Positions 1-64,000 of a stretch of 64,000 bases of DNA are shown piece after piece. Location: contig BOKP01000001.1 of NCBI GenBank assembly GCA_016861045.1, forward strand, positions 62,001 through 126,000, written 5' to 3'. Numbering within the stretch: the stretch's first letter is position 1; every line of letters starts with the position of its first letter. Below the pieces are notes generated by a model. That model did no database searches. It was not told where the DNA came from and was given only the letters and a program-made list of their open reading frames with translations. A program made the translations under genes and the position numbers. Source of the stretch: Actinomycetes bacterium (GTDB lineage: Bacteria > Actinomycetota > Thermoleophilia > Solirubrobacterales > 70-9).

Positions 1-21
1 GGGTCCTCGGAGTAGGAGCCG

Positions 22-882
22 ATGGCGGAGGCGATCAGCAAGACACCGGAGGCCGGGGCCCCGAAGCGGGCCCCGGCCGGCCGGCCTGCCGGGAAGCGGC
101 GCCGCAAGCTCGCCGGGATCTTCGACCCGATCGAGCCGCGGACGTACATGATCATCGCGCTGCTCTCGTTCGCGGTGCTGTTCTTCGGCTGGTGGGTCGC
201 GGCCGAGATCGACCTCGCCAAGGACATCTTCCTGCCGAGCCCGGCCGACGTCTGGAACCGCGGCGTCGAGCTGGCCAAGGACGGGACGCTCTGGGCCGAC
301 GTCAAGGTCAGCTTCGTCCGGATCACGATCGGCTTTCTGATCTCGACCGCGATCGCGCTGCCGATCGGGATCGCGATCGGCACCTACCGGCTCGCCGAGG
401 CGGCGATCGAGCCGCCCGTGGACTTCATCCGCTACATGCCGGCGGTCGCGTTCCTGCCGCTGACGATCGTCTGGGTCGGCGTCGACGAGAGCCAGAAGTG
501 GCTCATCATCTTCATCGGCACCTTCTTCCAGCAGGTGCTCCTGGTCATGGACAACGTCAAGCGCGTCCCCCGCGAGTACGTCGACATCAGCCACACGCTC
601 GGGATGCGCGACCACTCGGTGCTGCGGAAGGTGGTCCTGCCGGCGGCGGCGCCGGCGATCTGGGACACGCTGCGGATCACGCTCGGCTGGGCCTGGACCT
701 GGCTCGTGATCGCCGAGCTCGTCGCCGCGTCCGACGGCCTCGGGCACCGGATCATCGTCGCCCAGCGCTACTTCCAGACCGACACGATCTTCGTCGGGAT
801 CCTCGTCATCGGCCTCCTCGGCCTGATCATGGACCAGATCATGAAGTACACCGGAAAGCGGATCTTCAGGTGGGCGGAATGA
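22..882 (+). CDS. ABC transporter permease, NitT/TauT (SsuC-like) family
   Basis: Inner-membrane subunit of an importer of the nitrate/sulfonate/taurine type, 286 aa, the usual length for the family. A basic Ala/Pro/Arg-rich cytoplasmic tail (residues 1-40) precedes the first membrane span (about 42-61). The BPD_transp_1 core follows, with the coupling EAA loop near residues 180-212 (EYVDISHTLGM, then VLPAAAPAI), which docks on the ATPase. The stop overlaps the start of the ATPase gene by 4 bp (ATGA), so the two are translationally coupled. The periplasmic binding protein is not present and is probably encoded upstream of the window. Substrate cannot be read from the sequence; the downstream XdhC, M20 and DUF6282 genes make a nitrogen heterocycle or its ring-opened product more likely than a sulfonate (inference). 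Confidence 0.9.
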   Translation: MAEAISKTPEAGAPKRAPAGRPAGKRRRKLAGIFDPIEPRTYMIIALLSFAVLFFGWWVAAEIDLAKDIFLPSPADVWNRGVELAKDGTLWADVKVSFVRITIGFLISTAIALPIGIAIGTYRLAEAAIEPPVDFIRYMPAVAFLPLTIVWVGVDESQKWLIIFIGTFFQQVLLVMDNVKRVPREYVDISHTLGMRDHSVLRKVVLPAAAPAIWDTLRITLGWAWTWLVIAELVAASDGLGHRIIVAQRYFQTDTIFVGILVIGLLGLIMDQIMKYTGKRIFRWAE

Positions 883-1667
883 GCGAGGCCAAGCTCTCGG
901 TTAGCGGCGTCCGCAAGGTCTTCGAGGGCCGCGCGGGCGAGGTCGTCGCCCTCGACGGCGTCGACTTCGAGATCGCCGAGAAGGAGTTCGTCACCGTGAT
1001 CGGGACGAGCGGCTGCGGCAAGTCGACGATGCTCTCGATCATCGCCGGGCTCGAGGAGGAGAGCGAGGGCGAGGTGCTCGTCAACGGCGAGCCGGTCCAC
1101 GGGCCCGGGCGCGATCGCGGCGTCGTCTTTCAGTCCTACACGCTGTTCCCGTGGATGACCGCGCAGAAGAACGTGGAGTTCGCGCTCCACGGCACCAAGG
1201 GCGAGCGGGCCGACATCGCCCGCGAGCACCTCGAGCTGGTCGGCCTCGAGGGCTTCGCCGACGCCTATCCGAGCCAGCTCTCGGGCGGGATGCGGCAGCG
1301 GATCGCGATCGCTCGCGCGCTCTCCTACAAGCCCGAGGTCCTGCTGATGGACGAGCCGTTCGGGGCGCTCGACGCGCAGACGCGCCAGCTCATGCAGGAG
1401 CTCCTGACCCGGATCTGGGAGGAGCACAGGCTGACGGTGATGTTCGTCACCCACGACATCGACGAGGCGGTCTTCCTCTCCGACCGGGTGCTGGTGATGA
1501 CGGCGCGCCCCGGCAGGATCAAGGAGGACATCAGGGTCGGCGTCGAGCGGCCCCGGACCTTCGAGGTGCTCTCGACCCCCGAGTTCTTCGAGTACAAGTC
1601 ACGGCTGCTCGAGGCCGTGCGCGAGGAGAGCCTGAAGACGGCGACTGAGCAGCTCGCCGTGCGATGA
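879..1667 (+). CDS. ABC transporter ATPase, NitT/TauT (SsuB/TauB-like) family
   Basis: Cytoplasmic ATP-hydrolysing subunit paired with the preceding permease; 262 aa. All motifs are intact: Walker A GTSGCGKST (residues 42-50), Q-loop glutamine at 85 (VVFQSYTLFPW, typical of the SsuB/TauB/NrtD group), signature LSGGMRQ (134-140), Walker B VLLMDEP (154-160), D-loop, and switch histidine in VTHD (192). The ATG chosen lies in the ATGA overlap with the permease stop. The longer open frame upstream of it is antiparallel noise inside the permease gene. It ends in a 4-bp overlap with the M20 gene, so the first four genes form one operon. Confidence 0.93.
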   Translation: MSEAKLSVSGVRKVFEGRAGEVVALDGVDFEIAEKEFVTVIGTSGCGKSTMLSIIAGLEEESEGEVLVNGEPVHGPGRDRGVVFQSYTLFPWMTAQKNVEFALHGTKGERADIAREHLELVGLEGFADAYPSQLSGGMRQRIAIARALSYKPEVLLMDEPFGALDAQTRQLMQELLTRIWEEHRLTVMFVTHDIDEAVFLSDRVLVMTARPGRIKEDIRVGVERPRTFEVLSTPEFFEYKSRLLEAVREESLKTATEQLAVR

Positions 1668-2983
1668 GGGACGAGCGCCGGGTCCTGCGCGCGATCGAGG
1701 AGCGGGCCGACGACCTCGTCGCCCTGGCCGCGGAGCTGATCCGCTTCGACACGACGACCCGGGGCGAGCCGGGCGAGCCCGCCCGCGACGAGGAGCCGCT
1801 GCAGCGCCGCCTGGCGGCGATCCTCGAAGCCGCCGGCGCCGAGGTCGAGCTCTGGGAGCCGGCCCCGGGCGAGCTCGACCGCTGGCCCCGCCAGGTCCCG
1901 CCGGGGCTCACCTTCGCGGGCCGGCCGCAGCTGCTCGCCCGCTTCCGCGGCGGCGACCGGGAGGCGCCCTCGCTGCTCCTCAACGGCCACGTCGACGTCG
2001 TCTCGGCCGAGCCGCGGTCGCGCTGGGCCAGCGCCCCGTTCGAGCCCGAGGTGCGCGACGGTCGCCTCTACGGCCGCGGCGCCTGCGACATGAAGGGCGG
2101 CGTCGCCGCGATGGTGCTGGCGGTCGAGGTGCTGGCGACCGAGGACGCGCTGCCGGCCGGCGAGCTGCTCGTCAACACCGTCACCGACGAGGAGTGGAAC
2201 GGCGCCGGCTCGCTCGCCGCCGCCGCCCACGGCGTCAGCGCCGACGCCGGCGTGATTCCCGAGGCGACCGACTTCGAGCCGTGGATCGCCTGCCGCGGCG
2301 TCGTCAACCCGACCGTGACCGTGCGCGGCCGCCCCGGCCACGCCGAGATGCCGCAGCCCGACTGGCGCGAGGGCGGCGCCGTAAACGCGATCGAGAAGGC
2401 GGTGATCGTGCTCGAGGCGGTCCGCGAGCTGCGCGAGAGCTGGGCGCGGGAGGGGAGCGGGCATCCGCTGCTCGTTCCGGGCGAGCTCATCCCGACCGTG
2501 ATCGAGGGCGGCGAGTGGTGGGTCAACTACCCCGCCTCCTGCACGGTCGTCGTCGACGTCACCTACCTGCCCCGGCAGGGGGACGCCGACGGCGGCTGGG
2601 CGGCCGGGCTCGAGCGCGAGATCGAGGACTGGATCGGCGCCGCCGCGCGCCGCGACCCGTGGCTCGCCGAGAACCCGCCGGCGTTCGAGTGGGGGACCAA
2701 CCTGGCCCCGGCCGAGGTCCCAGCCGACCACCCGGTCGTCGCCGCCGCACTCGCCGCCGGCGCGACCGTCGATCGGCCCGGAAGGGTCGCGGCGCTCCAG
2801 GGTTGGCACGACGCCGCGACCTTCACCCGGTTCGGGACTCCGACGATCAGCTACGGGCCCTCCGGGCTCTCCAATGACGGCGAGACGATGGCGCACGCGA
2901 TCGACGAGTACGTGCCGGTCGGGGATCTCGTCGCAACGGCGCAGGCGCTCGCGCTGATCGCGATGCGCTGGGGGGCGCGGTGA
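1664..2983 (+). CDS. M20 family metallo-amidohydrolase (ArgE/DapE-like)
   Basis: Zinc-dependent deacylase or amidohydrolase of the acetylornithine deacetylase/succinyl-diaminopimelate desuccinylase family, 439 aa, cytoplasmic. Metal-site landmarks are present: H109-V-D111 in NGHVDVV, D142 in GRGACDMKGG, the catalytic and bridging acidic pair E176-E177 in TDEEWNG, a later acidic ligand near PEATD, and the C-terminal histidine in the WHDAATF segment. The dimerisation lid lies between. It is coupled by 4-bp overlaps to the ATPase before it and XdhC after it. In this setting it probably cleaves an amide or carbamoyl intermediate of the imported compound rather than acting in arginine biosynthesis. 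Substrate is unknown. Confidence 0.85.
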   Translation: MRDERRVLRAIEERADDLVALAAELIRFDTTTRGEPGEPARDEEPLQRRLAAILEAAGAEVELWEPAPGELDRWPRQVPPGLTFAGRPQLLARFRGGDREAPSLLLNGHVDVVSAEPRSRWASAPFEPEVRDGRLYGRGACDMKGGVAAMVLAVEVLATEDALPAGELLVNTVTDEEWNGAGSLAAAAHGVSADAGVIPEATDFEPWIACRGVVNPTVTVRGRPGHAEMPQPDWREGGAVNAIEKAVIVLEAVRELRESWAREGSGHPLLVPGELIPTVIEGGEWWVNYPASCTVVVDVTYLPRQGDADGGWAAGLEREIEDWIGAAARRDPWLAENPPAFEWGTNLAPAEVPADHPVVAAALAAGATVDRPGRVAALQGWHDAATFTRFGTPTISYGPSGLSNDGETMAHAIDEYVPVGDLVATAQALALIAMRWGAR

Positions 2984-4089
2984 CGACCGTCGCGACCGCG
3001 GCGGAGGTGGCCTGCGACCGGCTCGCCGAGGGCCGGCGCGTGGTCGCCGCGACGCTCGTCGAGCGGATCGGCTCGGCCCCGTTCGACCCCGGCGCCGAGA
3101 TGATGATCGACGATGCGGGCCGGGTCGAGGGCACCGTCACCGGCGGCTGCGTCGAGAGCGCGCTCGCGGCCGAGGCGGAGGACGTGCTCGCCGGCGGCGC
3201 GCCGAGGCTCGTCCGCTACGGGGTCAGCGACGAGCAGGCGTTCGAGGTCGGCCTGATGTGCGGCGGCACCGTCAGCGTCTTCGTCCACGAGCTGCGGCGG
3301 GAGCACCTGCCGGCGCTGCGCGCCGCGACCGCCGCCCGGGCGGCCGGCGAGCCGGTCGCGCTGGCGACGCTGATGAGCGGGGAGCGAGCCGGGGCGAAGC
3401 TCGCCGTCACCCGCGCCGGAGCCGTCGGCAGCCTCGGGACCGGCCTGCTCGACCACAACGTCGAGCGGGAGGCGCGCGGGCTCGTCGACGAGGGCATCTC
3501 GCGGATCCGCGCCTACGGCTCCGGCGGCGAGGTGATGGGCGGCGAGATCGAGGTCTACGTCCAGGCCTTCGAGACGGCGCCGGCGATGGTGGTCTACGGC
3601 GCCATCGACTACTCGGTCGCCCTCGCCCGGCTCGCCGCCGAGGTCGGATACCGGGTGACGATCTGCGACGCCCGCCCGGCGTTCGCCGAGGGACGGCGCT
3701 TCGCCGACGTCGCCGAGGTCGTCGTCGACTGGCCCGACCGCGACCTTGCCCGCCGCGAGCTCGGCCCCCGCGATGCGGTCCTCGTCTTCACCCACGACCC
3801 GAAGTTCGACGAGCCGGCGCTGATCGCGGCGCTGCGCAGCGGAGCCGGCTACGTCGGCGCCCTCGGCAGCCGCCGGACGCAGGCGATGCGGATCGAGCGG
3901 CTGCGCGCCGCCGGGGTTCGGGACGACGCGCTGGGACGCCTGCACGCGCCCTGCGGGCTCGACCTCGGGGCGCGAACGCCGGAGGAGACCGCGGTGTCGA
4001 TCCTGGCCGAGATCGTCGCGTCCCGGACCGGGCGCGGCGGTGAGCCGCTGGCGCGGACGGACGGGCCGATCCACCCCGGCGGCCCGTAG
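2980..4089 (+). CDS. XdhC/CoxI family molybdenum-hydroxylase maturation factor
   Basis: XdhC-family proteins bind the molybdenum cofactor and insert its sulfurated form into xanthine-dehydrogenase-type enzymes. This 369-aa protein has the N-terminal XdhC/CoxI domain (GGCVESAL and the GLMCGGTVSVF segment) and the C-terminal XdhC Rossmann domain (about residues 206-350, MVVYGAIDYSVALARLA, ending ALGSRRT). The GTG start overlaps the M20 stop by 4 bp. Its presence implies a molybdenum hydroxylase in the same regulon, presumably just left of the window. The MocA-like gene at 5060-5674 fits the same job. In many homologues the Rossmann segment begins with a G-x-G style loop; here it reads VYGAIDYS. 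Confidence 0.88.
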   Translation: MTTVATAAEVACDRLAEGRRVVAATLVERIGSAPFDPGAEMMIDDAGRVEGTVTGGCVESALAAEAEDVLAGGAPRLVRYGVSDEQAFEVGLMCGGTVSVFVHELRREHLPALRAATAARAAGEPVALATLMSGERAGAKLAVTRAGAVGSLGTGLLDHNVEREARGLVDEGISRIRAYGSGGEVMGGEIEVYVQAFETAPAMVVYGAIDYSVALARLAAEVGYRVTICDARPAFAEGRRFADVAEVVVDWPDRDLARRELGPRDAVLVFTHDPKFDEPALIAALRSGAGYVGALGSRRTQAMRIERLRAAGVRDDALGRLHAPCGLDLGARTPEETAVSILAEIVASRTGRGGEPLARTDGPIHPGGP

Positions 4090-4137
4090 TCCACATAGTG
4101 GAAAGAATGACCGCATGGTGAGCAGCGCTGGTAGGAT
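4090..4137 (+). promoter_or_regulatory. Candidate operator and promoter ahead of the DUF6282 gene
   Basis: Directly after the XdhC stop is a perfect inverted repeat, TCCAC-ATA-GTGGA (4090-4102). A TAGGAT -10-like hexamer follows at 4132-4137 with no good -35. The next gene has a real Shine-Dalgarno (GGAGGAG at about 4160-4166) and a leader of roughly 30 nt, so this looks like an internal regulated promoter of the cluster. The protein that binds is not identified. Confidence 0.4.
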
Positions 4138-4170
4138 CGGTCAACCACCGACGCCGCCCACGGAGGAGCG

Positions 4171-5055
4171 ATGAGACGCGACCTGAAGCTGCTGGTCGAT
4201 GCGATCGACATGCACGCCCACACCCATCCGGCCCTGTTCCGCCGCCCGATCGACGACTCCGACCTGGCCGGCCACGCGATGGACTTCGGGATGCGCGGCT
4301 TCGTGCTCAAAGACCACGACAGCTCGACGACGGGCCGCGCCTACCACGTCAACAAGGAGTTCCCCCACCTGGAGGCGTTCGGCGCGGTCGTCCTCAACCG
4401 CTCCGTCGGCGGGATCAACCCCCACGTCGTCCAGTCGGCCCTGCAGTACGGCGCCAAGGTGATCTGGATGCCGAGCAACCACTCCAAGCACCACGCGGAG
4501 TTCTTCGACATGCCCGACTACCCGCAGCTCGGCCGCCGGCAGAAGCAGCTTCCCGGCGAGGGCGTGACCGTCTTCGACGAGCGCGGCGACCTGAAGCCCG
4601 AGGTCGGGGTGATCTGCGATCTCGTCGCCGAGGCCGACGCCTGCCTGGCGACCGGCCACCTGAGCCTCGCGGAGACCAAGGCGCTGCAGAAGGAGGCGAA
4701 CGCGCGCGGGGTGAGGAAGTTCCTCGTCACCCACGCGAACTGGGCGCTGACCAAGTACCCGCTCGAGGAGCAGAAGGCGCTGGTCGCCGACGGCGCGATC
4801 CTCGAGTACGTGGCGGTCTCCTGCGTCTCGCCGACCTTCTTCGAGCAGGACCCGGAGCAGCTCGCGGGCTGGATCGGGGAGATCGGCGGCGAGAACCTCG
4901 TCTTCAGCTCCGACCTCGGCCAGCCCTCGGCGGCTCCACACCCGGAGGGGATGCGGATGCTCCTGACCGCGCTGCTCGACTACGGCGCCGACTACGACCA
5001 GCTCGAGCTGATGACGAAGGCGAACCCGGCGAAGCTGCTCGGGCTCTCGGCGTGA
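4171..5055 (+). CDS. DUF6282 family metal-dependent hydrolase-like protein
   Basis: A 294-aa protein matching the DUF6282 group, TIM-barrel amidohydrolase-like proteins of unproven reaction. The N-terminus carries a histidine-rich metal-site motif, DMHAHTHP (residues 13-20). More potential ligands follow in NHSKHHAEF and the VTHANW segment, and a late aspartate in FSSDLGQP, the usual order for an amidohydrolase site. The ATG has a strong SD (GGAGGAG) 4 nt upstream. DUF6282 genes occur with molybdenum hydroxylases and amidohydrolases in catabolic clusters, which matches the neighbours. It ends 4 nt from the converging MocA-like gene. The family call is good; the reaction is not known. Confidence 0.75.
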   Translation: MRRDLKLLVDAIDMHAHTHPALFRRPIDDSDLAGHAMDFGMRGFVLKDHDSSTTGRAYHVNKEFPHLEAFGAVVLNRSVGGINPHVVQSALQYGAKVIWMPSNHSKHHAEFFDMPDYPQLGRRQKQLPGEGVTVFDERGDLKPEVGVICDLVAEADACLATGHLSLAETKALQKEANARGVRKFLVTHANWALTKYPLEEQKALVADGAILEYVAVSCVSPTFFEQDPEQLAGWIGEIGGENLVFSSDLGQPSAAPHPEGMRMLLTALLDYGADYDQLELMTKANPAKLLGLSA

Positions 5056-5059
5056 GGCG

Positions 5060-5674
5060 CTAAGGGGTCAGGGCTTGCTCGGCGCGGCGGAGATCGGCGG
5101 GCGTGTCGACGTCGAGCGGGTCGGCGACGTCGTCGCAGGGAACCGTGCCCACCCGCCCGGAGCCGAGCAGCGACCGCGCGCCGGCGTCTCCCGCGAGGCC
5201 TCCGATCGCCGGGAAGAGCCGCCGTTCCAGCACCACCGGATGCCCGGGGCGCCCGCCGTAGCTCGCCCGGGTCGCGTCGGAGCCGCTCTTGCGGGCGGCG
5301 AGAACCCGGTCGACGGCGGCGGCGGTGACGAGCGGCTGGTCGCCGAGCATGACGACCGCCGCGTCGCAGTCGGCGACGGCCTCGATCCCCTCCCTGAGCG
5401 GGGCCGACATGCCCTCCCGCCACGAGCCGCAGGCGAGCGGGGCGGCGCCGTGCAGGTCGAGCCGGTCGAGGATCGCCTCGCCGCCGGCGCCGAGCACGAC
5501 GACGACCCGATCGACGGCGGACCCGCTCGCCTGGGCGAGGACGTGCTCGAGCAGCGGCCGGCCGCGGAGGAGCGCGAGCTGCTTCGGCCCGCCCGGGCCG
5601 AAGCGGCGCCCCGCCCCCGCGGCCAGCACCAGGCACGCGACCCGCTCCCGCGCCGCCGCGCCGCCGCCGCTCAC
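5060..5674 (-). CDS. MocA-like molybdenum cofactor cytidylyltransferase (NTP transferase)
   Basis: Nucleotidyltransferase of the MocA/MobA fold that would transfer CMP to molybdopterin to make the MCD cofactor used by some molybdenum hydroxylases. The signature LAAGAGRRFG (residues 17-26) with the following PKQL lysine binds the NTP; MLGDQPLV holds the metal-binding aspartate. The GTG at 5674 is preferred because GGAGGGG lies 6 nt upstream; an in-frame start at 5734 would add an unlike, Arg-rich stretch. At 204 aa it is near the family norm. It is read against the flanking genes but belongs with XdhC functionally. Confidence 0.82.
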   Translation of the reverse strand: MSGGGAAARERVACLVLAAGAGRRFGPGGPKQLALLRGRPLLEHVLAQASGSAVDRVVVVLGAGGEAILDRLDLHGAAPLACGSWREGMSAPLREGIEAVADCDAAVVMLGDQPLVTAAAVDRVLAARKSGSDATRASYGGRPGHPVVLERRLFPAIGGLAGDAGARSLLGSGRVGTVPCDDVADPLDVDTPADLRRAEQALTP

Positions 5675-5748
5675 CGGCTCCCCTCCGGCTCTTCCGCTTC
5701 GCTCCGAGATTCGACCACGACGAGGATTCCACACCGGAGGTGGGACAG

Positions 5749-5937
5749 ATGCCGTTGATCGAGGTGAAGGCCTTCGAGGGCAGGTTCGCCGATCCCGACA
5801 AGACCGAGAGGCTGATCGCCGGCCTCACCGACGCCCTCTGCGAGGTGTTCGGGGAGGAGGTCCGCGACGAGACCTGGGTCGTCGTCGAGGGCGTCGCGCC
5901 GTCGAACTGGGGCTTCGGCGGCGAGGTGCGGAAGTAG
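5749..5937 (+). CDS. 4-oxalocrotonate tautomerase-like enzyme
   Basis: Small 62-aa tautomerase-superfamily protein. After Met removal the sequence begins PLIEVKAFEG, placing the catalytic Pro1 at the N-terminus. The second half has the conserved VVVEGVAPSNWGFGG segment. The ATG at 5749 is fixed by Pro1 and by GGAGG 8 nt upstream; the in-frame start 9 nt earlier would bury Pro1. Family members convert enols to ketones in ring-cleavage pathways, consistent with a heterocycle or aromatic catabolic cluster. It ends 2 nt before the aminotransferase start. Confidence 0.85.
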   Translation: MPLIEVKAFEGRFADPDKTERLIAGLTDALCEVFGEEVRDETWVVVEGVAPSNWGFGGEVRK

Positions 5938-5939
5938 CG

Positions 5940-7241
5940 ATGACGGCGTCACGGCTCCTCTCGACCTCGCTGACCGCCGGATCGCAGCCGCTCGTCGTCG
6001 CCGGCGAGGGCATGTGGCTGACCCTCGACGACGGCCGCCGCGTCATCGACGGCACCAACACCGCCGCGCCGCTCGGGCACTCGCATCCCGAGATCGTCGA
6101 AGCGGTCCGCACCGCCGCCTCGGCTCCGGCCCTGAACGAGGGGATGCGCTGGGGTCCCCGCGAGAGCGCCGCGGAGGCGCTGCTCGACACCGCGTTCGCG
6201 GGCGAGGACTGGGCCGGCGCGGTCCGCTTCTTCATCAGCGCCGGCGAGGCGAACGACGTCATCCTCGCCCTCGCCCAGGCGCTGACCGGCCGCCAGGCGC
6301 TGGCGACCCGCGAGCGCGCCTACCACGGCGGCGTCGGCTACGCCCGCGAGCTGACGATCCAGCCGCACTGGCACGGTGGCGTCTCCTATCGCGAACGGGT
6401 GATGGCGGCGCCGCGGCTGGCCGATGTCGTCGAGCTGCCGGCGCCGCGAGGCGCCCGGATCGTCGGCGCCGAGCCCGACCGCGATGCCGACGTGGCGGCG
6501 CTCGACGCGGCCGCGCCGGGGCTCGCGAGGGCCGCCGCGGCGCTGATCGACTACAGCCAGGGCGGCGTCTACCACCAGCCCTGGTATCAGGATCGGCTGG
6601 CGGCGATCGCGCGCGACGCCGGGGCGCTGTGGATCGCCGACGAGACCGTCTCCGGGTTCGGCCGCATGGGGCACCGGTTCCAGTTCCAGGCGGGCGAGAG
6701 CCGGCCCGACGTGGTGACGATGGGCAAGGGCCTTGCGGCAGGCGGCGCCCCGGCCGGCGCGGCGGTGCTCTCGAAGGAGCTCGTCGAGCGGCTCGAGGAC
6801 GGCGGCTGGCAGTCCTACAGCAGCTACCGCGCCCACCCGATCCAGGTCGCCGCGACCGAGGCGCACGTGCGCGTCTCCGCCCGCGAGCGGCTCGCCGAGC
6901 GCGCCGCCGGCTTCGACGGGCTGATGGCGCGGGAGATGAAGCGCCTCGCCGAGGCCCATCCCGGCGTCGCCCGGATCGACGGCCGCGGGCTGCACTGGAC
7001 GATCGAGGTGCACGGTCCCGACTGGCGCGAGTGGGAGGGCCGCGACCCCGACCCGCTCGCCTCGCGGATCGCCGCCCGCATCCTCGAGGCCGGCGTCCTC
7101 GTCGCGACCAGCGGCGAGCAGACGTCCCTGTTCATCGCGCCGCCCCTGATCGTCGAGGAGGAGGAGCTGAAGAAGATCCTCGAGGCGGTCGATCACGGCC
7201 TCGCTCTCGCCGACGAGGCCCGCGAGCGCGACGCCGCCTGA
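5940..7241 (+). CDS. Class III PLP-dependent aminotransferase
   Basis: 433-aa omega-type aminotransferase related to acetylornithine, GABA and beta-alanine/pyruvate transaminases and to glutamate-1-semialdehyde mutase. PLP-site residues are visible: the SAGEAND phosphate-binding region, D234 in IADETVSGFGR, and the Schiff-base lysine K263 in TMGKGLAAGG. The ATG at 5940 is 2 nt after the tautomerase stop, so it is co-translated with it. It probably removes or transfers the amino group of a late intermediate of this cluster (inference). It ends shortly before a GC-rich inverted repeat separating it from convergent genes. Confidence 0.88.
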   Translation: MTASRLLSTSLTAGSQPLVVAGEGMWLTLDDGRRVIDGTNTAAPLGHSHPEIVEAVRTAASAPALNEGMRWGPRESAAEALLDTAFAGEDWAGAVRFFISAGEANDVILALAQALTGRQALATRERAYHGGVGYARELTIQPHWHGGVSYRERVMAAPRLADVVELPAPRGARIVGAEPDRDADVAALDAAAPGLARAAAALIDYSQGGVYHQPWYQDRLAAIARDAGALWIADETVSGFGRMGHRFQFQAGESRPDVVTMGKGLAAGGAPAGAAVLSKELVERLEDGGWQSYSSYRAHPIQVAATEAHVRVSARERLAERAAGFDGLMAREMKRLAEAHPGVARIDGRGLHWTIEVHGPDWREWEGRDPDPLASRIAARILEAGVLVATSGEQTSLFIAPPLIVEEEELKKILEAVDHGLALADEARERDAA

Positions 7242-7253
7242 GCGCCGACCGCA

Positions 7254-7296
7254 CGGGGGCGCCCTCCGCCTGCCGCTTTCGCGCGGGGCGCCCCCG
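7254..7296. terminator. GC-rich inverted repeat between convergent genes
   Basis: Perfect 11-bp arms CGGGGGCGCCC (7254-7264) and its complement (7286-7296) enclose a 21-nt loop between the aminotransferase and the RibD-like gene, which converge here. There is no T-tract on either side, so this is a candidate bidirectional terminator or mRNA 3' end stabiliser rather than a classical rho-independent terminator. Confidence 0.55.
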
Positions 7297-7364
7297 CCCA
7301 CAGGAGCCGGGGAGCCTCCCGCATCGTGAGGGCCGCCTCGGCCTCGGTTGGGCTTCGACTTCGC

Positions 7365-8117
7365 TCAGCGCACCGAGTAGCGGGCGAAGAGCTCGCCACG
7401 CGACTCGCAGAGCCAGACGAGGTCGAGCTCGCGGACTCCGGCCTCGAGGCCCGAGAAGAGCCCGGGGCCGGGGCCGCCGGCGACGCGCGGCGCCCGGGTG
7501 ACGAAGAGGTCATCGACGAGGCCGGCGGCGAGCAGCGCGCCGTGCAGGGTCGGCCCGCCCTCGCAGAGCAGTGCCCGAACGCCGTGCCCGGCGCGCAGCG
7601 TACGCAGCGCCGCGTCGAGATCGACGCCGCCGGGGTGGCGGACGATCTCGACCGGCGTCGCCGTCGCCGGCGGCTCGTCCCCGGCCGCGGTGAAGATCAC
7701 GACCCGGCCGGTGCCCTCGGTGAAGAGCGGCGCGGTCCAGGGGACCGCCAGGCGCTCGCTGACGAGGACCGTGAGCGGCTCGGGGTCGAGGCCTTGGCGC
7801 TCGCGCTGTGCCCGCTTGGCGGGATCGCGGATGAGGGCTCCGTAGCCCTCGGCGCGGAGCGTGCCGGCGCCGATCATCACCGCGTCCGCCCGCATCCGCA
7901 GGCCGACGAGCATGGCCGTGTCGGCGTCGGAGCCGATCGCCCCGGAGCGGCCGTCGATCGTGGCTCGGCCGTCGACCGTGAGCGCGAAGTTCGTGTAGAC
8001 GCGGGGGCGGTCGGCGGGCGCCGCCGCCGCCGGGTCGAAGCCCGCTACGAGCTCTCCGACGGTGACCGCCCCCGGTTCCGGCAGGAGCCGGCGCAGCGGC
8101 GTCTCAAGCGTCCCCAT
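7365..8117 (-). CDS. RibD C-terminal-domain (dihydrofolate-reductase-like) pyrimidine reductase family protein
   Basis: 250-aa stand-alone RibD_C/DHFR-fold protein without the deaminase domain of true RibD. The core shows VYTNFALTVDGRATIDG, the SDADTAMLVGLRMRADAVMIGAGTLR stretch with its conserved Arg, and the C-terminal CEGGPTLHGALL segment typical of bacterial 5-amino-6-(ribosylamino)uracil reductases. NADPH-dependent reduction of a pyrimidine or pterin-like compound is expected; the substrate is open because stand-alone copies are diverse. The ATG lies inside the end of the RpiB-like gene (14-bp overlap), so the two are coupled. Confidence 0.8.
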   Translation of the reverse strand: MGTLETPLRRLLPEPGAVTVGELVAGFDPAAAAPADRPRVYTNFALTVDGRATIDGRSGAIGSDADTAMLVGLRMRADAVMIGAGTLRAEGYGALIRDPAKRAQRERQGLDPEPLTVLVSERLAVPWTAPLFTEGTGRVVIFTAAGDEPPATATPVEIVRHPGGVDLDAALRTLRAGHGVRALLCEGGPTLHGALLAAGLVDDLFVTRAPRVAGGPGPGLFSGLEAGVRELDLVWLCESRGELFARYSVR

Positions 8118-8556
8118 GCTCGACCTCGGCGATGTGGTCGATGTTGGCGCGGTCCTCGGCGTCGGCCGACGGCCCGGTCCCGAGCCAGGCGTCGAGGATC
8201 TCGGCCAGCTCGTGCTCGGAGGTCGAGCGGAGGCTGAGCGCGAGGACGTTGGCGTCGTTCCAGCGGCGGGCGCCGCGGGCGGTCTCGGCGTCGCCGCAGA
8301 GGGCGGCGCGGATGCCGGCCACCTTGTTCGCGGCGATCGCGGCGCCGGTCCCGGTCCAGCAGGCGACCACCGCCTGCTCGGCCTCGCCGCCGGCGACGTC
8401 GCGGGCGGCCGCCTCCGACGCCCAGGCCCAGTCGTCGCGCTCGTCCTCGGCGAGGGCGCCGTGGCGGGCGACGACCTCGTGCCCGCGGCCGGCGAGGGCG
8501 CCGCCGATCGCGGCGGCGACGCCGGTCAGCTCGTCGGCGGCGATCGAGAAGCGCAC
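8104..8556 (-). CDS. RpiB/LacA/LacB-family sugar-phosphate isomerase-like protein
   Basis: 150-aa protein of the ribose-5-phosphate isomerase B fold. The catalytic-cysteine loop is present as ACWTGTG (C66), and the conserved tail includes ANKVAGIRAAL and WNDANVLAL (N100). The N-terminal substrate motif, normally SDHAG, reads AADELTG, so the usual histidine is missing; an altered sugar substrate is possible. The GTG at 8556 is chosen because GAGGAGG sits 7 nt upstream. Longer reading in this frame runs through the HAD gene and is not coding. It is coupled to the RibD-like gene. Confidence 0.78.
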   Translation of the reverse strand: MRFSIAADELTGVAAAIGGALAGRGHEVVARHGALAEDERDDWAWASEAAARDVAGGEAEQAVVACWTGTGAAIAANKVAGIRAALCGDAETARGARRWNDANVLALSLRSTSEHELAEILDAWLGTGPSADAEDRANIDHIAEVEHGDA

Positions 8557-8585
8557 CGGCCGGCCTCCTCGCCCCCGGCCGGGCC

Positions 8586-9269
8586 TCAGCAGCCCAGCTT
8601 CTTCGCCGCGTCGCGGAGGTTCTTGACCTCGACGGTCGGCTTCTTGGCGCCGCTGTCGAGCTTCTCGCCGCGGCGGTTGATCCAGATCACCGGCACCCGC
8701 ATCTTCACGAGCGGCTCGACGTCGGTGTAGTGGCCGCTGGTGATGTGGACCCAGCCCTTCTTCCTGCCGATCCGCCGCGCGCACTCCTTGAAGTGGGCGG
8801 GCTCGGGCTTGTAGCTGCGCACCTGCTGGGCGGTGACGACGAGGTCGAGCTCGGTGCGCAGGTGGCGTCGGGAGACCCCGAGCAGCTTGTCGTCGATGTT
8901 GGAGATGATCCCGAGGCAGTACTTCTCGGCGAGCCGGTCCATGGCCGCGTTCGCCTCGCGGAACGGCTGCCAGTCGCCGATCGAGTCGGGCAGGAACTGC
9001 GCCCGCGAGGGCTCGAGGCTCCAGCCGACCTCGCCGGCGGCCTTGACCGCGGCCCGGCGCAGCACCTCGGCGTAGAGCTCGTAGGAGCCCGCCATGACCT
9101 CGTACTGGATCTCGTAGAACCGCGCCAGCAGGGCCTTCACGTCGAGGGTCAGGCCGTCCTCGGCGGCCTCCCTGCTGAACGCCTCGGAGATTCCCTTGTC
9201 CCAGTCGATCAGCGTCCCGTAGCAATCGACGGTCACCCACTCGATCTCGCTGCGCTTCGGTAGGGGCAT
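8586..9269 (-). CDS. HAD-superfamily hydrolase, haloacid dehalogenase (type II)-like
   Basis: 227-aa HAD subfamily IA protein. The nucleophile loop VTVDCYGTLIDWD has D15 as nucleophile and Tyr at +2, the D-x-Y-G-T form of L-2-haloacid dehalogenases and related hydrolases. Motif II is in IISNIDD and the late lysine and acidic motifs lie around SYKPEPAHF and HITSGHYTDVEPL. An extended -10-like TGCGATAAT is visible upstream with 11 nt to the ATG. It lies 29 nt ahead of the RpiB-like gene and is probably co-transcribed. Whether it dehalogenates or dephosphorylates cannot be told. Confidence 0.82.
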   Translation of the reverse strand: MPLPKRSEIEWVTVDCYGTLIDWDKGISEAFSREAAEDGLTLDVKALLARFYEIQYEVMAGSYELYAEVLRRAAVKAAGEVGWSLEPSRAQFLPDSIGDWQPFREANAAMDRLAEKYCLGIISNIDDKLLGVSRRHLRTELDLVVTAQQVRSYKPEPAHFKECARRIGRKKGWVHITSGHYTDVEPLVKMRVPVIWINRRGEKLDSGAKKPTVEVKNLRDAAKKLGC

Positions 9270-9315
9270 GACGGCGCGGGATTATCGCATCCCGCGGCCC
9301 ACACGACGCGCGGCG

Positions 9316-9618
9316 TCAGCTCACCAGTCGCAGCTCCTTGCCGTTCTTGGCGAGCAGGAGGTCGATGAACTCGCCGATCTCGGTGCCGCTCGCCGGCGCG
9401 GCGCGGAGCCGCTTGTGGGGGTGGACGGTGTAGGTGTTCCGCCGCCCCTCGCGCTTGCGGCTCAGGTAGCCCTCCTCGACCAGCTCGGTGACGATCCGCT
9501 GGGCCGCGCGCTCGGTGATGTCGAGAGCGGAGGCGATGTCGCGCAGGCGGACGGTCGGATCCTGGGTGATCACCATCATCACCCGGGCGTGGTTGGTGAT
9601 GAAAGTCCAGGTGCTCAT
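9316..9618 (-). CDS. Small winged-helix transcriptional regulator (MarR/ArsR-like)
   Basis: 100-aa DNA-binding protein built almost only from one winged helix. It has an N-terminal helix (STWTFITNHARVMMVI), a helix-turn-helix around VRLRDIASALDITERAAQRI, and a wing with SRKREGRRNTYTVHP. There is no effector domain or metal-binding cysteine pair. It is divergent from sucC, with 175 bp between. That gap contains a GTCC-TG-GGAC palindrome and no clear consensus promoter. Target genes are unknown; sucCD or the minus-strand genes downstream are candidates by position. Confidence 0.8.
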   Translation of the reverse strand: MSTWTFITNHARVMMVITQDPTVRLRDIASALDITERAAQRIVTELVEEGYLSRKREGRRNTYTVHPHKRLRAAPASGTEIGEFIDLLLAKNGKELRLVS

Positions 9619-9793
9619 TCGGCGTTCGTTCCTTTCTCTCGGGACCAGCTCCGTCTGGATGTCGATACCTCTGTCCTGGGACTGCCGTTACCCCGTTCCT
9701 TGGTCCGTAATCAAATCGCCTTTCGCGGCGTCGGGTCACGGCCTCGCGGGGGTCGGATAGGGTTCCCCCGCCGCCGACCGCCGGCCGATCTCG

Positions 9794-10951
9794 ATGGATC
9801 TCCTCGAATACCAGGGAAAGCAGCTCTTCGCGCGCGCCGGCGTCGCCGTGCCCGAGGGCGAGGCCGCCGGGTCGGTCGAGGATGCGGTCGCCGCAGCCGG
9901 GCGGGTCGGCTTCCCGTGCGTGATCAAGGCCCAGGTCCTGATCGGCGGCCGCGGCAAGGCGGGCGGGATCAAGCTCGCCAAGGACGCCGGGGAGGCGCGG
10001 GCCCATGCCGGTGCGATCCTCGGCATGGACATCCGCGGGCCCCGCGGCGAGGGACCGTTCCGCGTCCACCAGGTCTGGGTCGAGGCGGCCTCCGAGATCG
10101 ACGCCGAGTACTACGCCTCGATCATCCTCGACCGCTCGGCGAAGAAGCCGCTCGTGATCCTCTCGCGGATGGGCGGGATGAACGTCGAGGAGATCGCCGA
10201 GACCGACCCCGACGCGCTCGTCCGTCGCCACGTGCATCCGCGGGACGGGCTGGCGCTCGACGAGGCGCGGTCGATCGCGATCGACGCCGGGATCGACGAG
10301 GACGTGGTCGACGGGGTCGCCGGGATCCTCGTCGCCCTCTACGGCGCCTTCAACGACAACGACGCGACGCTGATCGAGGTCAACCCGCTGATCGTCACCG
10401 CCGACCGTGAGGTGGTGGCGCTCGACGCGAAGGTGACGATCGACGGCGCGGCCCTGTTCCGCCACGAGGAGCTGGCGGCGATCGAGGACCCGCCCGAGGA
10501 CCCGCAGGAGCGGCTCGCGAAGGAGAAGGGCCTCACCTACGTGAAGCTCGACGGCAACGTCGGCATCCTCGGCAACGGCGCCGGGCTCTGCATGTCGACG
10601 CTCGACGTCGTCGCCAACGCCGGCGGCGACCCGGCGAACTTCCTCGACGCCGGCGGCGGGTCGAAGGCGGACGCGATCGTCGACGCGCTCGAGGTGATCA
10701 CCTCCGACCCGAAGGTGACGGCCGTCCTCTTCAACATCTTCGGCGGCATCACCCGCTGCGACGAGGTCGCGAAGGGGATCATCGAGGCCTACGGGCGGGT
10801 CGAGATGGACGTGCCGCTGGTCGTCCGCCTCGACGGCACCAACTCCGAGGAGGGCCTGCGGCTGCTCGCCGAGGCGAGCCTCGATGGCCTCCACAACGCA
10901 GCGACGATGCTCGGCGCGGCCGAGCGCGTCGTGGAGCTCGCGAATGGCTAG
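9794..10951 (+). CDS. sucC: Succinyl-CoA synthetase (ADP-forming), beta subunit
   Basis: TCA-cycle enzyme subunit forming succinate plus ATP (or GTP) from succinyl-CoA. 385 aa matches the family. It begins MDLLEYQGKQLFARAGV, the hallmark N-terminus. The ATP-grasp domain follows (IKAQVLIGGRGKAGG), then EVNPL for metal binding, and the C-terminal CoA-ligase-like domain with GNGAGL and FNIFGGITRCD. No convincing SD precedes the ATG; a TAGGGT -10-like box lies about 35 nt upstream. It is paired with sucD after a 117-bp spacer carrying two unusual tandem duplications. Confidence 0.97.
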   Translation: MDLLEYQGKQLFARAGVAVPEGEAAGSVEDAVAAAGRVGFPCVIKAQVLIGGRGKAGGIKLAKDAGEARAHAGAILGMDIRGPRGEGPFRVHQVWVEAASEIDAEYYASIILDRSAKKPLVILSRMGGMNVEEIAETDPDALVRRHVHPRDGLALDEARSIAIDAGIDEDVVDGVAGILVALYGAFNDNDATLIEVNPLIVTADREVVALDAKVTIDGAALFRHEELAAIEDPPEDPQERLAKEKGLTYVKLDGNVGILGNGAGLCMSTLDVVANAGGDPANFLDAGGGSKADAIVDALEVITSDPKVTAVLFNIFGGITRCDEVAKGIIEAYGRVEMDVPLVVRLDGTNSEEGLRLLAEASLDGLHNAATMLGAAERVVELANG

Positions 10952-10961
10952 GCAGGTTGCA

Positions 10962-11042
10962 GCGGTCCGCGATCCGCGGTCCGCGATCCGCCTCCGGCGG
11001 ACCATCCGGCCCGGAAGCTGCTTGCCGCAAGCTGCTTGCCGC
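10962..11042 (+). repeat. Two different perfect 14-bp tandem duplications in the sucC-sucD spacer
   Basis: GCGGTCCGCGATCC occurs twice head to tail at 10962-10989, and AAGCTGCTTGCCGC twice at 11015-11042. Both units are 14 bp and both copies are exact. They lie between sucC and the sucD SD. The spacer encodes nothing recognisable. Confidence 0.85.
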
Positions 11043-11068
11043 CCGCGCTTCGCAGGGAGGGCGCCCGC

Positions 11069-11944
11069 ATGTCGATAATCGTCGGCACCGACACCAAGCT
11101 CGTCGTCTCCGGGCTGACCGGCCGCGAGGGCTCGTTCCACGGGCTCCGCAACCGCGACTACGGGACGAGCCTGGTCGCCGGCGTGACGCCGGGCAAGGGC
11201 GGCCAGGACGTCGACGGGGTGCCGGTCTTCGACGCCGTCGCCGAGGCCGTTTCCGAGGCCGGCGCCAACACCTCGATGGTCTTCGTCCCGGCCCGCTTCG
11301 CGGCAGCGTCGATCAACGAGGCGATCGACGCCGGGATCGGCACGGTGATCGCGATCACCGAGGGGATCCCCGTGCACGACATGCTGCCGACCTACTGGAA
11401 GGCCCGCGAGGCCGGCGTGCGGCTGATCGGCCCCAACTGCCCCGGCGTGCTCTCGCCGGGGAAGGCCAACGTCGGGATCATCCCCGCCCAGTTCTTCGCC
11501 GCGGGCCCGATCGGCGTCGTCTCGAAGTCGGGGACGCTGACCTATCAGATCGGCAACGAGCTGAAGCAGGCGGGCGTCGGCAACTCCTCGATCGTCGGCA
11601 TCGGCGGCGACCCGATCATCGGCTCCGACTTCATCGACGTCCTCGAGCTCTACGAGAACGATCCCGAGACCGAGCTGATCGTGCTCGTCGGCGAGATCGG
11701 GGGCGATGCCGAGGAGCGGGCCGCCGACTACATCGCCGAGCACGTGACCAAGCCCGTCGTCGCCTACATCGCCGGCTTCACGGCGCCCCCCGGCAAGCAG
11801 ATGGGCCACGCCGGCGCGATCATCTCCGGCTCCTCCGGGACGGCCGAGGCGAAGAAGCAGGCGCTCGAGGCGAAAGGCGTGCGGGTCGGCCGCAGCCCGA
11901 GCGAGGCCGCCGCGATCGCCGCCGAGACGCTCGCAGCGCTCTGA
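11069..11944 (+). CDS. sucD: Succinyl-CoA synthetase, alpha subunit
   Basis: 291-aa alpha subunit with the N-terminal CoA-binding Rossmann domain (VVSGLTGREGSFH) and the ligase domain carrying the phosphorylated histidine H247 in MGHAGAIISG. GPNCPGVLSPGKANVGI and SKSGTLTYQI are diagnostic. The ATG at 11069 has GGGAGG about 8 nt upstream; an in-frame start at 11036 lies within the tandem repeat and is less likely. The stop TGA overlaps the first codon (CTG) of the next reading frame. Confidence 0.97.
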   Translation: MSIIVGTDTKLVVSGLTGREGSFHGLRNRDYGTSLVAGVTPGKGGQDVDGVPVFDAVAEAVSEAGANTSMVFVPARFAAASINEAIDAGIGTVIAITEGIPVHDMLPTYWKAREAGVRLIGPNCPGVLSPGKANVGIIPAQFFAAGPIGVVSKSGTLTYQIGNELKQAGVGNSSIVGIGGDPIIGSDFIDVLELYENDPETELIVLVGEIGGDAEERAADYIAEHVTKPVVAYIAGFTAPPGKQMGHAGAIISGSSGTAEAKKQALEAKGVRVGRSPSEAAAIAAETLAAL

Positions 11945-12378
11945 TCGCCGACCTCCAGGGCATCACGATCCGCGACGGCATCCCGCCCGGGCTGATCGAC
12001 GCGTTGATGCGCTTCTACGAGCGCGAGTGGTGGACGCGGGGGCGTGAGCGCGCCGACGTCGAACGGATGCTGGCGGGCAGCGACGTCGTCATCAGCGCCG
12101 TCACGGAGGAGGGCGGCGAGCTGGCCGGCTTCGTGCGCGCGATCACCGACGGCGTCTACCGCGGCGTCCTCTTCGACCTGATCGTCGCCCCTCCGCATCG
12201 CGGCCGCGGGCTCGGAGGCGAGCTCGTGCGCCGCGTCCACGAGCACCCGGCGATGGCCGGCTGCGGCCGGGTCGAGCTGATCTGCATCGAGTCGATGGTC
12301 CCCTTCTACGAGCGGCTCGGCTATGCGCCCGCCCCGGCGGAGCGGCTGCGGATGATCTGGAGGCGGCCGGCGTCTTGA
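11941..12378 (+). CDS. GNAT family N-acetyltransferase
   Basis: About 145-aa GNAT protein. The acetyl-CoA loop is PPHRGRGLGGELVRRV after the beta4 strand GVLFDLIVA. The C-terminal part (ESMVPFYERLGYAP) has the alpha4-tyrosine region. Frame and homology-like content run back to the sucD stop, but no ATG, GTG or TTG exists in this frame between there and residue about 22. Either the CTG at 11941, overlapping the sucD TGA, is used by coupled re-initiation, or the protein starts at ATG 12007 and lacks the first strand. The gene continues the sucCD operon; the substrate is unknown. Confidence 0.75.
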   Translation: MIADLQGITIRDGIPPGLIDALMRFYEREWWTRGRERADVERMLAGSDVVISAVTEEGGELAGFVRAITDGVYRGVLFDLIVAPPHRGRGLGGELVRRVHEHPAMAGCGRVELICIESMVPFYERLGYAPAPAERLRMIWRRPAS

Positions 12379-12401
12379 CTCCCGCGGGCGGCGCCTATAC
12401 T
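12375..12401 (+). promoter_or_regulatory. Promoter of the class I aminotransferase gene
   Basis: TTGACT at 12375-12380 and TATACT at 12396-12401 are close to sigma-70 consensus, with a short 15-bp spacer. The ATG follows 9 nt after the -10, with no SD between, so the transcript is probably leaderless or nearly so. The -35 overlaps the GNAT stop codon. Confidence 0.6.
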
Positions 12402-12410
12402 CGCGCTCCC

Positions 12411-13505
12411 ATGGCCCCGGCGACGATCTCCTTCGCTCGCGGCGCCCCGAGCGTCGACCTGCTTCCGGTCGACGCGGTTCGCGCCGCCGCCGCCGCCGCG
12501 CTCGACGGCGATTCGACCCGCGCGCTCTCCTACGGGACCGGGGTCGGCCACCCCGGTCTCTGCGAGTGGATCGGCGAGCGCCACGGCGGCATCGACCCCG
12601 CCCGGGTGATGGTCGCCAACGGCTCGCTCGAGGCCGCCTGGATGCTGTTCGGCCACCTGCTCGCGCCCGGCGAGGAGGTCGCGGTCGAGCAGCCCTCCTA
12701 CGACCGGACGCTGCTGATGCTGGAGAAGCTCGGCGTCGACCGGATCGGGATCCCGCTCGAGGCCGACGGGATCGAGGTCGAGGGGCTCGAGCGGGCGCTC
12801 GCCGACGGCCACCGGCCGAAGCTCGTCCACATCATCCCCAACTTCCACAACCCGGCCGGCTGCACGCTGTCGGAGCCGAAGCGGCGGCGGCTCGTCGAGC
12901 TCGCGGCCGAGCACGGCTTCTGGATCCTCGAGGACGACCCCTACCGCGAGGTCCGCTTCGGCGGCGAGCCGCTGCCGACGATGCTGGAGCTGGCGGAGGG
13001 AACCGACGCGAAGGTCGTCCACGCCTCCTCGTTCTCGAAGACGGTCAGCCCCGGCGTCCGCGTCGGCTACCTGATCGGGCCGGAGGCGGAGATCGCCGCC
13101 CTCGCCAAGTCCGCGAACGAGACCTACATCTCGCCGAACATGCTCGCCGAGGCGGTCGTCTTCGAGCTCTGCCGCTCCGGCGGGCTCGACCGCAACATCG
13201 AGGTCGTCAACGGCGCTCTGGCCGAGCGCCGTGACGCCGTCGTCGCCGCGCTCGGCGAGCGGCTCCCGGAAGCGGAGTTCGTCGCCCCCGGCGGTGGCTA
13301 CTTCCTCTGGCTCGACCTCGCCGAGGGCACCGACACGCGCCTCGCCCTCGCGCCCGCCAAGGAGGAGGGCGTGGCCTTCGTCGCCGGCCCCGACTTCATG
13401 CTCGAGGGCGGCGAGCGCAGCCTGCGCCTCTCGTTCGCGAGCGTCCCGCCCGGCGACGTCCCCGAGGGCATCGCCCGGCTCGCCCGCGCGCTCGGGAGGC
13501 GGTGA
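12411..13505 (+). CDS. Class I/II PLP-dependent aminotransferase (2-aminoadipate/LysN-like)
   Basis: 364-aa fold-type I aminotransferase. It has the PLP-ring and phosphate contacts NGSLEAAW, NFHNPAGCTLS and EDDPYREVRF, and the Schiff-base lysine K210 in SSFSKTVSPGVRVGY. The C-terminal substrate arginine sits in SLRLSFA. The SFSK and PGxRxGY pattern resembles the aminotransferases fused in MocR regulators and LysN, but there is no DNA-binding domain. The ATG at 12411 follows its own -10 box; an upstream in-frame ATG would lie ahead of the promoter. The donor is probably an aromatic, branched or aminoadipate-like amino acid (inference). Confidence 0.88.
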   Translation: MAPATISFARGAPSVDLLPVDAVRAAAAAALDGDSTRALSYGTGVGHPGLCEWIGERHGGIDPARVMVANGSLEAAWMLFGHLLAPGEEVAVEQPSYDRTLLMLEKLGVDRIGIPLEADGIEVEGLERALADGHRPKLVHIIPNFHNPAGCTLSEPKRRRLVELAAEHGFWILEDDPYREVRFGGEPLPTMLELAEGTDAKVVHASSFSKTVSPGVRVGYLIGPEAEIAALAKSANETYISPNMLAEAVVFELCRSGGLDRNIEVVNGALAERRDAVVAALGERLPEAEFVAPGGGYFLWLDLAEGTDTRLALAPAKEEGVAFVAGPDFMLEGGERSLRLSFASVPPGDVPEGIARLARALGRR

Positions 13506-13755
13506 CCCCGGGCACTGGGGTCGATCCATCCCCGGATACGGGCCGGGATCGGGCCCGGCGGGTCGGACTTCCGTCCCGTCCGCCCTCTCCGTGCCGACCC
13601 GCTCCCGCCCGGCGGTGAAGCGCCGGCCCGGGCCCGGGCGTCCACCCTGCGCCGGGAGCGGCCCGAGCTGCACGGATTGTTAGGCCAGCTTGAGGTTGGT
13701 GCGCTCAGAATGCAGGGGTCCGGTGAACAGGCCCTCGAGCGTTGGAGGCGATGCC

Positions 13756-13977
13756 ATGCCGATCAGGTTCTTCGAAGGGATCCCGCCCGACCAGCTCCCG
13801 GAGGTGACGGGCCGCCAGATGGAGGTCCGCTTCTACGCGCTCGCCGCCGCCGTCCGCGACCACGAGGCCTCCGCCCGGCGGACCACGCCGGCGAGCAAGC
13901 CCCGCGACGAGCGTCTCTACCGGCGCCTGCGGGTGATCTGCGGCGAGTCGGATCCCGCGCGGCACCGGGTCGGCTGA
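13756..13977 (+). CDS. Small protein of unknown function (73 aa)
   Basis: Not recognised. The ATG at 13756 has a clean SD (GGAGG, 7 nt upstream), which supports expression and decides the start over the out-of-frame ATG at 13751. The protein starts MPIRFFEGIPPDQLPEVTG, is soluble and charged, probably helical in the middle (residues 21-38), and ends in a basic tail with a single cysteine (RRLRVICGES). The 250 bp upstream hold no gene. It lies before a secreted esterase but is not obviously linked to it. Confidence 0.55.
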   Translation: MPIRFFEGIPPDQLPEVTGRQMEVRFYALAAAVRDHEASARRTTPASKPRDERLYRRLRVICGESDPARHRVG

Positions 13978-14098
13978 GCGCCCCGGCCCGGACCCCGGGC
14001 CGCGCGATCCCCGCCTCGCGGCCGCCACCGGGCCGCAGCCCCGGCCGCGATCCCGCCGACCGCGTGGCCCCGCGGTCCGCAACCGGCGGCTGGCGGCG

Positions 14099-16024
14099 GT
14101 GTTTGAGGTGACGATGGGAGGCTCGACGGCATCGCGGCGGGGAAGGCGACGACGACTCGTCCGCGTGAGCCGCAGCGCCGCCGCGGCGATCGCCCTGGCG
14201 GCCTTCGCCGCCACCTCGGCCGGCCGCGCCGCGGCCGCTGAGTGGCCGCTCTACGACAACCGGACCTGGCAGCAGATCACCGTGCCCGCCGCGACCGGGG
14301 CGAGCTGCGGCAACGGAACCCCGTTCAAGTTCCTGTTCTCGCGCAGCGTCGGCGATCCGACGTCCGACCGGGTGGTGATCTGGATGCCCGGCGGCGGCTC
14401 GACCAGCATCGACCGCGACGGAGGCCTGAGCTCGCCGATCCAGAGCCTCGCCGTGCTCGACGACCGGCTCAACGCCGGCGCCGGCTCGAACACGGTGCCC
14501 GCCTCCGGCGCGAACCTGTTTCTCGACCATCGCGCCAACGACGGCTTCATCGGCGACGCGCAGTGGGTGATCCTGCCCTACTGCACGCAGGACTTCCACT
14601 CCGGGAACCTGACGGCCCCGACCACTTACGACTTCACCGGCTCGGCGTTGGCGAATGACGTCAGGCGCGTCCTCAACGGCGGGCGGGCGGGCGGCGACTG
14701 CGGGCGGGCGCCGACGCCCGACGAGCTCCGGGTCCAACACCACATCGCGGTCCTCGACGTGACCGGGGCCTGTCCCGACGCCACCGTCACCCGGCTCGAG
14801 GTCGAGATCCGCCACCGGGGAGCGATCAACTTCGAGGCGGCGATGCCACTGGTCGAGCAGAGGCTGCAAGCGGCCGGCGTCGACCCGGATCGGATGGACC
14901 TGCTGCTCGCCGGCTCGTCGGCCGGCGGCTTCGGCGCCTGGTACAACGCGTGGCGCGTCGGCGACTCCCTCTACGGGCGACCCGGCGCCGGGCTGACCGT
15001 GGTGCCGATGTCGGGCTCCCCGAGCGACCGTTATTGGGACGCGGGTGAGGGGAGGCTCGCCTTCGACGCCGACCAGCTCGCCGACATGAGGCATCGGCTC
15101 GGCCAGTACGCCACCGAGCTCCCCTGCGCGGTCGCCGGCGGCGCCTACTCCCCCGAGGAGGGCGACGACTGCTTCGACGTCACCGATCTGACCTCGCACT
15201 ACCTCGACCGCTGGCCCGGCCTGGACCTGAGCATCGCCCCGGTCGTCAACAAGGAGGACAACATCGGCGTGGGCGGCTTCGCCGGCGACCCCGGCCAGCC
15301 CGGGTTCGGCGAGCGGCTGCTGACGTTCTGCCGGACCATCCACGCCTACGGCGACGAGCTCGCGACGCTGCCGCGCGTGTACCCGTGGATCGGATGGATC
15401 TGGGCTCAGGCGCCCGACCGTGCGCCGCCGCGGCCGCCGCAGCGGGTGCACGGCTTCTCGCGCGCCGGGTTGCTGGTCCCGCTCAGCGAGCCCCAGGTCG
15501 GACCCGCCCATCCGGCCGGGGACGGAATGCACGGAGTGCTCGCCTACATCAACTCGGTGGCCGCCGGGACCGCCAGCGCGAGGCTGCGGCCGATGATCGA
15601 TCGGCGGCTGTCGCTGGTCTGGAACCTCGACGATCCGGCCAGCGGCCAGGATCCCGATTTCAGCGGTGACTGGGGAGGCGCGAACCCACCCGAGCCGGCG
15701 TGCAACGTCACGCCGCCCGACGCGGGCCCGAAGGGTCGCGTCTCCGTCGAGCGGGTCGTCCACCACCGGCGCCGGGGCACCGCCACCCTCGTCCTCGGGG
15801 TCCCCGGCCCCGGCCGGGTCAGGCTTGGCGGCGAGGGCGTCAGGGCGCGGGCGCGCGCCGTGCACGTGCGGCGGCCCCGGTTCGGCGTGCGCCCGCGCGG
15901 GCGGCTGCGGCGCAGGATCGACCGCGGCAGGGCCGTCCGCGTGACCGTCCGCGTCCGCTACCGTGCCGGCGACGGTGCGAAGTCGTCCCTGACCGAGCGG
16001 ATCCGCCTGACGCGCCGACGCTAG
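14099..16024 (+). CDS. Secreted pectin acetylesterase/Notum-family hydrolase with basic C-terminal beta domain
   Basis: About 640-aa exported alpha/beta hydrolase-like protein. An Arg-rich n-region and an Ala-rich hydrophobic core (about residues 20-47) form the signal peptide. The catalytic domain matches pectin acetylesterases: VVIWMPGGGS oxyanion region, WVILPYCTQDFH, nucleophile Ser near residue 274 in AGSSAGGFGAW, and several cysteines likely to form disulfides. The last 110 residues form an Arg/Val-rich beta-sandwich-like tail (GTATLVLGVPGPGRVRL), as in other secreted proteins of this lineage. GTG 14099, GTG 14108 and ATG 14114 are all possible starts; GAGGTG precedes 14114 by only 3 nt. 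It would deacetylate a polysaccharide outside the cell. Confidence 0.75.
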   Translation: MFEVTMGGSTASRRGRRRRLVRVSRSAAAAIALAAFAATSAGRAAAAEWPLYDNRTWQQITVPAATGASCGNGTPFKFLFSRSVGDPTSDRVVIWMPGGGSTSIDRDGGLSSPIQSLAVLDDRLNAGAGSNTVPASGANLFLDHRANDGFIGDAQWVILPYCTQDFHSGNLTAPTTYDFTGSALANDVRRVLNGGRAGGDCGRAPTPDELRVQHHIAVLDVTGACPDATVTRLEVEIRHRGAINFEAAMPLVEQRLQAAGVDPDRMDLLLAGSSAGGFGAWYNAWRVGDSLYGRPGAGLTVVPMSGSPSDRYWDAGEGRLAFDADQLADMRHRLGQYATELPCAVAGGAYSPEEGDDCFDVTDLTSHYLDRWPGLDLSIAPVVNKEDNIGVGGFAGDPGQPGFGERLLTFCRTIHAYGDELATLPRVYPWIGWIWAQAPDRAPPRPPQRVHGFSRAGLLVPLSEPQVGPAHPAGDGMHGVLAYINSVAAGTASARLRPMIDRRLSLVWNLDDPASGQDPDFSGDWGGANPPEPACNVTPPDAGPKGRVSVERVVHHRRRGTATLVLGVPGPGRVRLGGEGVRARARAVHVRRPRFGVRPRGRLRRRIDRGRAVRVTVRVRYRAGDGAKSSLTERIRLTRRR

Positions 16025-16095
16025 ACGCGACGACATCGGCCGCGAGCCCGGCTCGATCGGGCGCCGCCGTGGCTCCCCGCGCCGCCGACGTGGCC

Positions 16096-16809
16096 TCAGC
16101 GCCCGTACTTGTCGCGCGAGAGGACGAGCTGCTCGGGCAGCGCGGCGCGCGGAGGCGGCGCCGGGTCGGCGATCACCGAGACGGTCTCGGCGACGCTGCG
16201 GGAGACGGCGTGATCGCGGCCGGCCGAGCTGATCACGACCTCCTCCTCGTCGGAGCTCTTCACGGTCGCCTCCATGTCGGGCTCGATGCCGGCATCGCGG
16301 AGGTAGTGGAGGAGCTCCTCGGCCTCGTTCTCGAAGCGCAGGATCCGGACCTCGGCACCGACCTCGCAGTCGGCGAGCAGCGATCCGCGGATCCTGTCGG
16401 TGAGCACGATCGGGTGGCCGTGCGGGCAGGTCTTGGCGTCGCCGATCGCGGCCATCATTCGCTCCTCGAGCCGCGGCGACATCGCGTGCTCCATCCGCTC
16501 GGCCTCCTCGTGGACCTCGTCCCAGGGGATCCCGAGGACGTCGGTGAGGAAGCGCTCGATCAGCCGATGGCGGCTGACGATCGCCTCGGCGTGCCCGCGG
16601 CCGTCGTCGGTGAACTGCAGCGACTTGTCGGGCTTGCGGGTGATGTAGCCGTCGTCGATCAGGCGCCCGACCATCTCGTGAACGCTCGGCGGCGAGAGTT
16701 GCATCGCCCGGGCGACGTTGGCGCCGGTCATCGGCAGCCCCGCCTCCTGCAGCCAGAACAGGGTCTGCAGGTACTCCTCCTCGGCGTCGGTGGCGTGATG
16801 GCCGCTCAC
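16096..16809 (-). CDS. DtxR/IdeR/MntR-family metal-dependent repressor
   Basis: 237-aa metalloregulator with the complete DtxR layout. An N-terminal winged helix (TDAEEEYLQTLFWLQEAG, then the recognition helix around LSPPSVHEMVGRLIDDGYI) is followed by the dimerisation/metal domain with HRLIERFLTDVLGIPWDEVHEEAERMEH ligands and CPHGHPI. A C-terminal SH3-like FeoA domain runs from about residue 150. It would repress metal uptake when Fe(II) or Mn(II) is plentiful. The GTG start lies 6 nt after a TACGCT -10. It stands just downstream of cydB, where links between metal status and respiration are plausible but not shown. Confidence 0.92.
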   Translation of the reverse strand: MSGHHATDAEEEYLQTLFWLQEAGLPMTGANVARAMQLSPPSVHEMVGRLIDDGYITRKPDKSLQFTDDGRGHAEAIVSRHRLIERFLTDVLGIPWDEVHEEAERMEHAMSPRLEERMMAAIGDAKTCPHGHPIVLTDRIRGSLLADCEVGAEVRILRFENEAEELLHYLRDAGIEPDMEATVKSSDEEEVVISSAGRDHAVSRSVAETVSVIADPAPPPRAALPEQLVLSRDKYGR

Positions 16810-16815
16810 ACGGCC

Positions 16816-16821
16816 AGCGTA
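16816..16821 (-). promoter_or_regulatory. -10 box of the DtxR gene (leaderless arrangement)
   Basis: TACGCT on the minus strand with exactly 6 nt to the GTG start at 16809 and no SD. No consensus -35. Confidence 0.5.
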
Positions 16822-16864
16822 CCCGGCTTGCGAGGTGGACGCGGGCAGCGCCGTCGCGTCCGGC

Positions 16865-17863
16865 CTACTCGAACGTGCGCCGCTGGGCCAGCCGCAGGAG
16901 CAGCGCGAGCGCCGGCACGACGACGAGCAGGGCGGCGACGAAGACGACGATCAGCGCCGTCAGCGCCGCCCCGGCGCCGGCGCCCGCCGCCACCGTCAGC
17001 GTCTCCGGCAGCAGGTAGGGGTACTGCGCCGCCGCCCAGCCGGCGACGATGGTGACGACGGCGCCGATCGCCAGCGGCCGCAGCGCCCGCGACCAGCCAC
17101 GCAGGAGCCCGGTCAGGGTCAGGGCCCCGAAGGCCACCGAGGCGATCAGCAGCGGCAGGCCCTCGTCGAGCAGGCCGTCGAAGATCGGGCGGGCGTCGGC
17201 GTGGAGGACGACCAGGCCGGCGGCGGCGAGCGCGCCCGCCGCCAGCGCCGCCGCGACCGAGCGTCGCAGGAAGTAGCCGGCGAGCTCGCCGTCGCCGGCG
17301 CGGCGGCAGTCGTCGAGCAGGAACACGGCGGCGACGTAGGCACAGCTCGCGACGAAGAGGATGCCGACGAGCACCGGCAGCGGGCCGATCCAGCCGAGCG
17401 CGTCGCCGGAGCCGCCCGCCTCGACCCCGCCGGCCGCGATCGCGCCGACGGCGCAGCCGAGGAAGAACGGAGTGATCAGCGACGCGATCGCGAAGACGGC
17501 GTGGGCGCGCCGGGCGCCGGCGCCTCCGAGGGCGTGTCCGAAGGCGAAGCCGGAGCCGCGGAGGACGATGCCGACCGCGGCCAGCGCGAGCGGCACGTAC
17601 AGCGTCTCCATGATCGGCGCGAAGGCGTCCGGAAAGCCGGTCCAGAGGACGACCAGCGTGAAGATCAGCCAGACGTGGTTGGCCTCCCAGACGGGACCGA
17701 GCGAGAGCGCGACGCGGCGCTCGATCCGCTCGCGCAGGCCGCGATCCGGGGACCGCGAGGCGAGCAGCTCCCAGACGCCGGCGCCGAAGTCGGCGCCGCC
17801 GAAGATCGCGTACAGCGTCGCCCCGGCGACGAGGATCGCGGCGACGGCGTCGGGCTTGCTCAT
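16865..17863 (-). CDS. cydB: Cytochrome bd ubiquinol oxidase subunit II
   Basis: 332-aa membrane subunit of the cytochrome bd quinol oxidase, with about eight hydrophobic spans. The N-terminus ATLYAIFGGADFGAGVWELL is characteristic, as is the GPVWEANHVWLIF motif. The ATG lies in a 4-bp overlap with the end of cydA. An open frame continues upstream but is inside cydA. The enzyme reduces O2 to water with high affinity without pumping protons. No cydDC assembly transporter or small CydX-type ORF is visible here. Confidence 0.94.
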   Translation of the reverse strand: MSKPDAVAAILVAGATLYAIFGGADFGAGVWELLASRSPDRGLRERIERRVALSLGPVWEANHVWLIFTLVVLWTGFPDAFAPIMETLYVPLALAAVGIVLRGSGFAFGHALGGAGARRAHAVFAIASLITPFFLGCAVGAIAAGGVEAGGSGDALGWIGPLPVLVGILFVASCAYVAAVFLLDDCRRAGDGELAGYFLRRSVAAALAAGALAAAGLVVLHADARPIFDGLLDEGLPLLIASVAFGALTLTGLLRGWSRALRPLAIGAVVTIVAGWAAAQYPYLLPETLTVAAGAGAGAALTALIVVFVAALLVVVPALALLLRLAQRRTFE

Positions 17864-19275
17864 CGCCGCTCCTCCCGCCCGGGCGCGAGCGGCGCCGGCG
17901 GCCCGTAGGGGAGCCCGACGCCGACGTCGGCGCCCGGATCCTGCCGCCGCGCGACCCGGCGCAGCGCCGCCACCGAGACGGCGCCGAGCGCGGCGTAGAG
18001 GACGATCGCGCCGGCGAGCACGAACCAGAGGCCGCCGGCGCCGGTGACGGCTTCCTCGGTCCGCATCAGCCCGTTGACGATCCAGGGCTGGCGGCCGACC
18101 TCGGTGACGATCCAGCCGGCCTCCATCGCGATCACCGCGGCGGGGCCGCTGACCGCGACCGCGCGCAGGAACCACCTCGTCTCAGGGATGTCGCGCCGCC
18201 GCCACCAGGCCACGGCGAGCCAGGCGCCGAGCGCGAGCAGCGCGAAGCCGATGCCGACCATCGCGTCGAAGGCGAGGTGGAGCAGCGTGTGGGCGGGGGG
18301 CTCCTCGTCGTCGGGGATCTGATCGAGCCCGGTGACGACCGTGTCGGTGCTGAATCCGACCAGGAGCGAGTCGAGGCCGGGGATGCCGATCCCCCACTTG
18401 ACCCCGTCGTCGGTGCAGACCCCGCCGATCCACTCGGTCTGGTCCGGACCCGTCTGCCGAATGCACTCGAACGCGGCGAACTTGGCGGGCTGGTGGTCGG
18501 CGACGCCGCGGGCCGCCACGTCGCCGACGAAGATCTGCACCGGCGTGAGGATCGCCGCGACCGTGAGCGGGATCAGCAGGCCGAGGCGGTGGCGGCGCTC
18601 GCCGCGCCTGGCCGGGCTGCGCAGCATCCCGATCGCGTAGATCGAGGCGAGCCCGAAGCCGACGACCATGTAGGCGGCGAGCAGCATGTGCGGGAACTCG
18701 TAGACCGTCGCCGGGTTGAAGAGCGCCGTCAGCGGCTCGACGTCGATCGGGTTTCCGGCGTCGTCGAGGCGGAAGCCCTGCGGCTGGTTCATCCAGGAGT
18801 TGACGGCGACGACGCTGAAGGCGCCGCCGACGCCGGCGATCACGATCGGGACCCCCGTCCACCAGTGCCTCCAGCCCTCGATCCGCTTCCAGCCGTAGAT
18901 GTAGATCGCGATGAAGATCGCCTCGGTGAAGAAGAAGATCCCCTCGATCGCGAAGCCGGTTCCGAAGACGTCGCCCCAGCGCTCCATGAACCGCGGCCAG
19001 AGCAGTCCCATCTCGAATGAGAGGACCGTGCCGGTGACGGCGCCGACCGCGAACAGCACCGCCGCCGCCTTCGACCACCGCTGCGCGAGGTCGAGCGCGA
19101 CGGCATCGCCCGAGCGCCGGCCCTTGAGCTCGGCGATCAGCATCATCGCCGGCAGCGCCACGCCGACGCAGGCGAGGATGATGTGGAAGCCGAGCGTGAA
19201 CGCCATCAGCTCGCGCGCGGCGAGCAGGTTGTCGGCGACGGCGGCAAGGGGGGCGAGGCTCGGGAGCGCGCTCAC
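17860..19275 (-). CDS. cydA: Cytochrome bd ubiquinol oxidase subunit I
   Basis: 471-aa haem-carrying subunit. The N-terminal helix contains the haem ligand histidine in FTLGFHIILACVG. The quinol-binding Q loop lies around residues 240-330 (AKFAAFECIRQT), short-loop type. The family signature GRQPW is in EVGRQPWIVNGLM. The GTG start is 6 nt after a TAGGCT -10 with no SD, so cydAB is probably read from a leaderless transcript. About 140 bp separate it from the secreted S15 hydrolase, on the same strand. Confidence 0.95.
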   Translation of the reverse strand: MSALPSLAPLAAVADNLLAARELMAFTLGFHIILACVGVALPAMMLIAELKGRRSGDAVALDLAQRWSKAAAVLFAVGAVTGTVLSFEMGLLWPRFMERWGDVFGTGFAIEGIFFFTEAIFIAIYIYGWKRIEGWRHWWTGVPIVIAGVGGAFSVVAVNSWMNQPQGFRLDDAGNPIDVEPLTALFNPATVYEFPHMLLAAYMVVGFGLASIYAIGMLRSPARRGERRHRLGLLIPLTVAAILTPVQIFVGDVAARGVADHQPAKFAAFECIRQTGPDQTEWIGGVCTDDGVKWGIGIPGLDSLLVGFSTDTVVTGLDQIPDDEEPPAHTLLHLAFDAMVGIGFALLALGAWLAVAWWRRRDIPETRWFLRAVAVSGPAAVIAMEAGWIVTEVGRQPWIVNGLMRTEEAVTGAGGLWFVLAGAIVLYAALGAVSVAALRRVARRQDPGADVGVGLPYGPPAPLAPGREERR

Positions 19276-19281
19276 GGGTTG

Positions 19282-19287
19282 AGCCTA
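19282..19287 (-). promoter_or_regulatory. -10 box of cydAB (leaderless arrangement)
   Basis: TAGGCT on the minus strand, 6 nt before the cydA GTG; no SD and no consensus -35 (the -35 position reads GGTCAG). Confidence 0.5.
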
Positions 19288-19419
19288 GATGGGCGATCGA
19301 ACGGCTGACCCGCAGGGGGCGGTTCGGGTCAACGCGACGAAGCGGTACCCATGGTTCCGGAATGTCGGGTTCACGCGGACCGGGGGCGGGCGAGGCCGGT
19401 GGCCGGCCCCCGCCGACCA

Positions 19420-21729
19420 TCACCGCTTGCCGGCGCGCCTCGTCGTCGTGAATCCGGCCGGCTCGCCGCGGATGAAGACCTCGGTCCGGAGCTTGCCGAC
19501 GGCGCGGCGGCCGCCGAACAGCTTGCGGCCGCGCTTGGTCAGCTTCAGCTTCACCGCGTCGGTCGCGCCGGCGTCGACGCGGATGCCGGAGCCGCGGGCG
19601 ATGACCGCGTTCTTGCCGCGGGCGTGCTTGCCCTTCGGCGCCCCGACCAGCTTCAGCCGCGCCTTGCGGCAGCTGTAGTTGGCGTCGCCGTCGCAGCCGA
19701 GCTTCACCCGCAGCTTGCGCCCCTTCGCCTCCGGCTTGCCGGCGAGCTCGATGTCGCCGCGGATCGCGACCGCGCCGACCGCCTCGTAGCCGGGCGCGAG
19801 CTTCACCCCGGGCCGCTCCGGCAGCACCTTCGGCGCCGGGTCGGTGACCAGCCCGCCGAGCGAGCCGGGTGCCTCCAGCACCGGGACGCGGAGGTCGACG
19901 TCCGAGACCGTCACCGGCCGCTGGTCGTTCGAGGGCCGCCCGTAGTTCGCGAGGAAGCCGCCAGGCGTCTGCGAGGAGGCGTCGCGGGGCAGGAGCTCGA
20001 GCCGGAGCACGTGCCCCTGCTCGACCTTCCAGCCGTTGGCGAAGAGCTGGAAGACCTGCGGTCCGCCGCTCTCGGGCCGCCAGAGGCCGCGCTCGATCAG
20101 GGTCTTCGTCGCCCCGTCGGGGGAGACGTCGACGAGCCGGGCGGCGAGCTCGGAGGTGTCGTCGCCCTCCGGCAGCTCGACGCGGGCGATCACCGTCGCC
20201 GCGCCCATCACGGTGTAGCCGCCCGCCGGGGCCGGCGGCAGCTCGTAGCTCGCCGCCCCGGTCTCCTCGGCGCCGGCGGCGGTCGTGCAGGCGGTCGCGC
20301 CGGTGGGGAGGCTGATCGGGTTGAACGCGGCGCCGACCGCCGTGTCGCCGCCGTCGGGGTCGATCGTCTCCGCGCCGCCGTCGTCGACCACGCGGATCTC
20401 CCCCGGCGCGATCGAGGCCCAGTCGGGCGCGGTGTGGGGGCCGCCCCCGTCGGTCCCGTTCGGGCAGGTCTGGGTGTAGGTCGTCACGTCCGAGGCGGGT
20501 GCGGGACCCGTGCCCTTCAGGTAGTGGGCGACCCACTCGTTCTCGAGGTCGGTCTGCGCCTGCAGGACGTTCCCCTGGCTCTGGCCGCGGGGGTGGCCGT
20601 AGGAGGCGAAGAACAGCGCCAGCGGGCTGTCCGGGTGCTCGGCCCGGGTCCGGTTGTAGAAGCGGGTCGCCTCGTTGACGGGGAAGAGGTCGTCGGTGAA
20701 GCCGGAGCTGATCAGAAGCGGCGCCGGCGCCTCGTCGTGGGGTACGCCGTAGGCGGAGTGGTAGGTGTTGATCTCCGTGATCATGTCGTCCACGAAGGGG
20801 TCGTCGTCGTAGGGCTCGCCCTGGTCGAGGCGCGCCTTCCAGCCGGGGATGTCGGCGCGCGGGTCGGTTCCGATCGGCGCCTTCCAGCCCGACGTGTACA
20901 GACCCTGGACGTAGGACTCCTTCATCACCCCGGCCCGGCCCCAGTAGCCCGCGTCCTCGATGTAGTCGAGGTTGTGGCCGTTCGGGGCGAGCGCGTAGGT
21001 GAGCTCGCTCCAGGGGACGGTCGGCGTCGCCACCGCGAGGCTCATCGGCGTCCCGTCCGGGCTCTCCCAGGGGACCAGGGTGTTGTCCGCGAGCATCACC
21101 CGGTCTCTGAGCGCCGCCATCTCCAGCGACATGCCGCCGCCGTAGGAGCCGCCGGTTGCGGCGATCTTGTCGGGCTCGACCAGCCCCTCGTCGACGAGCT
21201 CGCCGAGCAGCAGCTGGGAGTCGCGGACCTCGTAGCGGACGTCCATCAGGTGCAGGTACCCCTTCGCGCAGCCGGCCGGGTCGGCGTCGCGGGCGTCCTG
21301 GCTGCCGCAGGACTCGCCGAACCCGCGCTGACTCAGCGAGTAGGTGGCGTAGCCCTGGTCGAGCCAGCGCTGCATCGACCTGAAGCTCGACTTCGAGCCG
21401 CCGTAGCCGTGGTACATCCCCACGACCGGGTAGGGGGCGCTGCCGCCGGCCGGGAAGGCGACGTTGACGTCGAGCGGGACACCGTCGAAGGTCTTGGTCG
21501 TGCTGCGGTCGCTCGGCAGCGGCGCCGACAGCGTCGAGGTGATGTCGTCGGAGGCCCTGATCGAGCCGCACCAGGTCTGGCCGGTCGCGCCGGCGACGTT
21601 GCCGTCGGCGGTCACCTCGGCGCAGGCGAGATCGCCGTCGAAGGCGTCGGGGGCGACCGGCGCGGCGAGCGCCGGCGGCGCCGCCACCAGGGCTACGACG
21701 AGTGCTGCCGACAGCGTGATCTTTCGCAA
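19420..21729 (-). CDS. Secreted X-Pro dipeptidyl-peptidase (S15)/CocE-NonD family hydrolase
   Basis: 769-aa exported serine hydrolase. The signal peptide RKITLSAALVVALVAAPPALA precedes an S15-type alpha/beta-hydrolase domain: GMYHGYGGSKSSF oxyanion region, nucleophile Ser in ATGGSYGGGMS (near residue 197), and DLFPVNEATRFYN with the acid. A jelly-roll X-Pro C-domain follows (about residues 400-640). The last 130 residues are a Lys/Arg-rich beta domain with two cysteines (VKLGCDGDANYSCRKARLKL), similar in style to other secreted proteins in this window. The TTG start has GAGAGG just upstream. Peptide versus ester substrate cannot be decided. Confidence 0.82.
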   Translation of the reverse strand: MRKITLSAALVVALVAAPPALAAPVAPDAFDGDLACAEVTADGNVAGATGQTWCGSIRASDDITSTLSAPLPSDRSTTKTFDGVPLDVNVAFPAGGSAPYPVVGMYHGYGGSKSSFRSMQRWLDQGYATYSLSQRGFGESCGSQDARDADPAGCAKGYLHLMDVRYEVRDSQLLLGELVDEGLVEPDKIAATGGSYGGGMSLEMAALRDRVMLADNTLVPWESPDGTPMSLAVATPTVPWSELTYALAPNGHNLDYIEDAGYWGRAGVMKESYVQGLYTSGWKAPIGTDPRADIPGWKARLDQGEPYDDDPFVDDMITEINTYHSAYGVPHDEAPAPLLISSGFTDDLFPVNEATRFYNRTRAEHPDSPLALFFASYGHPRGQSQGNVLQAQTDLENEWVAHYLKGTGPAPASDVTTYTQTCPNGTDGGGPHTAPDWASIAPGEIRVVDDGGAETIDPDGGDTAVGAAFNPISLPTGATACTTAAGAEETGAASYELPPAPAGGYTVMGAATVIARVELPEGDDTSELAARLVDVSPDGATKTLIERGLWRPESGGPQVFQLFANGWKVEQGHVLRLELLPRDASSQTPGGFLANYGRPSNDQRPVTVSDVDLRVPVLEAPGSLGGLVTDPAPKVLPERPGVKLAPGYEAVGAVAIRGDIELAGKPEAKGRKLRVKLGCDGDANYSCRKARLKLVGAPKGKHARGKNAVIARGSGIRVDAGATDAVKLKLTKRGRKLFGGRRAVGKLRTEVFIRGEPAGFTTTRRAGKR

Positions 21730-21828
21730 GGCCTCTCCCTCTCGGGTCGTGTTCCCGCCCGGCTCTGATCCGAGCGTGTCGAAGCGTAGTGCAGGGCGGC
21801 GCTCCCGGCTCCGGTTGTGCCGTGCGGC

Positions 21829-22644
21829 TCAGCGCCGCGCCAGGGTCGAGACGACCGCCTCGTAGACGCCGTCGCCCATCCGCCCCTCGGTGACGGTGAC
21901 GTTGTCGAAGGCGCCGAGGGCGATCCGCAGCGGCTCGTCGCGCTCGTAGCCGTTGGCGACGCAGAAGAAGCGGCCGACGTGCTCGGCGGCGCCGAGATCC
22001 TCGATCGAGTCGCCGGCGGCGATGCACTCCCCGCGGCCGTAGCCGCGGGCGCGCATGTGGGCGCCGACCGCCCGGCCCTTGCTGGCGCCGCCGGGGACGA
22101 GGTGGTAGGCGTGGGCGACGTCGATTCCCTCCATCGGCCGGCTGATCGCGCCGTTGTCGAGGAAGCGAAGGTCGGCGCCGTCCGGATGGGAGGCGATCAG
22201 CTCATTGGCGGCGGCGACGTCGACCGAGCCGCGGAAGAGCAGCGACAGCACCCGGCCCTCGTGCCAGGGAGCGTGCCACTCGAGCCGGCCCGCGAAGCGG
22301 TCGAAGAGCAGATCGGGGATGCCGGAGGCGACGATCCGGTCGGCGGGGTTGCCGCGTCCGTCGGGGACCCAGCCGTCGCCGGTCAGGAACGTGCGCTCGC
22401 GGTCGATCACCATCGCGCAGCCGGCCTCGTAGATGTAAGAGCTCTGACCCATCAGCCGCGAGTCGGAGAGGACCTGGGCCTCGCGCCGGCCCGACATGAC
22501 CACGACCTCGACGCCGGCGCGGTGGCAGGCCTCGAGCATCAGCGCCTGGCTGCGCGAGAAGTTGCCGTCGGCGTCGGCGAACAGCGAGCCGAAGCGGCCG
22601 AGCAGGGTGCCGTCGAGGTCGGTGTAGAGGCAGCGCAGGGCCAC
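21829..22644 (-). CDS. HAD-superfamily IIB phosphatase (Cof-like)
   Basis: 271-aa soluble phosphatase. Motif I is YTDLDGTLL with nucleophile D9 and general acid D11; motif II Ser in VVMSGRREAQ; motif III lysine in GGASKGRAVG; motif IV is AAGDSIEDLGAAE. The inserted C2B cap lies between motifs II and III, the layout of sugar-phosphate and mannosyl-3-phosphoglycerate-type phosphatases. GTG start, with a TAGGCT box 11 nt upstream. Substrate unknown. Confidence 0.85.
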   Translation of the reverse strand: MALRCLYTDLDGTLLGRFGSLFADADGNFSRSQALMLEACHRAGVEVVVMSGRREAQVLSDSRLMGQSSYIYEAGCAMVIDRERTFLTGDGWVPDGRGNPADRIVASGIPDLLFDRFAGRLEWHAPWHEGRVLSLLFRGSVDVAAANELIASHPDGADLRFLDNGAISRPMEGIDVAHAYHLVPGGASKGRAVGAHMRARGYGRGECIAAGDSIEDLGAAEHVGRFFCVANGYERDEPLRIALGAFDNVTVTEGRMGDGVYEAVVSTLARR

Positions 22645-22769
22645 GGGCCGTCCGCAGCCTAGCCCCCTCCCGGCGCGCGGCGGCGGGCAGGCCGTCGCGC
22701 CGAGCTGCGGGCGACCGCCCCGGCGCCGGCCGGACGCGGCCGCGGTCGCCGGGCTGGGATAGTGGGGCG

Positions 22770-23180
22770 GTGCTGACCAACCCGTTCACGGGCCAGACCC
22801 TGGAGCGGATCTCGGAGGACCGGGAGCTGCTCGTCATGGAGTCGACTTACGCGCCCGGCGGCGCGCCCGCCCCGCCGCACCTGCATCCCGCTCAGGAGGA
22901 GCGCTTCGTCGTCCTCTCGCGAGCCCTGCGGGCCGCCGTCGACGGCGAGCGGATGACGCTGCGCGAGGGCGACGAGCTGACGGTCGCGGCCGGGACGCCG
23001 CACGAGTTCGGCGGCCACCCGGAGTTGGCCGGGAGGGTCCGCTGGGAGGTTCGGCCGCCGCTGCGGAGCTGGGAGCTCTTCACCGGCCTGTTCGAGTCGC
23101 TGCGGGCGCACGCCGACGGCCGCGGCGACGAGGTCGACTTCGACGTCGCCGACTACGCCGACGTCTTCCGTCCGGCCTGA
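22770..23180 (+). CDS. Cupin-domain protein
   Basis: 136-aa single-cupin protein. Cupin motif 1 is visible as PPHLHPAQEERFVVL, with His-x-His and Glu ligands, and motif 2 as AAGTPHEFGGHPE. It probably binds one divalent metal; no catalytic role can be assigned. GTG start, with GATAGT 6 nt upstream in the leaderless arrangement seen elsewhere. It lies 4 nt before the folP-like gene and is probably co-transcribed with it. Confidence 0.75.
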   Translation: MLTNPFTGQTLERISEDRELLVMESTYAPGGAPAPPHLHPAQEERFVVLSRALRAAVDGERMTLREGDELTVAAGTPHEFGGHPELAGRVRWEVRPPLRSWELFTGLFESLRAHADGRGDEVDFDVADYADVFRPA

Positions 23181-23184
23181 GAGC

Positions 23185-24045
23185 GTGGCCCGGACGGCCG
23201 CCTGGCGCCTCGCCGACCGCACCCTCGAGCTCGACGGCCCGATCGGCGTCGGCATCGTCAACGTCACCGCCGACTCGATGTACGCGGGCGCCCGCAGCGG
23301 CACCCCGGAGCGTGCGGTGGCCGACGGCGTCGCCCTCGCCGAGGCCGGGTTCGAGATGCTCGACGTCGGTGCCGTCGCCGCCCGCTCGGGCCCGCCGGTC
23401 GCCGCCGGCGAGGAGATCGAGCGGCTCGCGCCCGCCGTCAGCGGCCTCGGCGAGCGCGCCGGCGTCCCGGTCAGCGCCGACACCTTCGTGCCGGAGGTGG
23501 CGGCGGCGGCCGTCGCCGCCGGGGCCGTCGCCGTCAACGACATCGGCGGCGGCGCCGACGCGATGCTCGAGGTCGTCGCCGCCGCCGGCTGCGGCTACGT
23601 GCTGATGCACATCGAAGGGCCGCCGCGGGTCGACAGGCCGGCGCCGCGCTACGACGACGTCGTCGACCGGCTCAAGCGGTTCTTCGCCGAGCGGATCGAG
23701 CGCGCGGTCGCGCTCGGGGTCGACGAGGAGGCGATCGCGATCGACCCCGGCCTCGACTTCGACCTCACCGTCGCCGACGACGTCGAGATCCTGCGCCGCC
23801 TCGACGAGCTGCACGCGCTCGGGCGGCCGCTGTACCTGTCGCTCTCGCGCAAGGACTTCATCGGCGCGCTCCTCGCCGGCTCGTGGGAGGGCCGCCTTCC
23901 GGCGGAGCAGCGGGGGCACGGAACGATCGCCGCCGCGGCTCTGGCGGCGGCGAAGGGCGCCCAGGTCCACCGGCTCCACGACGTCGAGGCCCTCGACGCG
24001 ATCCGCGTCGCCGCCCGGCTGAGATCACCCCGGCCGTCGAGTTGA
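23185..24045 (+). CDS. folP: Dihydropteroate synthase (divergent FolP)
   Basis: 286-aa TIM-barrel pterin-binding enzyme that should join a pterin pyrophosphate to p-aminobenzoate. Recognisable parts are GIVNVTADSMYAG (usual NVTPDSF), NDIGGG, LMHIEGPP, IDPGLDF, LSLSRKDFIGALL and the final HRLHDVEAL. The loop that normally reads ESTRPGA is AVAARSGPP, and the Asn/Lys following the DPG motif are absent, so it may be an unusual FolP or a FolP-like paralogue. GTG start. The last codons lie in the first copy of a 26-bp repeat. No other folate genes are adjacent. Confidence 0.75.
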   Translation: MARTAAWRLADRTLELDGPIGVGIVNVTADSMYAGARSGTPERAVADGVALAEAGFEMLDVGAVAARSGPPVAAGEEIERLAPAVSGLGERAGVPVSADTFVPEVAAAAVAAGAVAVNDIGGGADAMLEVVAAAGCGYVLMHIEGPPRVDRPAPRYDDVVDRLKRFFAERIERAVALGVDEEAIAIDPGLDFDLTVADDVEILRRLDELHALGRPLYLSLSRKDFIGALLAGSWEGRLPAEQRGHGTIAAAALAAAKGAQVHRLHDVEALDAIRVAARLRSPRPSS

Positions 24046-24081
24046 CTTCCGACCCCACCCCGGCCGTCGAGTTGACTTCCG
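24026..24081 (+). repeat. 26-bp direct repeat duplicating the 3' end of folP
   Basis: A 26-bp stretch at 24026-24051 is repeated exactly at 24056-24081 (period 30). The first copy contains the last codons and stop of folP; the second is non-coding. Each copy carries a GTTGAC hexamer. Confidence 0.85.
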
Positions 24082-24146
24082 GTCAACTGCAAATCATGTC
24101 CCTGTGGGAGCAGTGACTGGCAGTTGACCGCGCCGATCAGGTCAAC
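24041..24146 (+). promoter_or_regulatory. Cluster of GTTGAC boxes upstream of the MrfA-type helicase
   Basis: Five GTTGAC hexamers occur in 106 bp: direct at 24041, 24071 and 24123, inverted (GTCAAC) at 24082 and 24141. Two pairs form perfect palindromes: GTTGAC-N5-GTCAAC at 24071-24087 and GTTGACC-N10-GGTCAAC at 24123-24146. A TAACTT -10-like box lies at 24176-24181, 10 nt before the helicase ATG. This looks like a multi-site operator. Confidence 0.5.
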
Positions 24147-24191
24147 CGAGGGCGGTCGGCGCGGGCCGGCTGCCCTAACTTGGGACGGGTG

Positions 24192-26516
24192 ATGGCCAGG
24201 GCCGCGACGACGCAGGTGGGGAGCTCGTCCATCGACGGAGCCTGGCGCGCCGCGATCGACCCCGGCCGCGCCGACGGCCGGCTCGTCGCCGAGAGCGCCG
24301 AGCGCGAGCGGGAGGCGAGCGCGGCGCCGCTGCCCGCCCAGCTCCACCCCGACCTGCGGGCGGCGCTAGGGCGAGCCGGGATCGAATCGCTCTACGCTCA
24401 CCAGCTCGAGACGCTGCGGGCAAGCGCGACCGCGAACGTGATCGTGACCAGCGGCACCGCCTCGGGCAAGTCGCTCGCGTTCAACCTGCCCGTCCTCGAT
24501 GCGCTGGCGCGCGATCCGGCGGCGCGGGCGCTCTACCTCTACCCGACGAAGGCGCTCGCCCAGGACCAGGCGCGGAAGCTCGCGCGGCTGGCGCCGTCCG
24601 GCAGCGGGCCGGCGATCTACGACGGCGACACGCCGCGCGAGGAACGCCCCGCGATCCGCCGCCGCTCGCGCCTGATCCTGACCAATCCCGACATGCTCCA
24701 CGTCGGCGTCCTCCCGCATCACCGCAACTGGGGCGACGTCCTCGCCAACCTCCGCTTCGTCGTCGTCGACGAGGCCCACGTCTACCGCGGCGTCTTCGGC
24801 TCCCACGTCGCCAACGTGCTCCGCCGCCTGCGCCGGATCGCCGCCCGCTACGGCTCCGAGCCGCGCTTCATCCTCGCCTCGGCGACGATCGCCAACCCGC
24901 TCGAGCTCGCCGAGCGCCTCGTCGGCACCCGGTTCGAGCCGGTCGACACCGACGCCGCGCCGCGGGCGGGGCGCCGGATCGCGATCTGGAACCCGCCGCT
25001 GACCGACCGCGCCGCGGGCGCCCGCCGCTCGGCGCTCGCCGAGGCCGCCGACATGCTGACCGAGCTCGTGGTCGCCGGCACGCGGACGATCTGCTTCGTC
25101 GGCAGCCGCCGCGGCGCCGAGCTGATCCACAAGTTCACGAGCGACCGGCTCGGGGACCGCGGCCGCCGCGACCTCGCCGATGCGATCGCGCCCTACCGCG
25201 CCGGCTACACGCCCGAGCAGCGGCGCGAGGTCGAGGCGCGGCTCGCGGGCGGCGAGCTGCGGGCTGTCGTCGCGACCAGCGCGCTCGAGCTCGGGATCGA
25301 CATCGGCGAGCTCGAAGCGGCGATCTGCGTCGGCTTCCCCGGCACCGTCGCGAGCCTGCGGCAGATGTGGGGGCGGGCGGGCCGGCGGCGCGACGGGCTC
25401 GCCGTCTACCTGGCCGGGATCGACGGCCTCGACCAGTTCTTCTGCCGCCACCCGGACGAGTTCCTGACCCGCCCGGTCGAGGCGGCGATCCTCGACCACA
25501 CGAACGAGCGGATCCAGTCCGCGCACCTGCTCGCCGCCGCCTTCGAGATCCCGCTCGGCGCCGAGCGCGACGACGAGATCCTCGGCGCCGGCTGGCGCGA
25601 GCGGGCCGAGGCGCTCGTCGCGCACGGCCACCTGCGGCGCGGCCGAGGCGGCCTGCTCCGGGTCCGCGGCGCCGAGTACCCGGCGGGCGCCATCGGCCTC
25701 CGCTCGGCGTCGGCCGACGCGGTCACGGTCGTCGACGGCGACAGCGGCGAGCTGCTCGGCACGGTCGAGGCGGAGCGCGCTCTCTCGACCGTGCATCCCG
25801 GAGCCGTCTATCTCCACCTCGGCCGCTCCTTCGAGGTTCGCGAGCTCGACGTCGCCGGGCGCCGCGCGATCGTCGCTCCGTTCGGCGGCGACTGGTACAC
25901 GCAGCCGCGCCGCGAGACCGACGTCTACATCGAGCGGATCGAGGCGAAGCGCGACGCGCTCGGGGTCGAGCTCCACCTCGGCGTCGTCTCGGTCTCAGAG
26001 CAGGTGATCGGCTTCCAGCGCAAGCGGACCGGCGCCGACGACGCCGATGGCGGCGGGCAGGCGTTCGACTTCGTCGCCCTCGACCTGCCCGAGCAGAGCT
26101 TCCCGACCCAGGCGCTCTGGTACGTCCTGCCGGACGAGCTCGCCGGCCCCGCGGCGCTTCCCTCCGACGTCCAGCTCGGCGCCCTCCATGCCTCCGAGCA
26201 CTCCCAGATCGCCGTGCTGCCGCTGCTCGCGATGTGCGACCGCTGGGACATCGGCGGGCTCTCGACCAACGTCCACATGCAGACCGGCCGGCCGACGATC
26301 TTCATCTACGACGGCCACCCCGGCGGGGTCGGCATCTCGCGCCGCGGCTACGACGAGTTCGAGCGCCTCGTCGCCGACGCCGCCCGCCTCGTCGGCGAAT
26401 GCCCCTGCGACGACGGCTGCCCCTCCTGCATCCAGAGCCCGAAGTGCGGCAACCTCAACGACCACCTCCACAAGGCCGGCGCGCTCGAGCTGATGGGCGG
26501 AATGCTCGGCCGTTAG
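24192..26516 (+). CDS. mrfA: MrfA/YprA-type DEAD-box helicase with DUF1998 zinc-binding domain
   Basis: 774-aa superfamily 2 DNA helicase. RecA1 has Walker A SGTASGKS (residues 87-94), DEAH in VVVDEAHVYRG (near 194) and SAT in LASATIAN. RecA2 has FVGSRRGAE, TSALELGIDIGEL and the QMWGRAGRR arginine motif. The C-terminal DUF1998/MZB domain has four cysteines, CPCDDGC-PSC-SPKC, near residues 735-750. Bacillus MrfA works with the nuclease MrfB in mitomycin C lesion repair; no MrfB is next to it here. ATG 24192 is preferred over TTG 24180 and GTG 24189. Confidence 0.88.
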   Translation: MARAATTQVGSSSIDGAWRAAIDPGRADGRLVAESAEREREASAAPLPAQLHPDLRAALGRAGIESLYAHQLETLRASATANVIVTSGTASGKSLAFNLPVLDALARDPAARALYLYPTKALAQDQARKLARLAPSGSGPAIYDGDTPREERPAIRRRSRLILTNPDMLHVGVLPHHRNWGDVLANLRFVVVDEAHVYRGVFGSHVANVLRRLRRIAARYGSEPRFILASATIANPLELAERLVGTRFEPVDTDAAPRAGRRIAIWNPPLTDRAAGARRSALAEAADMLTELVVAGTRTICFVGSRRGAELIHKFTSDRLGDRGRRDLADAIAPYRAGYTPEQRREVEARLAGGELRAVVATSALELGIDIGELEAAICVGFPGTVASLRQMWGRAGRRRDGLAVYLAGIDGLDQFFCRHPDEFLTRPVEAAILDHTNERIQSAHLLAAAFEIPLGAERDDEILGAGWRERAEALVAHGHLRRGRGGLLRVRGAEYPAGAIGLRSASADAVTVVDGDSGELLGTVEAERALSTVHPGAVYLHLGRSFEVRELDVAGRRAIVAPFGGDWYTQPRRETDVYIERIEAKRDALGVELHLGVVSVSEQVIGFQRKRTGADDADGGGQAFDFVALDLPEQSFPTQALWYVLPDELAGPAALPSDVQLGALHASEHSQIAVLPLLAMCDRWDIGGLSTNVHMQTGRPTIFIYDGHPGGVGISRRGYDEFERLVADAARLVGECPCDDGCPSCIQSPKCGNLNDHLHKAGALELMGGMLGR

Positions 26517-26559
26517 GCGGGTGGTCGCACCGCGCCCGCGCCCCGAAGGCCGGACCTTC

Positions 26560-27224
<665 letters not shown>

Positions 27225-27228
<4 letters not shown>

Positions 27229-28388
27229 TCGCCGTACCTCTCGAGCGGAAGCCGCGTCCTGAGGACGAAGCCGGCCTCGCTCCCGGCGCCCGCGGTCATC
27301 TCGCCGCCGTAGACCTTGACCCGCTCGCGGACGCCGAGGAGACCGTGGCCGTTGCCTCGACCCGGCGTGGCACCTCGACCGTCGTCGCGGATCTCGATGT
27401 CCAGCTCGCCGGAGCGGTAGCGGACGGTCACCTCGGCCCGGCTTGCGTGCGCGTGCTTGAGCGCGTTCGTCAGCCCCTCCTGGACGATCCGGTAGGCGGT
27501 GAGGTCGAGCGCCTCCGGCAGTGGGCGGGGATCGCCGTCGATGTGCAGCTCCACGGGCAGGCCCGCGTCGCCGACCTGGTCCAACAGGGGCTCGAGGTCG
27601 GAGAGGCCCGGCTGTGGGCCGAGCGCCACCTCCTCCCCGTCGCGCATGGCGCCGAGCAGCCGGCGCATCTCCGCCAGCGCGGTGCGGCCGGTCCGCTCGA
27701 CCCGCGCCAGCGCCTCCCGGCTCTCCGGGTCGACCGTGGCCAGGCCGTGCCGCACGGCCCCGACCTGGAGCACCATCACGCTGACCGCGTGGGCGACGAT
27801 GTCGTGCAGCTCGCGCGCGATCCGGGCCCGCTCCTCGGCGACCGCGATGCGGGCGGCCGTCTCGCGCTCACGCTCGGCCTGGATCGCGCGAAGCTCCGCC
27901 GCCTCGACCTGCTCGGCCCGCCCGCGCATCGCGAAGCCGGCCAGCCAGCTGATCGCGAAGAGGAGCGGGGTGAAGGCGAAGTCGCCCGTGTCGTGGGTCG
28001 GGTCGTTGGAGACGACGATCGCCGCCGCCGCCACGACCAGGCCCAGGCCGATCCGCGCCTGCGCGGCGTCGCGGACGTTGCCGATCAGGAACGCGGCCAC
28101 GAACCCGGCGATGAAGGCGATGGGGCTGTAGGTGACCAGCCGGCCGTCCGCGAACGAGAGCGACGCGGCCAACAGCCAGACCGACGCGGGCGCCGCGAAC
28201 GGGAAGCGCCGTCGTGCCAGCAGCGGCAGCACGAGCAGCGCGATCGCCGGCGCCGCGAACCAGGTCGAGGTATCCGGATCCCGCGCAGGGTCGCTCCTGA
28301 ACGCGGCCTCGAGCGCGCTCGCGCCGGCGGCGATCAGGACCAGCGCATCGAGGCCGTGCGCGCGGGCGAAAGACCAGACCCGGTTCAC
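27225..28388 (-). CDS. Sensor histidine kinase, HisKA_3 family
   Basis: 387-aa membrane kinase of the NarX/DesK type. The N-terminal half has about five or six hydrophobic spans and no large extracellular domain, so it probably senses something in or at the membrane. The phosphoacceptor histidine is in ARELHDIVAHAVSVM. The HATPase_c domain shows the N-box VQEGLTNALKHAHAS and the DDGRGATPGRGNGHGLLG G-boxes. GTG start 6 nt after TACGTT. It is divergent from the MMPL gene, 134 bp away. Confidence 0.9.
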
Positions 28389-28394
28389 CGGTTG

Positions 28395-28400
28395 AACGTA
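28395..28400 (-). promoter_or_regulatory. -10 box of the kinase-regulator operon (leaderless arrangement)
   Basis: TACGTT on the minus strand, 6 nt before the GTG at 28388; no SD. Confidence 0.5.
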
Positions 28401-28483
28401 CTGGAGCGCCCCGGGGGCCGCCTCCGACTTGGGTAGGAGACGAGATCGTCCCCGGCGACGAGGTGGCGGGACCGCGACGCGCC

Positions 28484-28489
28484 TACGGT
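28484..28489 (+). promoter_or_regulatory. -10 box of the first MMPL exporter
   Basis: TACGGT, 6 nt before ATG 28496. The expected transcript would start at or near that ATG and include the GGAGGAG SD at 28511-28517 that serves ATG 28523. Confidence 0.45.
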
Positions 28490-28522
28490 CGCGGCATGGA
28501 CCCGATCAGCGGAGGAGATGCC

Positions 28523-30808
28523 ATGAACGTCCGAGCGAAGAGCACCGAGGCACCCGACAACCTCGCCGCCCGCATCGGCCGCTGGAGCGCGAGGCACCGG
28601 AGGAAGGCGGTGCTCGGCTGGCTGGCGTTCGTGATCGCGGCGGTCGCGATCGGAGGCGCCGTCGGGACCAGCACGCTCGCGGACGAGGACAGCGGCGTCG
28701 GCGAGTCGCGCCAGGCGGACCAGGCGATCGCCGCGGCATTTCCGGACGAGAGCGCCGAGGAGGCGGTGCTCGTGCAGAGCGCCGGCCCGGAGGCGTCGCG
28801 GCGGCGCCTGCGGGCCGCGGTCGGCGCGACGATCGCCGCGATCCGCGACGAGCCGGGCGTGAAGGCGATCTCGAACCCCTACGCCCCGAACGGCGCGATC
28901 TCCGAGGACGGCCACTCCGCCCTGATCGAGTTCAAGATCGCCGGCGACGACGAGGTGGCCGGGGAGCGCGTGGAGGGCGTGCTGGCGGCGGTGCGCGAGG
29001 TCGACCGGCGCTACGGCGACCTGCGGATCGAGCAGTTCGGCTTCGCCAGCGCCGACAACGCGCTGACGAAGGCGTTCGCGGACGACTTCCGCAAGGCCGA
29101 GACCACCTCGCTGCCGATCACCCTCGTGATCCTCGTCCTCGCCTTCGGCGCGCTGGTCGCGGCGGGGATCCCGCTGCTGCTGGCGATCTCGGCGGTTGCC
29201 GCGGCGCTGGGCCTGATCGGGCCGATCAGCCGGCTGATGGCGGTCGACGAGGCGATCACCTCGGTCGTGCTGCTGATCGGCCTCGCGGTGGCGGTGGACT
29301 ACGCGATGTTCTACCTGCGCCGCGAGCGCGAGGAGCGGGCCGCGGGGCGCGGACCCGAGGCCGCGCTCGCGGCGGCGGCGGCGACCTCCGGGCGGGCGGT
29401 GCTGATCTCGGGCCTGACCGTGATGGTCGCGATGGCCGGAATGTACTTCGCCGGGGCGCCGACCTTCTCGGGGTTCGCCACCGGCACGATCGTGGTCGTC
29501 GCGGTCTCCGTGCTCGGCTCGCTGACCGTGCTGCCGGCGGTGCTTTCGAAGCTCGGCGACCGGGTCGAGCGGGGCCGCGTCCCCGTGATCGGGCGGCTGA
29601 AGCGCTCCGGGCGCGAGTCGCGGCTGTGGGGTGCGGTCATCGACCGCGTGACGCGGCGCCCGCTCGCGTCGCTTGGGGCCGCCGGCGGGCTGCTGGTCGC
29701 GCTCGCGGTCCCGGCCTTCTCGATGCACACCGCGCTGCCGGGCGTGGACACGTTCCCGCGCTCGATCGACGTGATCCGGACCTACGACCGGATCCAGGCC
29801 GACTTCCCCGGCAACCAGCTTCCGGCGGTGGTCGCCGTCGAGGCGGACGACGTGACCTCGCCGGAGGTCGCCGCGGCGATCGAGGCGATGAACCGGCGCG
29901 CGCTCGCGAGCGGCGAGTTCCATGGGCCGGCCTCGGTCCGGATCTCGCCCGACCGCAGCGTCGCCGAGGTGTCGCTGCCGATCGCCGGCGACGGCACCGA
30001 CGAGCGCTCGGTCGCGGCCCTCGAGAGGCTGCGCGAGGAGATCATCCCGGCGACGGTCGGGGCGGCGGGCGCGCAGGCGTCGGTGACCGGCATCACCGCG
30101 TCGAACCGGGATTTCAACGACGTGATGAAGTCGAACGTGCCGTACGTGTTCGCCTTCGTGCTCACGATGGCGTTCGTCCTGCTGCTCGTCAGCTTCAGGT
30201 CGATCGTGATCCCGCTCAAGGCGATCGCCCTGAACCTGCTCTCGGTCGCGGCGGCCTACGGCGTCCTCGTGCTCGCCTTCCAGCATGGACACCTGTCCGG
30301 GCTGCTCGGGGTCGAGTCGACCGGCGCGATCACCTCGTGGCTGCCCCTGTTCCTGTTCGTCGTCCTCTTCGGGCTCTCGATGGACTACCACGTGTTCATC
30401 CTGACCAGGGTCCGCGAAGCGGTCGACGCCGGATCCCGGACCGAGGACGCGATCGCCCACGGGATCAAGTCGACCGCGGGCGTGGTCACGAGCGCCGCGG
30501 TGGTGATGGTCGCCGTGTTCTCGATCTTCGGCACCCTGTCGATGGTCGAGTTCAAGCAGATGGGTGTCGGCCTCGCCGTCGCCGTGCTGATCGACGCGAC
30601 CATCGTTCGCGGCGTCCTGCTGCCGGCGGCGATGATGCTGCTCGGCGAGCGCAACTGGTGGCTCCCGCGCCGGCTGCGATGGCTGCCCCGCGTCTCCCGT
30701 GGGGAGAGCGCCCCGGGGTCGGAGCCGACGGCCCCGGTCGTGCCCGCCGAGCGGTCCGCGTCCCGCGCCGGCTCGTGGCCGCTCGCCGCACCCGCTCGTC
30801 GCCGGTGA
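28523..30808 (+). CDS. MMPL-family (RND) transporter
   Basis: 761-aa exporter in the MmpL/HpnN branch of the RND superfamily. After a cytoplasmic start and TM1 (KAVLGWLAFVIAAVAIGG), a first extracytoplasmic porter domain, five spans, a second porter domain (about residues 400-520) and six more spans follow. Proton-relay motifs are present as GLAVAVDYAMFYL and GLSMDYHVFILTRVREA. ATG 28523 is chosen for GGAGGAG 5 nt upstream; ATG 28496 in frame is also possible. The adjacent divergent kinase-regulator pair suggests inducible export of a lipid or hydrophobic drug. Substrate unknown. Confidence 0.88.
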   Translation: MNVRAKSTEAPDNLAARIGRWSARHRRKAVLGWLAFVIAAVAIGGAVGTSTLADEDSGVGESRQADQAIAAAFPDESAEEAVLVQSAGPEASRRRLRAAVGATIAAIRDEPGVKAISNPYAPNGAISEDGHSALIEFKIAGDDEVAGERVEGVLAAVREVDRRYGDLRIEQFGFASADNALTKAFADDFRKAETTSLPITLVILVLAFGALVAAGIPLLLAISAVAAALGLIGPISRLMAVDEAITSVVLLIGLAVAVDYAMFYLRREREERAAGRGPEAALAAAAATSGRAVLISGLTVMVAMAGMYFAGAPTFSGFATGTIVVVAVSVLGSLTVLPAVLSKLGDRVERGRVPVIGRLKRSGRESRLWGAVIDRVTRRPLASLGAAGGLLVALAVPAFSMHTALPGVDTFPRSIDVIRTYDRIQADFPGNQLPAVVAVEADDVTSPEVAAAIEAMNRRALASGEFHGPASVRISPDRSVAEVSLPIAGDGTDERSVAALERLREEIIPATVGAAGAQASVTGITASNRDFNDVMKSNVPYVFAFVLTMAFVLLLVSFRSIVIPLKAIALNLLSVAAAYGVLVLAFQHGHLSGLLGVESTGAITSWLPLFLFVVLFGLSMDYHVFILTRVREAVDAGSRTEDAIAHGIKSTAGVVTSAAVVMVAVFSIFGTLSMVEFKQMGVGLAVAVLIDATIVRGVLLPAAMMLLGERNWWLPRRLRWLPRVSRGESAPGSEPTAPVVPAERSASRAGSWPLAAPARRR

Positions 30809-30839
30809 CGGCTCGGTCGGCCCCCGCGCTCCGATCCGC

Positions 30840-32843
30840 CTACAGCGTCGTCGCGGCCCGGAGCCCCTCGAGGACGGCTTCCTCCACCGTCCTCGGGGCC
30901 AGGCAGTCCCCGACCAGCACCGACTCGGTGCCAGCCGCGGCGAGCGCCGCGGCGAGGGAGTCGTTGGCGACCTGGCCCTGGGCGAGGACGAGCGATGCCG
31001 CGCCCTCGACGATGATCGGCTCGCCGCTGACGGTGTGCTCGAAGTAGACGGTGTCGTCGTCGGCGCCGTAGAGGCGCGCCATCGGGATGATCGTGACGTG
31101 GCGCCGGTGGAGGTCGGCGATCAGGGCGTCGCGCACGTACTGCTGGATCCTCTGGCCGGGCATGTACCCGTTGACGGCGAGGGTGACCGGGCTGCGGGTC
31201 GAGGACGCGTGCAGCGCGAGCCCGGGGCCGACCCAGTCGCAGGGCCAGTCGGCGACGACGACGTGGCCGTCCGGAAGCTCGGCGCCCCGCAGCAGCTCCC
31301 AGGCGTCGAGAACCGTCGGGCTGCCGAGGATCTCGAGCGGCGGGCGGCGGGGAAGGCCGCCGGTGGCGACCACGACGACGTCGGGCTGCTCGCGCTCGAC
31401 CAGCGAGCGATCGACGCGGGAGTCGAGGACGATGCGGGCGCCGGCGCTCTCGGCCTCGTACCGGAGGTTGGTGGCCACGCCCCCGAACTCCGCGCGGCCC
31501 GGAAGGCGCTCGGCAAGCAGCACCTGGCCGCCCACCTGCCTGCCGGCCTCGTGAATGGTGACGTCGTGGCCGCGGGCGGCGGCGACGGCGGCAGCCTTGA
31601 GCCCGGCCGGGCCGGCTCCGGCAACGAGCACGCGGCGTGGCCGCGACGCCGGCTCGAGCGAGCCGAACTCCAGCTCGCGGCCCCGCTCCGGATGCTGGAT
31701 GCAGGAGGTCGGATAGCCGCGGTGGAAGTGGCCGATGCAGGCCTGGTTGCAGGCGACGCAGGCCCGGATCGCATCGAGCCGGCCGTCGATCGCCTTGCGC
31801 GGCAGCTCGGGATCGGAGATCAGCGCCCTGGCCATCGCGCAGGCGTCGGCCTGGCCGGCCGCGAGCACCCTCTCGGCCTGCTGGGGCTCGTTGATCCGGC
31901 CGGCGACGATCACGGGGATGTCGACGATCGACCTGACCCGGGCCGCGAGCGGCGCGACGTAGGCGTTCTCGAAGTTCATCGGGGGAACGATGTGATCCGA
32001 GCCGGCCAGCGTCGCCGACGATCCCGCGGTCACGTTGACGTAGCTGAGCATCCCCCCTGCGGCGAGCGAGCCGATCGCGGCGACCGCCTCGTCCGGTTGC
32101 AGGCCGTCGTGGGAGAGCTCGTCGACGCTGATCCGGAGGCCGACGATGGCGGCCGCGCCCACCGCCTCGCGCGCGGCCGCGACGACCTCCCGCAGGAACC
32201 GGACCGGCTCGCGGCCGTACTCGTCCTCGCGGTCGTTGAGGCGCGGGTTGAGGAACTGGGCCGGCAGGTAGCCGTGGCTGGCGACGACCTCGACCCCGTC
32301 GAGGCCCGCGCGCACGAGCCGGCCGGCCGCGCCCGCGTAGTCGGCTACGACCCGTTCGACCTCCGTCCGACCGAGCGGGCGCGGCATGACGTGAAAGCGC
32401 TCGGTCGGCACGGCGCTGACCGAGTACGCGACCGGGGCGCTGCCGTCCTGCGACTCCATGACCTCGCGTCCGGGATGGAAGATCTGGCCGAGCACGACGC
32501 TGCCGTGCGCGTGGCAGGCGTCGGCAAGACGACGGTAGCCGGGGAGGCATCCGTCGTCGTTCGCCATCAGCACGTGCGAGGTGTAGCGGGCGGACTCGTT
32601 CACCCCCGCCACCTCGACGACGATCATGCCGACGCCGCCCGCGGCGCAGGCCTCGTGATAGGCGACGAGGGCGTCGCTGACGCGCCCGTCGACGGCCAGC
32701 GTCGTGTCGTGGGCCGAGAGCACGATGCGATTGCGAAGCGTGGCCTCCCCGATCTTCAGCGGCGAGAACAGGTGAGGGAACCGGGCGACGCCGGGCGGCT
32801 CGGAACCCGGCGCCGACGGGTCTTCTGTCGGCCGGACTCCCAT
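30840..32843 (-). CDS. NADH:flavin oxidoreductase, 2,4-dienoyl-CoA reductase (FadH)-like
   Basis: 667-aa three-domain flavoprotein. An old-yellow-enzyme TIM barrel binding FMN comes first (FPHLFSPLKIGEATLRNRI, then GRINEPQQAERVLAAG). A 4Fe-4S cysteine cluster follows (RACVACNQACIGHF and TSCIQHPE), then FAD and NAD(P) Rossmann domains (VLVAGAGPAGLKAAAVAA and the later VVVATGG). The architecture matches FadH, trimethylamine dehydrogenase and bile-acid or N-methylproline oxidoreductases. The ATG is 6 nt after a TAGCAT -10. Substrate cannot be fixed from sequence. Confidence 0.88.
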   Translation of the reverse strand: MGVRPTEDPSAPGSEPPGVARFPHLFSPLKIGEATLRNRIVLSAHDTTLAVDGRVSDALVAYHEACAAGGVGMIVVEVAGVNESARYTSHVLMANDDGCLPGYRRLADACHAHGSVVLGQIFHPGREVMESQDGSAPVAYSVSAVPTERFHVMPRPLGRTEVERVVADYAGAAGRLVRAGLDGVEVVASHGYLPAQFLNPRLNDREDEYGREPVRFLREVVAAAREAVGAAAIVGLRISVDELSHDGLQPDEAVAAIGSLAAGGMLSYVNVTAGSSATLAGSDHIVPPMNFENAYVAPLAARVRSIVDIPVIVAGRINEPQQAERVLAAGQADACAMARALISDPELPRKAIDGRLDAIRACVACNQACIGHFHRGYPTSCIQHPERGRELEFGSLEPASRPRRVLVAGAGPAGLKAAAVAAARGHDVTIHEAGRQVGGQVLLAERLPGRAEFGGVATNLRYEAESAGARIVLDSRVDRSLVEREQPDVVVVATGGLPRRPPLEILGSPTVLDAWELLRGAELPDGHVVVADWPCDWVGPGLALHASSTRSPVTLAVNGYMPGQRIQQYVRDALIADLHRRHVTIIPMARLYGADDDTVYFEHTVSGEPIIVEGAASLVLAQGQVANDSLAAALAAAGTESVLVGDCLAPRTVEEAVLEGLRAATTL

Positions 32844-32849
32844 GGCCCG

Positions 32850-32855
32850 ATGCTA
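32850..32855 (-). promoter_or_regulatory. -10 box of the FadH-like gene (leaderless arrangement)
   Basis: TAGCAT on the minus strand, 6 nt before the ATG at 32843; no SD. Confidence 0.5.
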
Positions 32856-32882
32856 TCGGCGCCGGCGCGGGCCCGTCCCGGC

Positions 32883-33665
32883 TCAGCGCCGCGTCAGCAG
32901 CGGTGGGAGCTCGGCGATCGAGTCGATCGTGGCGGTGGGCTCGACGCCGGCGGCCGCGGCCGCGCCCGGCCGGTACTTCCCGGTCCGAACCAGGACCGCC
33001 TCGAGCCCGGCGTCGAGCGCGCCGCCGATGTCGCCCTCGATGTCGTCTCCGACCATCAAGGCGCGGCCGTCCCCGGGGATCTCCGCGAGCGCCGCGAGAA
33101 AGAGGGCGGGGGAGGGCTTTCCGGCCACCGTCGCCTCGACCCCGGCCGCGTACTCGAGCGCCGCCGACCAGGCGCCGACGTCCATCACCAGCCCCGCGGA
33201 GCTGCGCCAGTAGCGGTTGCGCTGGAGCGCGATCAGCTCGGCCCCGCCGAGCAGGGCCCGGAACGCCCCGTTGAGCGCGTCGGGCGTGAAGCCATCGCCG
33301 AGATCGCCGAGCACGACGGCGTCCGGCTGTTCGCCGTCCTCCGCCTCGCGCAGGCCGGCGAGGTCCGCCCGGAGCTCCTCCGGCACCAGCATCAGGACGC
33401 GCCGGAGCCCGCGCTCCCGGCAGACGGAGACCGCCGTCGCCGCCGGCGTGACGACCTCCTCGTCGCCGACCGTGAAACCCATTCCCCGGAGGCGCCCGAC
33501 GATCGCGGCCCGCGGCCTCGAGGTCGTGTTCGTGATCAGCCGTACGCCGGCGGTCAGCTCGCGGCAGCGTTCGAGCGCGCCAATCGCTCCCGCGATCGGC
33601 TCGTCGCCGACGTGCAGGACTCCGTCGATGTCGAGCAGCAACCTCGGTCCGCCGGTTTCGGGCAT
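32883..33665 (-). CDS. HAD-superfamily IIA phosphatase (NagD/LHPP-like)
   Basis: 260-aa phosphatase. Motif I LLDIDGVLHVGDEPI (D12, D14), motif II RLITNTTSRPR, and motif III/IV VAGKPSPALF with MVGDDIEGDIGGALDAG. The C2A cap between motifs and the length fit NagD, p-nitrophenyl phosphatase and LHPP proteins (nucleotide or phosphohistidine phosphatase activity in characterised members). The ATG is 6 nt after TAGGGT. It has the same orientation as the FadH-like gene, with separate leaderless signals. Confidence 0.87.
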   Translation of the reverse strand: MPETGGPRLLLDIDGVLHVGDEPIAGAIGALERCRELTAGVRLITNTTSRPRAAIVGRLRGMGFTVGDEEVVTPAATAVSVCRERGLRRVLMLVPEELRADLAGLREAEDGEQPDAVVLGDLGDGFTPDALNGAFRALLGGAELIALQRNRYWRSSAGLVMDVGAWSAALEYAAGVEATVAGKPSPALFLAALAEIPGDGRALMVGDDIEGDIGGALDAGLEAVLVRTGKYRPGAAAAAGVEPTATIDSIAELPPLLTRR

Positions 33666-33671
33666 GGCACA

Positions 33672-33677
33672 ACCCTA
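33672..33677 (-). promoter_or_regulatory. -10 box of the NagD/LHPP-like gene (leaderless arrangement)
   Basis: TAGGGT on the minus strand, 6 nt before the ATG at 33665; no SD. Confidence 0.5.
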
Positions 33678-33717
33678 GGTCGACGCGAGGGATCGGGAAG
33701 CGCCGCAGGCATCAGGC

Positions 33718-33981
33718 AGCCGTCTCGGGCCGGCGGCCGAGGCCCGCTTTCTGCGGGGGATCGGGAAGATCGAGGTCGAGCCGCCGGCGCCGGCCGACTG
33801 GGAGCGCATCGCCGCGCTCGTCGACCGTTACGCGGATCTGCCGCTCGGCGGAACCGATGCATCGGTGGTCGCGCTCGCCGAGCGGCTCGACGCCGGGATC
33901 GTCGTGACCCTCGATCAACGGCACCTCACCGTCGTACGACCGCGCCACCGCCAAGCCCTCGAGCTGTTGCCGGCGCCCTAG
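33718..33981 (+). pseudogene. Truncated vapC-like PIN-domain toxin (C-terminal remnant)
   Basis: The open frame ending TAG at 33979-33981 encodes about 87 residues that match the C-terminal two thirds of a VapC PIN-domain ribonuclease: GPAAEARFLRGIGKIEVE, then YADLPLGGTDASVVALAERL with the conserved acidic residues, then VTLDQRHLTVVRPRH. The N-terminal strand with the first catalytic aspartate is gone. There is an in-frame TAG at 33676 and no start codon before the homology. No antitoxin gene lies upstream. Confidence 0.7.
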
Positions 33982-34019
33982 CGCCTCCACTCGCCCGGTA
34001 CGGATCGGCGCGGGCACCG

Positions 34020-34264
34020 TTCGTCGAGCTCGGGTTCGGGCTCGACTTCGGCGAGGCCTTCCTCGGTCTCGGCGGCCGACGGCGTCGTCAACACGGCGGC
34101 GCGCCTCCAGGGCGAGGCCGGAGGGAGAGGTCGTCCTCTCCGCGCGAGTTGCCGCCGGGCTCGCCGACCCCGAACCGGGCGAGGCCGTGTCGCTCCGGCT
34201 CAAGGGCAAGGCTGAGCCGTTCGCCGCCTACCGGGTCTCGCCGGGATCGAGGCCCGGCGGATGA
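34020..34264 (+). pseudogene. Decayed class III adenylate/guanylate cyclase C-terminal fragment
   Basis: Three pieces of a cyclase catalytic domain occur in order in three frames. GFGLDFGEAFLGLGG lies near 34035-34076 in one frame. GVVNTAARLQGEAGG begins at 34081 in the next, and EVVLSARVAAGLADP, then LKGKAEPFAAYRV runs to a TGA at 34262-34264 in the third. The NTAARLQ and LKGK motifs are diagnostic. The segment between the first two pieces (with the DFTxxGD motif) is deleted, and a further frameshift follows. It cannot make a functional enzyme. Confidence 0.65.
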
Positions 34265-34395
34265 TCCCGGCGGCGACCGAGCGGCCGATCACCGCCAGCA
34301 GGCGAGCCGCCGCTGCGGGCGGCGCCGAGCCCGGCGACGATCTGATTGACGATCGTCCTCAACCGATCGTCGTCATCGTCGCCGTGTCCTCATCA

Positions 34396-34468
34396 TGGCG
34401 AGGGCCGGAATCGAACCGGCGACACCACGATTTTCAGTCGTGTGCTCTACCAACTGAGCTACCTCGCC
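34396..34468 (-). tRNA. tRNA-Phe (anticodon GAA)
   Basis: A 73-nt cloverleaf on the minus strand. Acceptor stem GGCGAGG pairs with CCTCGCC; the D-arm AGCTCAGTTGGTAGAGC, the anticodon loop CTGAAAA (anticodon GAA), and the T-arm GCCGGTTCGATTCCGGC are all standard. The discriminator is A and CCA is not encoded. TAGCCT on the minus strand at about 34480-34485 is a likely -10. Its 3' end faces the two pseudogene fragments. Confidence 0.95.
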
Positions 34469-34613
34469 GCGGGCCGGTAAGGCTAGTGGAGCGGCGCCGG
34501 GAGGGGCGCGGGGCGCGATCGCGCGGGGGAGGCGGTCCGGTGGCCGGGGTTCGGGGCCGCGTGGACACCGCGCCGGCCGCCGCCGTCGGCGCGCGGGCCG
34601 GGTCGGCGCGGCG

Positions 34614-35975
34614 TCAGATCCGCGGGCGCGCGGTGCGGAGGACGCGGCCGGCGAGCAGCGCTACGCGGGCGCCGAGCAGGAGGTAGGCGGCGATCAGGAT
34701 GGTCTCGCCGGCCCGATCGAGCGAGCCGGCCCCGAGATCGGCGGCGGCGGCCGTTGCGACGCCGAGGGCGGCTACGGCGGTGAGGGCGATGTCGCGTGCC
34801 GGGCGCGGTTCCGGCATCCCGCGCCCGAGGTCGCGGACCCGGAGGAGCACGGCGAGGAGGTGGAGAAGCGAGCCGAGCACGGTGAGCCCGATCCAGCCGC
34901 TGACGAGCAGGGTCGCCGTCGCCGCCCGGGTCGGGTCGGCGAGCGCCTCGTCCGGGCCGGCGCCGATGGCGCCGACCGCGGCGACGGTGAGGCCCAGCAC
35001 GAGGAAGACCTGCGCCGCGGCGACGACCCGCGCCGGGAGCGAGAGCGGCCGGCGGGCGGCGGTCAGGCTGCCGAGCAGGTTCGCGGCCAGGGCACCGGAG
35101 GCGAGCACGAGCAGCGGCCAGCCGGCGACCACGGCGGGGTCGAGCGAGAAGCCGTAGCCGGCGGCGAGGAGCGCGACGCCGCCGATCCAGGCAGCGAAGG
35201 TCGGCCCCTGCAGGCGCGGGAAGCGCAGCCGCGAGTGGGTCAGGGACGGGAAGAAGGTGTGCAGGGTGCCGACGATCGCGGTCCCGAGCCAGCCGCCGAG
35301 GTTGAGGACCATGTGGGCGCCGAGCAGGTTGCCGTGGCTCCAGCCGACCGCGCCGGCGAGCATCGCGCCGGCGATGACGCCGATCACCAGGCAGGCGGTC
35401 GCGGCCAGGTACCAGCGGGTCGCCCACGGGGCGCTGCCGAGCGAGCGGCGCCGCATCTCGGCGAGGCCGGCAGCGTAGAGGCCGAGCGTCGCGAGCAGCA
35501 GGCCGGCGCCGGCGTAGACCATCGGCTCGCTGCCGAGCGGGACCCCGATTGCGAGGAGCAGCGCCCCGGCGTTCCAGCCGCCGAGCTCGACGCGGATCAG
35601 CGCCTGCCGGGGCGGGTCGGTGGCGAGGAAGGCGCCGGCGAAGAACTGGCTCGCGCCGAGGACGAGCTGCGAGATGCCGCCGACGAGGACGAGGTGGAGG
35701 GCGAGCCAGCGCCCCCACGCCCAGGAGTCGATCGCGTTCGCGACCGCGACCGCGGCGCCGGCGATCGCCATCGCCAGCCCGGCGATGAAGAAGGCTCCGA
35801 TCACGTCGGTCGGTCGGAGCCCGTCGACCTGCAGCGGCTTCGCGCGGGCGCGCGACCGGCACCGGCCGGCGCCGGGCGCCGCCGCCTGTCCCGGTGGCGG
35901 CGGCGCGCCGGGCGCGACCGGTCTTTCAGGCGCGACGACTGCGGTACTGGGGTCCGAGTCGCCGTGCTGGTCCAT
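34614..35975 (-). CDS. Multi-pass membrane protein, haem-copper-oxidase-like
   Basis: About 453-aa protein with a Pro/Ala-rich cytoplasmic start and roughly 12 hydrophobic segments. Histidines sit inside helices in ALHLVLVGGISQLVLGASQF and HGNLLGAHMVLNLGGW, and in GTLHTFFPSLTHS. This pattern resembles the haem-copper-oxidase-like membrane proteins that accompany multicopper oxidases and nitrite reductases in actinomycetes; a haem or copper role is inference. ATG 35975 is preferred. A GTG at 35996 would place the start inside a palindrome and add seven residues. No partner oxidase is adjacent. Confidence 0.65.
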   Translation of the reverse strand: MDQHGDSDPSTAVVAPERPVAPGAPPPPGQAAAPGAGRCRSRARAKPLQVDGLRPTDVIGAFFIAGLAMAIAGAAVAVANAIDSWAWGRWLALHLVLVGGISQLVLGASQFFAGAFLATDPPRQALIRVELGGWNAGALLLAIGVPLGSEPMVYAGAGLLLATLGLYAAGLAEMRRRSLGSAPWATRWYLAATACLVIGVIAGAMLAGAVGWSHGNLLGAHMVLNLGGWLGTAIVGTLHTFFPSLTHSRLRFPRLQGPTFAAWIGGVALLAAGYGFSLDPAVVAGWPLLVLASGALAANLLGSLTAARRPLSLPARVVAAAQVFLVLGLTVAAVGAIGAGPDEALADPTRAATATLLVSGWIGLTVLGSLLHLLAVLLRVRDLGRGMPEPRPARDIALTAVAALGVATAAAADLGAGSLDRAGETILIAAYLLLGARVALLAGRVLRTARPRI

Positions 35976-35990
35976 GGATGGGCGGGAGTT

Positions 35991-36030
35991 TTGCACAAGC
36001 GTTTTGTGTAAACGTCCGTGGCGGCCACGG
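35991..36030. promoter_or_regulatory. Adjacent palindromes at the start of the membrane-protein gene
   Basis: TTGCACAA at 35991-35998 and TTGTGTAA at 36004-36011 form 8-bp inverted arms with one mismatch around 5 nt, in an AT-rich island. Five bp further is a perfect palindrome, CCGTGGC-G-GCCACGG (36016-36030). The first sits immediately upstream of the probable ATG and looks like a repressor or redox-regulator operator. The binding protein is unknown. Confidence 0.5.
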
Positions 36031-36186
36031 ATCGGGGGCCGCCTGCGAGCGGCCGTCCGGTTCCGAGGCCGCCCGCAGGCCGCCGCCCGCGCGGCGCTGC
36101 GAAGCGTGGCGGACCGGGCGGGTGCCAGTAGCGACCACCGAGCGATCAGGGTGAGCGGAGCCGATGCGCCGCTGACCCGCCCTCCC

Positions 36187-36192
36187 TAACGT
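36187..36192 (+). promoter_or_regulatory. -10 box of the phosphoribosyltransferase-esterase operon
   Basis: TAACGT, followed about 15 nt later by AAGGAGG (36207-36213). The -35 position is not recognisable. Confidence 0.4.
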
Positions 36193-36218
36193 GAGGGTGC
36201 ATTCACAAGGAGGAAGCG

Positions 36219-36266
36219 ATGAAGTCCTCGCCGGCCCGCGCACCGATTCGTCCGCGATGCCGCTGA
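36219..36266 (+). CDS. Possible 15-codon leader ORF with the operon's only strong SD
   Basis: ATG 36219 has the best SD in the area (AAGGAGG, 5 nt spacing) and opens a 15-codon frame (MKSSPARAPIRPRCR) ending TGA at 36264-36266. That stop overlaps the first codons of the phosphoribosyltransferase gene, whose ATG at 36257 is in another frame and has no SD of its own. This looks like a translation-coupling leader. A frameshift at the gene's 5' end, or a sequencing error, is the alternative. Confidence 0.4.
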   Translation: MKSSPARAPIRPRCR

Positions 36267-37603
36267 CCCGCCGCAGCACCTTCCGGGACCGCCGCGAGGC
36301 GGGGCGGATGCTCGCCGCCCGGCTCTCGGAGATGGATCTCGACGCCCCGGTCGTGATCGCGCTTCCGCGGGGAGGGGTCCCGGTCGGATTCGAGGTGGCG
36401 CGGGCGCTGGGCGCCCCGCTCGACGTCGGCCTCGTCCGCAAGATCGGCCATCCGAGCCAACCCGAGCTCGGCATCGGCGCGATCGGCGAGGACGGATCGG
36501 TGGTGGTCGACCGGCGGGCGCTCGAGGCGTTCGCGATCGACGACGAGCAGGTCGAGCTGATCGCCGCGCGCGAGGCCGAGGAGCTCGATCGCCGTCGCCG
36601 CCTCTACCGCGGCGACGCGCCGCCGGCGCCGGTCCGCGACCGGACCGTCGTCGTCGTCGATGACGGGATCGCCACCGGCGTCACCGCCGCCGCCGCGGCC
36701 CGGGTCCTGAAGGCGCAGGGGGCCGCGCGGGTGATCCTCGCCGTCCCGGTCTGCCCGGCCGGGACCCCGGAGCGGATCGACGGCGGGATCGACGAGGTCG
36801 TGACGCTCGCGGCCCCGGAGCGGTTCGGAAGCGTCGGCGCCTGGTACGACGACTTCTCCCAGACCTCGGACCGGGAGGTGGTCGAGCTGCTCGCGGCGGC
36901 GCGCCCCGACGTTCCCGCCGCCGGGCCCGGCGTGCCGGGCGAGGTGACGATCCCGACCGCCGACGGGGTCGAGCTCGGGGGGTTCCTGCGGTTGCCGCCG
37001 GACCCGACCGGCCTCGTCGTCTTCGTCCACGGCAGCGGCTCGAGCCGCCACAGCCCGCGCAACGCGTCGGTCGCCCGCTACCTCGAGGGTCGTGGCCTGG
37101 CGACGCTGCTCTTCGACCTGCTGACGCCGGCCGAGGCTGCCGACCGACGGCTCGTCTTCGACATCGAGCTGCTCTCGCAGCGGCTCGGGGACGCGATCCG
37201 CTGGTCCCGCGGGCAGGGCGCGGCGGCCGGCCTGCCGCTCGCCTGCTTCGGCGCCTCCACGGGCGCCGCCGCGGCGCTCACCGCCGCGGCCGAGCCGGGC
37301 GCCGGGATCGCCGCCGTCGTCTCCCGCGGCGGCCGCCCCGATCTCGCCGGGGCGACGCTGCGACGCGTCACCGTCCCCGTCCTGCTGATCGTCGGCGGCG
37401 CCGACACCGAGGTCCTGGCGCTGAACCGGGCCGCCGCGACGGAGCTCGCCGGCCCCTGCCGGCTCGCGGTCGTCCCCGGAGCGGGGCACCTGTTCGAGGA
37501 GCCCGGGACGCTGGCGCAGGCGGCCCGGCTCGCCGCCGACTTCCTCGAGGTCGAGCTCGCGGCCGCCGAGCCGGGCGCCCGCCCCGCCGGCGGCGCGCGA
37601 TGA
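36257..37603 (+). CDS. Phosphoribosyltransferase fused to alpha/beta (dienelactone-type) hydrolase
   Basis: 448-aa two-domain protein. Residues 1-215 are a type I phosphoribosyltransferase-like domain: ALPRGGVPVGFEVA, the VRKIGHP segment and the PRPP loop VVVVDDGIATGVT (131-143). Residues 230-445 are an alpha/beta hydrolase with VFVHGSGSSRHSPRN, nucleophile Ser in CFGASTGAAAAL, and His in PGAGHLFEEPG. This fusion is common in actinomycetes next to erythromycin esterase genes, as here (ATGA overlap). No reaction is proven. Stress or antibiotic-tolerance operons of this composition are known, but the role is inference. Confidence 0.85.
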   Translation: MPLTRRSTFRDRREAGRMLAARLSEMDLDAPVVIALPRGGVPVGFEVARALGAPLDVGLVRKIGHPSQPELGIGAIGEDGSVVVDRRALEAFAIDDEQVELIAAREAEELDRRRRLYRGDAPPAPVRDRTVVVVDDGIATGVTAAAAARVLKAQGAARVILAVPVCPAGTPERIDGGIDEVVTLAAPERFGSVGAWYDDFSQTSDREVVELLAAARPDVPAAGPGVPGEVTIPTADGVELGGFLRLPPDPTGLVVFVHGSGSSRHSPRNASVARYLEGRGLATLLFDLLTPAEAADRRLVFDIELLSQRLGDAIRWSRGQGAAAGLPLACFGASTGAAAALTAAAEPGAGIAAVVSRGGRPDLAGATLRRVTVPVLLIVGGADTEVLALNRAAATELAGPCRLAVVPGAGHLFEEPGTLAQAARLAADFLEVELAAAEPGARPAGGAR

Positions 37604-38946
37604 GAGCCGGCACCGCACCCCGCGCCGCGGCCGGTGCCGTCGCGAAGGCGATCGCGGGCGCCGCGCATCCCGTGACCGGCGCTCCCGGCGACTACGACGA
37701 GCTGATCGAGTCGGTCGGCGACGGGCGGGTCGTCCTGATCGGCGAGGCCACCCACGGGACCCACGAGTTCTATCGCCACCGCGCGGTGATCACAAAGCGC
37801 CTGATCGAGGAGAAGGGGTTCAACGCCGTCGCCGTCGAGGCCGACTGGCCGGACGCCTACCGCGTCAACCGCTTCGTCCACGGGGCCGACGACGACCCCG
37901 ACGCCGAGCGCGCCCTCGCCGGCTTCGAGCGCTTCCCGACCTGGATGTGGCGGAACGCCGACGTCCTCGACTTCGTCGGCTGGCTGCGGGCCCACAACGA
38001 GCGCGCCGAGGGCCCGGCGGGCTTCTACGGGCTCGACCTGTACAGCCTCTATCGCTCGGTCGCGGCGGTCATCGAGTACCTCGACCGCATCGACCCGGCG
38101 GCCGCCGCCCGGGCGCGTGCGCGCTACGACTGCCTCGAGCGCTTCGAGGAGAGCCAGGCCTACGGGTACGCGGCGGCGCGCGGGCTGACCCCTTCCTGCC
38201 AGGAAGGGGTGCTGCGCCAGCTCGTCGACCTGCAGCGGACCGGTGAGGCCTACCTGCGGCGCGACGGCATCGCCGCCGAGGACGAGCAGTTCTACGCCGA
38301 GGAGAACGCCCGGCTCGTCGTCGCCGCCGAGCGCTATTACCGGTCGATGTTCACCGGCCCGGTCTCATCGTGGAGCCTCCGCGACAGCCACATGGCGGGG
38401 ACGCTGGAGCGGCTGATCGCCCACCTCGAGGGGCGCGGCCCGGCCCGCGTCGTCGTCTGGGCCCACAACTCCCACGTCGGCGATGCCCGGCGGACGTCGA
38501 TGGGGCCGCGCGGTGAGCACAACATCGGCCAGCTCGCCCGCGAGCGATTCGGGCTCGGCGCCATCCTGATCGGGTTCACGACCTGCACCGGCACCGTCAG
38601 CGCCGCCTCCGACTGGGGCGCCCCGGTGGAGCGCAAGCGGGTCCGGCCGCCGCGAGCCGACAGCGTCGAGGCGGTCCTCGGCGCGGTCGAGCTCGACGCG
38701 TTCTGGCTGCGCCTGCGCGACGACGGGCGTGCCGCCGCCGAGCTCTTCCATCCGCGGCTCGAGCGTGCGATCGGGGTCATCTACCGGCCCGAGAACGAGC
38801 TCGCCAGCCACTACTTCGAGACCCACCTCTCAGAGCAGTTCGATTACGTCATCCACTTCGACCAGACCCGGGCGGTGGAGCCGCTCGAGCGGACGGCGGA
38901 GTGGCAGCGCGGCGAGCCGCCCGAGACCTACCCGACCGCGCTCTGA
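37600..38946 (+). CDS. Erythromycin esterase family protein
   Basis: 448-aa EreA/EreB-superfamily protein, full length. The catalytic groove residues are present: LIGEATHGTHEFY with Glu and His, VAVEADWPDAYRVNRF, GFYGLDLYSLYRS, and VVWAHNSHVGDAR with the active-site histidine used to activate water in Ere enzymes. Many chromosomal members do not act on macrolides, and the coupling to a phosphoribosyltransferase-hydrolase suggests another ester or lactone. The start overlaps the previous stop by 4 bp. It should not be read as proof of macrolide resistance. Confidence 0.85.
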   Translation: MRAGTAPRAAAGAVAKAIAGAAHPVTGAPGDYDELIESVGDGRVVLIGEATHGTHEFYRHRAVITKRLIEEKGFNAVAVEADWPDAYRVNRFVHGADDDPDAERALAGFERFPTWMWRNADVLDFVGWLRAHNERAEGPAGFYGLDLYSLYRSVAAVIEYLDRIDPAAAARARARYDCLERFEESQAYGYAAARGLTPSCQEGVLRQLVDLQRTGEAYLRRDGIAAEDEQFYAEENARLVVAAERYYRSMFTGPVSSWSLRDSHMAGTLERLIAHLEGRGPARVVVWAHNSHVGDARRTSMGPRGEHNIGQLARERFGLGAILIGFTTCTGTVSAASDWGAPVERKRVRPPRADSVEAVLGAVELDAFWLRLRDDGRAAAELFHPRLERAIGVIYRPENELASHYFETHLSEQFDYVIHFDQTRAVEPLERTAEWQRGEPPETYPTAL

Positions 38947-39163
38947 GGCGCGCATGGCGGAACGGGCGCCGGGGGGCGTGAGAAGGCCGGCGTCGCGAGC
39001 CGACTCCGGCGGGGCCTCGCCGCTGCGTCAGTGATCGGGGCGGCCGAGCGACGTCCCTCGCGGAGAGAGCGTGAACGGTCCGCGACGAGAGAGCAGCGCC
39101 GGGCGCCGCGCCGGTAGGGCGCGGCCGGGGTCGTCCGCGCCCATCCCTACCGTCCCAGCGGTC

Positions 39164-40183
39164 ATGGAGCCACGGCAGCCACAGCTCGAAGACCTCCCGG
39201 ATGCCGGCTCCGACCGCGCGGCGCACCAGGAGCTGGCGACCCTCGGCGACGGCGATCGGGTCGAGTCTTCCTACGCGGTCCGCGAGCGCAGCCGCAGGCC
39301 GACCAAGCGGGGAGGCGAGTGGCTGTCATTGCGGATCGCGGACCGCACGGCGACGGTCCAGGCGAAGTCCTGGGACGAGGTCGACGCCCGGTTCGCGATC
39401 GCGGAGCCGGGCACCGTGGTCCACGTCAGCGGCCGGTTCGAGCGGAGCCCCAAGTGGGGCGACGCGCTGATCGTCGAGGCGATGGCGCGGGCCGCCGAGG
39501 GAGATTACGACCCCGCGTGGCTGCTCGAGAGCTCGCCGGTGCCGGTCGAGCGGATGGAGTCCGACCTGGTCGACCTGATCGCGACGGTCCAGAACGATGA
39601 CCTGCGCCGGCTCCTCGACCGGCTGATCGCGCCCGGGGGCGATCTCTGGAGACGGTTCCGCGATGCGCCCGCCGCCAAGCACTACCACCAGGCCTACCGT
39701 CACGGGCTGCTCGAGCACACCCTCTCGGTCGCGCAGGGAGTCAGCGCGGCCGCCTCGTTCTTCCCCGGCATCGATCGCGACGTCGCCGTGGCCGGGGCGC
39801 TGCTGCACGACATCGGCAAGCTCGAGGCCTACAACGACAACCCGCTCGCGATCGACATGACCGACCTCGGCCGCCTGGCCGGGGAGATCCCGCTCGGCTA
39901 CTACCGGGTGCGGCGCGAGATCGAGTCGATCGAGGGCTTCGACCCCGACCTTGGCCGGGCGGTGCTCCACATCATCCTCTCCCACCACGGGACGCTCGAG
40001 CACGGCTCGCCCGTGACCCCGGCGACCCGCGAGGCGACGCTCGTCCACATGATGGACAACCTCGGCGGCAGGCTCGGCAGCTTCGACCGGATCGAGCGCA
40101 CCCTCGCCGACGGCGAGGCCTGGTCCGGCTTCGACCGCGGGATTGACGGCAGCGCCTACTTCCGCGACCGCCGGGCGGCCTGA
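39164..40183 (+). CDS. OB-fold plus HD-domain protein (YhaM-like 3'-5' exoribonuclease)
   Basis: 339-aa protein. The N-terminal OB-fold nucleic-acid-binding domain (about residues 25-105, LSLRIADRTATVQAKSWDEV) is followed by an HD phosphohydrolase domain: HGLLEHTLSVA, the HD pair in ALLHDIGKLEAY, and HIILSHHGTLEHGS. This order is that of YhaM/CBF1 3'-5' exoribonucleases. ATG 39164 follows a TACCGT -10-like box by 10 nt without SD. The 217 bp upstream hold only a possible 26-codon ORF and nothing recognisable. The gene's 3' end is partly duplicated downstream. Confidence 0.82.
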   Translation: MEPRQPQLEDLPDAGSDRAAHQELATLGDGDRVESSYAVRERSRRPTKRGGEWLSLRIADRTATVQAKSWDEVDARFAIAEPGTVVHVSGRFERSPKWGDALIVEAMARAAEGDYDPAWLLESSPVPVERMESDLVDLIATVQNDDLRRLLDRLIAPGGDLWRRFRDAPAAKHYHQAYRHGLLEHTLSVAQGVSAAASFFPGIDRDVAVAGALLHDIGKLEAYNDNPLAIDMTDLGRLAGEIPLGYYRVRREIESIEGFDPDLGRAVLHIILSHHGTLEHGSPVTPATREATLVHMMDNLGGRLGSFDRIERTLADGEAWSGFDRGIDGSAYFRDRRAA

Positions 40184-40309
40184 GCGACCGCGGCTCGGCG
40201 TCATCGGCCGGCTCGCGGCCCAAGGCCGCGTCACCGACCTCTTCCTGGATCCGCGATCGCTCAACCTCGCCCGGGGGCGGCCTGAGCGGCCGCGGCTCGG
40301 CGTCATCGC
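40173..40309 (+). repeat. 34-bp direct repeat spanning the HD gene stop codon
   Basis: 40173-40206, covering the end and stop of the HD gene, recurs at 40276-40309 with one mismatch. The 69 bp between show no gene. Confidence 0.7.
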
Positions 40310-40350
40310 CGGCGACGGGACAGCGCCCACGTCCCCGGGGAGAACGCCGG

Positions 40351-40365
40351 CGCCGCCTCGCGGCG
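40351..40365 (-). terminator. Hairpin directly after the 31-aa ORF
   Basis: CGCCGC-CTC-GCGGCG, a perfect 6-bp stem with 3-nt loop, begins 5 nt past the stop codon of the minus-strand small ORF. There is no T-tract. Confidence 0.45.
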
Positions 40366-40370
40366 TCGGG

Positions 40371-40466
40371 CTATCGGCGGCGGCGGTGCTCGGCGCGGAT
40401 CCGGACCAGCTCCGGGTCCTGGCGTACGGTTCGGGCGATGAACTGGGCGGCGGCGATGGAGAGCAT
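40371..40466 (-). CDS. Possible 31-aa small protein
   Basis: Not recognised. The ORF runs MLSIAAAQFIARTVRQDPEL and ends with an Arg cluster after EH, giving a short hydrophobic or amphipathic start and a strongly basic tail. It is supported by context rather than homology. A consensus promoter lies upstream, AAGAGG (40479-40484) is a plausible though distant SD (11 nt), and a stem-loop follows the stop. It is divergent from the CGNR regulator. It could instead be the 5' part of a small RNA. Confidence 0.45.
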   Translation of the reverse strand: MLSIAAAQFIARTVRQDPELVRIRAEHRRRR

Positions 40467-40507
40467 TCTCGGGACTGCCTCTTGTTTCGGGGAACTGACC
40501 GGCAAAG

Positions 40508-40536
40508 AGGCTACAGAGGTCATAATGACCTGTCAA
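40508..40536 (-). promoter_or_regulatory. Consensus promoter with operator palindrome in its spacer
   Basis: On the minus strand TTGACA (complement of 40531-40536) and TAGCCT (complement of 40508-40513) are separated by exactly 17 bp. This is the only full -35/-10 match with ideal spacing noted in the window. The perfect 15-bp palindrome AGGTCATAATGACCT (40517-40531) fills most of the spacer, an ideal place for a repressor. It drives towards the 31-aa ORF, away from the CGNR gene. Confidence 0.75.
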
Positions 40537-40560
40537 GTGGAATTGATGGTCACAAGCCAG

Positions 40561-40566
40561 TAGGAT
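40561..40566 (+). promoter_or_regulatory. -10 box of the CGNR regulator (leaderless arrangement)
   Basis: TAGGAT, 7 nt before ATG 40574; no SD. The palindrome at 40517-40531 lies about 30 bp upstream, where a regulator could also act on this promoter. Confidence 0.5.
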
Positions 40567-40573
40567 CCGGGCC

Positions 40574-41155
40574 ATGGACGTCCCGAGGCTCAGCCGCTGG
40601 CTCGAGAGCAAGGTCGCCCCCGATCCCCTGATCGCCGTTCAGGCGCTGGCCAATTCGCACCCGTCCGAGGACCAGGGGGAGCTCCTGCTCGACGTCGAGA
40701 CGACCCGCTACTGGCTGCTTCGCTTCGGGTTCGCGGCCGACGGCATCGAGGTCAGCGAGGACGATCGCGGGCGCCTCCTCGAGCTTCGCGGCTGCGTCCG
40801 GGCGCTGATCGACGCCAACGCGACCGGCGAGCGGGACGCGGCCGCGAGCGAGCGTCTCGCCGCCATCGTCGCCGACCACCCGGTTCCGCTCGCGGTCGAG
40901 CGGGACGGGCGGATCGGTCTCGACCTGGCCCCCGCCCCCTCGGTCGATGCGCTGATCGCGCAGCTGATCGGAGTCGTCCTGCGGGCGCAGATCGACGGCA
41001 CCTGGGAGCGGCTGAAGATCTGCGCCGCCGACACCTGCCGCTGGGCCTTCTACGACGCCTCGAAGAACCGGGGCGGCCACTGGTGCTCGATGGAGGTCTG
41101 CGGCAACCGCGAGAAGAACCGCAGCTACCGGCGCCGGCGGGCGGCCACCGCCTGA
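40574..41155 (+). CDS. ABATE/CGNR zinc-finger transcriptional regulator
   Basis: 193-aa protein with an N-terminal ABATE ligand-sensing domain (residues 1-140; LDVETTRYWLLRFG, ALIDANATGERD) and a C-terminal CGNR zinc finger: CAADTCRWAFYD, then HWCSMEVCGNREKNRSYR. The four Cys ligands, the CGNR box and the basic tail bind DNA. The family consists of one-component regulators, commonly of stress or efflux genes. The divergent promoter-operator at 40508-40536 is the obvious candidate target. Leaderless start. Confidence 0.9.
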   Translation: MDVPRLSRWLESKVAPDPLIAVQALANSHPSEDQGELLLDVETTRYWLLRFGFAADGIEVSEDDRGRLLELRGCVRALIDANATGERDAAASERLAAIVADHPVPLAVERDGRIGLDLAPAPSVDALIAQLIGVVLRAQIDGTWERLKICAADTCRWAFYDASKNRGGHWCSMEVCGNREKNRSYRRRRAATA

Positions 41156-41176
41156 CGCCGGCTCCCGCGGCCGCCG

Positions 41177-41479
41177 CTACTTCGTGAAGCGCTCGGCGCA
41201 GCGCTGCATCTTCGTCACGTCCGGCTCGACGCGCTGCACGCACGCGAGCACCCGCTCGGCGTCGGTCTTGCCGACCCCGCTCAGGTTCGGCGGGTCGACG
41301 CCGGCGCCGTCGAACGCGCTGTCGATCGAGCTCTCGATGCCGCCGAAGCTGTCGAACGCGCGGTCGATGGTCTCGTTCGTCGTGTCGAGGATCGGCCGGA
41401 CGAGGAAGAAGTAGACGGCGGCGAGGATCGCGATCGTGACGATCAGACGGATCAGGCTGCGGGCGAGGGTCTCCGTCAC
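41177..41479 (-). CDS. Small single-span membrane protein of unknown function
   Basis: 100-aa protein, not recognised. Residues 8-28 form one membrane helix (LIRLIVTIAILAAVYFFLV). The rest is a polar, acidic domain with heptad-like helices (TIDRAFDSFGGIESSIDSAF) and two cysteines near the C-terminus (LACVQRVEPDVTKMQRCAERF), probably exposed and able to form a disulfide. GTG start with TAGATT 9 nt upstream. It is divergent from pafBC and converges on the CGNR gene. Confidence 0.7.
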   Translation of the reverse strand: MTETLARSLIRLIVTIAILAAVYFFLVRPILDTTNETIDRAFDSFGGIESSIDSAFDGAGVDPPNLSGVGKTDAERVLACVQRVEPDVTKMQRCAERFTK

Positions 41480-41593
41480 GGCGACGCGAATCTAGATGAT
41501 CGGCCCGTCGGACTGGGTCACGAGCGCCGCACCGGAGAGCGCAAACTGCGCAAATCCCGGGCTCGCCGCCGCGGCCGGCCCGACGGCGGCATC

Positions 41594-41599
41594 TATCCT
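41594..41599 (+). promoter_or_regulatory. -10 box of pafBC (leaderless arrangement)
   Basis: TATCCT, 7 nt before the GTG start at 41607; no SD and no consensus -35. Confidence 0.5.
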
Positions 41600-41606
41600 G
41601 CGGACC

Positions 41607-43655
41607 GTGGCCAAGGACACCGAGAAGCTGATCCGCCAGCTCTCCCTGATCTCCTTCCTGATGGCGAACCGGCGGCCGGTCTCGGCGCTCGAGATCAAGC
41701 AGGAGGTCGAGGGCTACAGCTCGATGAACGAGGACGCCTTCGCGCGGCGCTTCTACGCCGACCGCGCCGAGCTCGAGAGCCTCGGGATCGCGCTCAAGGT
41801 CGACAAGCCGAGCGAGGGCTTCCTCGAGTCGGAGCTCTACGCGCTTCCGCCCGAGAACTACTACCTCCCCGCGATCGAGTTCAGTGACGCCGAGCTCGCG
41901 GCGCTGCGGACGGCGCTCGCCCTGCTCGACGGCCGCTTCGCCTACGCCGAGCCGTTGCGCCTGGCCCTGCAGCAGGTCTCCTGGGGGCGCAAGAGCCCGC
42001 TCGGCGCCGACGCCGACGCCCCGATCGAGATGGCGATGACCGCCTCGGCCGGGGGCCGCGAGCTCTCCCAGCGCCTCGCCAAGATCGAGACCGCGATCTC
42101 GCGCCGGAAGACGATCCAGTTCAGCTACTACACGATGGAGCGCGACGCGACGATGGATCGCGAGGTGGACCCCTACCACCTGGTCTTCCGCTCCGGCCAG
42201 TTCTACCTGATCGGGCACGCGCACGAGCGCGATGCGGTTCGCGTCTTCAGGCTCTCGCGGATCCAGGGCAAGGTCTCCTACGCGAGCAAGGCCGAGCACG
42301 ACTTCAACCCGCCCGGTGACTTCGACCGGCGCGACTACGCCTCCCGCGCCGACTGGCAGATGGGCGCCACCGAGGGACGGGCGCGGATCTTCCTCCGCGA
42401 TCGGATCGACTGGCTCGTAGCCCGCGATTACGGCCAGTACGGGGACATGGAGCCCGCCGCCAACGGCGACCGCAAGCGCGGCAAGGGCTCGGTCTACGAG
42501 ACCGAGTTCTCCTCCTCCCGCCAGCTCGTCGCCTGGCTGCTCGGCTGGCGGCGCAACGCGACCGTGCTCGAGCCGCCGGAGCTCGCCGCCGAGGCGGAGG
42601 AGCGCCGCAAGCTCTTGCGGGAGCGCCACTCGCGCGACTTCGAGACCGCGAAGCCGCGCGCCCGCCGGCCCGGCTCCGACCGCGGCGGCCGCTCCAACGG
42701 CAAGGCCGAGACCGTGATCAGGCCGGAGCGCTTCGCGCGCCTCGTCACCCTCGCGGGGATGCTGATCGACTCCGCCCGCAACGACCGCCGGCTGCTCACC
42801 GCCGACGTCTGCGACGAGCTCGGGATCTCGGTCAAGGAGCTGACCAGCGACATCGACGTCCTCAACGTCGTCAACTTCGGCGGCGGCACCTACGTCCTCT
42901 ACGCCGAGGTCGCCGGCGATGAGATCGAGGTCGATCCCGAGGCCTACGGCGACAGCTTCGCCCGCCCGGCGCGGCTGTTGCCGCTCGAGGCGAAGGCGCT
43001 GGTCGCCGCGATCGACCTGTTCGGCGACCACCTCCCGCAGGTCGGACTCGACACGGCCCGCGAGAAGATCGTCGCGGCGCTCGGCCACGATCCCTCCGAG
43101 GAGGGCCTGCAGATCACGGTCGAGCGCGACGAGCCGGAGATCGTCAGCGCGGTCAACGACGCGATCGCCTCGCGCTCGGTGCTGCGGATCAACTACTACA
43201 AGGAGAACGAGGACCAGTTCACCGCCCGCGAGATCGAGCCCTACAAGCTCGCGCGCGGGGCCGACGGCTGGTACGTGGGCTGCCGCGACCGCAAGCGCGG
43301 CGCCGTCCGCCACTTCCGGCTCGACCGGACCAAGGAGGCGGAGCCGACCGGCGAGGCCTTCGAGCACGACCAGGCGGTCGCGGACCAGCTCGATGGGCAG
43401 CGATGGCTGACTGCCGGCGAGCCCGAGGACGCCCGCTTCGCCCGCGTCTGGGTCTCACCCGAGCGCGCCCGCTGGGTGCGGGAGGAGCGCACCGTCGTCG
43501 AGGAGCTGGCCGACGGCGCGCTGATCATCGAGATGCCGTTCGCCGGGACCTCGTGGCTCGTCCGCGAGGTGCTGAAGGGCGCCGGCGACATGGTCGTGCT
43601 CGAGCCCGACGACGCCCGCGAGGCGGTGCTCGCGGCCGTCACCGAGACGGCCTGA
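41607..43655 (+). CDS. pafBC: PafBC: fused double HTH-WYL-WCX transcriptional activator
   Basis: 682-aa fusion of PafB-like and PafC-like halves. Each has a winged-helix HTH (DTEKLIRQLSLISFLMANRR; later ARLVTLAGMLIDSARNDRRL), a WYL domain (KTIQFSYYTMERDA; SVLRINYYKENEDQF) and a WCX extension. A basic linker lies near residues 340-375. In actinomycetes PafBC activates the LexA-independent DNA-damage response, and naturally fused versions are known. GTG 41607 is chosen over upstream in-frame starts because the protein begins with the conserved DTEKLIRQL and its own -10. No proteasome or pup genes are adjacent. Confidence 0.88.
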   Translation: MAKDTEKLIRQLSLISFLMANRRPVSALEIKQEVEGYSSMNEDAFARRFYADRAELESLGIALKVDKPSEGFLESELYALPPENYYLPAIEFSDAELAALRTALALLDGRFAYAEPLRLALQQVSWGRKSPLGADADAPIEMAMTASAGGRELSQRLAKIETAISRRKTIQFSYYTMERDATMDREVDPYHLVFRSGQFYLIGHAHERDAVRVFRLSRIQGKVSYASKAEHDFNPPGDFDRRDYASRADWQMGATEGRARIFLRDRIDWLVARDYGQYGDMEPAANGDRKRGKGSVYETEFSSSRQLVAWLLGWRRNATVLEPPELAAEAEERRKLLRERHSRDFETAKPRARRPGSDRGGRSNGKAETVIRPERFARLVTLAGMLIDSARNDRRLLTADVCDELGISVKELTSDIDVLNVVNFGGGTYVLYAEVAGDEIEVDPEAYGDSFARPARLLPLEAKALVAAIDLFGDHLPQVGLDTAREKIVAALGHDPSEEGLQITVERDEPEIVSAVNDAIASRSVLRINYYKENEDQFTAREIEPYKLARGADGWYVGCRDRKRGAVRHFRLDRTKEAEPTGEAFEHDQAVADQLDGQRWLTAGEPEDARFARVWVSPERARWVREERTVVEELADGALIIEMPFAGTSWLVREVLKGAGDMVVLEPDDAREAVLAAVTETA

Positions 43656-43669
43656 AGAGGGAGCGAGGG

Positions 43670-44470
43670 ATGGAGGAGCCGGCGGTCGAGGCTCCGGGCC
43701 ATCCGGCGGTCGTCCGGGTCCGCGCCCGCAACCCTGGCCCGATGACGCTCTCGGGGACCAACACCTACGTCGTCGGCGCCGCCCCCGCCTGGGTGATCGA
43801 CCCCGGGCCCGCCGACCGCGGCCACATCGGGCTCGTCCGCGAGCTCGGCGAGACCCGCGGCGGGATCGCCGGCGTGCTCCTCACCCACTCCCACTCCGAT
43901 CACAACGCGGGGTGCGAGATGCTGGGGGCGGACGTGCTCGTCGGAAGCGCGGAGCCGGTCGAGGAGCTCGCCGAGGTCGGAGGCCGGGGGTCGGAGGCCG
44001 GAGAGGCCGGTGTGGCGGCGGAGGTCGGGCCGTTTCGGGTGCTCCCGACTCCGGGGCATGCGTCCGACCACCTCGCGTTCGCCTACGGCGAGGTCTGCTT
44101 CTGCGGCGACCTGATCCTCGGCGAGGGATCGACGATCGTGCCGCCGCGGTCGGCCGGCGGGTCGCTCGCCGACTACATGCGCTCGCTCGACGCCGTCGCC
44201 GCGCTCGGCGCCTCGCTGCTCTGCCCCGGCCACGGCGACTGGATCACCGACCCGGCGGCGAAGGTCGCCGAGTACGCCGCCCACCGCCGCGAGCGCGAGC
44301 GGATGCTCGTCGCGGCGCTCGCGGCCGGCCGCCGCTCCGAGGACGAGCTCCTCGACGCCGCCTGGGCCGACGTCCCCGAGTCGATGCGGCCGGCCGCTGC
44401 GCTGGCTCTGCGGGCCCACCTCGAGAAGCTCGCGGACGAGGATCGGCTGCCGGGCGACTTCGGGCTCTAG
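43670..44470 (+). CDS. Metallo-beta-lactamase-fold hydrolase (LACTB2/glyoxalase II-like)
   Basis: 266-aa MBL-fold protein. Zinc ligands are complete: LLTHSHSDHNAG (HxHxDH), His in PTPGHASDHLAF, Asp in CGDLILGEGS, and His in CPGHGDWI. The opening NPGPMTLSGTNTYVVG and a C-terminal helical region with EDELLDAAW resemble the LACTB2/RNase-like group. ATG 43670, with a purine-rich SD, lies 14 nt after pafBC, so it may share that transcript. Thioester, lactone or nucleic acid could be the substrate. Confidence 0.85.
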   Translation: MEEPAVEAPGHPAVVRVRARNPGPMTLSGTNTYVVGAAPAWVIDPGPADRGHIGLVRELGETRGGIAGVLLTHSHSDHNAGCEMLGADVLVGSAEPVEELAEVGGRGSEAGEAGVAAEVGPFRVLPTPGHASDHLAFAYGEVCFCGDLILGEGSTIVPPRSAGGSLADYMRSLDAVAALGASLLCPGHGDWITDPAAKVAEYAAHRRERERMLVAALAAGRRSEDELLDAAWADVPESMRPAAALALRAHLEKLADEDRLPGDFGL

Positions 44471-44595
44471 CCGGTGCCCCGACGCTCCATCGCGCTCCCT
44501 GCAGCAGCCATCGGCGCGACTTGTGGGGCCATACGACCCAAAATCGCTGCCAATGCGCGGATGCCCCGTCTGGCAAGCGTTCGGCCGCGACGCCC

Positions 44596-44601
44596 TACGA
44601 T
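44596..44601 (+). promoter_or_regulatory. -10 box of the nucleotidyltransferase module (leaderless arrangement)
   Basis: TACGAT, 6 nt before ATG 44608; no SD. Confidence 0.45.
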
Positions 44602-44607
44602 CGGCGC

Positions 44608-44904
44608 ATGAGCCCACATGTCGTTGATCTGCGGAAGCTCCCGGGTGCGGAGATCGTGCTCGAGGGCCTCGACGATCTCGACGCCGGCCGTCGCACGATC
44701 GAGGCGGCAGCGGTCCAGGTGGCCGCGGCGCGGCTGCGGGACGGTGGCCTGCCCGTCCCCGAGCGAGGGCCGGATGCCGGCGAGCCCGGCCACGCGCTCT
44801 ACCGCCTGCTCGCCGACGAGCTCGACCCGCACTCCCGCTACAACGCGATCCTGCGCCGGGTCGACAGCTTCGCCCGGGCGCTCGAGGGTGCGCGAGCTCG
44901 CTGA
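44608..44904 (+). CDS. Small protein paired with a nucleotidyltransferase (unknown function)
   Basis: 98-aa acidic, soluble, mainly helical protein, not recognised. It starts MSPHVVDLRKLPGAEIVLEG; the middle holds an Ala-rich helix (IEAAAVQVAAARLRDGG) and the end HALYRLLADELDPHSRYNAI. Its 3' end overlaps the nucleotidyltransferase gene by 17 bp. The tight overlap and size are those of an antitoxin or partner protein for the NTase. This is inference from context. Confidence 0.65.
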   Translation: MSPHVVDLRKLPGAEIVLEGLDDLDAGRRTIEAAAVQVAAARLRDGGLPVPERGPDAGEPGHALYRLLADELDPHSRYNAILRRVDSFARALEGARAR

Positions 44905-45406
44905 CGCGGGACGGGTCCGGCGCCTGGCCGCCGAGCTCGGCCGGATCGCGCCGCGCGGGACCAGGGTCTACCTGGTCGGCGGGGCGACGGCGGTCCTCGA
45001 AGGGTGGCGCGAATCGACCGTGGACGTGGACCTGAAGATCGAGCCCGAGTCCGAGCAGGTGATGCGGGCGATCCCCGGACTGAAGGAGCGCCTGGCGACC
45101 AACATCGAGTTCGCGACCCCCGCCGACTTCATGCCCGAGCTGCCGGGCTGGCGCGAGCGATCGCGATTCCGGTTCCGCTCCGGGAACGTCGAGGTGCTCG
45201 ACTACGACCTCTACGCGCAGGCCCTCGCCAAGGTGGAGCGCGGCTTCGACACCGACCGCGGCGACGTGGACGCGATGCTGAACGCCGGGCTGGTCGAGCC
45301 GGCGAGGCTGCGCGAGCTGTTCGCCGCGATCGAGCCGGAGCTGTTCAGGTTCCCGGCGATCGACCCCGACGCGTTCCGTGAGAAGCTCGAGCGGGCGTTG
45401 CGATGA
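44888..45406 (+). CDS. DUF6036-like nucleotidyltransferase (AbiEii/MenT-type fold)
   Basis: 172-aa minimal nucleotidyltransferase. VYLVGGATAVLEGW then STVDVDLKIE gives the GG-x(n)-D-x-D active site; a third acidic residue is probably in VEVLDYDLY. C-terminal helices include the conserved KVERGFDTDRGDVDAML. Related small NTases act as toxins that modify tRNA or other RNAs, kept in check by a neighbour gene. The GTG start lies within the end of the 98-aa gene. The gene also overlaps the next by 4 bp. Confidence 0.75.
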   Translation: MRELADAGRVRRLAAELGRIAPRGTRVYLVGGATAVLEGWRESTVDVDLKIEPESEQVMRAIPGLKERLATNIEFATPADFMPELPGWRERSRFRFRSGNVEVLDYDLYAQALAKVERGFDTDRGDVDAMLNAGLVEPARLRELFAAIEPELFRFPAIDPDAFREKLERALR

Positions 45407-45870
45407 ACCGTCGCGATCAGATCAAGCTCAGCCCGGCCGAGCAGCTCGAGCTCCTCGATGCGGAGCGGATCGTCGTCTGCACGACGAACGGGCCGCGCGG
45501 CTGGCCGCACTCGATGCCGCTCTGGTACACGGTCCGCGACGGCGAGCTCTGGGCGTGGACGTTCGCGAAGTCGCAGAAGGTGCGAAACCTCGAGCGCGAC
45601 CCGCGCTGCACGCTGCTGGTCGAGGCCGGGGTCGACTACGGCGAGCTCCGCGGCGTCCAGATCGAGGCCGAGGCGGAGCTGATCCGCGACGCCGATCGCG
45701 TCTACGAGCTCGGCGCCGAGCTGGCGCTCCGCTACGCCGAGGGGATCGACTCGATCGAGGGCGACGCGGCGGCCGCCCTCCGTGCCCAGGCCCCGAAGCG
45801 CGTAGCGATCCACTTCCACCCGGTCCGGGTCGCCACCTGGGACCACCGCAAGCTCGGCGGCACGTACTGA
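45403..45870 (+). CDS. Pyridoxamine 5'-phosphate oxidase-family flavin/F420-binding protein
   Basis: 155-aa split-barrel protein. It shows the typical early strand RIVVCTTNGPRGWPHSMPLW, then VRDGELWAWTFAKSQKVRNL with the phosphate-binding Lys/Arg, and VEAGVDYGELRGVQIEAEAE. Members bind FMN or coenzyme F420 and include reductases and haem-related proteins. The length and the PHSMPLWY motif fit the F420-type group frequent in actinomycetes. ATG overlaps the previous stop by 4 bp. Its functional link to the nucleotidyltransferase is unclear. Confidence 0.83.
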   Translation: MNRRDQIKLSPAEQLELLDAERIVVCTTNGPRGWPHSMPLWYTVRDGELWAWTFAKSQKVRNLERDPRCTLLVEAGVDYGELRGVQIEAEAELIRDADRVYELGAELALRYAEGIDSIEGDAAAALRAQAPKRVAIHFHPVRVATWDHRKLGGTY

Positions 45871-45885
45871 TCCGGGGCCGCCGCC

Positions 45886-45972
45886 TCATCGGGCCATCTC
45901 GACGAACCTGCAGACGCCGTCGACCAGCTCGATCGCCCGGAGGCTCGGGCAGCTCGCGTCGAGCAGCGCCAT
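45886..45972 (-). CDS. Possible 28-aa ORF downstream of a frameshifted gene
   Basis: MALLDASCPSLRAIELVDGV and eight more residues. It is protein-like in composition but has no SD or homology that I can recognise. It lies in the same direction just after the broken gene at 45994-46255 and may be part of its debris. Confidence 0.2.
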   Translation of the reverse strand: MALLDASCPSLRAIELVDGVCRFVEMAR

Positions 45973-45993
45973 CCCGGCCCGGGGAGCTCGACG

Positions 45994-46255
45994 CTAGGAA
46001 GCCAGCCGGTCGGAGATGAGGTCGCCCTGCGCCGGCTCGGGCGCGCGGAAGTAGACGCGGGAGACGAGCCGGCGGTGCTCCTCGCGGATGTTCTCGGCGG
46101 CGCCTCGCAGCGCTTCAACGTAGTGAGGGTCGCAGCCGTTCCTGCTCGAGCTCGGCGGCCATGCGGCCGAACCGCCGGGCGGCGTCGTCGGCGTGGAGGA
46201 TCGCCGCCTCGATCCGGCGGAAGCGCTCCTCGTCCTGCTTCTGCTTCGGGTCCAT
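45994..46255 (-). pseudogene. Frameshifted small gene (about 87 aa if restored)
   Basis: From ATG 46255 the frame reads MDPKQKQDEERFRRIEAAIL and on through a helical, charged stretch to AAELEQ, then stops at codon 47. The frame one base ahead continues with NGCDPHYVEALRGAAENI, EEHRRLVSRVYF and ends at TAG 45994-45996. Skipping one base near 46127 joins both into one coherent protein. It is a one-base insertion, real or a sequencing error. Function unknown. Confidence 0.5.
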
Positions 46256-46477
46256 GGCCACGACCTATGTAAGCGGTGCCGCGGATACCGATGGGAAACG
46301 AACGCGGAAAATCGGCGAACCGAAGCATGACATTCCCCTGGCGCCGCGCCGTCGAGTGCGTTCCGGCGAGCCGCGCCGAGGTTGCGAGCGACGAGGGGGG
46401 ACAACCCCACCATCGATCCGGGGGTCGGCGGCGGGGAGACGGCGGGAAGCCCCATAGGAATGCCGTTTGCGGGCTCC

Positions 46478-46483
46478 TACGTT
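46478..46483 (+). promoter_or_regulatory. -10 box of the second MMPL operon (leaderless arrangement)
   Basis: TACGTT, 6 nt before ATG 46490; no SD. The 207 bp between 46256 and 46489, outside this box, hold nothing I can name. Confidence 0.5.
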
Positions 46484-46489
46484 GGCCGC

Positions 46490-48688
46490 ATGAGCAAGCG
46501 AAGCGAACGGTTCAAGTCCCTTTCCACCCCTGCTCGCGGTCTGTCGGGCGTCGTCCAGCGCGCCGCGCGCGCCTCGGCACGACGGCCGAAGACGGCGATC
46601 GCGCTCTGGTTCGTCCTGATCGTCGGCCTCGTGGCCGCCGGCTCGATGACCGGCACCCGCGAGATGACGAGCGTCGAGGCGTCGACCGGCGAGTCCGGGG
46701 ACGCGGCCCGCGTGCTCGCCGACGCGCACCTCGGCGACCCGGCGGTCGAGTCGGTGCTCGTCAGCGCCGACGAATCCGCAGACGCGGGTGCCGCCGCCGC
46801 GAAGCTGTCGGCGAGGCTCGAGCGCCTGCCGGCGGTCGCGTCGGTCAGCCACCCCGGCGCGCCCGACCTGGTCGCCGACGGCGGCCGCGCCCGGCTCGTC
46901 CAGGTCAGCCTGCGCGGCGATCCCGAGCACGCCGGCGGCGAGGCGAGGTCGGTGTCCAACGCCGTCGACAGGTTCGCGGAGCGGGAGCCCGGCGTGAGCT
47001 TCGAGCAGACCGGCACGGCGTCGCTCGAGAAGGCCGTCGACCGGGTCGTCGAGGATGACCTCGGTCGCGCCGAGATGTTCTCGCTGCCGCTGATCCTGGC
47101 GATCCTGCTGGTCGCATTCGGCGCCGCCGTCGCGGCCGCGGTGCCGGTGATCCTCGGGATCACGGCGGTCGCCGGCGCGCTGGGGGCGGCCGGGCTCGTC
47201 TCCCAAATCGCTCCCGACAGCGGCAGCACCGCCGCGCTCGTCGTCCTGATCGGCCTCGCCGTCGGGGTCGACTACTCGCTGTTCTACATTCGGCGCGAGC
47301 GCGAGGAGCGGCGCCTGGGCAAGGGCCCGGTGGCCGCGCTGGACGCCGCCGCGGCGACGGTCGGCCGGGCGGTCGTGGTCAGCGGCCTGACGGTGATCGT
47401 CGCGCTCGCCGGCCTGCTCGTGACGGGGCTCGGCGTGTTCGCCTCGATGGCGCTCGGCACGATGGTCGTGGTGCTGATGGCGGTGATCGGCTCGATCACG
47501 GTGCTGCCGGCGGTGCTGACGCTGCTCGGCGACCGGATCGATCGCGGGCGCATCCCGCTTCTGCGCCGTCGCGCCGGCGGCGGTGGCGGGATCTGGGGAC
47601 GGCTCGCCGGCGTCGTCTCGGCCCGGCCGGCGGCGTCGCTGATCGCCTCACTGTGCGTCCTCGGCTCGCTCGCGGTTCCCGCCGTCGACCTCCACCTCGG
47701 CGAATCGACCACGGCAGACCTGCCCGATGACATCCCGGCGGTCGCCGCCCTGCGCCACATCGAGGCGAGCTTCCCCGGCGCGCCGGCGGACGCCCGGGTG
47801 GTCGTCGAGGGGCACGACCTCGACTCCCCGGCGGGACGTGTACGGCTGAAGCGGCTCGGCGAGCGGGCGCTCGGCGTGACCGGCGGGTCCGGCGCGGTCG
47901 CGGTCCGCGTCGCCGGCGACGGCCGGACGGCCCTCGTCTCGGTGCCGATGCCGGACATGAGCCGCGACGACGCCACGGCGACCGTCGACGCGCTGCGCAG
48001 CGAGGTCGGCGGCAAGGCGGCGGTCGGAACGGTGCTGATCGGCGGCGACGCCGCCGACAGCGCCGACTTCACCGACGCGATCCGCGGCGCGATGCCGCTC
48101 GTCGTCGGCATCGTCCTCGCGCTCGCGTTCGTGCTGCTGGTCGCCGCCTTCGGCTCGCCGTGGCTGGGCCTGGCGGTGATCGCGCTCAACCTGCTCTCGG
48201 TCGGCGCCGCCTACGGGGTGCTGACCGTGGTCTTCCAGCACGGGTGGGGTGAGAGCCTGCTCGGCTTCTCTAGCAACGGGACGGTCGTCACCTGGGTGCC
48301 GCTGTTCGCCTTCGTGATCCTGTTCGGGCTGTCGATGGACTACACGGTCCTCGTCCTCGAGCGGATCCGCGAGGCGCGGCGGGCGGGGCTCGCCCCGGCC
48401 GAGGCGGTCCGCGAGGGGGTCGCCGCGACCGCGGGGGCGGTGACCAGCGCCGCCGTCGTCATGGTCGCCGTGTTCAGCCTGTTCGCGATGCTGCGGCTGC
48501 CGGAGATGAAGCAGCTCGGGGTCGGGCTCGGCGCCGCGATCCTGATCGATGCGACGATCGTCCGCGGTGTTGCCCTGCCCGCGGCGGTGACGTTGCTCGG
48601 CGAGCGCCGCTGGCGGGTCCGCCCGCTGCGCGGTCGCCGTGCGATCATCGCCCGCGGTGGTGACACCGCGCTGAGGACCGACCCGTGA
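46490..48688 (+). CDS. MMPL-family (RND) transporter
   Basis: 732-aa exporter of the same family as the gene at 28523, clearly diverged from it. It has TM1 in KTAIALWFVLIVGLVAAGS, two porter domains, the motif GLAVGVDYSLFYIRRERE, and GLSMDYTVLVLERIREARR in the second half. The start is ATG 46490, 6 nt after a -10. An open frame extends upstream but is preceded by that promoter. It overlaps the kinase gene by 4 bp, giving an exporter-kinase-regulator operon. Confidence 0.88.
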   Translation: MSKRSERFKSLSTPARGLSGVVQRAARASARRPKTAIALWFVLIVGLVAAGSMTGTREMTSVEASTGESGDAARVLADAHLGDPAVESVLVSADESADAGAAAAKLSARLERLPAVASVSHPGAPDLVADGGRARLVQVSLRGDPEHAGGEARSVSNAVDRFAEREPGVSFEQTGTASLEKAVDRVVEDDLGRAEMFSLPLILAILLVAFGAAVAAAVPVILGITAVAGALGAAGLVSQIAPDSGSTAALVVLIGLAVGVDYSLFYIRREREERRLGKGPVAALDAAAATVGRAVVVSGLTVIVALAGLLVTGLGVFASMALGTMVVVLMAVIGSITVLPAVLTLLGDRIDRGRIPLLRRRAGGGGGIWGRLAGVVSARPAASLIASLCVLGSLAVPAVDLHLGESTTADLPDDIPAVAALRHIEASFPGAPADARVVVEGHDLDSPAGRVRLKRLGERALGVTGGSGAVAVRVAGDGRTALVSVPMPDMSRDDATATVDALRSEVGGKAAVGTVLIGGDAADSADFTDAIRGAMPLVVGIVLALAFVLLVAAFGSPWLGLAVIALNLLSVGAAYGVLTVVFQHGWGESLLGFSSNGTVVTWVPLFAFVILFGLSMDYTVLVLERIREARRAGLAPAEAVREGVAATAGAVTSAAVVMVAVFSLFAMLRLPEMKQLGVGLGAAILIDATIVRGVALPAAVTLLGERRWRVRPLRGRRAIIARGGDTALRTDP

Positions 48689-49719
48689 TCGTCGGACGGA
48701 CAATCGCCGACGCCGTCGCCCGGAGCCGGGCGGCGGCGTTGTCGCTGCTGGTCACCGTCACCGCGGTGGTCGGGTTCGCGGCGACGATGATCTGGGCGGC
48801 GACCGGGTTCGGCTCCTACTGGCCGGCCTGGATCTGGTTCGCGGGGCTCGTCCCGATCGGCCTCTTCTGGTTCCTGCCGGAGCTGACCGCGGACCTCGAC
48901 GGGCGGCGGCTGCGGCTCGCCGTCCACGCCGGGCTCTCGGCCTGGGTCGCCTGGATCCTGGTCCTGATCTGGGCGTTCGCCGGCGGCGGCCCCTTCTGGC
49001 CGCTGGTCACGATCGTCGTCCTGGCGGCGCTCGTCGCGCTCCACGCGCTGCTCCTGCGCCAGGTCGAGGCGGGCGATGAGCACGAGCTCGAGGAGCGCGT
49101 GGTCGAGCTGACCCGGACCCGGCGCGGCGCCCTCGACGTCCAGGCCCAGGAGCTGCGCCGGATCGAGCGCGACCTCCACGACGGCGCCCAGGCGCGCCTG
49201 GTCGCATTGAGCATGCAGCTCGGCCGCGCCGAGGAGCGCCTCGGCGACCGGCCCGAGGACCGCGAGCTCGTCCGTGCCGCCCGCGCGGAGGCGGGGGCCG
49301 CGATCGCCGAGCTCCGCGACCTCGCCCGCGGGATCGCGCCGCCGGTGCTCGCCGACCGCGGGCTCGCCGCGGCGCTCGCGGCGCTCGGCGGCCGTTCGGC
49401 GATTCCGGTGGAGGTGGAGGTCGAGGCCGGCGAGCGGCTCGCGCCGGCGATCGAGTCGGTCGCCTACTTCGTCGTCGCCGAGTCGCTGACGAACGCCGCC
49501 AAGCACGCCGGCCCGGGGGCACGGGCGAGCGTGCGCGTCGAGCGCGACGCTGACCTCCTTCGCGCCGTCGTCGCCGACGAGGGCGCCGGCGGCGCCGACC
49601 CGGCAGGCAGCGGCCTCTCCGGCCTCCGCAACCGGGTCGAGGCGGTCGACGGCAAGCTCGTGATCGAGAGCCCGCCCGGGACCGGCACCACCGTCACCGT
49701 GGAGCTTCCGTGCGAGTAG
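48685..49719 (+). CDS. Sensor histidine kinase, HisKA_3 family
   Basis: 344-aa kinase. Three or four N-terminal membrane spans (about residues 12-125) carry almost no extracytoplasmic loop. The dimerisation domain has the phosphoacceptor His in RDLHDGAQARLVALSMQLG. The ATPase domain shows the N-box FVVAESLTNAAKHAGP and GLSGLRNRVEAVDGKL with GTGTTV. GTG start in a GTGA overlap with the exporter gene; it ends overlapping the regulator by 10 bp. A ligand exported by or arriving with the MMPL pump is a reasonable guess for the signal. Confidence 0.92.
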   Translation: MIVGRTIADAVARSRAAALSLLVTVTAVVGFAATMIWAATGFGSYWPAWIWFAGLVPIGLFWFLPELTADLDGRRLRLAVHAGLSAWVAWILVLIWAFAGGGPFWPLVTIVVLAALVALHALLLRQVEAGDEHELEERVVELTRTRRGALDVQAQELRRIERDLHDGAQARLVALSMQLGRAEERLGDRPEDRELVRAARAEAGAAIAELRDLARGIAPPVLADRGLAAALAALGGRSAIPVEVEVEAGERLAPAIESVAYFVVAESLTNAAKHAGPGARASVRVERDADLLRAVVADEGAGGADPAGSGLSGLRNRVEAVDGKLVIESPPGTGTTVTVELPCE

Positions 49720-50375
49720 TGCTGGTCGAGGACCAGGCGCTCCTGCGCGAGGGGATCGTCGCGCTGCTCCGCGAGCAGTCGATCGACGTGGTCGCCCAGG
49801 CCGAGGACGGCGAGGGCCTGCTGCGGATCGTCGCCGGCCACCATCCCGATGTAGCGATCGTCGACGTCCGGCTGCCGCCGACCTTCACCGACGAGGGCCT
49901 GCGCGCGGCGCTCGAGGCACGCCGGCGCGAGCCCGGCCTCGGCGTCCTCGTCCTCTCCCAGTACGTCGAGCCCGTCTATACGACCGAGCTGCTCGAGGCG
50001 GGAAGTGGCGGCGTCGGCTACCTGCTCAAGGAGCGGGTCGGCGAGGTCCGCGCGTTCGTCGATGCGGTCGAGCGGGTCGCCGCGGGCGGCACGGTGCTCG
50101 ACCGCGAGGTCGTCAGCCGGCTCGTCCGCGCCGCCGAGCCGGCCGGCACCGAGACCGGGATCGACGCGCTCACCCCGAAGGAGCGCGAGGTCCTCGGGCT
50201 GATGGCCGAGGGCCGCACGAACGCCGGCATCGCCAAGGCGCTCGTCGTCACCCCCGGCGCCGTCGAGAAGCACATCTCGAGCATCTTCGCGAAGCTCGAC
50301 CTCCCGACGGGCGGCGACGATCACCGGCGCGTGCTCGCCGTGCTCACCTGGTTGCGAGCGAGCGCCGAGGGGTGA
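49710..50375 (+). CDS. NarL/FixJ-family response regulator
   Basis: 221-aa regulator, REC plus LuxR HTH. Acidic pocket VEDQALLREG; phosphorylation Asp in VAIVDVRLPPTFTDEG; Lys in GYLLKERVGEV; HTH in LTPKEREVLGLMAEGRTNAGI, then VEKHISSIFAKLDLP. GTG start overlapping the kinase. It probably autoregulates the operon. Confidence 0.93.
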   Translation: MRVVLVEDQALLREGIVALLREQSIDVVAQAEDGEGLLRIVAGHHPDVAIVDVRLPPTFTDEGLRAALEARRREPGLGVLVLSQYVEPVYTTELLEAGSGGVGYLLKERVGEVRAFVDAVERVAAGGTVLDREVVSRLVRAAEPAGTETGIDALTPKEREVLGLMAEGRTNAGIAKALVVTPGAVEKHISSIFAKLDLPTGGDDHRRVLAVLTWLRASAEG

Positions 50376-50411
50376 CGTGACCGGCGGGCCGGCGCTAGCC
50401 TGCCTGCCGGA

Positions 50412-51485
50412 ATGGAGAAGCTCAAGGGCCTGATCCTCTCGGGCGGCGCCGGGACGCGGCTGCGGCCGATCACCCACACCTCCGCGAAGCAGCTCGTGCC
50501 GGTGGCGAACAAGCCGGTCCTGTTCTACGGGATCGAGGCGCTGGTCGACGCCGGCGTGACCGAGATCGGGATCGTGATCGCGCCCGAGACCGGCGACGAG
50601 ATCCGGGAGGCGGTCGACGACGGCTCCGCGCTCGGGGCCGCGATCACCTACATCCCGCAGGCGGAGCCGCTCGGCCTTGCCCACGCCGTCCTGACCGCCG
50701 AGGAGTACCTCGGCTCCGACCCGTTCGTGATGTACCTGGGCGACAACCTGTTGCGCGACGGGATCACCGGGTTGGTCGAGGCGTTCCGCCGCGACGAGCC
50801 GGACGCGCTGATCCTGCTCACCCAGGTGCTCGAGCCCGAGCATTACGGCGTCGCCGAGCTCAACGGCGACAGCGTCGTCCGCCTCGTCGAGAAGCCGAAG
50901 GACCCGCCCTCGGACCTCGCCCTGGTCGGCGTCTACATGTTCAAGCCGGTCGTCTTCGAAGCGGCGCGGGCGATCGAGCCCTCGGCCCGCGGCGAGCTCG
51001 AGATAACCGACACGATCCAGCGCCTGATCGAGACCGGCCATCAGGTCGAGCACCACCGCGTCAAGGGCTGGTGGAAGGACACAGGCCAGCTCGCCGACAT
51101 GCTCGAGGCGAACCGGCTCGTCCTCGAGGACCTCGAGCCGCACGTAGCCGGAGAGTGTGTCGATTGCGAGATCGTCGGCCGCGTCGTCGTCGAGGAGGGC
51201 GCGCGGCTCGAGCGCTGCCGGGTCCGAGGCCCGGCCGTGATCGGCGCCGGCAGCCGCCTGGCCGACTCCTACGTCGGTCCCTACACCGCGATCGCGGCGG
51301 GCTGCGAGGTGATCCGCTCGGAGCTCGAGCACTCGATCCTGCTCGCCGGCGCCTCGATCAGCGACCTGCCCTCGCGGATGGAGGCGAGCCTGCTCGGACG
51401 CAACGTCCGCATCTCCCGCGCCGAGGGCCTGCCGAAGACGCTGCGGATGCTGGTCGGCGACCGCTCCGAGATCACGCTGCCATGA
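50412..51485 (+). CDS. rmlA: Glucose-1-phosphate thymidylyltransferase, long form
   Basis: 357-aa enzyme making dTDP-glucose from dTTP and glucose-1-phosphate, first step of dTDP-L-rhamnose synthesis. The NTP site LSGGAGTRLRPITHTSAKQL (residues 8-27) is intact, with LGDNLLRDG for metal binding and GWWKDTGQ near the sugar. The extra C-terminal left-handed beta-helix (hexapeptide repeats from about residue 240) makes it the long StrD/CDP-type form rather than the 290-aa RmlA. A TAGCCT box lies 10 nt before the ATG. Coupled to rmlD by a 4-bp overlap. Confidence 0.92.
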   Translation: MEKLKGLILSGGAGTRLRPITHTSAKQLVPVANKPVLFYGIEALVDAGVTEIGIVIAPETGDEIREAVDDGSALGAAITYIPQAEPLGLAHAVLTAEEYLGSDPFVMYLGDNLLRDGITGLVEAFRRDEPDALILLTQVLEPEHYGVAELNGDSVVRLVEKPKDPPSDLALVGVYMFKPVVFEAARAIEPSARGELEITDTIQRLIETGHQVEHHRVKGWWKDTGQLADMLEANRLVLEDLEPHVAGECVDCEIVGRVVVEEGARLERCRVRGPAVIGAGSRLADSYVGPYTAIAAGCEVIRSELEHSILLAGASISDLPSRMEASLLGRNVRISRAEGLPKTLRMLVGDRSEITLP

Positions 51486-52324
51486 GGGTGCTGATCGCCG
51501 GCGCGGCCGGCATGCTCGGCCAGGACGTGGTCGGCGCCGCCGAGCGCCGCGGCCACGAGACCTTCGGCCTGACCCGGCGCGAGCTCGACGTCACCGACCC
51601 CGCCGACATCGACGGCGCGATCGCCGACCTCCGGCCCGAGGCGGTGATCGACTGCGCCGCCTGGTCCGACGTCGACGGCGCCGAGGACGACGAGCGCGGG
51701 GCGACGGCGATCAACGACACCGGCGCCGGCCTGCTCGCCGCCGCCGCGGCGCGCGCCGGCGCCTCGATCCTCTACCCCTCGACTGATTACGTCTTCGACG
51801 GCACGAAGGAGGGCCCCTACCTCGAGGGCGACATGCCGGCCCCGATCAACGCCTACGGGCGCTCGAAGCTCGGCGGCGAGGTCTCGGTCGCCGCGGCCAA
51901 CCCGCGCCACTTCATCGTCCGCACCTCGTGGCTGTTCGGGCTCGGCGGCGGCAACTTCGTCGAGACGATGCTGCGGATCGGCGCCGAGCAGCCGGAGGTG
52001 CTCGTCGTCAGCGACCAGCTCGGCTGCCCGACCAGCACCGCCGACCTCGCCGAGGGGATCGTCGAGCTGATCGCGACCGACGCCCACGGCATCCACCACA
52101 TGGTCGGCGGCGGCGCCTGCAGCTGGTTCGACTTCGCCGTCGAGATCTTCGACCAGGCCGGCACCGAGACCCGGGTGATGTCGGCGACGACCGAGATGAT
52201 GGCCCGCCCGGCAAGGCGCCCGGCCAACTCGGTCCTCGGCCACACGCGTGCGGACCCGATCCTGCTCCAACCCTGGCAGCAGGCGCTGCGCCGCTACCTC
52301 GCCGACCGCGAGCTCAGGGGCTAG
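51482..52324 (+). CDS. rmlD: dTDP-4-dehydrorhamnose reductase
   Basis: 280-aa short-chain dehydrogenase performing the last, NAD(P)H-dependent step to dTDP-L-rhamnose. GAAGMLGQDV is the nucleotide-binding loop, YPSTDYVFDG and YGRSKLGGE give the Ser/Thr-Tyr-Lys catalytic set, and RTSWLFG is typical. ATGA overlap with rmlA. Its last 11 bp overlap the convergent gene for the secreted PKD protein, so no terminator separates them. Confidence 0.94.
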   Translation: MRVLIAGAAGMLGQDVVGAAERRGHETFGLTRRELDVTDPADIDGAIADLRPEAVIDCAAWSDVDGAEDDERGATAINDTGAGLLAAAAARAGASILYPSTDYVFDGTKEGPYLEGDMPAPINAYGRSKLGGEVSVAAANPRHFIVRTSWLFGLGGGNFVETMLRIGAEQPEVLVVSDQLGCPTSTADLAEGIVELIATDAHGIHHMVGGGACSWFDFAVEIFDQAGTETRVMSATTEMMARPARRPANSVLGHTRADPILLQPWQQALRRYLADRELRG

Positions 52325-53906
52325 GGAACGCCTCGGCGGTGGTCGTGTAGCCGGCGCAGTCGTTGCCCGCGTTCGGGTCGCCATCCGAGCTCACGCACCC
52401 GGAGTACTCGATCTCATCGCCGACGGCGACGCCCCGCTGCCTCCACGCGTAGCGGAACTTCACCCGCTTGCCGGGCTTGGCCACCTTCGTCGCGACGAGC
52501 CTGACCCTGCGGATCGGGGTGTCGCCGGCGACGACGCGGGCGGCGATGTCGTCCGCGGTGACGCCGAACGGCCCGTTGCCCAGGTTGCTCACCTTGACGA
52601 CGAATGCCCCGTTGCGGTGGCCGGCGCCGCTCGCCCACGCCGATCCGTTGACGATCAGCCGGGCGGCGTAGTCGTTGCCGTCGGGGACGGTCTCGGTGAC
52701 CTCGACGCCGACCGAGTCGGTGTCGCAGAGCGCCGGCGAGCCGTCGTCGCAGACCTCGAGCCGGAAGGTGAGGTCTGCCGGCGCAGACGGTGCCGTGAAG
52801 CTCGGGGTCGCCGTGCTCGCCCCGCTCAAGGCCACCGGCGGACCCTCGGTCTGTGTCCAGCTGTAGGTGAGCGGATCGCCGTCGGGGTCGCTCGAGCCGG
52901 TGCCATCGAGGTCGACCGATGCTCCCGAGGTGACCCGTCGGTCGCTCCCCGCGTAGGCGGACGGCATGCCGGGAGTGAACGTGCAGGTGCCCGGAGCGGT
53001 CGCCTCCAGGGTGCCGCCGTCCCAGACGACCCTTGCACTGGTGATGCCGCTGATGCTGAAGTCGAAGTTGCCGCTCTCGTCCGCCTCCAGGGCGACCGGA
53101 CCGGCCAATATGTCCGGAAGCTCGAGCGTGAACGGCGCATAGCCGGCCAGCCCCTTGAGGTGGATCTCGATTTGCGGCGCCTCCTGGTCGCAGTTCTTGA
53201 CCAGCGTCAGCGTCGGCGGCTTGGTCGGAGGCGGCCCGATGACCTTGACCGTGGTCTGGTTGTCGTCGCAGAGCGCCGGCGAGCCGTCGTCGCAGACCTC
53301 GAGCCGAAAGGTCAACCGGGCGGGTCCGGCCGGCGCCGTGAAGGTGGGGCTGGCCGTATTCGCCCCGTCCAGGGTCACCGGCGGCCCGTCGATCTGGGTC
53401 CAGGCGTAGGTCAGCGGATCACCGTCGGGATCGCTGGAGCCGGTGCCGTCGAGATCGGCCGTTGCGCCGGAGGCAACCGTCTGGTCGTCCCCGGCGTCGG
53501 CGATCGGCGAGCCGGGCGGGCCGGCGCATTGGACGGTCGTCGTCGCCTCGAGGGTACCGCCGGCCCAGACGACGGTCACCCTGTACGTGTAGGGCTCGCC
53601 GAAGGGGGCGTTGAGGAAGTCGCTCCCGTTCTCATCCGCGGTGAAGGAGAGCGGTCCGAGCGTGCTGATCAGCGTGCCGTCGCCGTCGAACGTCTCAAGC
53701 GTCCCCGTGAACGGCTCGAACGGGGGCAACCCCTCGATCGACATGTCGACCGAGCTGCTCGCGGGGTAGTCCTCGCAGTTCCCCTCGATCGTCAGCACCG
53801 GCGCCGCCGCCGCCGCGGCCGGCATCAAGGCGAGCGCAGCTGCGGCCAGGGCCGCGACCGCCACCGCAAGGCCCAATCGCGCCTTCCCTGGAACCTCCAT
53901 CCCCAT
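52314..53906 (-). CDS. Secreted PKD-repeat protein with novel C-terminal domain
   Basis: 530-aa exported protein. The signal peptide is KARLGLAVAVAALAAAALAL then an AAAAAA stretch. Two modules follow, each an Ig-like segment with a cysteine (IEGNCEDYPASSS; LVKNCDQEAPQIEI) plus a PKD/REJ-like domain, marked by DLDGTGSSDPDGDPLTY and FRLEVCDDGSPALCD in both. A C-terminal domain of about 115 residues (YAARLIVNGSAW to SGCVSSDGDPNAGNDC) is shared with the neighbour at 53990. There is no anchor or sortase motif. It is probably an extracellular adhesive or structural protein. ATG 53906 is preferred for its G-rich SD; ATG 53900 is possible. Confidence 0.8.
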   Translation of the reverse strand: MGMEVPGKARLGLAVAVAALAAAALALMPAAAAAAPVLTIEGNCEDYPASSSVDMSIEGLPPFEPFTGTLETFDGDGTLISTLGPLSFTADENGSDFLNAPFGEPYTYRVTVVWAGGTLEATTTVQCAGPPGSPIADAGDDQTVASGATADLDGTGSSDPDGDPLTYAWTQIDGPPVTLDGANTASPTFTAPAGPARLTFRLEVCDDGSPALCDDNQTTVKVIGPPPTKPPTLTLVKNCDQEAPQIEIHLKGLAGYAPFTLELPDILAGPVALEADESGNFDFSISGITSARVVWDGGTLEATAPGTCTFTPGMPSAYAGSDRRVTSGASVDLDGTGSSDPDGDPLTYSWTQTEGPPVALSGASTATPSFTAPSAPADLTFRLEVCDDGSPALCDTDSVGVEVTETVPDGNDYAARLIVNGSAWASGAGHRNGAFVVKVSNLGNGPFGVTADDIAARVVAGDTPIRRVRLVATKVAKPGKRVKFRYAWRQRGVAVGDEIEYSGCVSSDGDPNAGNDCAGYTTTAEAFPSP

Positions 53907-53936
53907 TCCGTCCCCCTCTCCCCGAGTGCATGCGCG

Positions 53937-53949
53937 TTCTATCAGATCC
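53937..53949 (-). promoter_or_regulatory. Conserved upstream element of the secreted pair, copy 1
   Basis: On the minus strand GGATCTGATAGAA, 30 nt before ATG 53906. The same element (GGACCTGATAGAA) precedes the paralogue at 54773-54785. GATAGA may be the -10. Confidence 0.5.
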
Positions 53950-53989
53950 TCACGGAAACGAAACCCGCTACCGCGGGACGGTTCTTCGT

Positions 53990-54739
53990 TCATGGAGCCG
54001 GGGGCTTCTCGTCCGCCGACGTGGTGTGGCTGCCGCAGTCGTTGCCGCTGTTCGGGTCGCCGGCGGCGCTCAGGCAGCCCGAGTACTCGACGTCGGCGCC
54101 GGCCGCGACGTGCCGGTATCGCCAGGCGTAGCGGAACTTGATTCGCCTGTCCGGCTTGACGACCGTCGATGAAACCAGCTTGACCGTCCCGGCCCGCTCG
54201 CCATTGACGAGCACCTGCGCGGCGACGTCGTCGGCATCGACGTCGAAGGGTCCATCGCCGAGGTTGGTGACCTTGACGACGAAGCCGCGCCTGCGGTGTC
54301 CGTCACCGCTCGTCGCCCAGGTCGGCTTGTTGACGATCACCCGCGCCTCGTAGTCGTTGCCCGCCACGGAGCAGTCGACGTGCTTGGTTTGCTTCAGAGC
54401 CCCTCCCGGCCATTCGACCGTCGCCGTGTAGGTCGTCGGGACGGTGCTGCCCAGCCTCCACGTGCTGCTCATGCCCGGTTCCGAGAAGCCGGGCCCGAGG
54501 TGGCCGGAGTCGCCGGCGTTGGACCACTCGACGTAATCCCTGATCCACGCGATCCCGGGCACTGCCCCGATCTCGATCACGACGAAGCCGGCCGGTGGAT
54601 AACTCCCGCAGTCCTCCGTCATCGTCAGCGTCGGCGCCGGTGCAGGCGCGGAGGCCGCTGCGGCAGGCACCGATGCAAGAGCCAGCGCCACGATCCCCGC
54701 CAAGCCGAGCGACACCGCCCGCGAGATCACCAGATTCAT
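53990..54739 (-). CDS. Secreted protein sharing the novel C-terminal domain
   Basis: 249-aa exported protein. The signal peptide is NLVISRAVSLGLAGIVALAL followed by ASVPAAAA. A short cysteine-containing N-domain (MTEDCGSYPPAGFVVIEI) is followed directly by the approximately 115-residue C-terminal domain of the PKD neighbour (YEARVIVNKPTWA, FVVKVTNLGDGPFDV, KFRYAWRYR, SGCLSAAGDPNSGNDCG). It looks like a paralogue that lacks the PKD repeats. ATG 54739 has GGGGGAG upstream. The two genes are in tandem with 83 bp between and share the upstream element. Confidence 0.75.
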   Translation of the reverse strand: MNLVISRAVSLGLAGIVALALASVPAAAASAPAPAPTLTMTEDCGSYPPAGFVVIEIGAVPGIAWIRDYVEWSNAGDSGHLGPGFSEPGMSSTWRLGSTVPTTYTATVEWPGGALKQTKHVDCSVAGNDYEARVIVNKPTWATSGDGHRRRGFVVKVTNLGDGPFDVDADDVAAQVLVNGERAGTVKLVSSTVVKPDRRIKFRYAWRYRHVAAGADVEYSGCLSAAGDPNSGNDCGSHTTSADEKPPAP

Positions 54740-54772
54740 CGTCTCCCCCTTCCCCTCGAGCGCGTCGTTCGT

Positions 54773-54785
54773 TTCTATCAGGTCC
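54773..54785 (-). promoter_or_regulatory. Conserved upstream element of the secreted pair, copy 2
   Basis: On the minus strand GGACCTGATAGAA, 33 nt before ATG 54739, differing in one base from the copy at 53937-53949. Confidence 0.5.
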
Positions 54786-54878
54786 GGGGCTCAAACGGAG
54801 CGGGCCGGGCTCGAGCGGCCCGCGTTCGAGCGCCACTTCGCCGATGCGGGCTTCGATCTGATTGGCTCCCGGGGATGA
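54783..54878 (+). pseudogene. Possible 3' remnant of a lost gene ahead of rmlB
   Basis: The plus-strand frame ending TGA at 54876-54878 reads ERAGLERPAFERHFADAGF then DLIGSRG, protein-like and ending in an ATGA overlap with the rmlB start, as the other genes of the locus do. It runs back into the promoter of the secreted gene with no start. It may be the tail of a gene whose body was replaced by the secreted pair. Confidence 0.3.
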
Positions 54879-55879
54879 GGCTCCTCGTCACCGGCGGCGC
54901 CGGGTTCATCGGATCGGCCTACGTGCGCCGGCGACTCGCCGAGCGTCCCGAAGACACGGTCGTCGTCCTCGACAAGCTCACCTACGCCGGCCGCCGCGAG
55001 AACCTGGCGGCCGCGCCCGCCGGCCGCTGGGAGCTGATCGAAGCCGACATCGCCGACCGCGAGGCGGTCGCGCGCGCGATCGAGGGCTGCGACGCGGTCG
55101 TCAACTTCGCCGCCGAGTCGCACGTCGACCGCTCGATCGCCGAGCCCGACGCGTTCATCCAGACCGACGTCTTCGGCACCTTCGTCCTGCTCGAGGCGGC
55201 GCGGGACGCCGGCATCCGCCACCTGCAGATCTCGACCGACGAGGTCTACGGCTCGATCGAGTCGGGCTCGTTCACCGAGCGCTCCCCGATCGAGCCGTCG
55301 TCTCCCTACTCGGCGTCGAAGGCCGGCGGCGACCTGCTCGTCGGAGCCTTCCACCGGACCTACGGCGCCGACGCCCTGATCGTCCGCGCCTCCAACAACT
55401 ACGGGCCCTACCAGCACCCCGAGAAGCTGATCCCGCTGATCGTCCTGAACGCGATCGCGGGCGACCGGCTGCCCGTCTACGGCGACGGGATGCAGGTCCG
55501 CAACTGGCTCTTCACCGAGGACTTCGCGAGCGCGATCGACATCGTGCTGGAGCGCGGCGAGGCGGGCGAGGTCTACAACGTCGGCGGCCCCGAGGAGCTG
55601 CCGAACATCGAGGTCGTGCGGCGGATCCTCGCGCTGACCGGCCGCGACGAGTCGCTGATCGACCACGTCGCCGACCGGCTCGGCCACGACCGCCGCTACT
55701 CGCTCTCCTCCGACCGGCTCGAAGCGCTCGGCTGGGCGGCGCAGGTCCACTTCGAGGAGGGGATCGAGCGCACCGTCGCCTGGTACCGCGACAACCGCGA
55801 CTGGTGGGAGCCGATCCGTTCCGGCGAGTACCGCGAGTACTACGAGCGCCAGTACGGAACGAGGCTGGGGGCCGGTTGA
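54875..55879 (+). CDS. rmlB: dTDP-glucose 4,6-dehydratase
   Basis: 334-aa extended short-chain dehydrogenase making dTDP-4-keto-6-deoxyglucose. GGAGFIGSAYVRR binds NAD+, ESHVDRSI is the substrate-side motif, STDEVYGSI carries the Thr-Asp-Glu catalytic triad, and PYSASKAGGD supplies Tyr and Lys. RASNNYGPYQHPEKLIPL is diagnostic of RmlB. ATG 54875 starts inside the stop of a short coding-like remnant. It overlaps rmlC by 4 bp. Confidence 0.95.
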   Translation: MRLLVTGGAGFIGSAYVRRRLAERPEDTVVVLDKLTYAGRRENLAAAPAGRWELIEADIADREAVARAIEGCDAVVNFAAESHVDRSIAEPDAFIQTDVFGTFVLLEAARDAGIRHLQISTDEVYGSIESGSFTERSPIEPSSPYSASKAGGDLLVGAFHRTYGADALIVRASNNYGPYQHPEKLIPLIVLNAIAGDRLPVYGDGMQVRNWLFTEDFASAIDIVLERGEAGEVYNVGGPEELPNIEVVRRILALTGRDESLIDHVADRLGHDRRYSLSSDRLEALGWAAQVHFEEGIERTVAWYRDNRDWWEPIRSGEYREYYERQYGTRLGAG

Positions 55880-56433
55880 CGGTCGCCGTCGAGACGAAGC
55901 TCGACGGCCTCGTCGCGATCGAGCCGACCGTCCACGGCGATGAGCGCGGCTTCCTGATCGAGAGCTTTCAGGTAGATCGCTGGCGCGAGCTTGGCATCGA
56001 CGAGGCGTTCGTCCAGGAGAACCATTCGCGCTCGACCCAGCGCGGCACGCTGCGCGGGATGCACTTCCAGACCGAGCCCGGACAGGGCAAGCTCGTCCGC
56101 TGCCCGCGCGGCGCGATCTTCGACGTCGCCGTCGACCTCCGCCGCGGCTCCCCGACCTACGGCCGCTGGGAGGGTCACATCCTCGACGACGAGCGCCATC
56201 GCCAGCTCTGGGTCCCGGTCGGTTTCGCCCACGGATTCCAGGTCCTCAGCGAGGTCGCCGACGTCGCCTACAAGCTGACTTCGCTCTACGACCCGGCGAC
56301 CGAGTCGGAGATCGCCTGGGACGACCCCGACGTCGCCATCGACTGGCCCGTCGACGACCCCCTGCTCTCCGACCGCGACCGGGGCGCCCCGTGGCTCGGC
56401 GAGGTCGCCGACGACCTCCCGTTCACCTACTGA
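55876..56433 (+). CDS. rmlC: dTDP-4-dehydrorhamnose 3,5-epimerase
   Basis: 185-aa cupin-fold epimerase, third step of dTDP-rhamnose synthesis. DERGFLIESF, FVQENHSRSTQRGTLRGMH (catalytic His region), VRCPRGAIFDVAVDLR and PVGFAHGFQVLSE are all canonical. The start is a TTG inside the TTGA overlap with the rmlB stop. The 3' end overlaps the convergent AbiEi/DUF559 gene by 11 bp. Confidence 0.95.
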   Translation: MTVAVETKLDGLVAIEPTVHGDERGFLIESFQVDRWRELGIDEAFVQENHSRSTQRGTLRGMHFQTEPGQGKLVRCPRGAIFDVAVDLRRGSPTYGRWEGHILDDERHRQLWVPVGFAHGFQVLSEVADVAYKLTSLYDPATESEIAWDDPDVAIDWPVDDPLLSDRDRGAPWLGEVADDLPFTY

Positions 56434-57298
56434 GCCCCGCGATCGCGATCGCGGCGGCGAGCTGGGCGACGACGCGGCTCGGCCTGCGGAGCTGGTCGTA
56501 GGAGAAACGCAGCACCCGGATGCCGCGTGCCGCGAGCTCGGCATCGCGCTCGCGATCGCGGTTGAGGCGCGCCCGCGTCGAGTGCCACCGGTAGCCGTCC
56601 ATCTCGACGTTCAGCCGTCGCTCTGGCCACCAGAAGTCGAGCTCGTGCCCGTGGATGCGAGCGTTCCGGAGCGGCTCCGGAAGGCCGGCGTCCCCGATCA
56701 GCCGGTGCAGGATCCGCTCGGCCTCCTGGCGGCTGAACCCGCCCCCGCTCGCCGCGAGCAGCCGGCGCATCGTTCCCGCGCCGCGATGTCCCCCGCGGCG
56801 ATCGAGCAGCGTCGCCATCTCACCCTCCGAGCTGAGCCGGTGCAGGAGCGCCTCGTTCCACGCCTCCCCGGCCAGCGCCGGGTCGACGGCGGCCAGCGCC
56901 AGGATGGTCAGCGACGGCGAGGTGACGGCCAGCCCGTGGCGCCAGCGGACGTCGCGAGGGTCGAGCGCCTCTACCCGGTGGACGCGGATTCCATGCCTGG
57001 ATCGAATGTTCCGATCGGCGACCGAGACGTCGATCGGCTGATCGACCCACTCCAGCAGCCGCCAGAGGACGGCGGCCGCACGGTGCGAGAGGACGGCGCC
57101 CGCCCCGCAGGCGAGGATGGCGGCGGAGAGCCGCCCGCGCACCGACAGATGCCGGCCACCGACCGCGTACACGCCGCGATGGACCCGGGTCAGCCAACCG
57201 CTGCGAAGGCCCGAGCGGACCTGCGCTGGGCTCCAGCCGAGCTCGTGGAGCTGCGAGGAGGAGACGGTTCCGTGCTGCCGCCCTGCCAGCGCGGACAT
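56423..57298 (-). CDS. AbiEi-type antitoxin-domain plus DUF559 endonuclease-fold protein
   Basis: 291-aa protein joining an N-terminal winged-helix AbiEi antitoxin-like domain (HGTVSSSQLHELGWSPAQV, then RVHRGVYAVG) to a C-terminal DUF559/Vsr-like nuclease fold. The latter shows ELDFWWPERRLNVEMDG, then a histidine-containing segment WHSTRARLNRDRERDAEL, and VLRFSYDQLRR. Acidic and Lys/His residues of a PD-(D/E)xK-like site appear present. There is no AbiEii toxin gene beside it. ATG 57298 is chosen as the first start after the repeat array; no SD is evident. Such orphan proteins are frequent in actinomycetes; role unknown. Confidence 0.75.
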   Translation of the reverse strand: MSALAGRQHGTVSSSQLHELGWSPAQVRSGLRSGWLTRVHRGVYAVGGRHLSVRGRLSAAILACGAGAVLSHRAAAVLWRLLEWVDQPIDVSVADRNIRSRHGIRVHRVEALDPRDVRWRHGLAVTSPSLTILALAAVDPALAGEAWNEALLHRLSSEGEMATLLDRRGGHRGAGTMRRLLAASGGGFSRQEAERILHRLIGDAGLPEPLRNARIHGHELDFWWPERRLNVEMDGYRWHSTRARLNRDRERDAELAARGIRVLRFSYDQLRRPSRVVAQLAAAIAIAGLSR

Positions 57299-57312
57299 CT
57301 CGGTGACGCGGG

Positions 57313-57532
57313 GCGGGGCCACGCTCCGGTGGAGCCCGGCTCGCCGAGCCGCGCCCCCTGGCGGGGCCACGCTCCGGTGGAGCCCGGCTCGCCGAGCCGC
57401 GCCCTGGAGTGCCCCGGCTTCCGTGGACGCCTGAGCGCCTTGGATCGGATGGCCGCATGCGGTCATCTGCCGAGCCCCGCCCCCTCGGGCGGGGTGGCGC
57501 TCCGGTGGAGCCCGGCTCGCCGAGCCGCGCCC
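57313..57532. repeat. Three copies of a 44-bp double-hairpin repeat
   Basis: Copies at 57313-57356, 57361-57404 and 57489-57532. The first two are identical; the third differs in four adjacent bases. Each holds two stem-loops, GCTCC-GGT-GGAGC and CGGCTC-GCC-GAGCCG, in the manner of REP/BIME elements. They lie just upstream of the AbiEi/DUF559 gene in a 640-bp stretch (57299-57938) without a gene. Confidence 0.85.
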
Positions 57533-57710
57533 TCTTCGTGACAATCGGACGTCGACGGCCGCCGACATCGACGAAAGGGGCGCCATGCGCCCCCTTCGTG
57601 ACACTCAACCCCCCCGTCGCCCCGAATGTCACAAATCGGTCAGGCGAGGGGTGGGCATGGTGGGCGGCCGGTTGACCACGCGAGGACCCGCGTCGCCCTA
57701 TGCCCCCCGG

Positions 57711-57905
57711 GTTTCGCCGCCGGACCTTCGGCGCCGCCTCGCCCCCGGGGTTTCGCCGCCGGACCTTCGGCGCCGCCTCGCCCCCGGGGTTTCGCCGCCG
57801 GACCTTCGGCGCCGCCTCGCCCCCGGAGTTCTCGCCGCCAAGACCCTCGGGTGCCGCTTCGCCGCCGAGCCCCTCGGCGCCTGCTTCGCCTCCGGACCCG
57901 CGGAG
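57711..57905. repeat. 39-bp tandem array
   Basis: Three exact 39-bp units start at 57711, 57750 and 57789 (each begins GTTTCGCCGCCGGACCTTCG). A degenerate unit from 57828 and a weaker one after about 57867 follow. All six frames stay largely open because of base composition. Between the two arrays (57533-57710) I see no gene or clear signal. Confidence 0.85.
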
Positions 57906-57938
57906 CGCGCAATCGCGCCGACGCAGCGGGGCGACGCC

Positions 57939-59711
57939 TCAGCGGCAGACGCGGACGCGGTCGCGGAGGGTGAGGATGCGGCCGTCGAGCAGCTCGACGT
58001 CGGCCTCGATCCGGGGCTTGCGCTTCGCGCGCAGCAGGCGCGAGTTGAGCTCGCGCTTGAACGGTGTCGAGCGGTCGGTGCCGCTGCGCTTGCCGTCGAC
58101 CCGGAAGGAGGCCCGGACGATCGGCGTCTGCGCCGAGCCGCCGCCGCCCTTGCGGACCTTGACGACGAAGTCACCGGCCGTGCGGCAACGCTTGCCGTGC
58201 TTTCGGACCCGGTCGGGGAGGATGAGCTTCAACGCAGGCTTTCGGCGGCAGTCCGAGCCGGCGCACTCGTCGATCTTGTCGAGCCGGTCGAGGAGGGCTC
58301 GCTGGATGTCGTCGTAGGCGGGGTCGGAGCGCAGGTTCTCGAGCTCGTAGGGGTCGGCGCCGAGGTCGTAGAGCTCGACCTGGCCGTCCCAGTAGCGAAC
58401 GAGCTTGTAGCGGCTGGTCCGCACCGCCTGGTACTCGGTGCCCCGCGGGTTGCCGTCCGGCTTCGTCGGTGCGTCCTGCTCGATCAGGAGCTCACGGCCG
58501 TGGTAGCGCTCCGGGTGGGCGGCGAGCCCGAGCAGCGAGCGGCCGTCGAGCGGCCGATCCGCACGGGCGCCGGCGGCGTCGAGAACGGTCGCGGTGACGT
58601 CGGCGTTGCCGGCGATGTCGGCGACCTCGACCCCGCGCGGGATGCCCGGCCCGCGCATCAGCAGCGGCACCCGCACGGCCTCCTCGTAGACGCGGTTCTT
58701 GCCCGAGCCGACCCGGTGCTCGCCGTGGAAGAAGCCGTTGTCGGATGTGTAGACGATCAGGGTCTCATCGAGCTCGCCGCTCGCGCGCAGGGCCTCGACG
58801 ATCCGCTTCACGCCCTCGTCGACCGCGAACAGCGACTCGCCCCGGCAGCGGTAGTTCTTGGTGATCCGGGTGATCTGCTGCTCGGTCAAGGGCTCGAACC
58901 CGGAGATCGGCCGCGGCTTGTCGCTGACGTCCGCCTCGTTGAAGCTCGGCGGCAGCGGTAGCGGCTCGTCGCCGAGCAGGCCGAGGTGGCGGGCCGCCGG
59001 CTTGGCGGTGTCCACGCAGCGGCTGGTCCCCCCGCCCTCGGGCCTGCCCGAATGCGGGGCCAGGTAGGCGACCGAGAGGAAGAACGGCTGCTCCGAAGGC
59101 GCCCGCTCCTCGATCGCCCGCACGGCCTTGTCGGTGTAGACGTCGGTCGAGTAGCTCGCGGGATCGGCCGGGTCGTCGGGGTCCTCGTTCGGCGATCCGT
59201 AGGTGACGACCTGGCCGTCCTCGTAGAGCTGGTAGCCGTAGAAGGTGTAGGTCTGCTTCGAGCCGTGCCACTCCGACCAGCCCGGCGGGACGCCAACCGG
59301 GCTCGTCTCGTAGCCGTTCAGGAACTTGCCGATGTGGATCGTCGAGTAGCCCGACCTCTGCAGCCAGACGGGCAGGGTGTGCTCGGAGTCGAGGCGGCCG
59401 AAGCCGCCCATCGGGGGCGAGTTGCCGAGGACGCCGTGATTGTGCGCGTACTGGCCGGTCATGAACGTCGCTCGCGACGGGCAGCAGATCGGCCAGTTGG
59501 CCGTCGTGTCCGGGAACGTCGCCCCGCGGGCGCCGATCAGCCGCTCGACCTCGGGCAGGAAGCGCATCTCCTCGGTCGTCTGGTCGTCGCTCATCACGAC
59601 GACGATGTTGGGCCGCTCCGGCGGCGTGCCGGCGGCGGCCGGCCGCGTGTCGGCCGCCGCCCCCAGCGCCGCCGCCGCGGCCAGCACCGCAACAGCCATG
59701 CTCCTCGTCAT
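57939..59711 (-). CDS. Secreted sulfatase with basic C-terminal domain
   Basis: 590-aa exported arylsulfatase-type enzyme. The signal peptide is RSMAVAVLAAAAALGAAA. The alkaline-phosphatase-fold core has metal ligands VVVMSDDQTTEEM and the formylglycine motif C-x-P-S-R in PICCPSRATFMTGQY, whose first Cys would be oxidised by a formylglycine-generating enzyme. YTSDNGFFHGEHRVG and the Lys/His residues of the active site are present. The last 120 residues are a Lys/Arg/Val-rich beta domain with cysteines. ATG 59711 has a purine-rich SD. It is probably a polysaccharide or sulfate-ester scavenger. Confidence 0.88.
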   Translation of the reverse strand: MTRSMAVAVLAAAAALGAAADTRPAAAGTPPERPNIVVVMSDDQTTEEMRFLPEVERLIGARGATFPDTTANWPICCPSRATFMTGQYAHNHGVLGNSPPMGGFGRLDSEHTLPVWLQRSGYSTIHIGKFLNGYETSPVGVPPGWSEWHGSKQTYTFYGYQLYEDGQVVTYGSPNEDPDDPADPASYSTDVYTDKAVRAIEERAPSEQPFFLSVAYLAPHSGRPEGGGTSRCVDTAKPAARHLGLLGDEPLPLPPSFNEADVSDKPRPISGFEPLTEQQITRITKNYRCRGESLFAVDEGVKRIVEALRASGELDETLIVYTSDNGFFHGEHRVGSGKNRVYEEAVRVPLLMRGPGIPRGVEVADIAGNADVTATVLDAAGARADRPLDGRSLLGLAAHPERYHGRELLIEQDAPTKPDGNPRGTEYQAVRTSRYKLVRYWDGQVELYDLGADPYELENLRSDPAYDDIQRALLDRLDKIDECAGSDCRRKPALKLILPDRVRKHGKRCRTAGDFVVKVRKGGGGSAQTPIVRASFRVDGKRSGTDRSTPFKRELNSRLLRAKRKPRIEADVELLDGRILTLRDRVRVCR

Positions 59712-59821
59712 CTTCCCTGCGCGCACAGCTGAACCCTCCCAGACCACCGCTTGCTCCGGTTGCTGGAACACGGCCGCCGGGCCGAAGTAGCGGGCGGGCG
59801 AGCCGGGCGCTCCGTGGCCGC

Positions 59822-59827
59822 TAGAGT
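59822..59827 (+). promoter_or_regulatory. -10 box of lhr (leaderless arrangement)
   Basis: TAGAGT, 7 nt before the TTG start at 59835; no SD. Confidence 0.5.
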
Positions 59828-59834
59828 CGGTCGA

Positions 59835-62800
59835 TTGGCCGCAGCGGCGAAGACGACTGAGCGGACCGACCCCCTGGCGGGTTTCGGCGAGCGGACGCGC
59901 GCCTGGTTCGAGCGCTCGTTCGAGGCTCCGACTCCGGCACAGGAGCGGGGTTGGCCGGCGATCGCGTCCGGCGCCAACACCCTGATCTGCGCGCCGACCG
60001 GGTCGGGGAAGACGCTCGCCGCGTTCCTCTGGGGGATCGACCGCCTGGCGGAAAGAGCGGGAAGGCAGCCGGCGGAGGCCGAGTCGAAGTCCGGGCGGTC
60101 GCCCGGCTCCGGCAGCCGGCCGGGGGAAGCGGGCGCGAAGCGGAGCATTCCCCCGGGGGTATCCCTCGTCTACGTCTCGCCGCTGAAGGCCCTCTCCTAC
60201 GACGTCGAGCGCAACCTGAAGGCCCCGCTCGCCGGAATCGGTGCCGACCTCCGTGTCGCCCTCCGCACCGGCGACACCCCCCAGCGCGACCGGCAGGCGA
60301 TGCTGCGCCGGCCGCCCGACATCCTCATCACGACGCCCGAGTCGCTGTACCTGATGCTGACCTCCCAGGCCCGCGACATCCTCGGCGACGTCGAGGCGGT
60401 GATCGTCGACGAGATCCACGCGGTCGCACCGACCAAGCGGGGGGCGCACATGGCGCTGACGCTGGAGCGGCTCGAGCGCCACGTCGCCGTCAACGCCAAC
60501 GGCGGCGATGGTCGCGAGCGGCCGCTGCAGCGGATCGGGCTCTCCGCTACGCAGCGCCCGCTGGAGCGGATCGCGTCGTTTCTCGTCGGCCCCGGCCGTG
60601 AGTGCGAGACCGTCGACGCCGGCGTCGCCAAGGAGCTCGACCTGGAGATCGTCGTCCCGGTCGAGGACATGGCGGATCCGGGCAGCCCCGTGGCGTCCTC
60701 CGCGCCGCGTCCGGGCGCCGCGGACGGATCCGCTTCGCGCCCGGGAGCGGTGGACGGCGGCGACGGCGGCGACGAGGCCGGTGGGCCGACGGAAGCGGAC
60801 GCGCGGCCGAGCGTTCCCCCGGCGGAGATCGAGCTGCCCGGACCCGGCATGGACCTCGCCGGCCATGCGGCGGAAGCGGACGCGGAGCAGAGGACTCCGC
60901 CGGCTGTCGCTCAGGGGGGTGCGCCGAGTCGTGGGATCTGGCCGGCGATCTACCCGGAGCTTCTCGCGCTCGTCCGCGAGCACACCTCGACGATCATCTT
61001 CGTCAACAACCGCCGCGGCGCCGAGCGGCTGGCCAAGCGCCTGAACGAGATGAACGCCGAGGAGCCGGAAGCGGGCAGCGGGCGAGCAGCGGGCAGCGGG
61101 CAGCCAGCGGCGACCGGCGACGCAGAGACGGCGGGAGCCGGGGGGAGGGCCTCCGCCTCCTCAACCAACCCGGACGATCCCGGAGCGCCTGCTGGGGACG
61201 ACCTCCCGGCGGGTGGCGCGGGGAGGGCTCCCGCCGACCCGAGCAATGCCGGTGGCGCAGGGTCGGCGGGACACCCCGCGCCACGACCCGCCGGGCAACC
61301 CGAGCCCGCTGACGACTACGAGATCGCCCGGGCCCACCACGGCTCGCTGGCCCGCGAGGAGCGGCTCAAGGTCGAGGAGCTGCTGAAGTCGGGGCAGCTC
61401 CCCTGCATCGTCGCGACCTCGTCGCTCGAGCTCGGGATCGACATGGGGGCGGTCGATCTCGTGATCCAGGTCGAGTCGCCGAAGTCGGTGGCGCGCGGGA
61501 TGCAGCGGGTCGGCCGGGCCGGTCACGAGCTCGGCGCGGTCTCGAAGGGCCGGATCTTCCCGAAGTTCCGCTCCGACCTGCTCGAGTGCGCGGTCGTCGC
61601 GAAGCGGATGCGCTCGGGAGAGATCGAGGAGACGGTGATCCCGCGCAACCCGCTCGACGTCCTCGCCCAGCAGATCGTCGCGATGGCCGCCGACGAGGAG
61701 TGGGAGGTGGACGAGATCGAGTGCGTCGTCAAGTCCGCTGAGCCGTACTCCGAGCTCTCCCGCGAGCAGCTCGAGAACGTCCTCGACATGCTCGACGGCC
61801 GCTACCCGTCCGAGCGCTTCGCCGAGCTCCGCCCGCGGATCGTCTGGGACCGGGCGGCCGGCACCGTCCGCGGCCGCAAGGGGGCGCGCCAGCTCGCCGT
61901 CACCAACGCCGGCACGATCCCCGACCGCGGCCTCTACGGCGTCCACCTGCCCGACGGCCGCCGGGTCGGCGAGCTCGACGAGGAGATGGTCTACGAGGCG
62001 CGGGCGGGCCAGGTCTTCCTGCTCGGTGCCTCCTCGTGGCGGATCGAGGAGATCACCCGCGACCGGGTCATCGTCACCCCGGCACCGGGGGTCCCCGGGG
62101 CGATCCCGTTCTGGCGCGGCGAGGGCGTCGGGCGGCCGGTCGAGCTCGGCCGGGCGATCGGCGAGTTCTCGCGCGAGGCGGTTGCCGCCGAGCCGGAGCG
62201 GCTCGCCGCCGACTACGACCTCGACCGGCTCGCCGCCGAGAACCTCGTCGCCTACCTGCGCGAGCAGCAGGCCGCGACCCGGGTCGTGCCCTCCGACGAG
62301 ACGATCGTCGTCGAGCGCTTCCGCGACGAGATCGGCGACTGGCGGCTCTGCGTGCTCTCGCCGTTCGGCGGCCGCGTGCACGCCGCCTGGGGGCTGGCGC
62401 TGGCGGCGCGGATCCGCGCCGAGCTCGAGCTCGAGGCGGACGCGATCTGGTCCGACGACGGGATCGTCATCCACCTGCCCGACTCCGACCGCGCTCCCGA
62501 CGCCGACGTCGTCCTGCTCGAGCCCGACGAGGTCGAGGACCTGATCGTCGGCGAGCTCTCCGGCACGGCGCTGTTCGGCTCCCGCTTCCGCGAGGCGGCG
62601 GGGCGGGCGCTCCTGATCCCGCGCGCCTACCCGGGCAAGCGCACGCCGCTCTGGCAGCAGCGGCTCAAGTCGCAGTCGCTGCTCGAGGTCGCCAGGGACT
62701 TCCCGCGCTTTCCGATCACGCTCGAGACCTACCGCGAGGTGCTCCGCGACGTCCTCGATCTGCCGGCGCTCGCGACGATCCTCCGCGACCTCAAGTCGCG

Positions 62801-64000
62801 GCGCCTATCGCTGGTCGAGGTCGAGACGAAGTCGGCCTCGCCGTTCGCCTCCTCGCTGCTCTTCGACTACGTCGCGACCTACATGTACGAGGGCGACACG
62901 CCGAACGCCGAGCGCCGCGCCGCCGCGCTCGCCCTCGACCGCGACCTGCTGCGCGAGCTGCTCGGCCAGGAGGAGCTCCGCGAGCTGATCGACCCCGGCG
63001 CCCTCGCCGACGTCGAGGACTCGCTCCAGCACCGGGTCGAGCAGGCGCGGGCCACCGACCGTGACCAGCTCCAGGTGATCCTGCGCCGGCTCGGCGACCT
63101 CACCGACGAGGAAGTCGCCGAGCGCGTCGCCGAGGGCTACTCGGCCGCTTCGATGCTCGCCAAGCTCGAATCCGAGCGGCGCGCGGTCAGGGTGCGGATC
63201 GCCGGCGAGGACCGCTGGATCGCCGCCGAGGACGGCGGCCTCTACCGCGACGCGCTCGGCGTCCCGGTCCCCTCCGGCCTGCCCGACAGCTTCCTCGAGA
63301 CGGTCGCCGAGCCGATCGAGGCGCTGCTTCGCCGCTACGCCCGCACCCACGTGCCGTTCCCGACCGGGCAGGCCCGGGACCGCTTCGGCGTCGATCCGAC
63401 CGCGGCGCTGAAGCGGCTTGAGGCGGCCGGCGAGCTCGTCCGCGGCGAGCTGCTGCCCGGAGGCAGCGAGCGCGAGTGGTGCGATCCCGACGTCCTCCGC
63501 CGGCTTCGCCGCGCCAGCCTCGCCGTCCTCCGCAAGGAGGTCGAGGCCGCCGACACCGCCGAGCTCGCCCGCTTCCTCGTCTCCTGGCAGAACGTCGACG
63601 CCTACCGCGCCGCCGGCGCCGGCCCCGACCGCCTCCGCGAGGTGCTCGTGCCGCTACAGGGGGTGGCGCTGACCCCCGAGACCTGGGAGCGCGACGTCCT
63701 GCCGCGCCGCCTCGGCGCCTACTCGCAGACCTGGCTCGACCAGCTCTCGACCGGCGGCGAGATCGTCTGGATCGGCGCCGGGCCGGTCGGCCGCAGCGGC
63801 CGCGTCGCCTTCTACTTCCGCGAGGACGTTCGGGTCGCCGGGCCACCGCCCGCGAACGCGAAGCTCGAGCGGCCCGAGGGCGAGATCCACGACGCGATCC
63901 GCGAGCTGCTCGCGGCGCGGCCGTGCTTCTGGCTCGACCTCGTCGCCGAGCTCGGCGAGGGCCGGCCGCGCGAGGAGCTCCATGCGGCGCTCTGGGACCT
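59835..64000 (+). CDS. lhr: Lhr-type ATP-dependent helicase (3' end beyond the window)
   Basis: Open from TTG 59835 to the window edge, 1388 complete codons of an expected roughly 1500. The superfamily 2 core has Walker A APTGSGKT (near residue 53), DEIH (near 191) and LSATQRP (near 234). Motif IV is FVNNRRGAERLAKRL, motif V SSLELGIDMGAVD and motif VI QRVGRAGHELG. The winged-helix, beta-barrel and Lhr C-terminal regions follow. Three low-complexity Ala/Gly/Pro-rich insertions interrupt the core (about residues 75-107, 275-355 and 410-490). Lhr helicases act in DNA repair in mycobacteria. The rest of the gene is outside the window. Confidence 0.9.
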   Translation, partial: MAAAAKTTERTDPLAGFGERTRAWFERSFEAPTPAQERGWPAIASGANTLICAPTGSGKTLAAFLWGIDRLAERAGRQPAEAESKSGRSPGSGSRPGEAGAKRSIPPGVSLVYVSPLKALSYDVERNLKAPLAGIGADLRVALRTGDTPQRDRQAMLRRPPDILITTPESLYLMLTSQARDILGDVEAVIVDEIHAVAPTKRGAHMALTLERLERHVAVNANGGDGRERPLQRIGLSATQRPLERIASFLVGPGRECETVDAGVAKELDLEIVVPVEDMADPGSPVASSAPRPGAADGSASRPGAVDGGDGGDEAGGPTEADARPSVPPAEIELPGPGMDLAGHAAEADAEQRTPPAVAQGGAPSRGIWPAIYPELLALVREHTSTIIFVNNRRGAERLAKRLNEMNAEEPEAGSGRAAGSGQPAATGDAETAGAGGRASASSTNPDDPGAPAGDDLPAGGAGRAPADPSNAGGAGSAGHPAPRPAGQPEPADDYEIARAHHGSLAREERLKVEELLKSGQLPCIVATSSLELGIDMGAVDLVIQVESPKSVARGMQRVGRAGHELGAVSKGRIFPKFRSDLLECAVVAKRMRSGEIEETVIPRNPLDVLAQQIVAMAADEEWEVDEIECVVKSAEPYSELSREQLENVLDMLDGRYPSERFAELRPRIVWDRAAGTVRGRKGARQLAVTNAGTIPDRGLYGVHLPDGRRVGELDEEMVYEARAGQVFLLGASSWRIEEITRDRVIVTPAPGVPGAIPFWRGEGVGRPVELGRAIGEFSREAVAAEPERLAADYDLDRLAAENLVAYLREQQAATRVVPSDETIVVERFRDEIGDWRLCVLSPFGGRVHAAWGLALAARIRAELELEADAIWSDDGIVIHLPDSDRAPDADVVLLEPDEVEDLIVGELSGTALFGSRFREAAGRALLIPRAYPGKRTPLWQQRLKSQSLLEVARDFPRFPITLETYREVLRDVLDLPALATILRDLKSRRLSLVEVETKSASPFASSLLFDYVATYMYEGDTPNAERRAAALALDRDLLRELLGQEELRELIDPGALADVEDSLQHRVEQARATDRDQLQVILRRLGDLTDEEVAERVAEGYSAASMLAKLESERRAVRVRIAGEDRWIAAEDGGLYRDALGVPVPSGLPDSFLETVAEPIEALLRRYARTHVPFPTGQARDRFGVDPTAALKRLEAAGELVRGELLPGGSEREWCDPDVLRRLRRASLAVLRKEVEAADTAELARFLVSWQNVDAYRAAGAGPDRLREVLVPLQGVALTPETWERDVLPRRLGAYSQTWLDQLSTGGEIVWIGAGPVGRSGRVAFYFREDVRVAGPPPANAKLERPEGEIHDAIRELLAARPCFWLDLVAELGEGRPREELHAALWD

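What the first reader, a model, noticed from the sequence alone, without database searches (positions are those of the whole stretch)
40351..40573. Compact, apparently regulated transcription unit encoding a 31-aa basic peptide or sRNA opposite the CGNR regulator
Within 190 bp on the minus strand there is a consensus promoter (TTGACA, 17 bp, TAGCCT), a perfect 15-bp palindrome filling its spacer, a possible SD, a 31-codon ORF with a hydrophobic start and Arg-rich end, and a stem-loop 5 nt after the stop. The divergent gene is a one-component CGNR regulator. The arrangement suggests that the regulator controls a tiny effector (membrane peptide, toxin or sRNA) through the palindrome. I know of no described system of this form.
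Basis: partly seen in the sequence, partly recalled or inferred. Interest (0 to 1): 0.62.

Follow-up and report, generated by a model that had tools for sequence, protein, structure and literature searches.

The report
CGNR repressor operator and its mini-gene
A little-studied bacterial regulator (CGNR family) faces a 31-amino-acid gene across a four-part DNA switch that recurs, with matched changes in protein and DNA, in several bacterial phyla, which gives a testable rule for how this regulator family recognises DNA.

Summary
The sequence features are real and conserved, so the finding is not an artefact. The 15-bp palindrome is only the junction of a larger operator: two tandem units, each TGACC-N17-GGTCA (40496-40522 and 40526-40552). 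They lie between the ABATE/CGNR gene (+, 40574-41155) and a divergent 31-aa gene (-, 40371-40466). A two-unit operator scoring >=18/20 is found upstream of 63 of 102 CGNR homologues (0.4 expected from shuffles), across Actinomycetota, Chloroflexota, Dormibacterota, Deinococcota and others. An ORF lies opposite in all 83 loci examined. The half-sites change together (GGTCA/GGTTA/GGTGA/GGTAA/GGTGT) and follow residues 178 and 182 of the CGNR recognition helix. That is good, though phylogenetically limited, evidence that CGNR itself binds here. The minus-strand promoter is conserved (TTGAC exact in 78 of 96). The peptide is conserved in frame only within the genus (dN/dS about 0.3 between the two relatives); other genera have unrelated small basic proteins in the same slot. 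The hairpin, membrane-peptide and sRNA readings are not supported. Best reading: an autorepressing CGNR regulator that co-represses a small basic protein gene; the protein's function and the inducer are unknown. I found no CGNR operator described in the papers searched.

The parts
40496..40522 (.). operator unit 1: TGACC-N17-GGTCA
   Evidence: only GT-form two-unit operator in the window
40526..40552 (.). operator unit 2: TGACC-N17-GGTCA
40508..40536 (-). promoter of the small gene: TTGACA-N17-TAGCCT, its spacer filled by the unit junction
   Evidence: TTGAC exact at this place in 78 of 96 operator loci; -35 plus -10 in 67
40371..40466 (-). 31-aa basic peptide gene (with stop)
   Evidence: syntenic 32-aa homologues in both congeners with strong SD; in-frame purifying pattern between the congeners
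40478..40483 (-). weak Shine-Dalgarno AAGAGG
40538..40566 (+). putative CGNR promoter TGGAAT-N17-TAGGAT (congener: TTGATT-N17-TAGGAT); implies a leaderless or nearly leaderless mRNA
   Evidence: TAnnnT 4-9 nt before the start in 52 of 70, SD-like in 11 of 70
40574..41155 (+). ABATE + CGNR zinc-finger regulator; specificity residues N178 and N182 in helix 173-192

Best explanation
This is a divergent autoregulatory switch. The CGNR protein, presumably a dimer as in the solved relative, binds two tandem operator units (half-sites 22 bp apart, on one face of the helix). The half-sites sit inside both promoters: the junction of the units fills the -35/-10 spacer of the minus promoter, and the right half-site of unit 2 lies in the spacer of the CGNR promoter. 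Occupancy should therefore shut off both the regulator gene and the gene for a small basic 31-aa protein. An unknown ligand or stress signal sensed by the ABATE domain would release the operator and give a burst of the small protein and fresh regulator. Shown by comparison: operator architecture, its position between the two genes, conserved promoter elements, in-frame conservation of the peptide in the genus, and covariation of half-site base 4 with residues 178/182. Inferred: binding by CGNR, repression rather than activation, ligand sensing. For the peptide my most likely guess (about 0.3) is a soluble basic accessory of the same response that binds nucleic acid, ribosome or another protein, not a membrane-spanning toxin.
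For: Operator score >=18/20 in 63 of 102 homologue upstream regions, 0.4 expected; inverted-repeat spacing peak at 17; dedicated single site in its genome. Half-site code: N182 gives GGTCA in 172 of 178 half-sites, M gives GGTAA in 19 of 20, A/V/G/Q give GGTTA/GGTGA/GGTGT, T gives GGTGT; loci fetched later agree, M with GGTAA in several further lineages; M arises three times on the tree with GGTAA each time; 182 and 178 are the top two columns within the non-N set, and 182 is first overall, both in helix 173-192 of a pLDDT 93 model. One genome, G004, has two paralogues with different residue and different operator (L004 N/GGTCA, L025 A/GGTTA). ORF opposite in 83 of 83. Peptide: L002/L003 dN 0.19, dS 0.59, differences by codon position 5, 5, 12, AAGGAG SD. 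Minus promoter conserved.
Against: No transcript, binding or translation data. Independent-pair sign tests for the code cannot reach significance because only 2-3 independent switches exist. The window's own peptide has diverged without clear purifying selection against L002 (dN 0.42, dS 0.29) and has a weak SD. Many CGNR homologues lack this operator (67 of 150 below threshold). Two N-type loci score as GGTTA: L046, whose half-sites are mixed, and L241, a weak, mixed match.
Confidence: 0.72

Rival explanations
1. CGNR binds the operator but works mainly as an activator, or switches between repressor and activator, with half-sites in the spacers remodelling the promoters as MerR-type regulators do.
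For: Minus-promoter spacing is often 17-19 nt with the half-site junction inside the spacer; no experiment says repression.
Against: The -35 and -10 hexamers are near consensus in many loci and lie within the units, which favours occlusion; the regulator's own promoter is covered as well.
Confidence: 0.18
2. The small protein is not the effector but a feedback partner of CGNR (anti-repressor or co-repressor binding the ABATE domain).
For: Always opposite its own CGNR gene, usually alone, no other conserved partner gene.
Against: The slot is filled by unrelated protein types in other lineages (GNAT-like halves, ~160-aa protein, alpha/beta hydrolase, MFS transporter) while CGNR stays the same, which fits regulated targets better than a binding partner.
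Confidence: 0.17
3. The minus transcript is a regulatory RNA and the ORF is incidental.
For: Short unit, GC-rich 3' end.
Against: In-frame conservation, codon-position pattern and strong SD in congeners; sequence downstream of the stop is not conserved by eye; hairpin z = -0.34, no terminator.
Confidence: 0.06
4. Another regulator binds these half-sites and CGNR is merely a neighbour.
For: GGTCA/TGACC is a common core for many regulators (own knowledge).
Against: The operator follows CGNR across phyla and its letters follow CGNR helix residues 178/182.
Confidence: 0.04
5. In this genome the peptide gene is decaying: operator and CGNR autoregulation remain, the 31-aa product is no longer important.
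For: Weak SD, dN >= dS against L002, no other homologue within the genome.
Against: ORF still intact, promoter hexamers and all four half-sites perfect.
Confidence: 0.15

Closest known systems
ABATE/CGNR regulators (Pfam PF07336 + PF11706; Jann_2411, PDB 3H0N)
   Same: Both domains, the zinc cysteines and the fold; proposed there to be a ligand-sensing DNA-binding dimer (PMC2954205).
   Different: No operator, target or recognition rule is given there; here a two-unit operator, a divergent target and residue-base covariation are seen.
SgrR - SgrS/SgrT of enteric bacteria (own knowledge)
   Same: A one-component regulator gene divergent from a very short unit encoding a small peptide.
   Different: SgrR is an unrelated solute-binding-like regulator; SgrS is chiefly a base-pairing RNA; here no RNA function is indicated and the regulator is a zinc-finger protein.
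Divergent autorepressors of the TetR/QacR kind (own knowledge)
   Same: Divergent regulator and target with tandem operator dimers over both promoters.
   Different: Different DNA-binding fold; half-sites 22 bp apart in each unit; target is often a 30-85-aa basic protein rather than an efflux pump.

Membership tests
ABATE/CGNR regulator family | Pfam ABATE and zf-CGNR matches above gathering cut-off | tested here: met
   zf-CGNR 64.3 bits (cut-off 24), ABATE 38.0 (24.4)
ABATE/CGNR regulator family | ABATE fold as in 3H0N | tested here: met
   Foldseek E 1.3e-7, the only significant hit, TM about 0.57, so a loose superposition; sequence profile E 6e-11
ABATE/CGNR regulator family | treble-clef zinc cysteines | tested here: met
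   C150, C155, C171, C176 invariant in 47 sequences
ABATE/CGNR regulator family | sequence-specific DNA binding | tested here: inconclusive
   inferred from operator conservation and residue-base covariation; no binding assay possible
SgrR-SgrS/SgrT type | SgrR-family regulator | tested here: not met
   only ABATE and CGNR domains found
SgrR-SgrS/SgrT type | transcript acts as base-pairing RNA | not tested
   no RNA structure signal at the 3' end
Toxin-antitoxin module with small membrane toxin | hydrophobic membrane-spanning peptide | tested here: not met
   highest 15-residue mean hydropathy 0.99 in the window peptide, below zero in congeners
Toxin-antitoxin module with small membrane toxin | toxicity relieved by a cognate partner | not testable with these tools
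   needs expression assay

The most novel reading that the evidence does not exclude
The CGNR zinc finger reads DNA by a simple code: two residues one helical turn apart (the N of CGNR and the residue after the conserved lysine) set base 4 of a GGTxx half-site in a four-half-site operator. The family uses this to keep paralogous, insulated autoregulatory switches, each driving an interchangeable divergent gene that is often a 30-85-aa basic protein of a class not yet described.
Probability: 0.6. Interest if true: 0.72.

Novelty: new variant of a known kind. Interest (0 to 1): 0.58.

Why it matters
CGNR regulators are common in soil and environmental bacteria (100 of 296 genomes sampled from the window's phylum had a match), and the only dedicated paper I found is a crystal structure without operator or target. 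The locus gives a cross-phylum operator, a divergent target slot and a residue-base rule that can be tested with one protein and a few oligonucleotides. It also points to many short, unannotated genes that gene finders are likely to miss.

Tried and rejected
Terminator hairpin after the stop: no better than shuffles. Membrane-spanning or amphipathic peptide: no consistent signal in 18 small partners. Pfam and NCBIfam for the small proteins: no hits above cut-off. A start at the ATG inside the palindrome (50 aa): not matched in congeners. Regulon beyond the locus: no second junction motif in the genome. Unrestricted two-unit scoring over long GC-rich sequence: unspecific (40 hits in the window); only the form with GT core is specific. 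Orphan peptide copies without CGNR: only weak hits in the family, not pursued. Literature for CGNR, ABATE, DUF1470: only the 3H0N structure paper deals with the family.

Full report
Observation. Reading the sequence confirms the promoter-like TTGACA-N17-TAGCCT on the minus strand, the perfect 15-bp palindrome in its spacer, and a 31-codon ORF (40466-40371). Opposite lies a gene that Pfam identifies as ABATE + CGNR zinc finger. The palindrome is the only match with up to two mismatches in the window against 0.04 expected. The stem-loop after the stop is ordinary for this GC content (z -0.34) and no terminator is found.

The palindrome is part of something larger. The closest homologues of the CGNR gene carry, at the same place, two tandem inverted-repeat units TGACC-N17-GGTCA, 1-5 bp apart, usually 3 or 4. 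The palindrome is where the units touch. Perfect 6-mer inverted repeats upstream of CGNR genes peak at spacer 17, with same-centre peaks at 15, 19 and 21. Scoring the agreement of four half-sites, 63 of 102 unique upstream regions reach 18 of 20 against 0.4 expected from dinucleotide shuffles. Operator loci include Mycobacteriaceae, Solirubrobacterales, Rubrobacter, Jiangella, Chloroflexota, Dormibacterota, Deinococcota, Vulcanimicrobiota (weaker match) and GN15. In the window the form with a GT core occurs once, at 40496; in the whole genome the junction motif occurs once. The switch therefore looks dedicated to this locus.

Who binds it. Across loci, all four half-sites change letters together: GGTCA, GGTTA, GGTGA, GGTAA, GGTGT. 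The letter at base 4 follows residue 182 of the CGNR protein, the residue after the invariant lysine of CGNRxK: N goes with C in 172 of 178 half-sites, M with A in 19 of 20, A/V/G/Q with T or G, T with G. Loci fetched afterwards agree, including M with GGTAA in lineages far from Rubrobacter. In a merged set, residue 182 has the highest mutual information of all columns; within the non-N set residues 178 (the N of CGNR) and 182 are the top two. They are four residues apart in the C-terminal helix 173-192 of a confident model, as expected for a recognition helix. The only solved relative is 3H0N (PMC2954205), where DNA binding by this finger was proposed but no site was given. Limits: on trees built without residue 182 and what follows it, the N class is largely one clade and M arises three times. 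The informative independent pairs agree, but there are too few for significance. Genome G004 holds two paralogues of different class, each with the matching operator.

Promoters. On the minus strand TTGAC is exact at a fixed place within unit 2 in 78 of 96 operator loci, and a TA-starting -10, mostly at 16-18 bp spacing, accompanies a good -35 in 67. The CGNR gene itself has TAnnnT 4-9 nt before its start in 52 of 70 and an SD-like motif in only 11 of 70, so its mRNA is probably leaderless. Half-sites lie in the spacers of both promoters, which I read as autorepression plus repression of the divergent gene. Activation is not excluded.

The small gene. Both congeners have a 32-aa homologue in the same place with a strong AAGGAG site: MLAIAQYFARENRIDPERVSRRAAARRRAQDR and MLAIAQYFARDNRIDPGRLSDRVAARKRSPER. 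Between them dN is 0.19 and dS 0.59, with codon-position differences 5, 5, 12; another pair at the same slot (L007/L046, MFPF...SVLDEEYEWVFGRK) gives 0.23 and 0.86. The window copy is more diverged (dN 0.42, dS 0.29 against L002) and its SD is weaker, so it may be under less constraint. A family-wide search finds close homologues only in the genus. Other genera have other small basic proteins in the slot; over all 83 operator loci an ORF lies opposite, of about six kinds. The small ones lack any membrane-spanning segment and show no consistent amphipathicity, and those scanned have no Pfam or NCBIfam match above cut-off. That speaks against a small membrane toxin, without excluding other activities.

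Verdict. The operator is larger than the palindrome, and the best evidence is the match between protein helix and half-site. Function of the 31-aa protein and the inducing signal remain unknown. Literature searches in the open library found no described CGNR operator; subscription papers could not be searched.

Noticed in passing
window 41496-43655 (+): A 719-aa protein with two WYL and two WCX stretches and a weak HTH_PafC match, like PafB and PafC (DNA-damage regulators) fused into one chain.
   Followed up: no
window 41177-41479 (-): A 100-aa protein with an N-terminal hydrophobic segment, convergent with the CGNR gene; its homologue is also convergent with CGNR in the congener L003.
   Followed up: partly
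window 36191-38946 (+): Phosphoribosyltransferase-hydrolase fusion overlapping an erythromycin-esterase-like gene.
   Followed up: no
L006 (L047), divergent side: Downstream of the small gene a second 66-aa gene (MVNLKRLTDQAKKVADKRGG...), which by eye resembles CsbD or Rv0909-like stress proteins.
   Followed up: no
L010, L101, L108, L153, L160, L182 and others: In other Solirubrobacterales the slot opposite CGNR holds a protein resembling (by eye) half a GNAT fold, often preceded by an MHPxL...R-rich leader like the small proteins.
   Followed up: partly
L052-L120 (Mycobacteriaceae), L152, L143: A ~160-aa protein without Pfam match above cut-off (one member scanned) fills the slot opposite CGNR in mycobacteria, with the same operator.
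   Followed up: partly
window 40561-40574 and operator loci: CGNR genes of this group look leaderless: -10 box 4-9 nt before the start, rarely an SD.
   Followed up: partly
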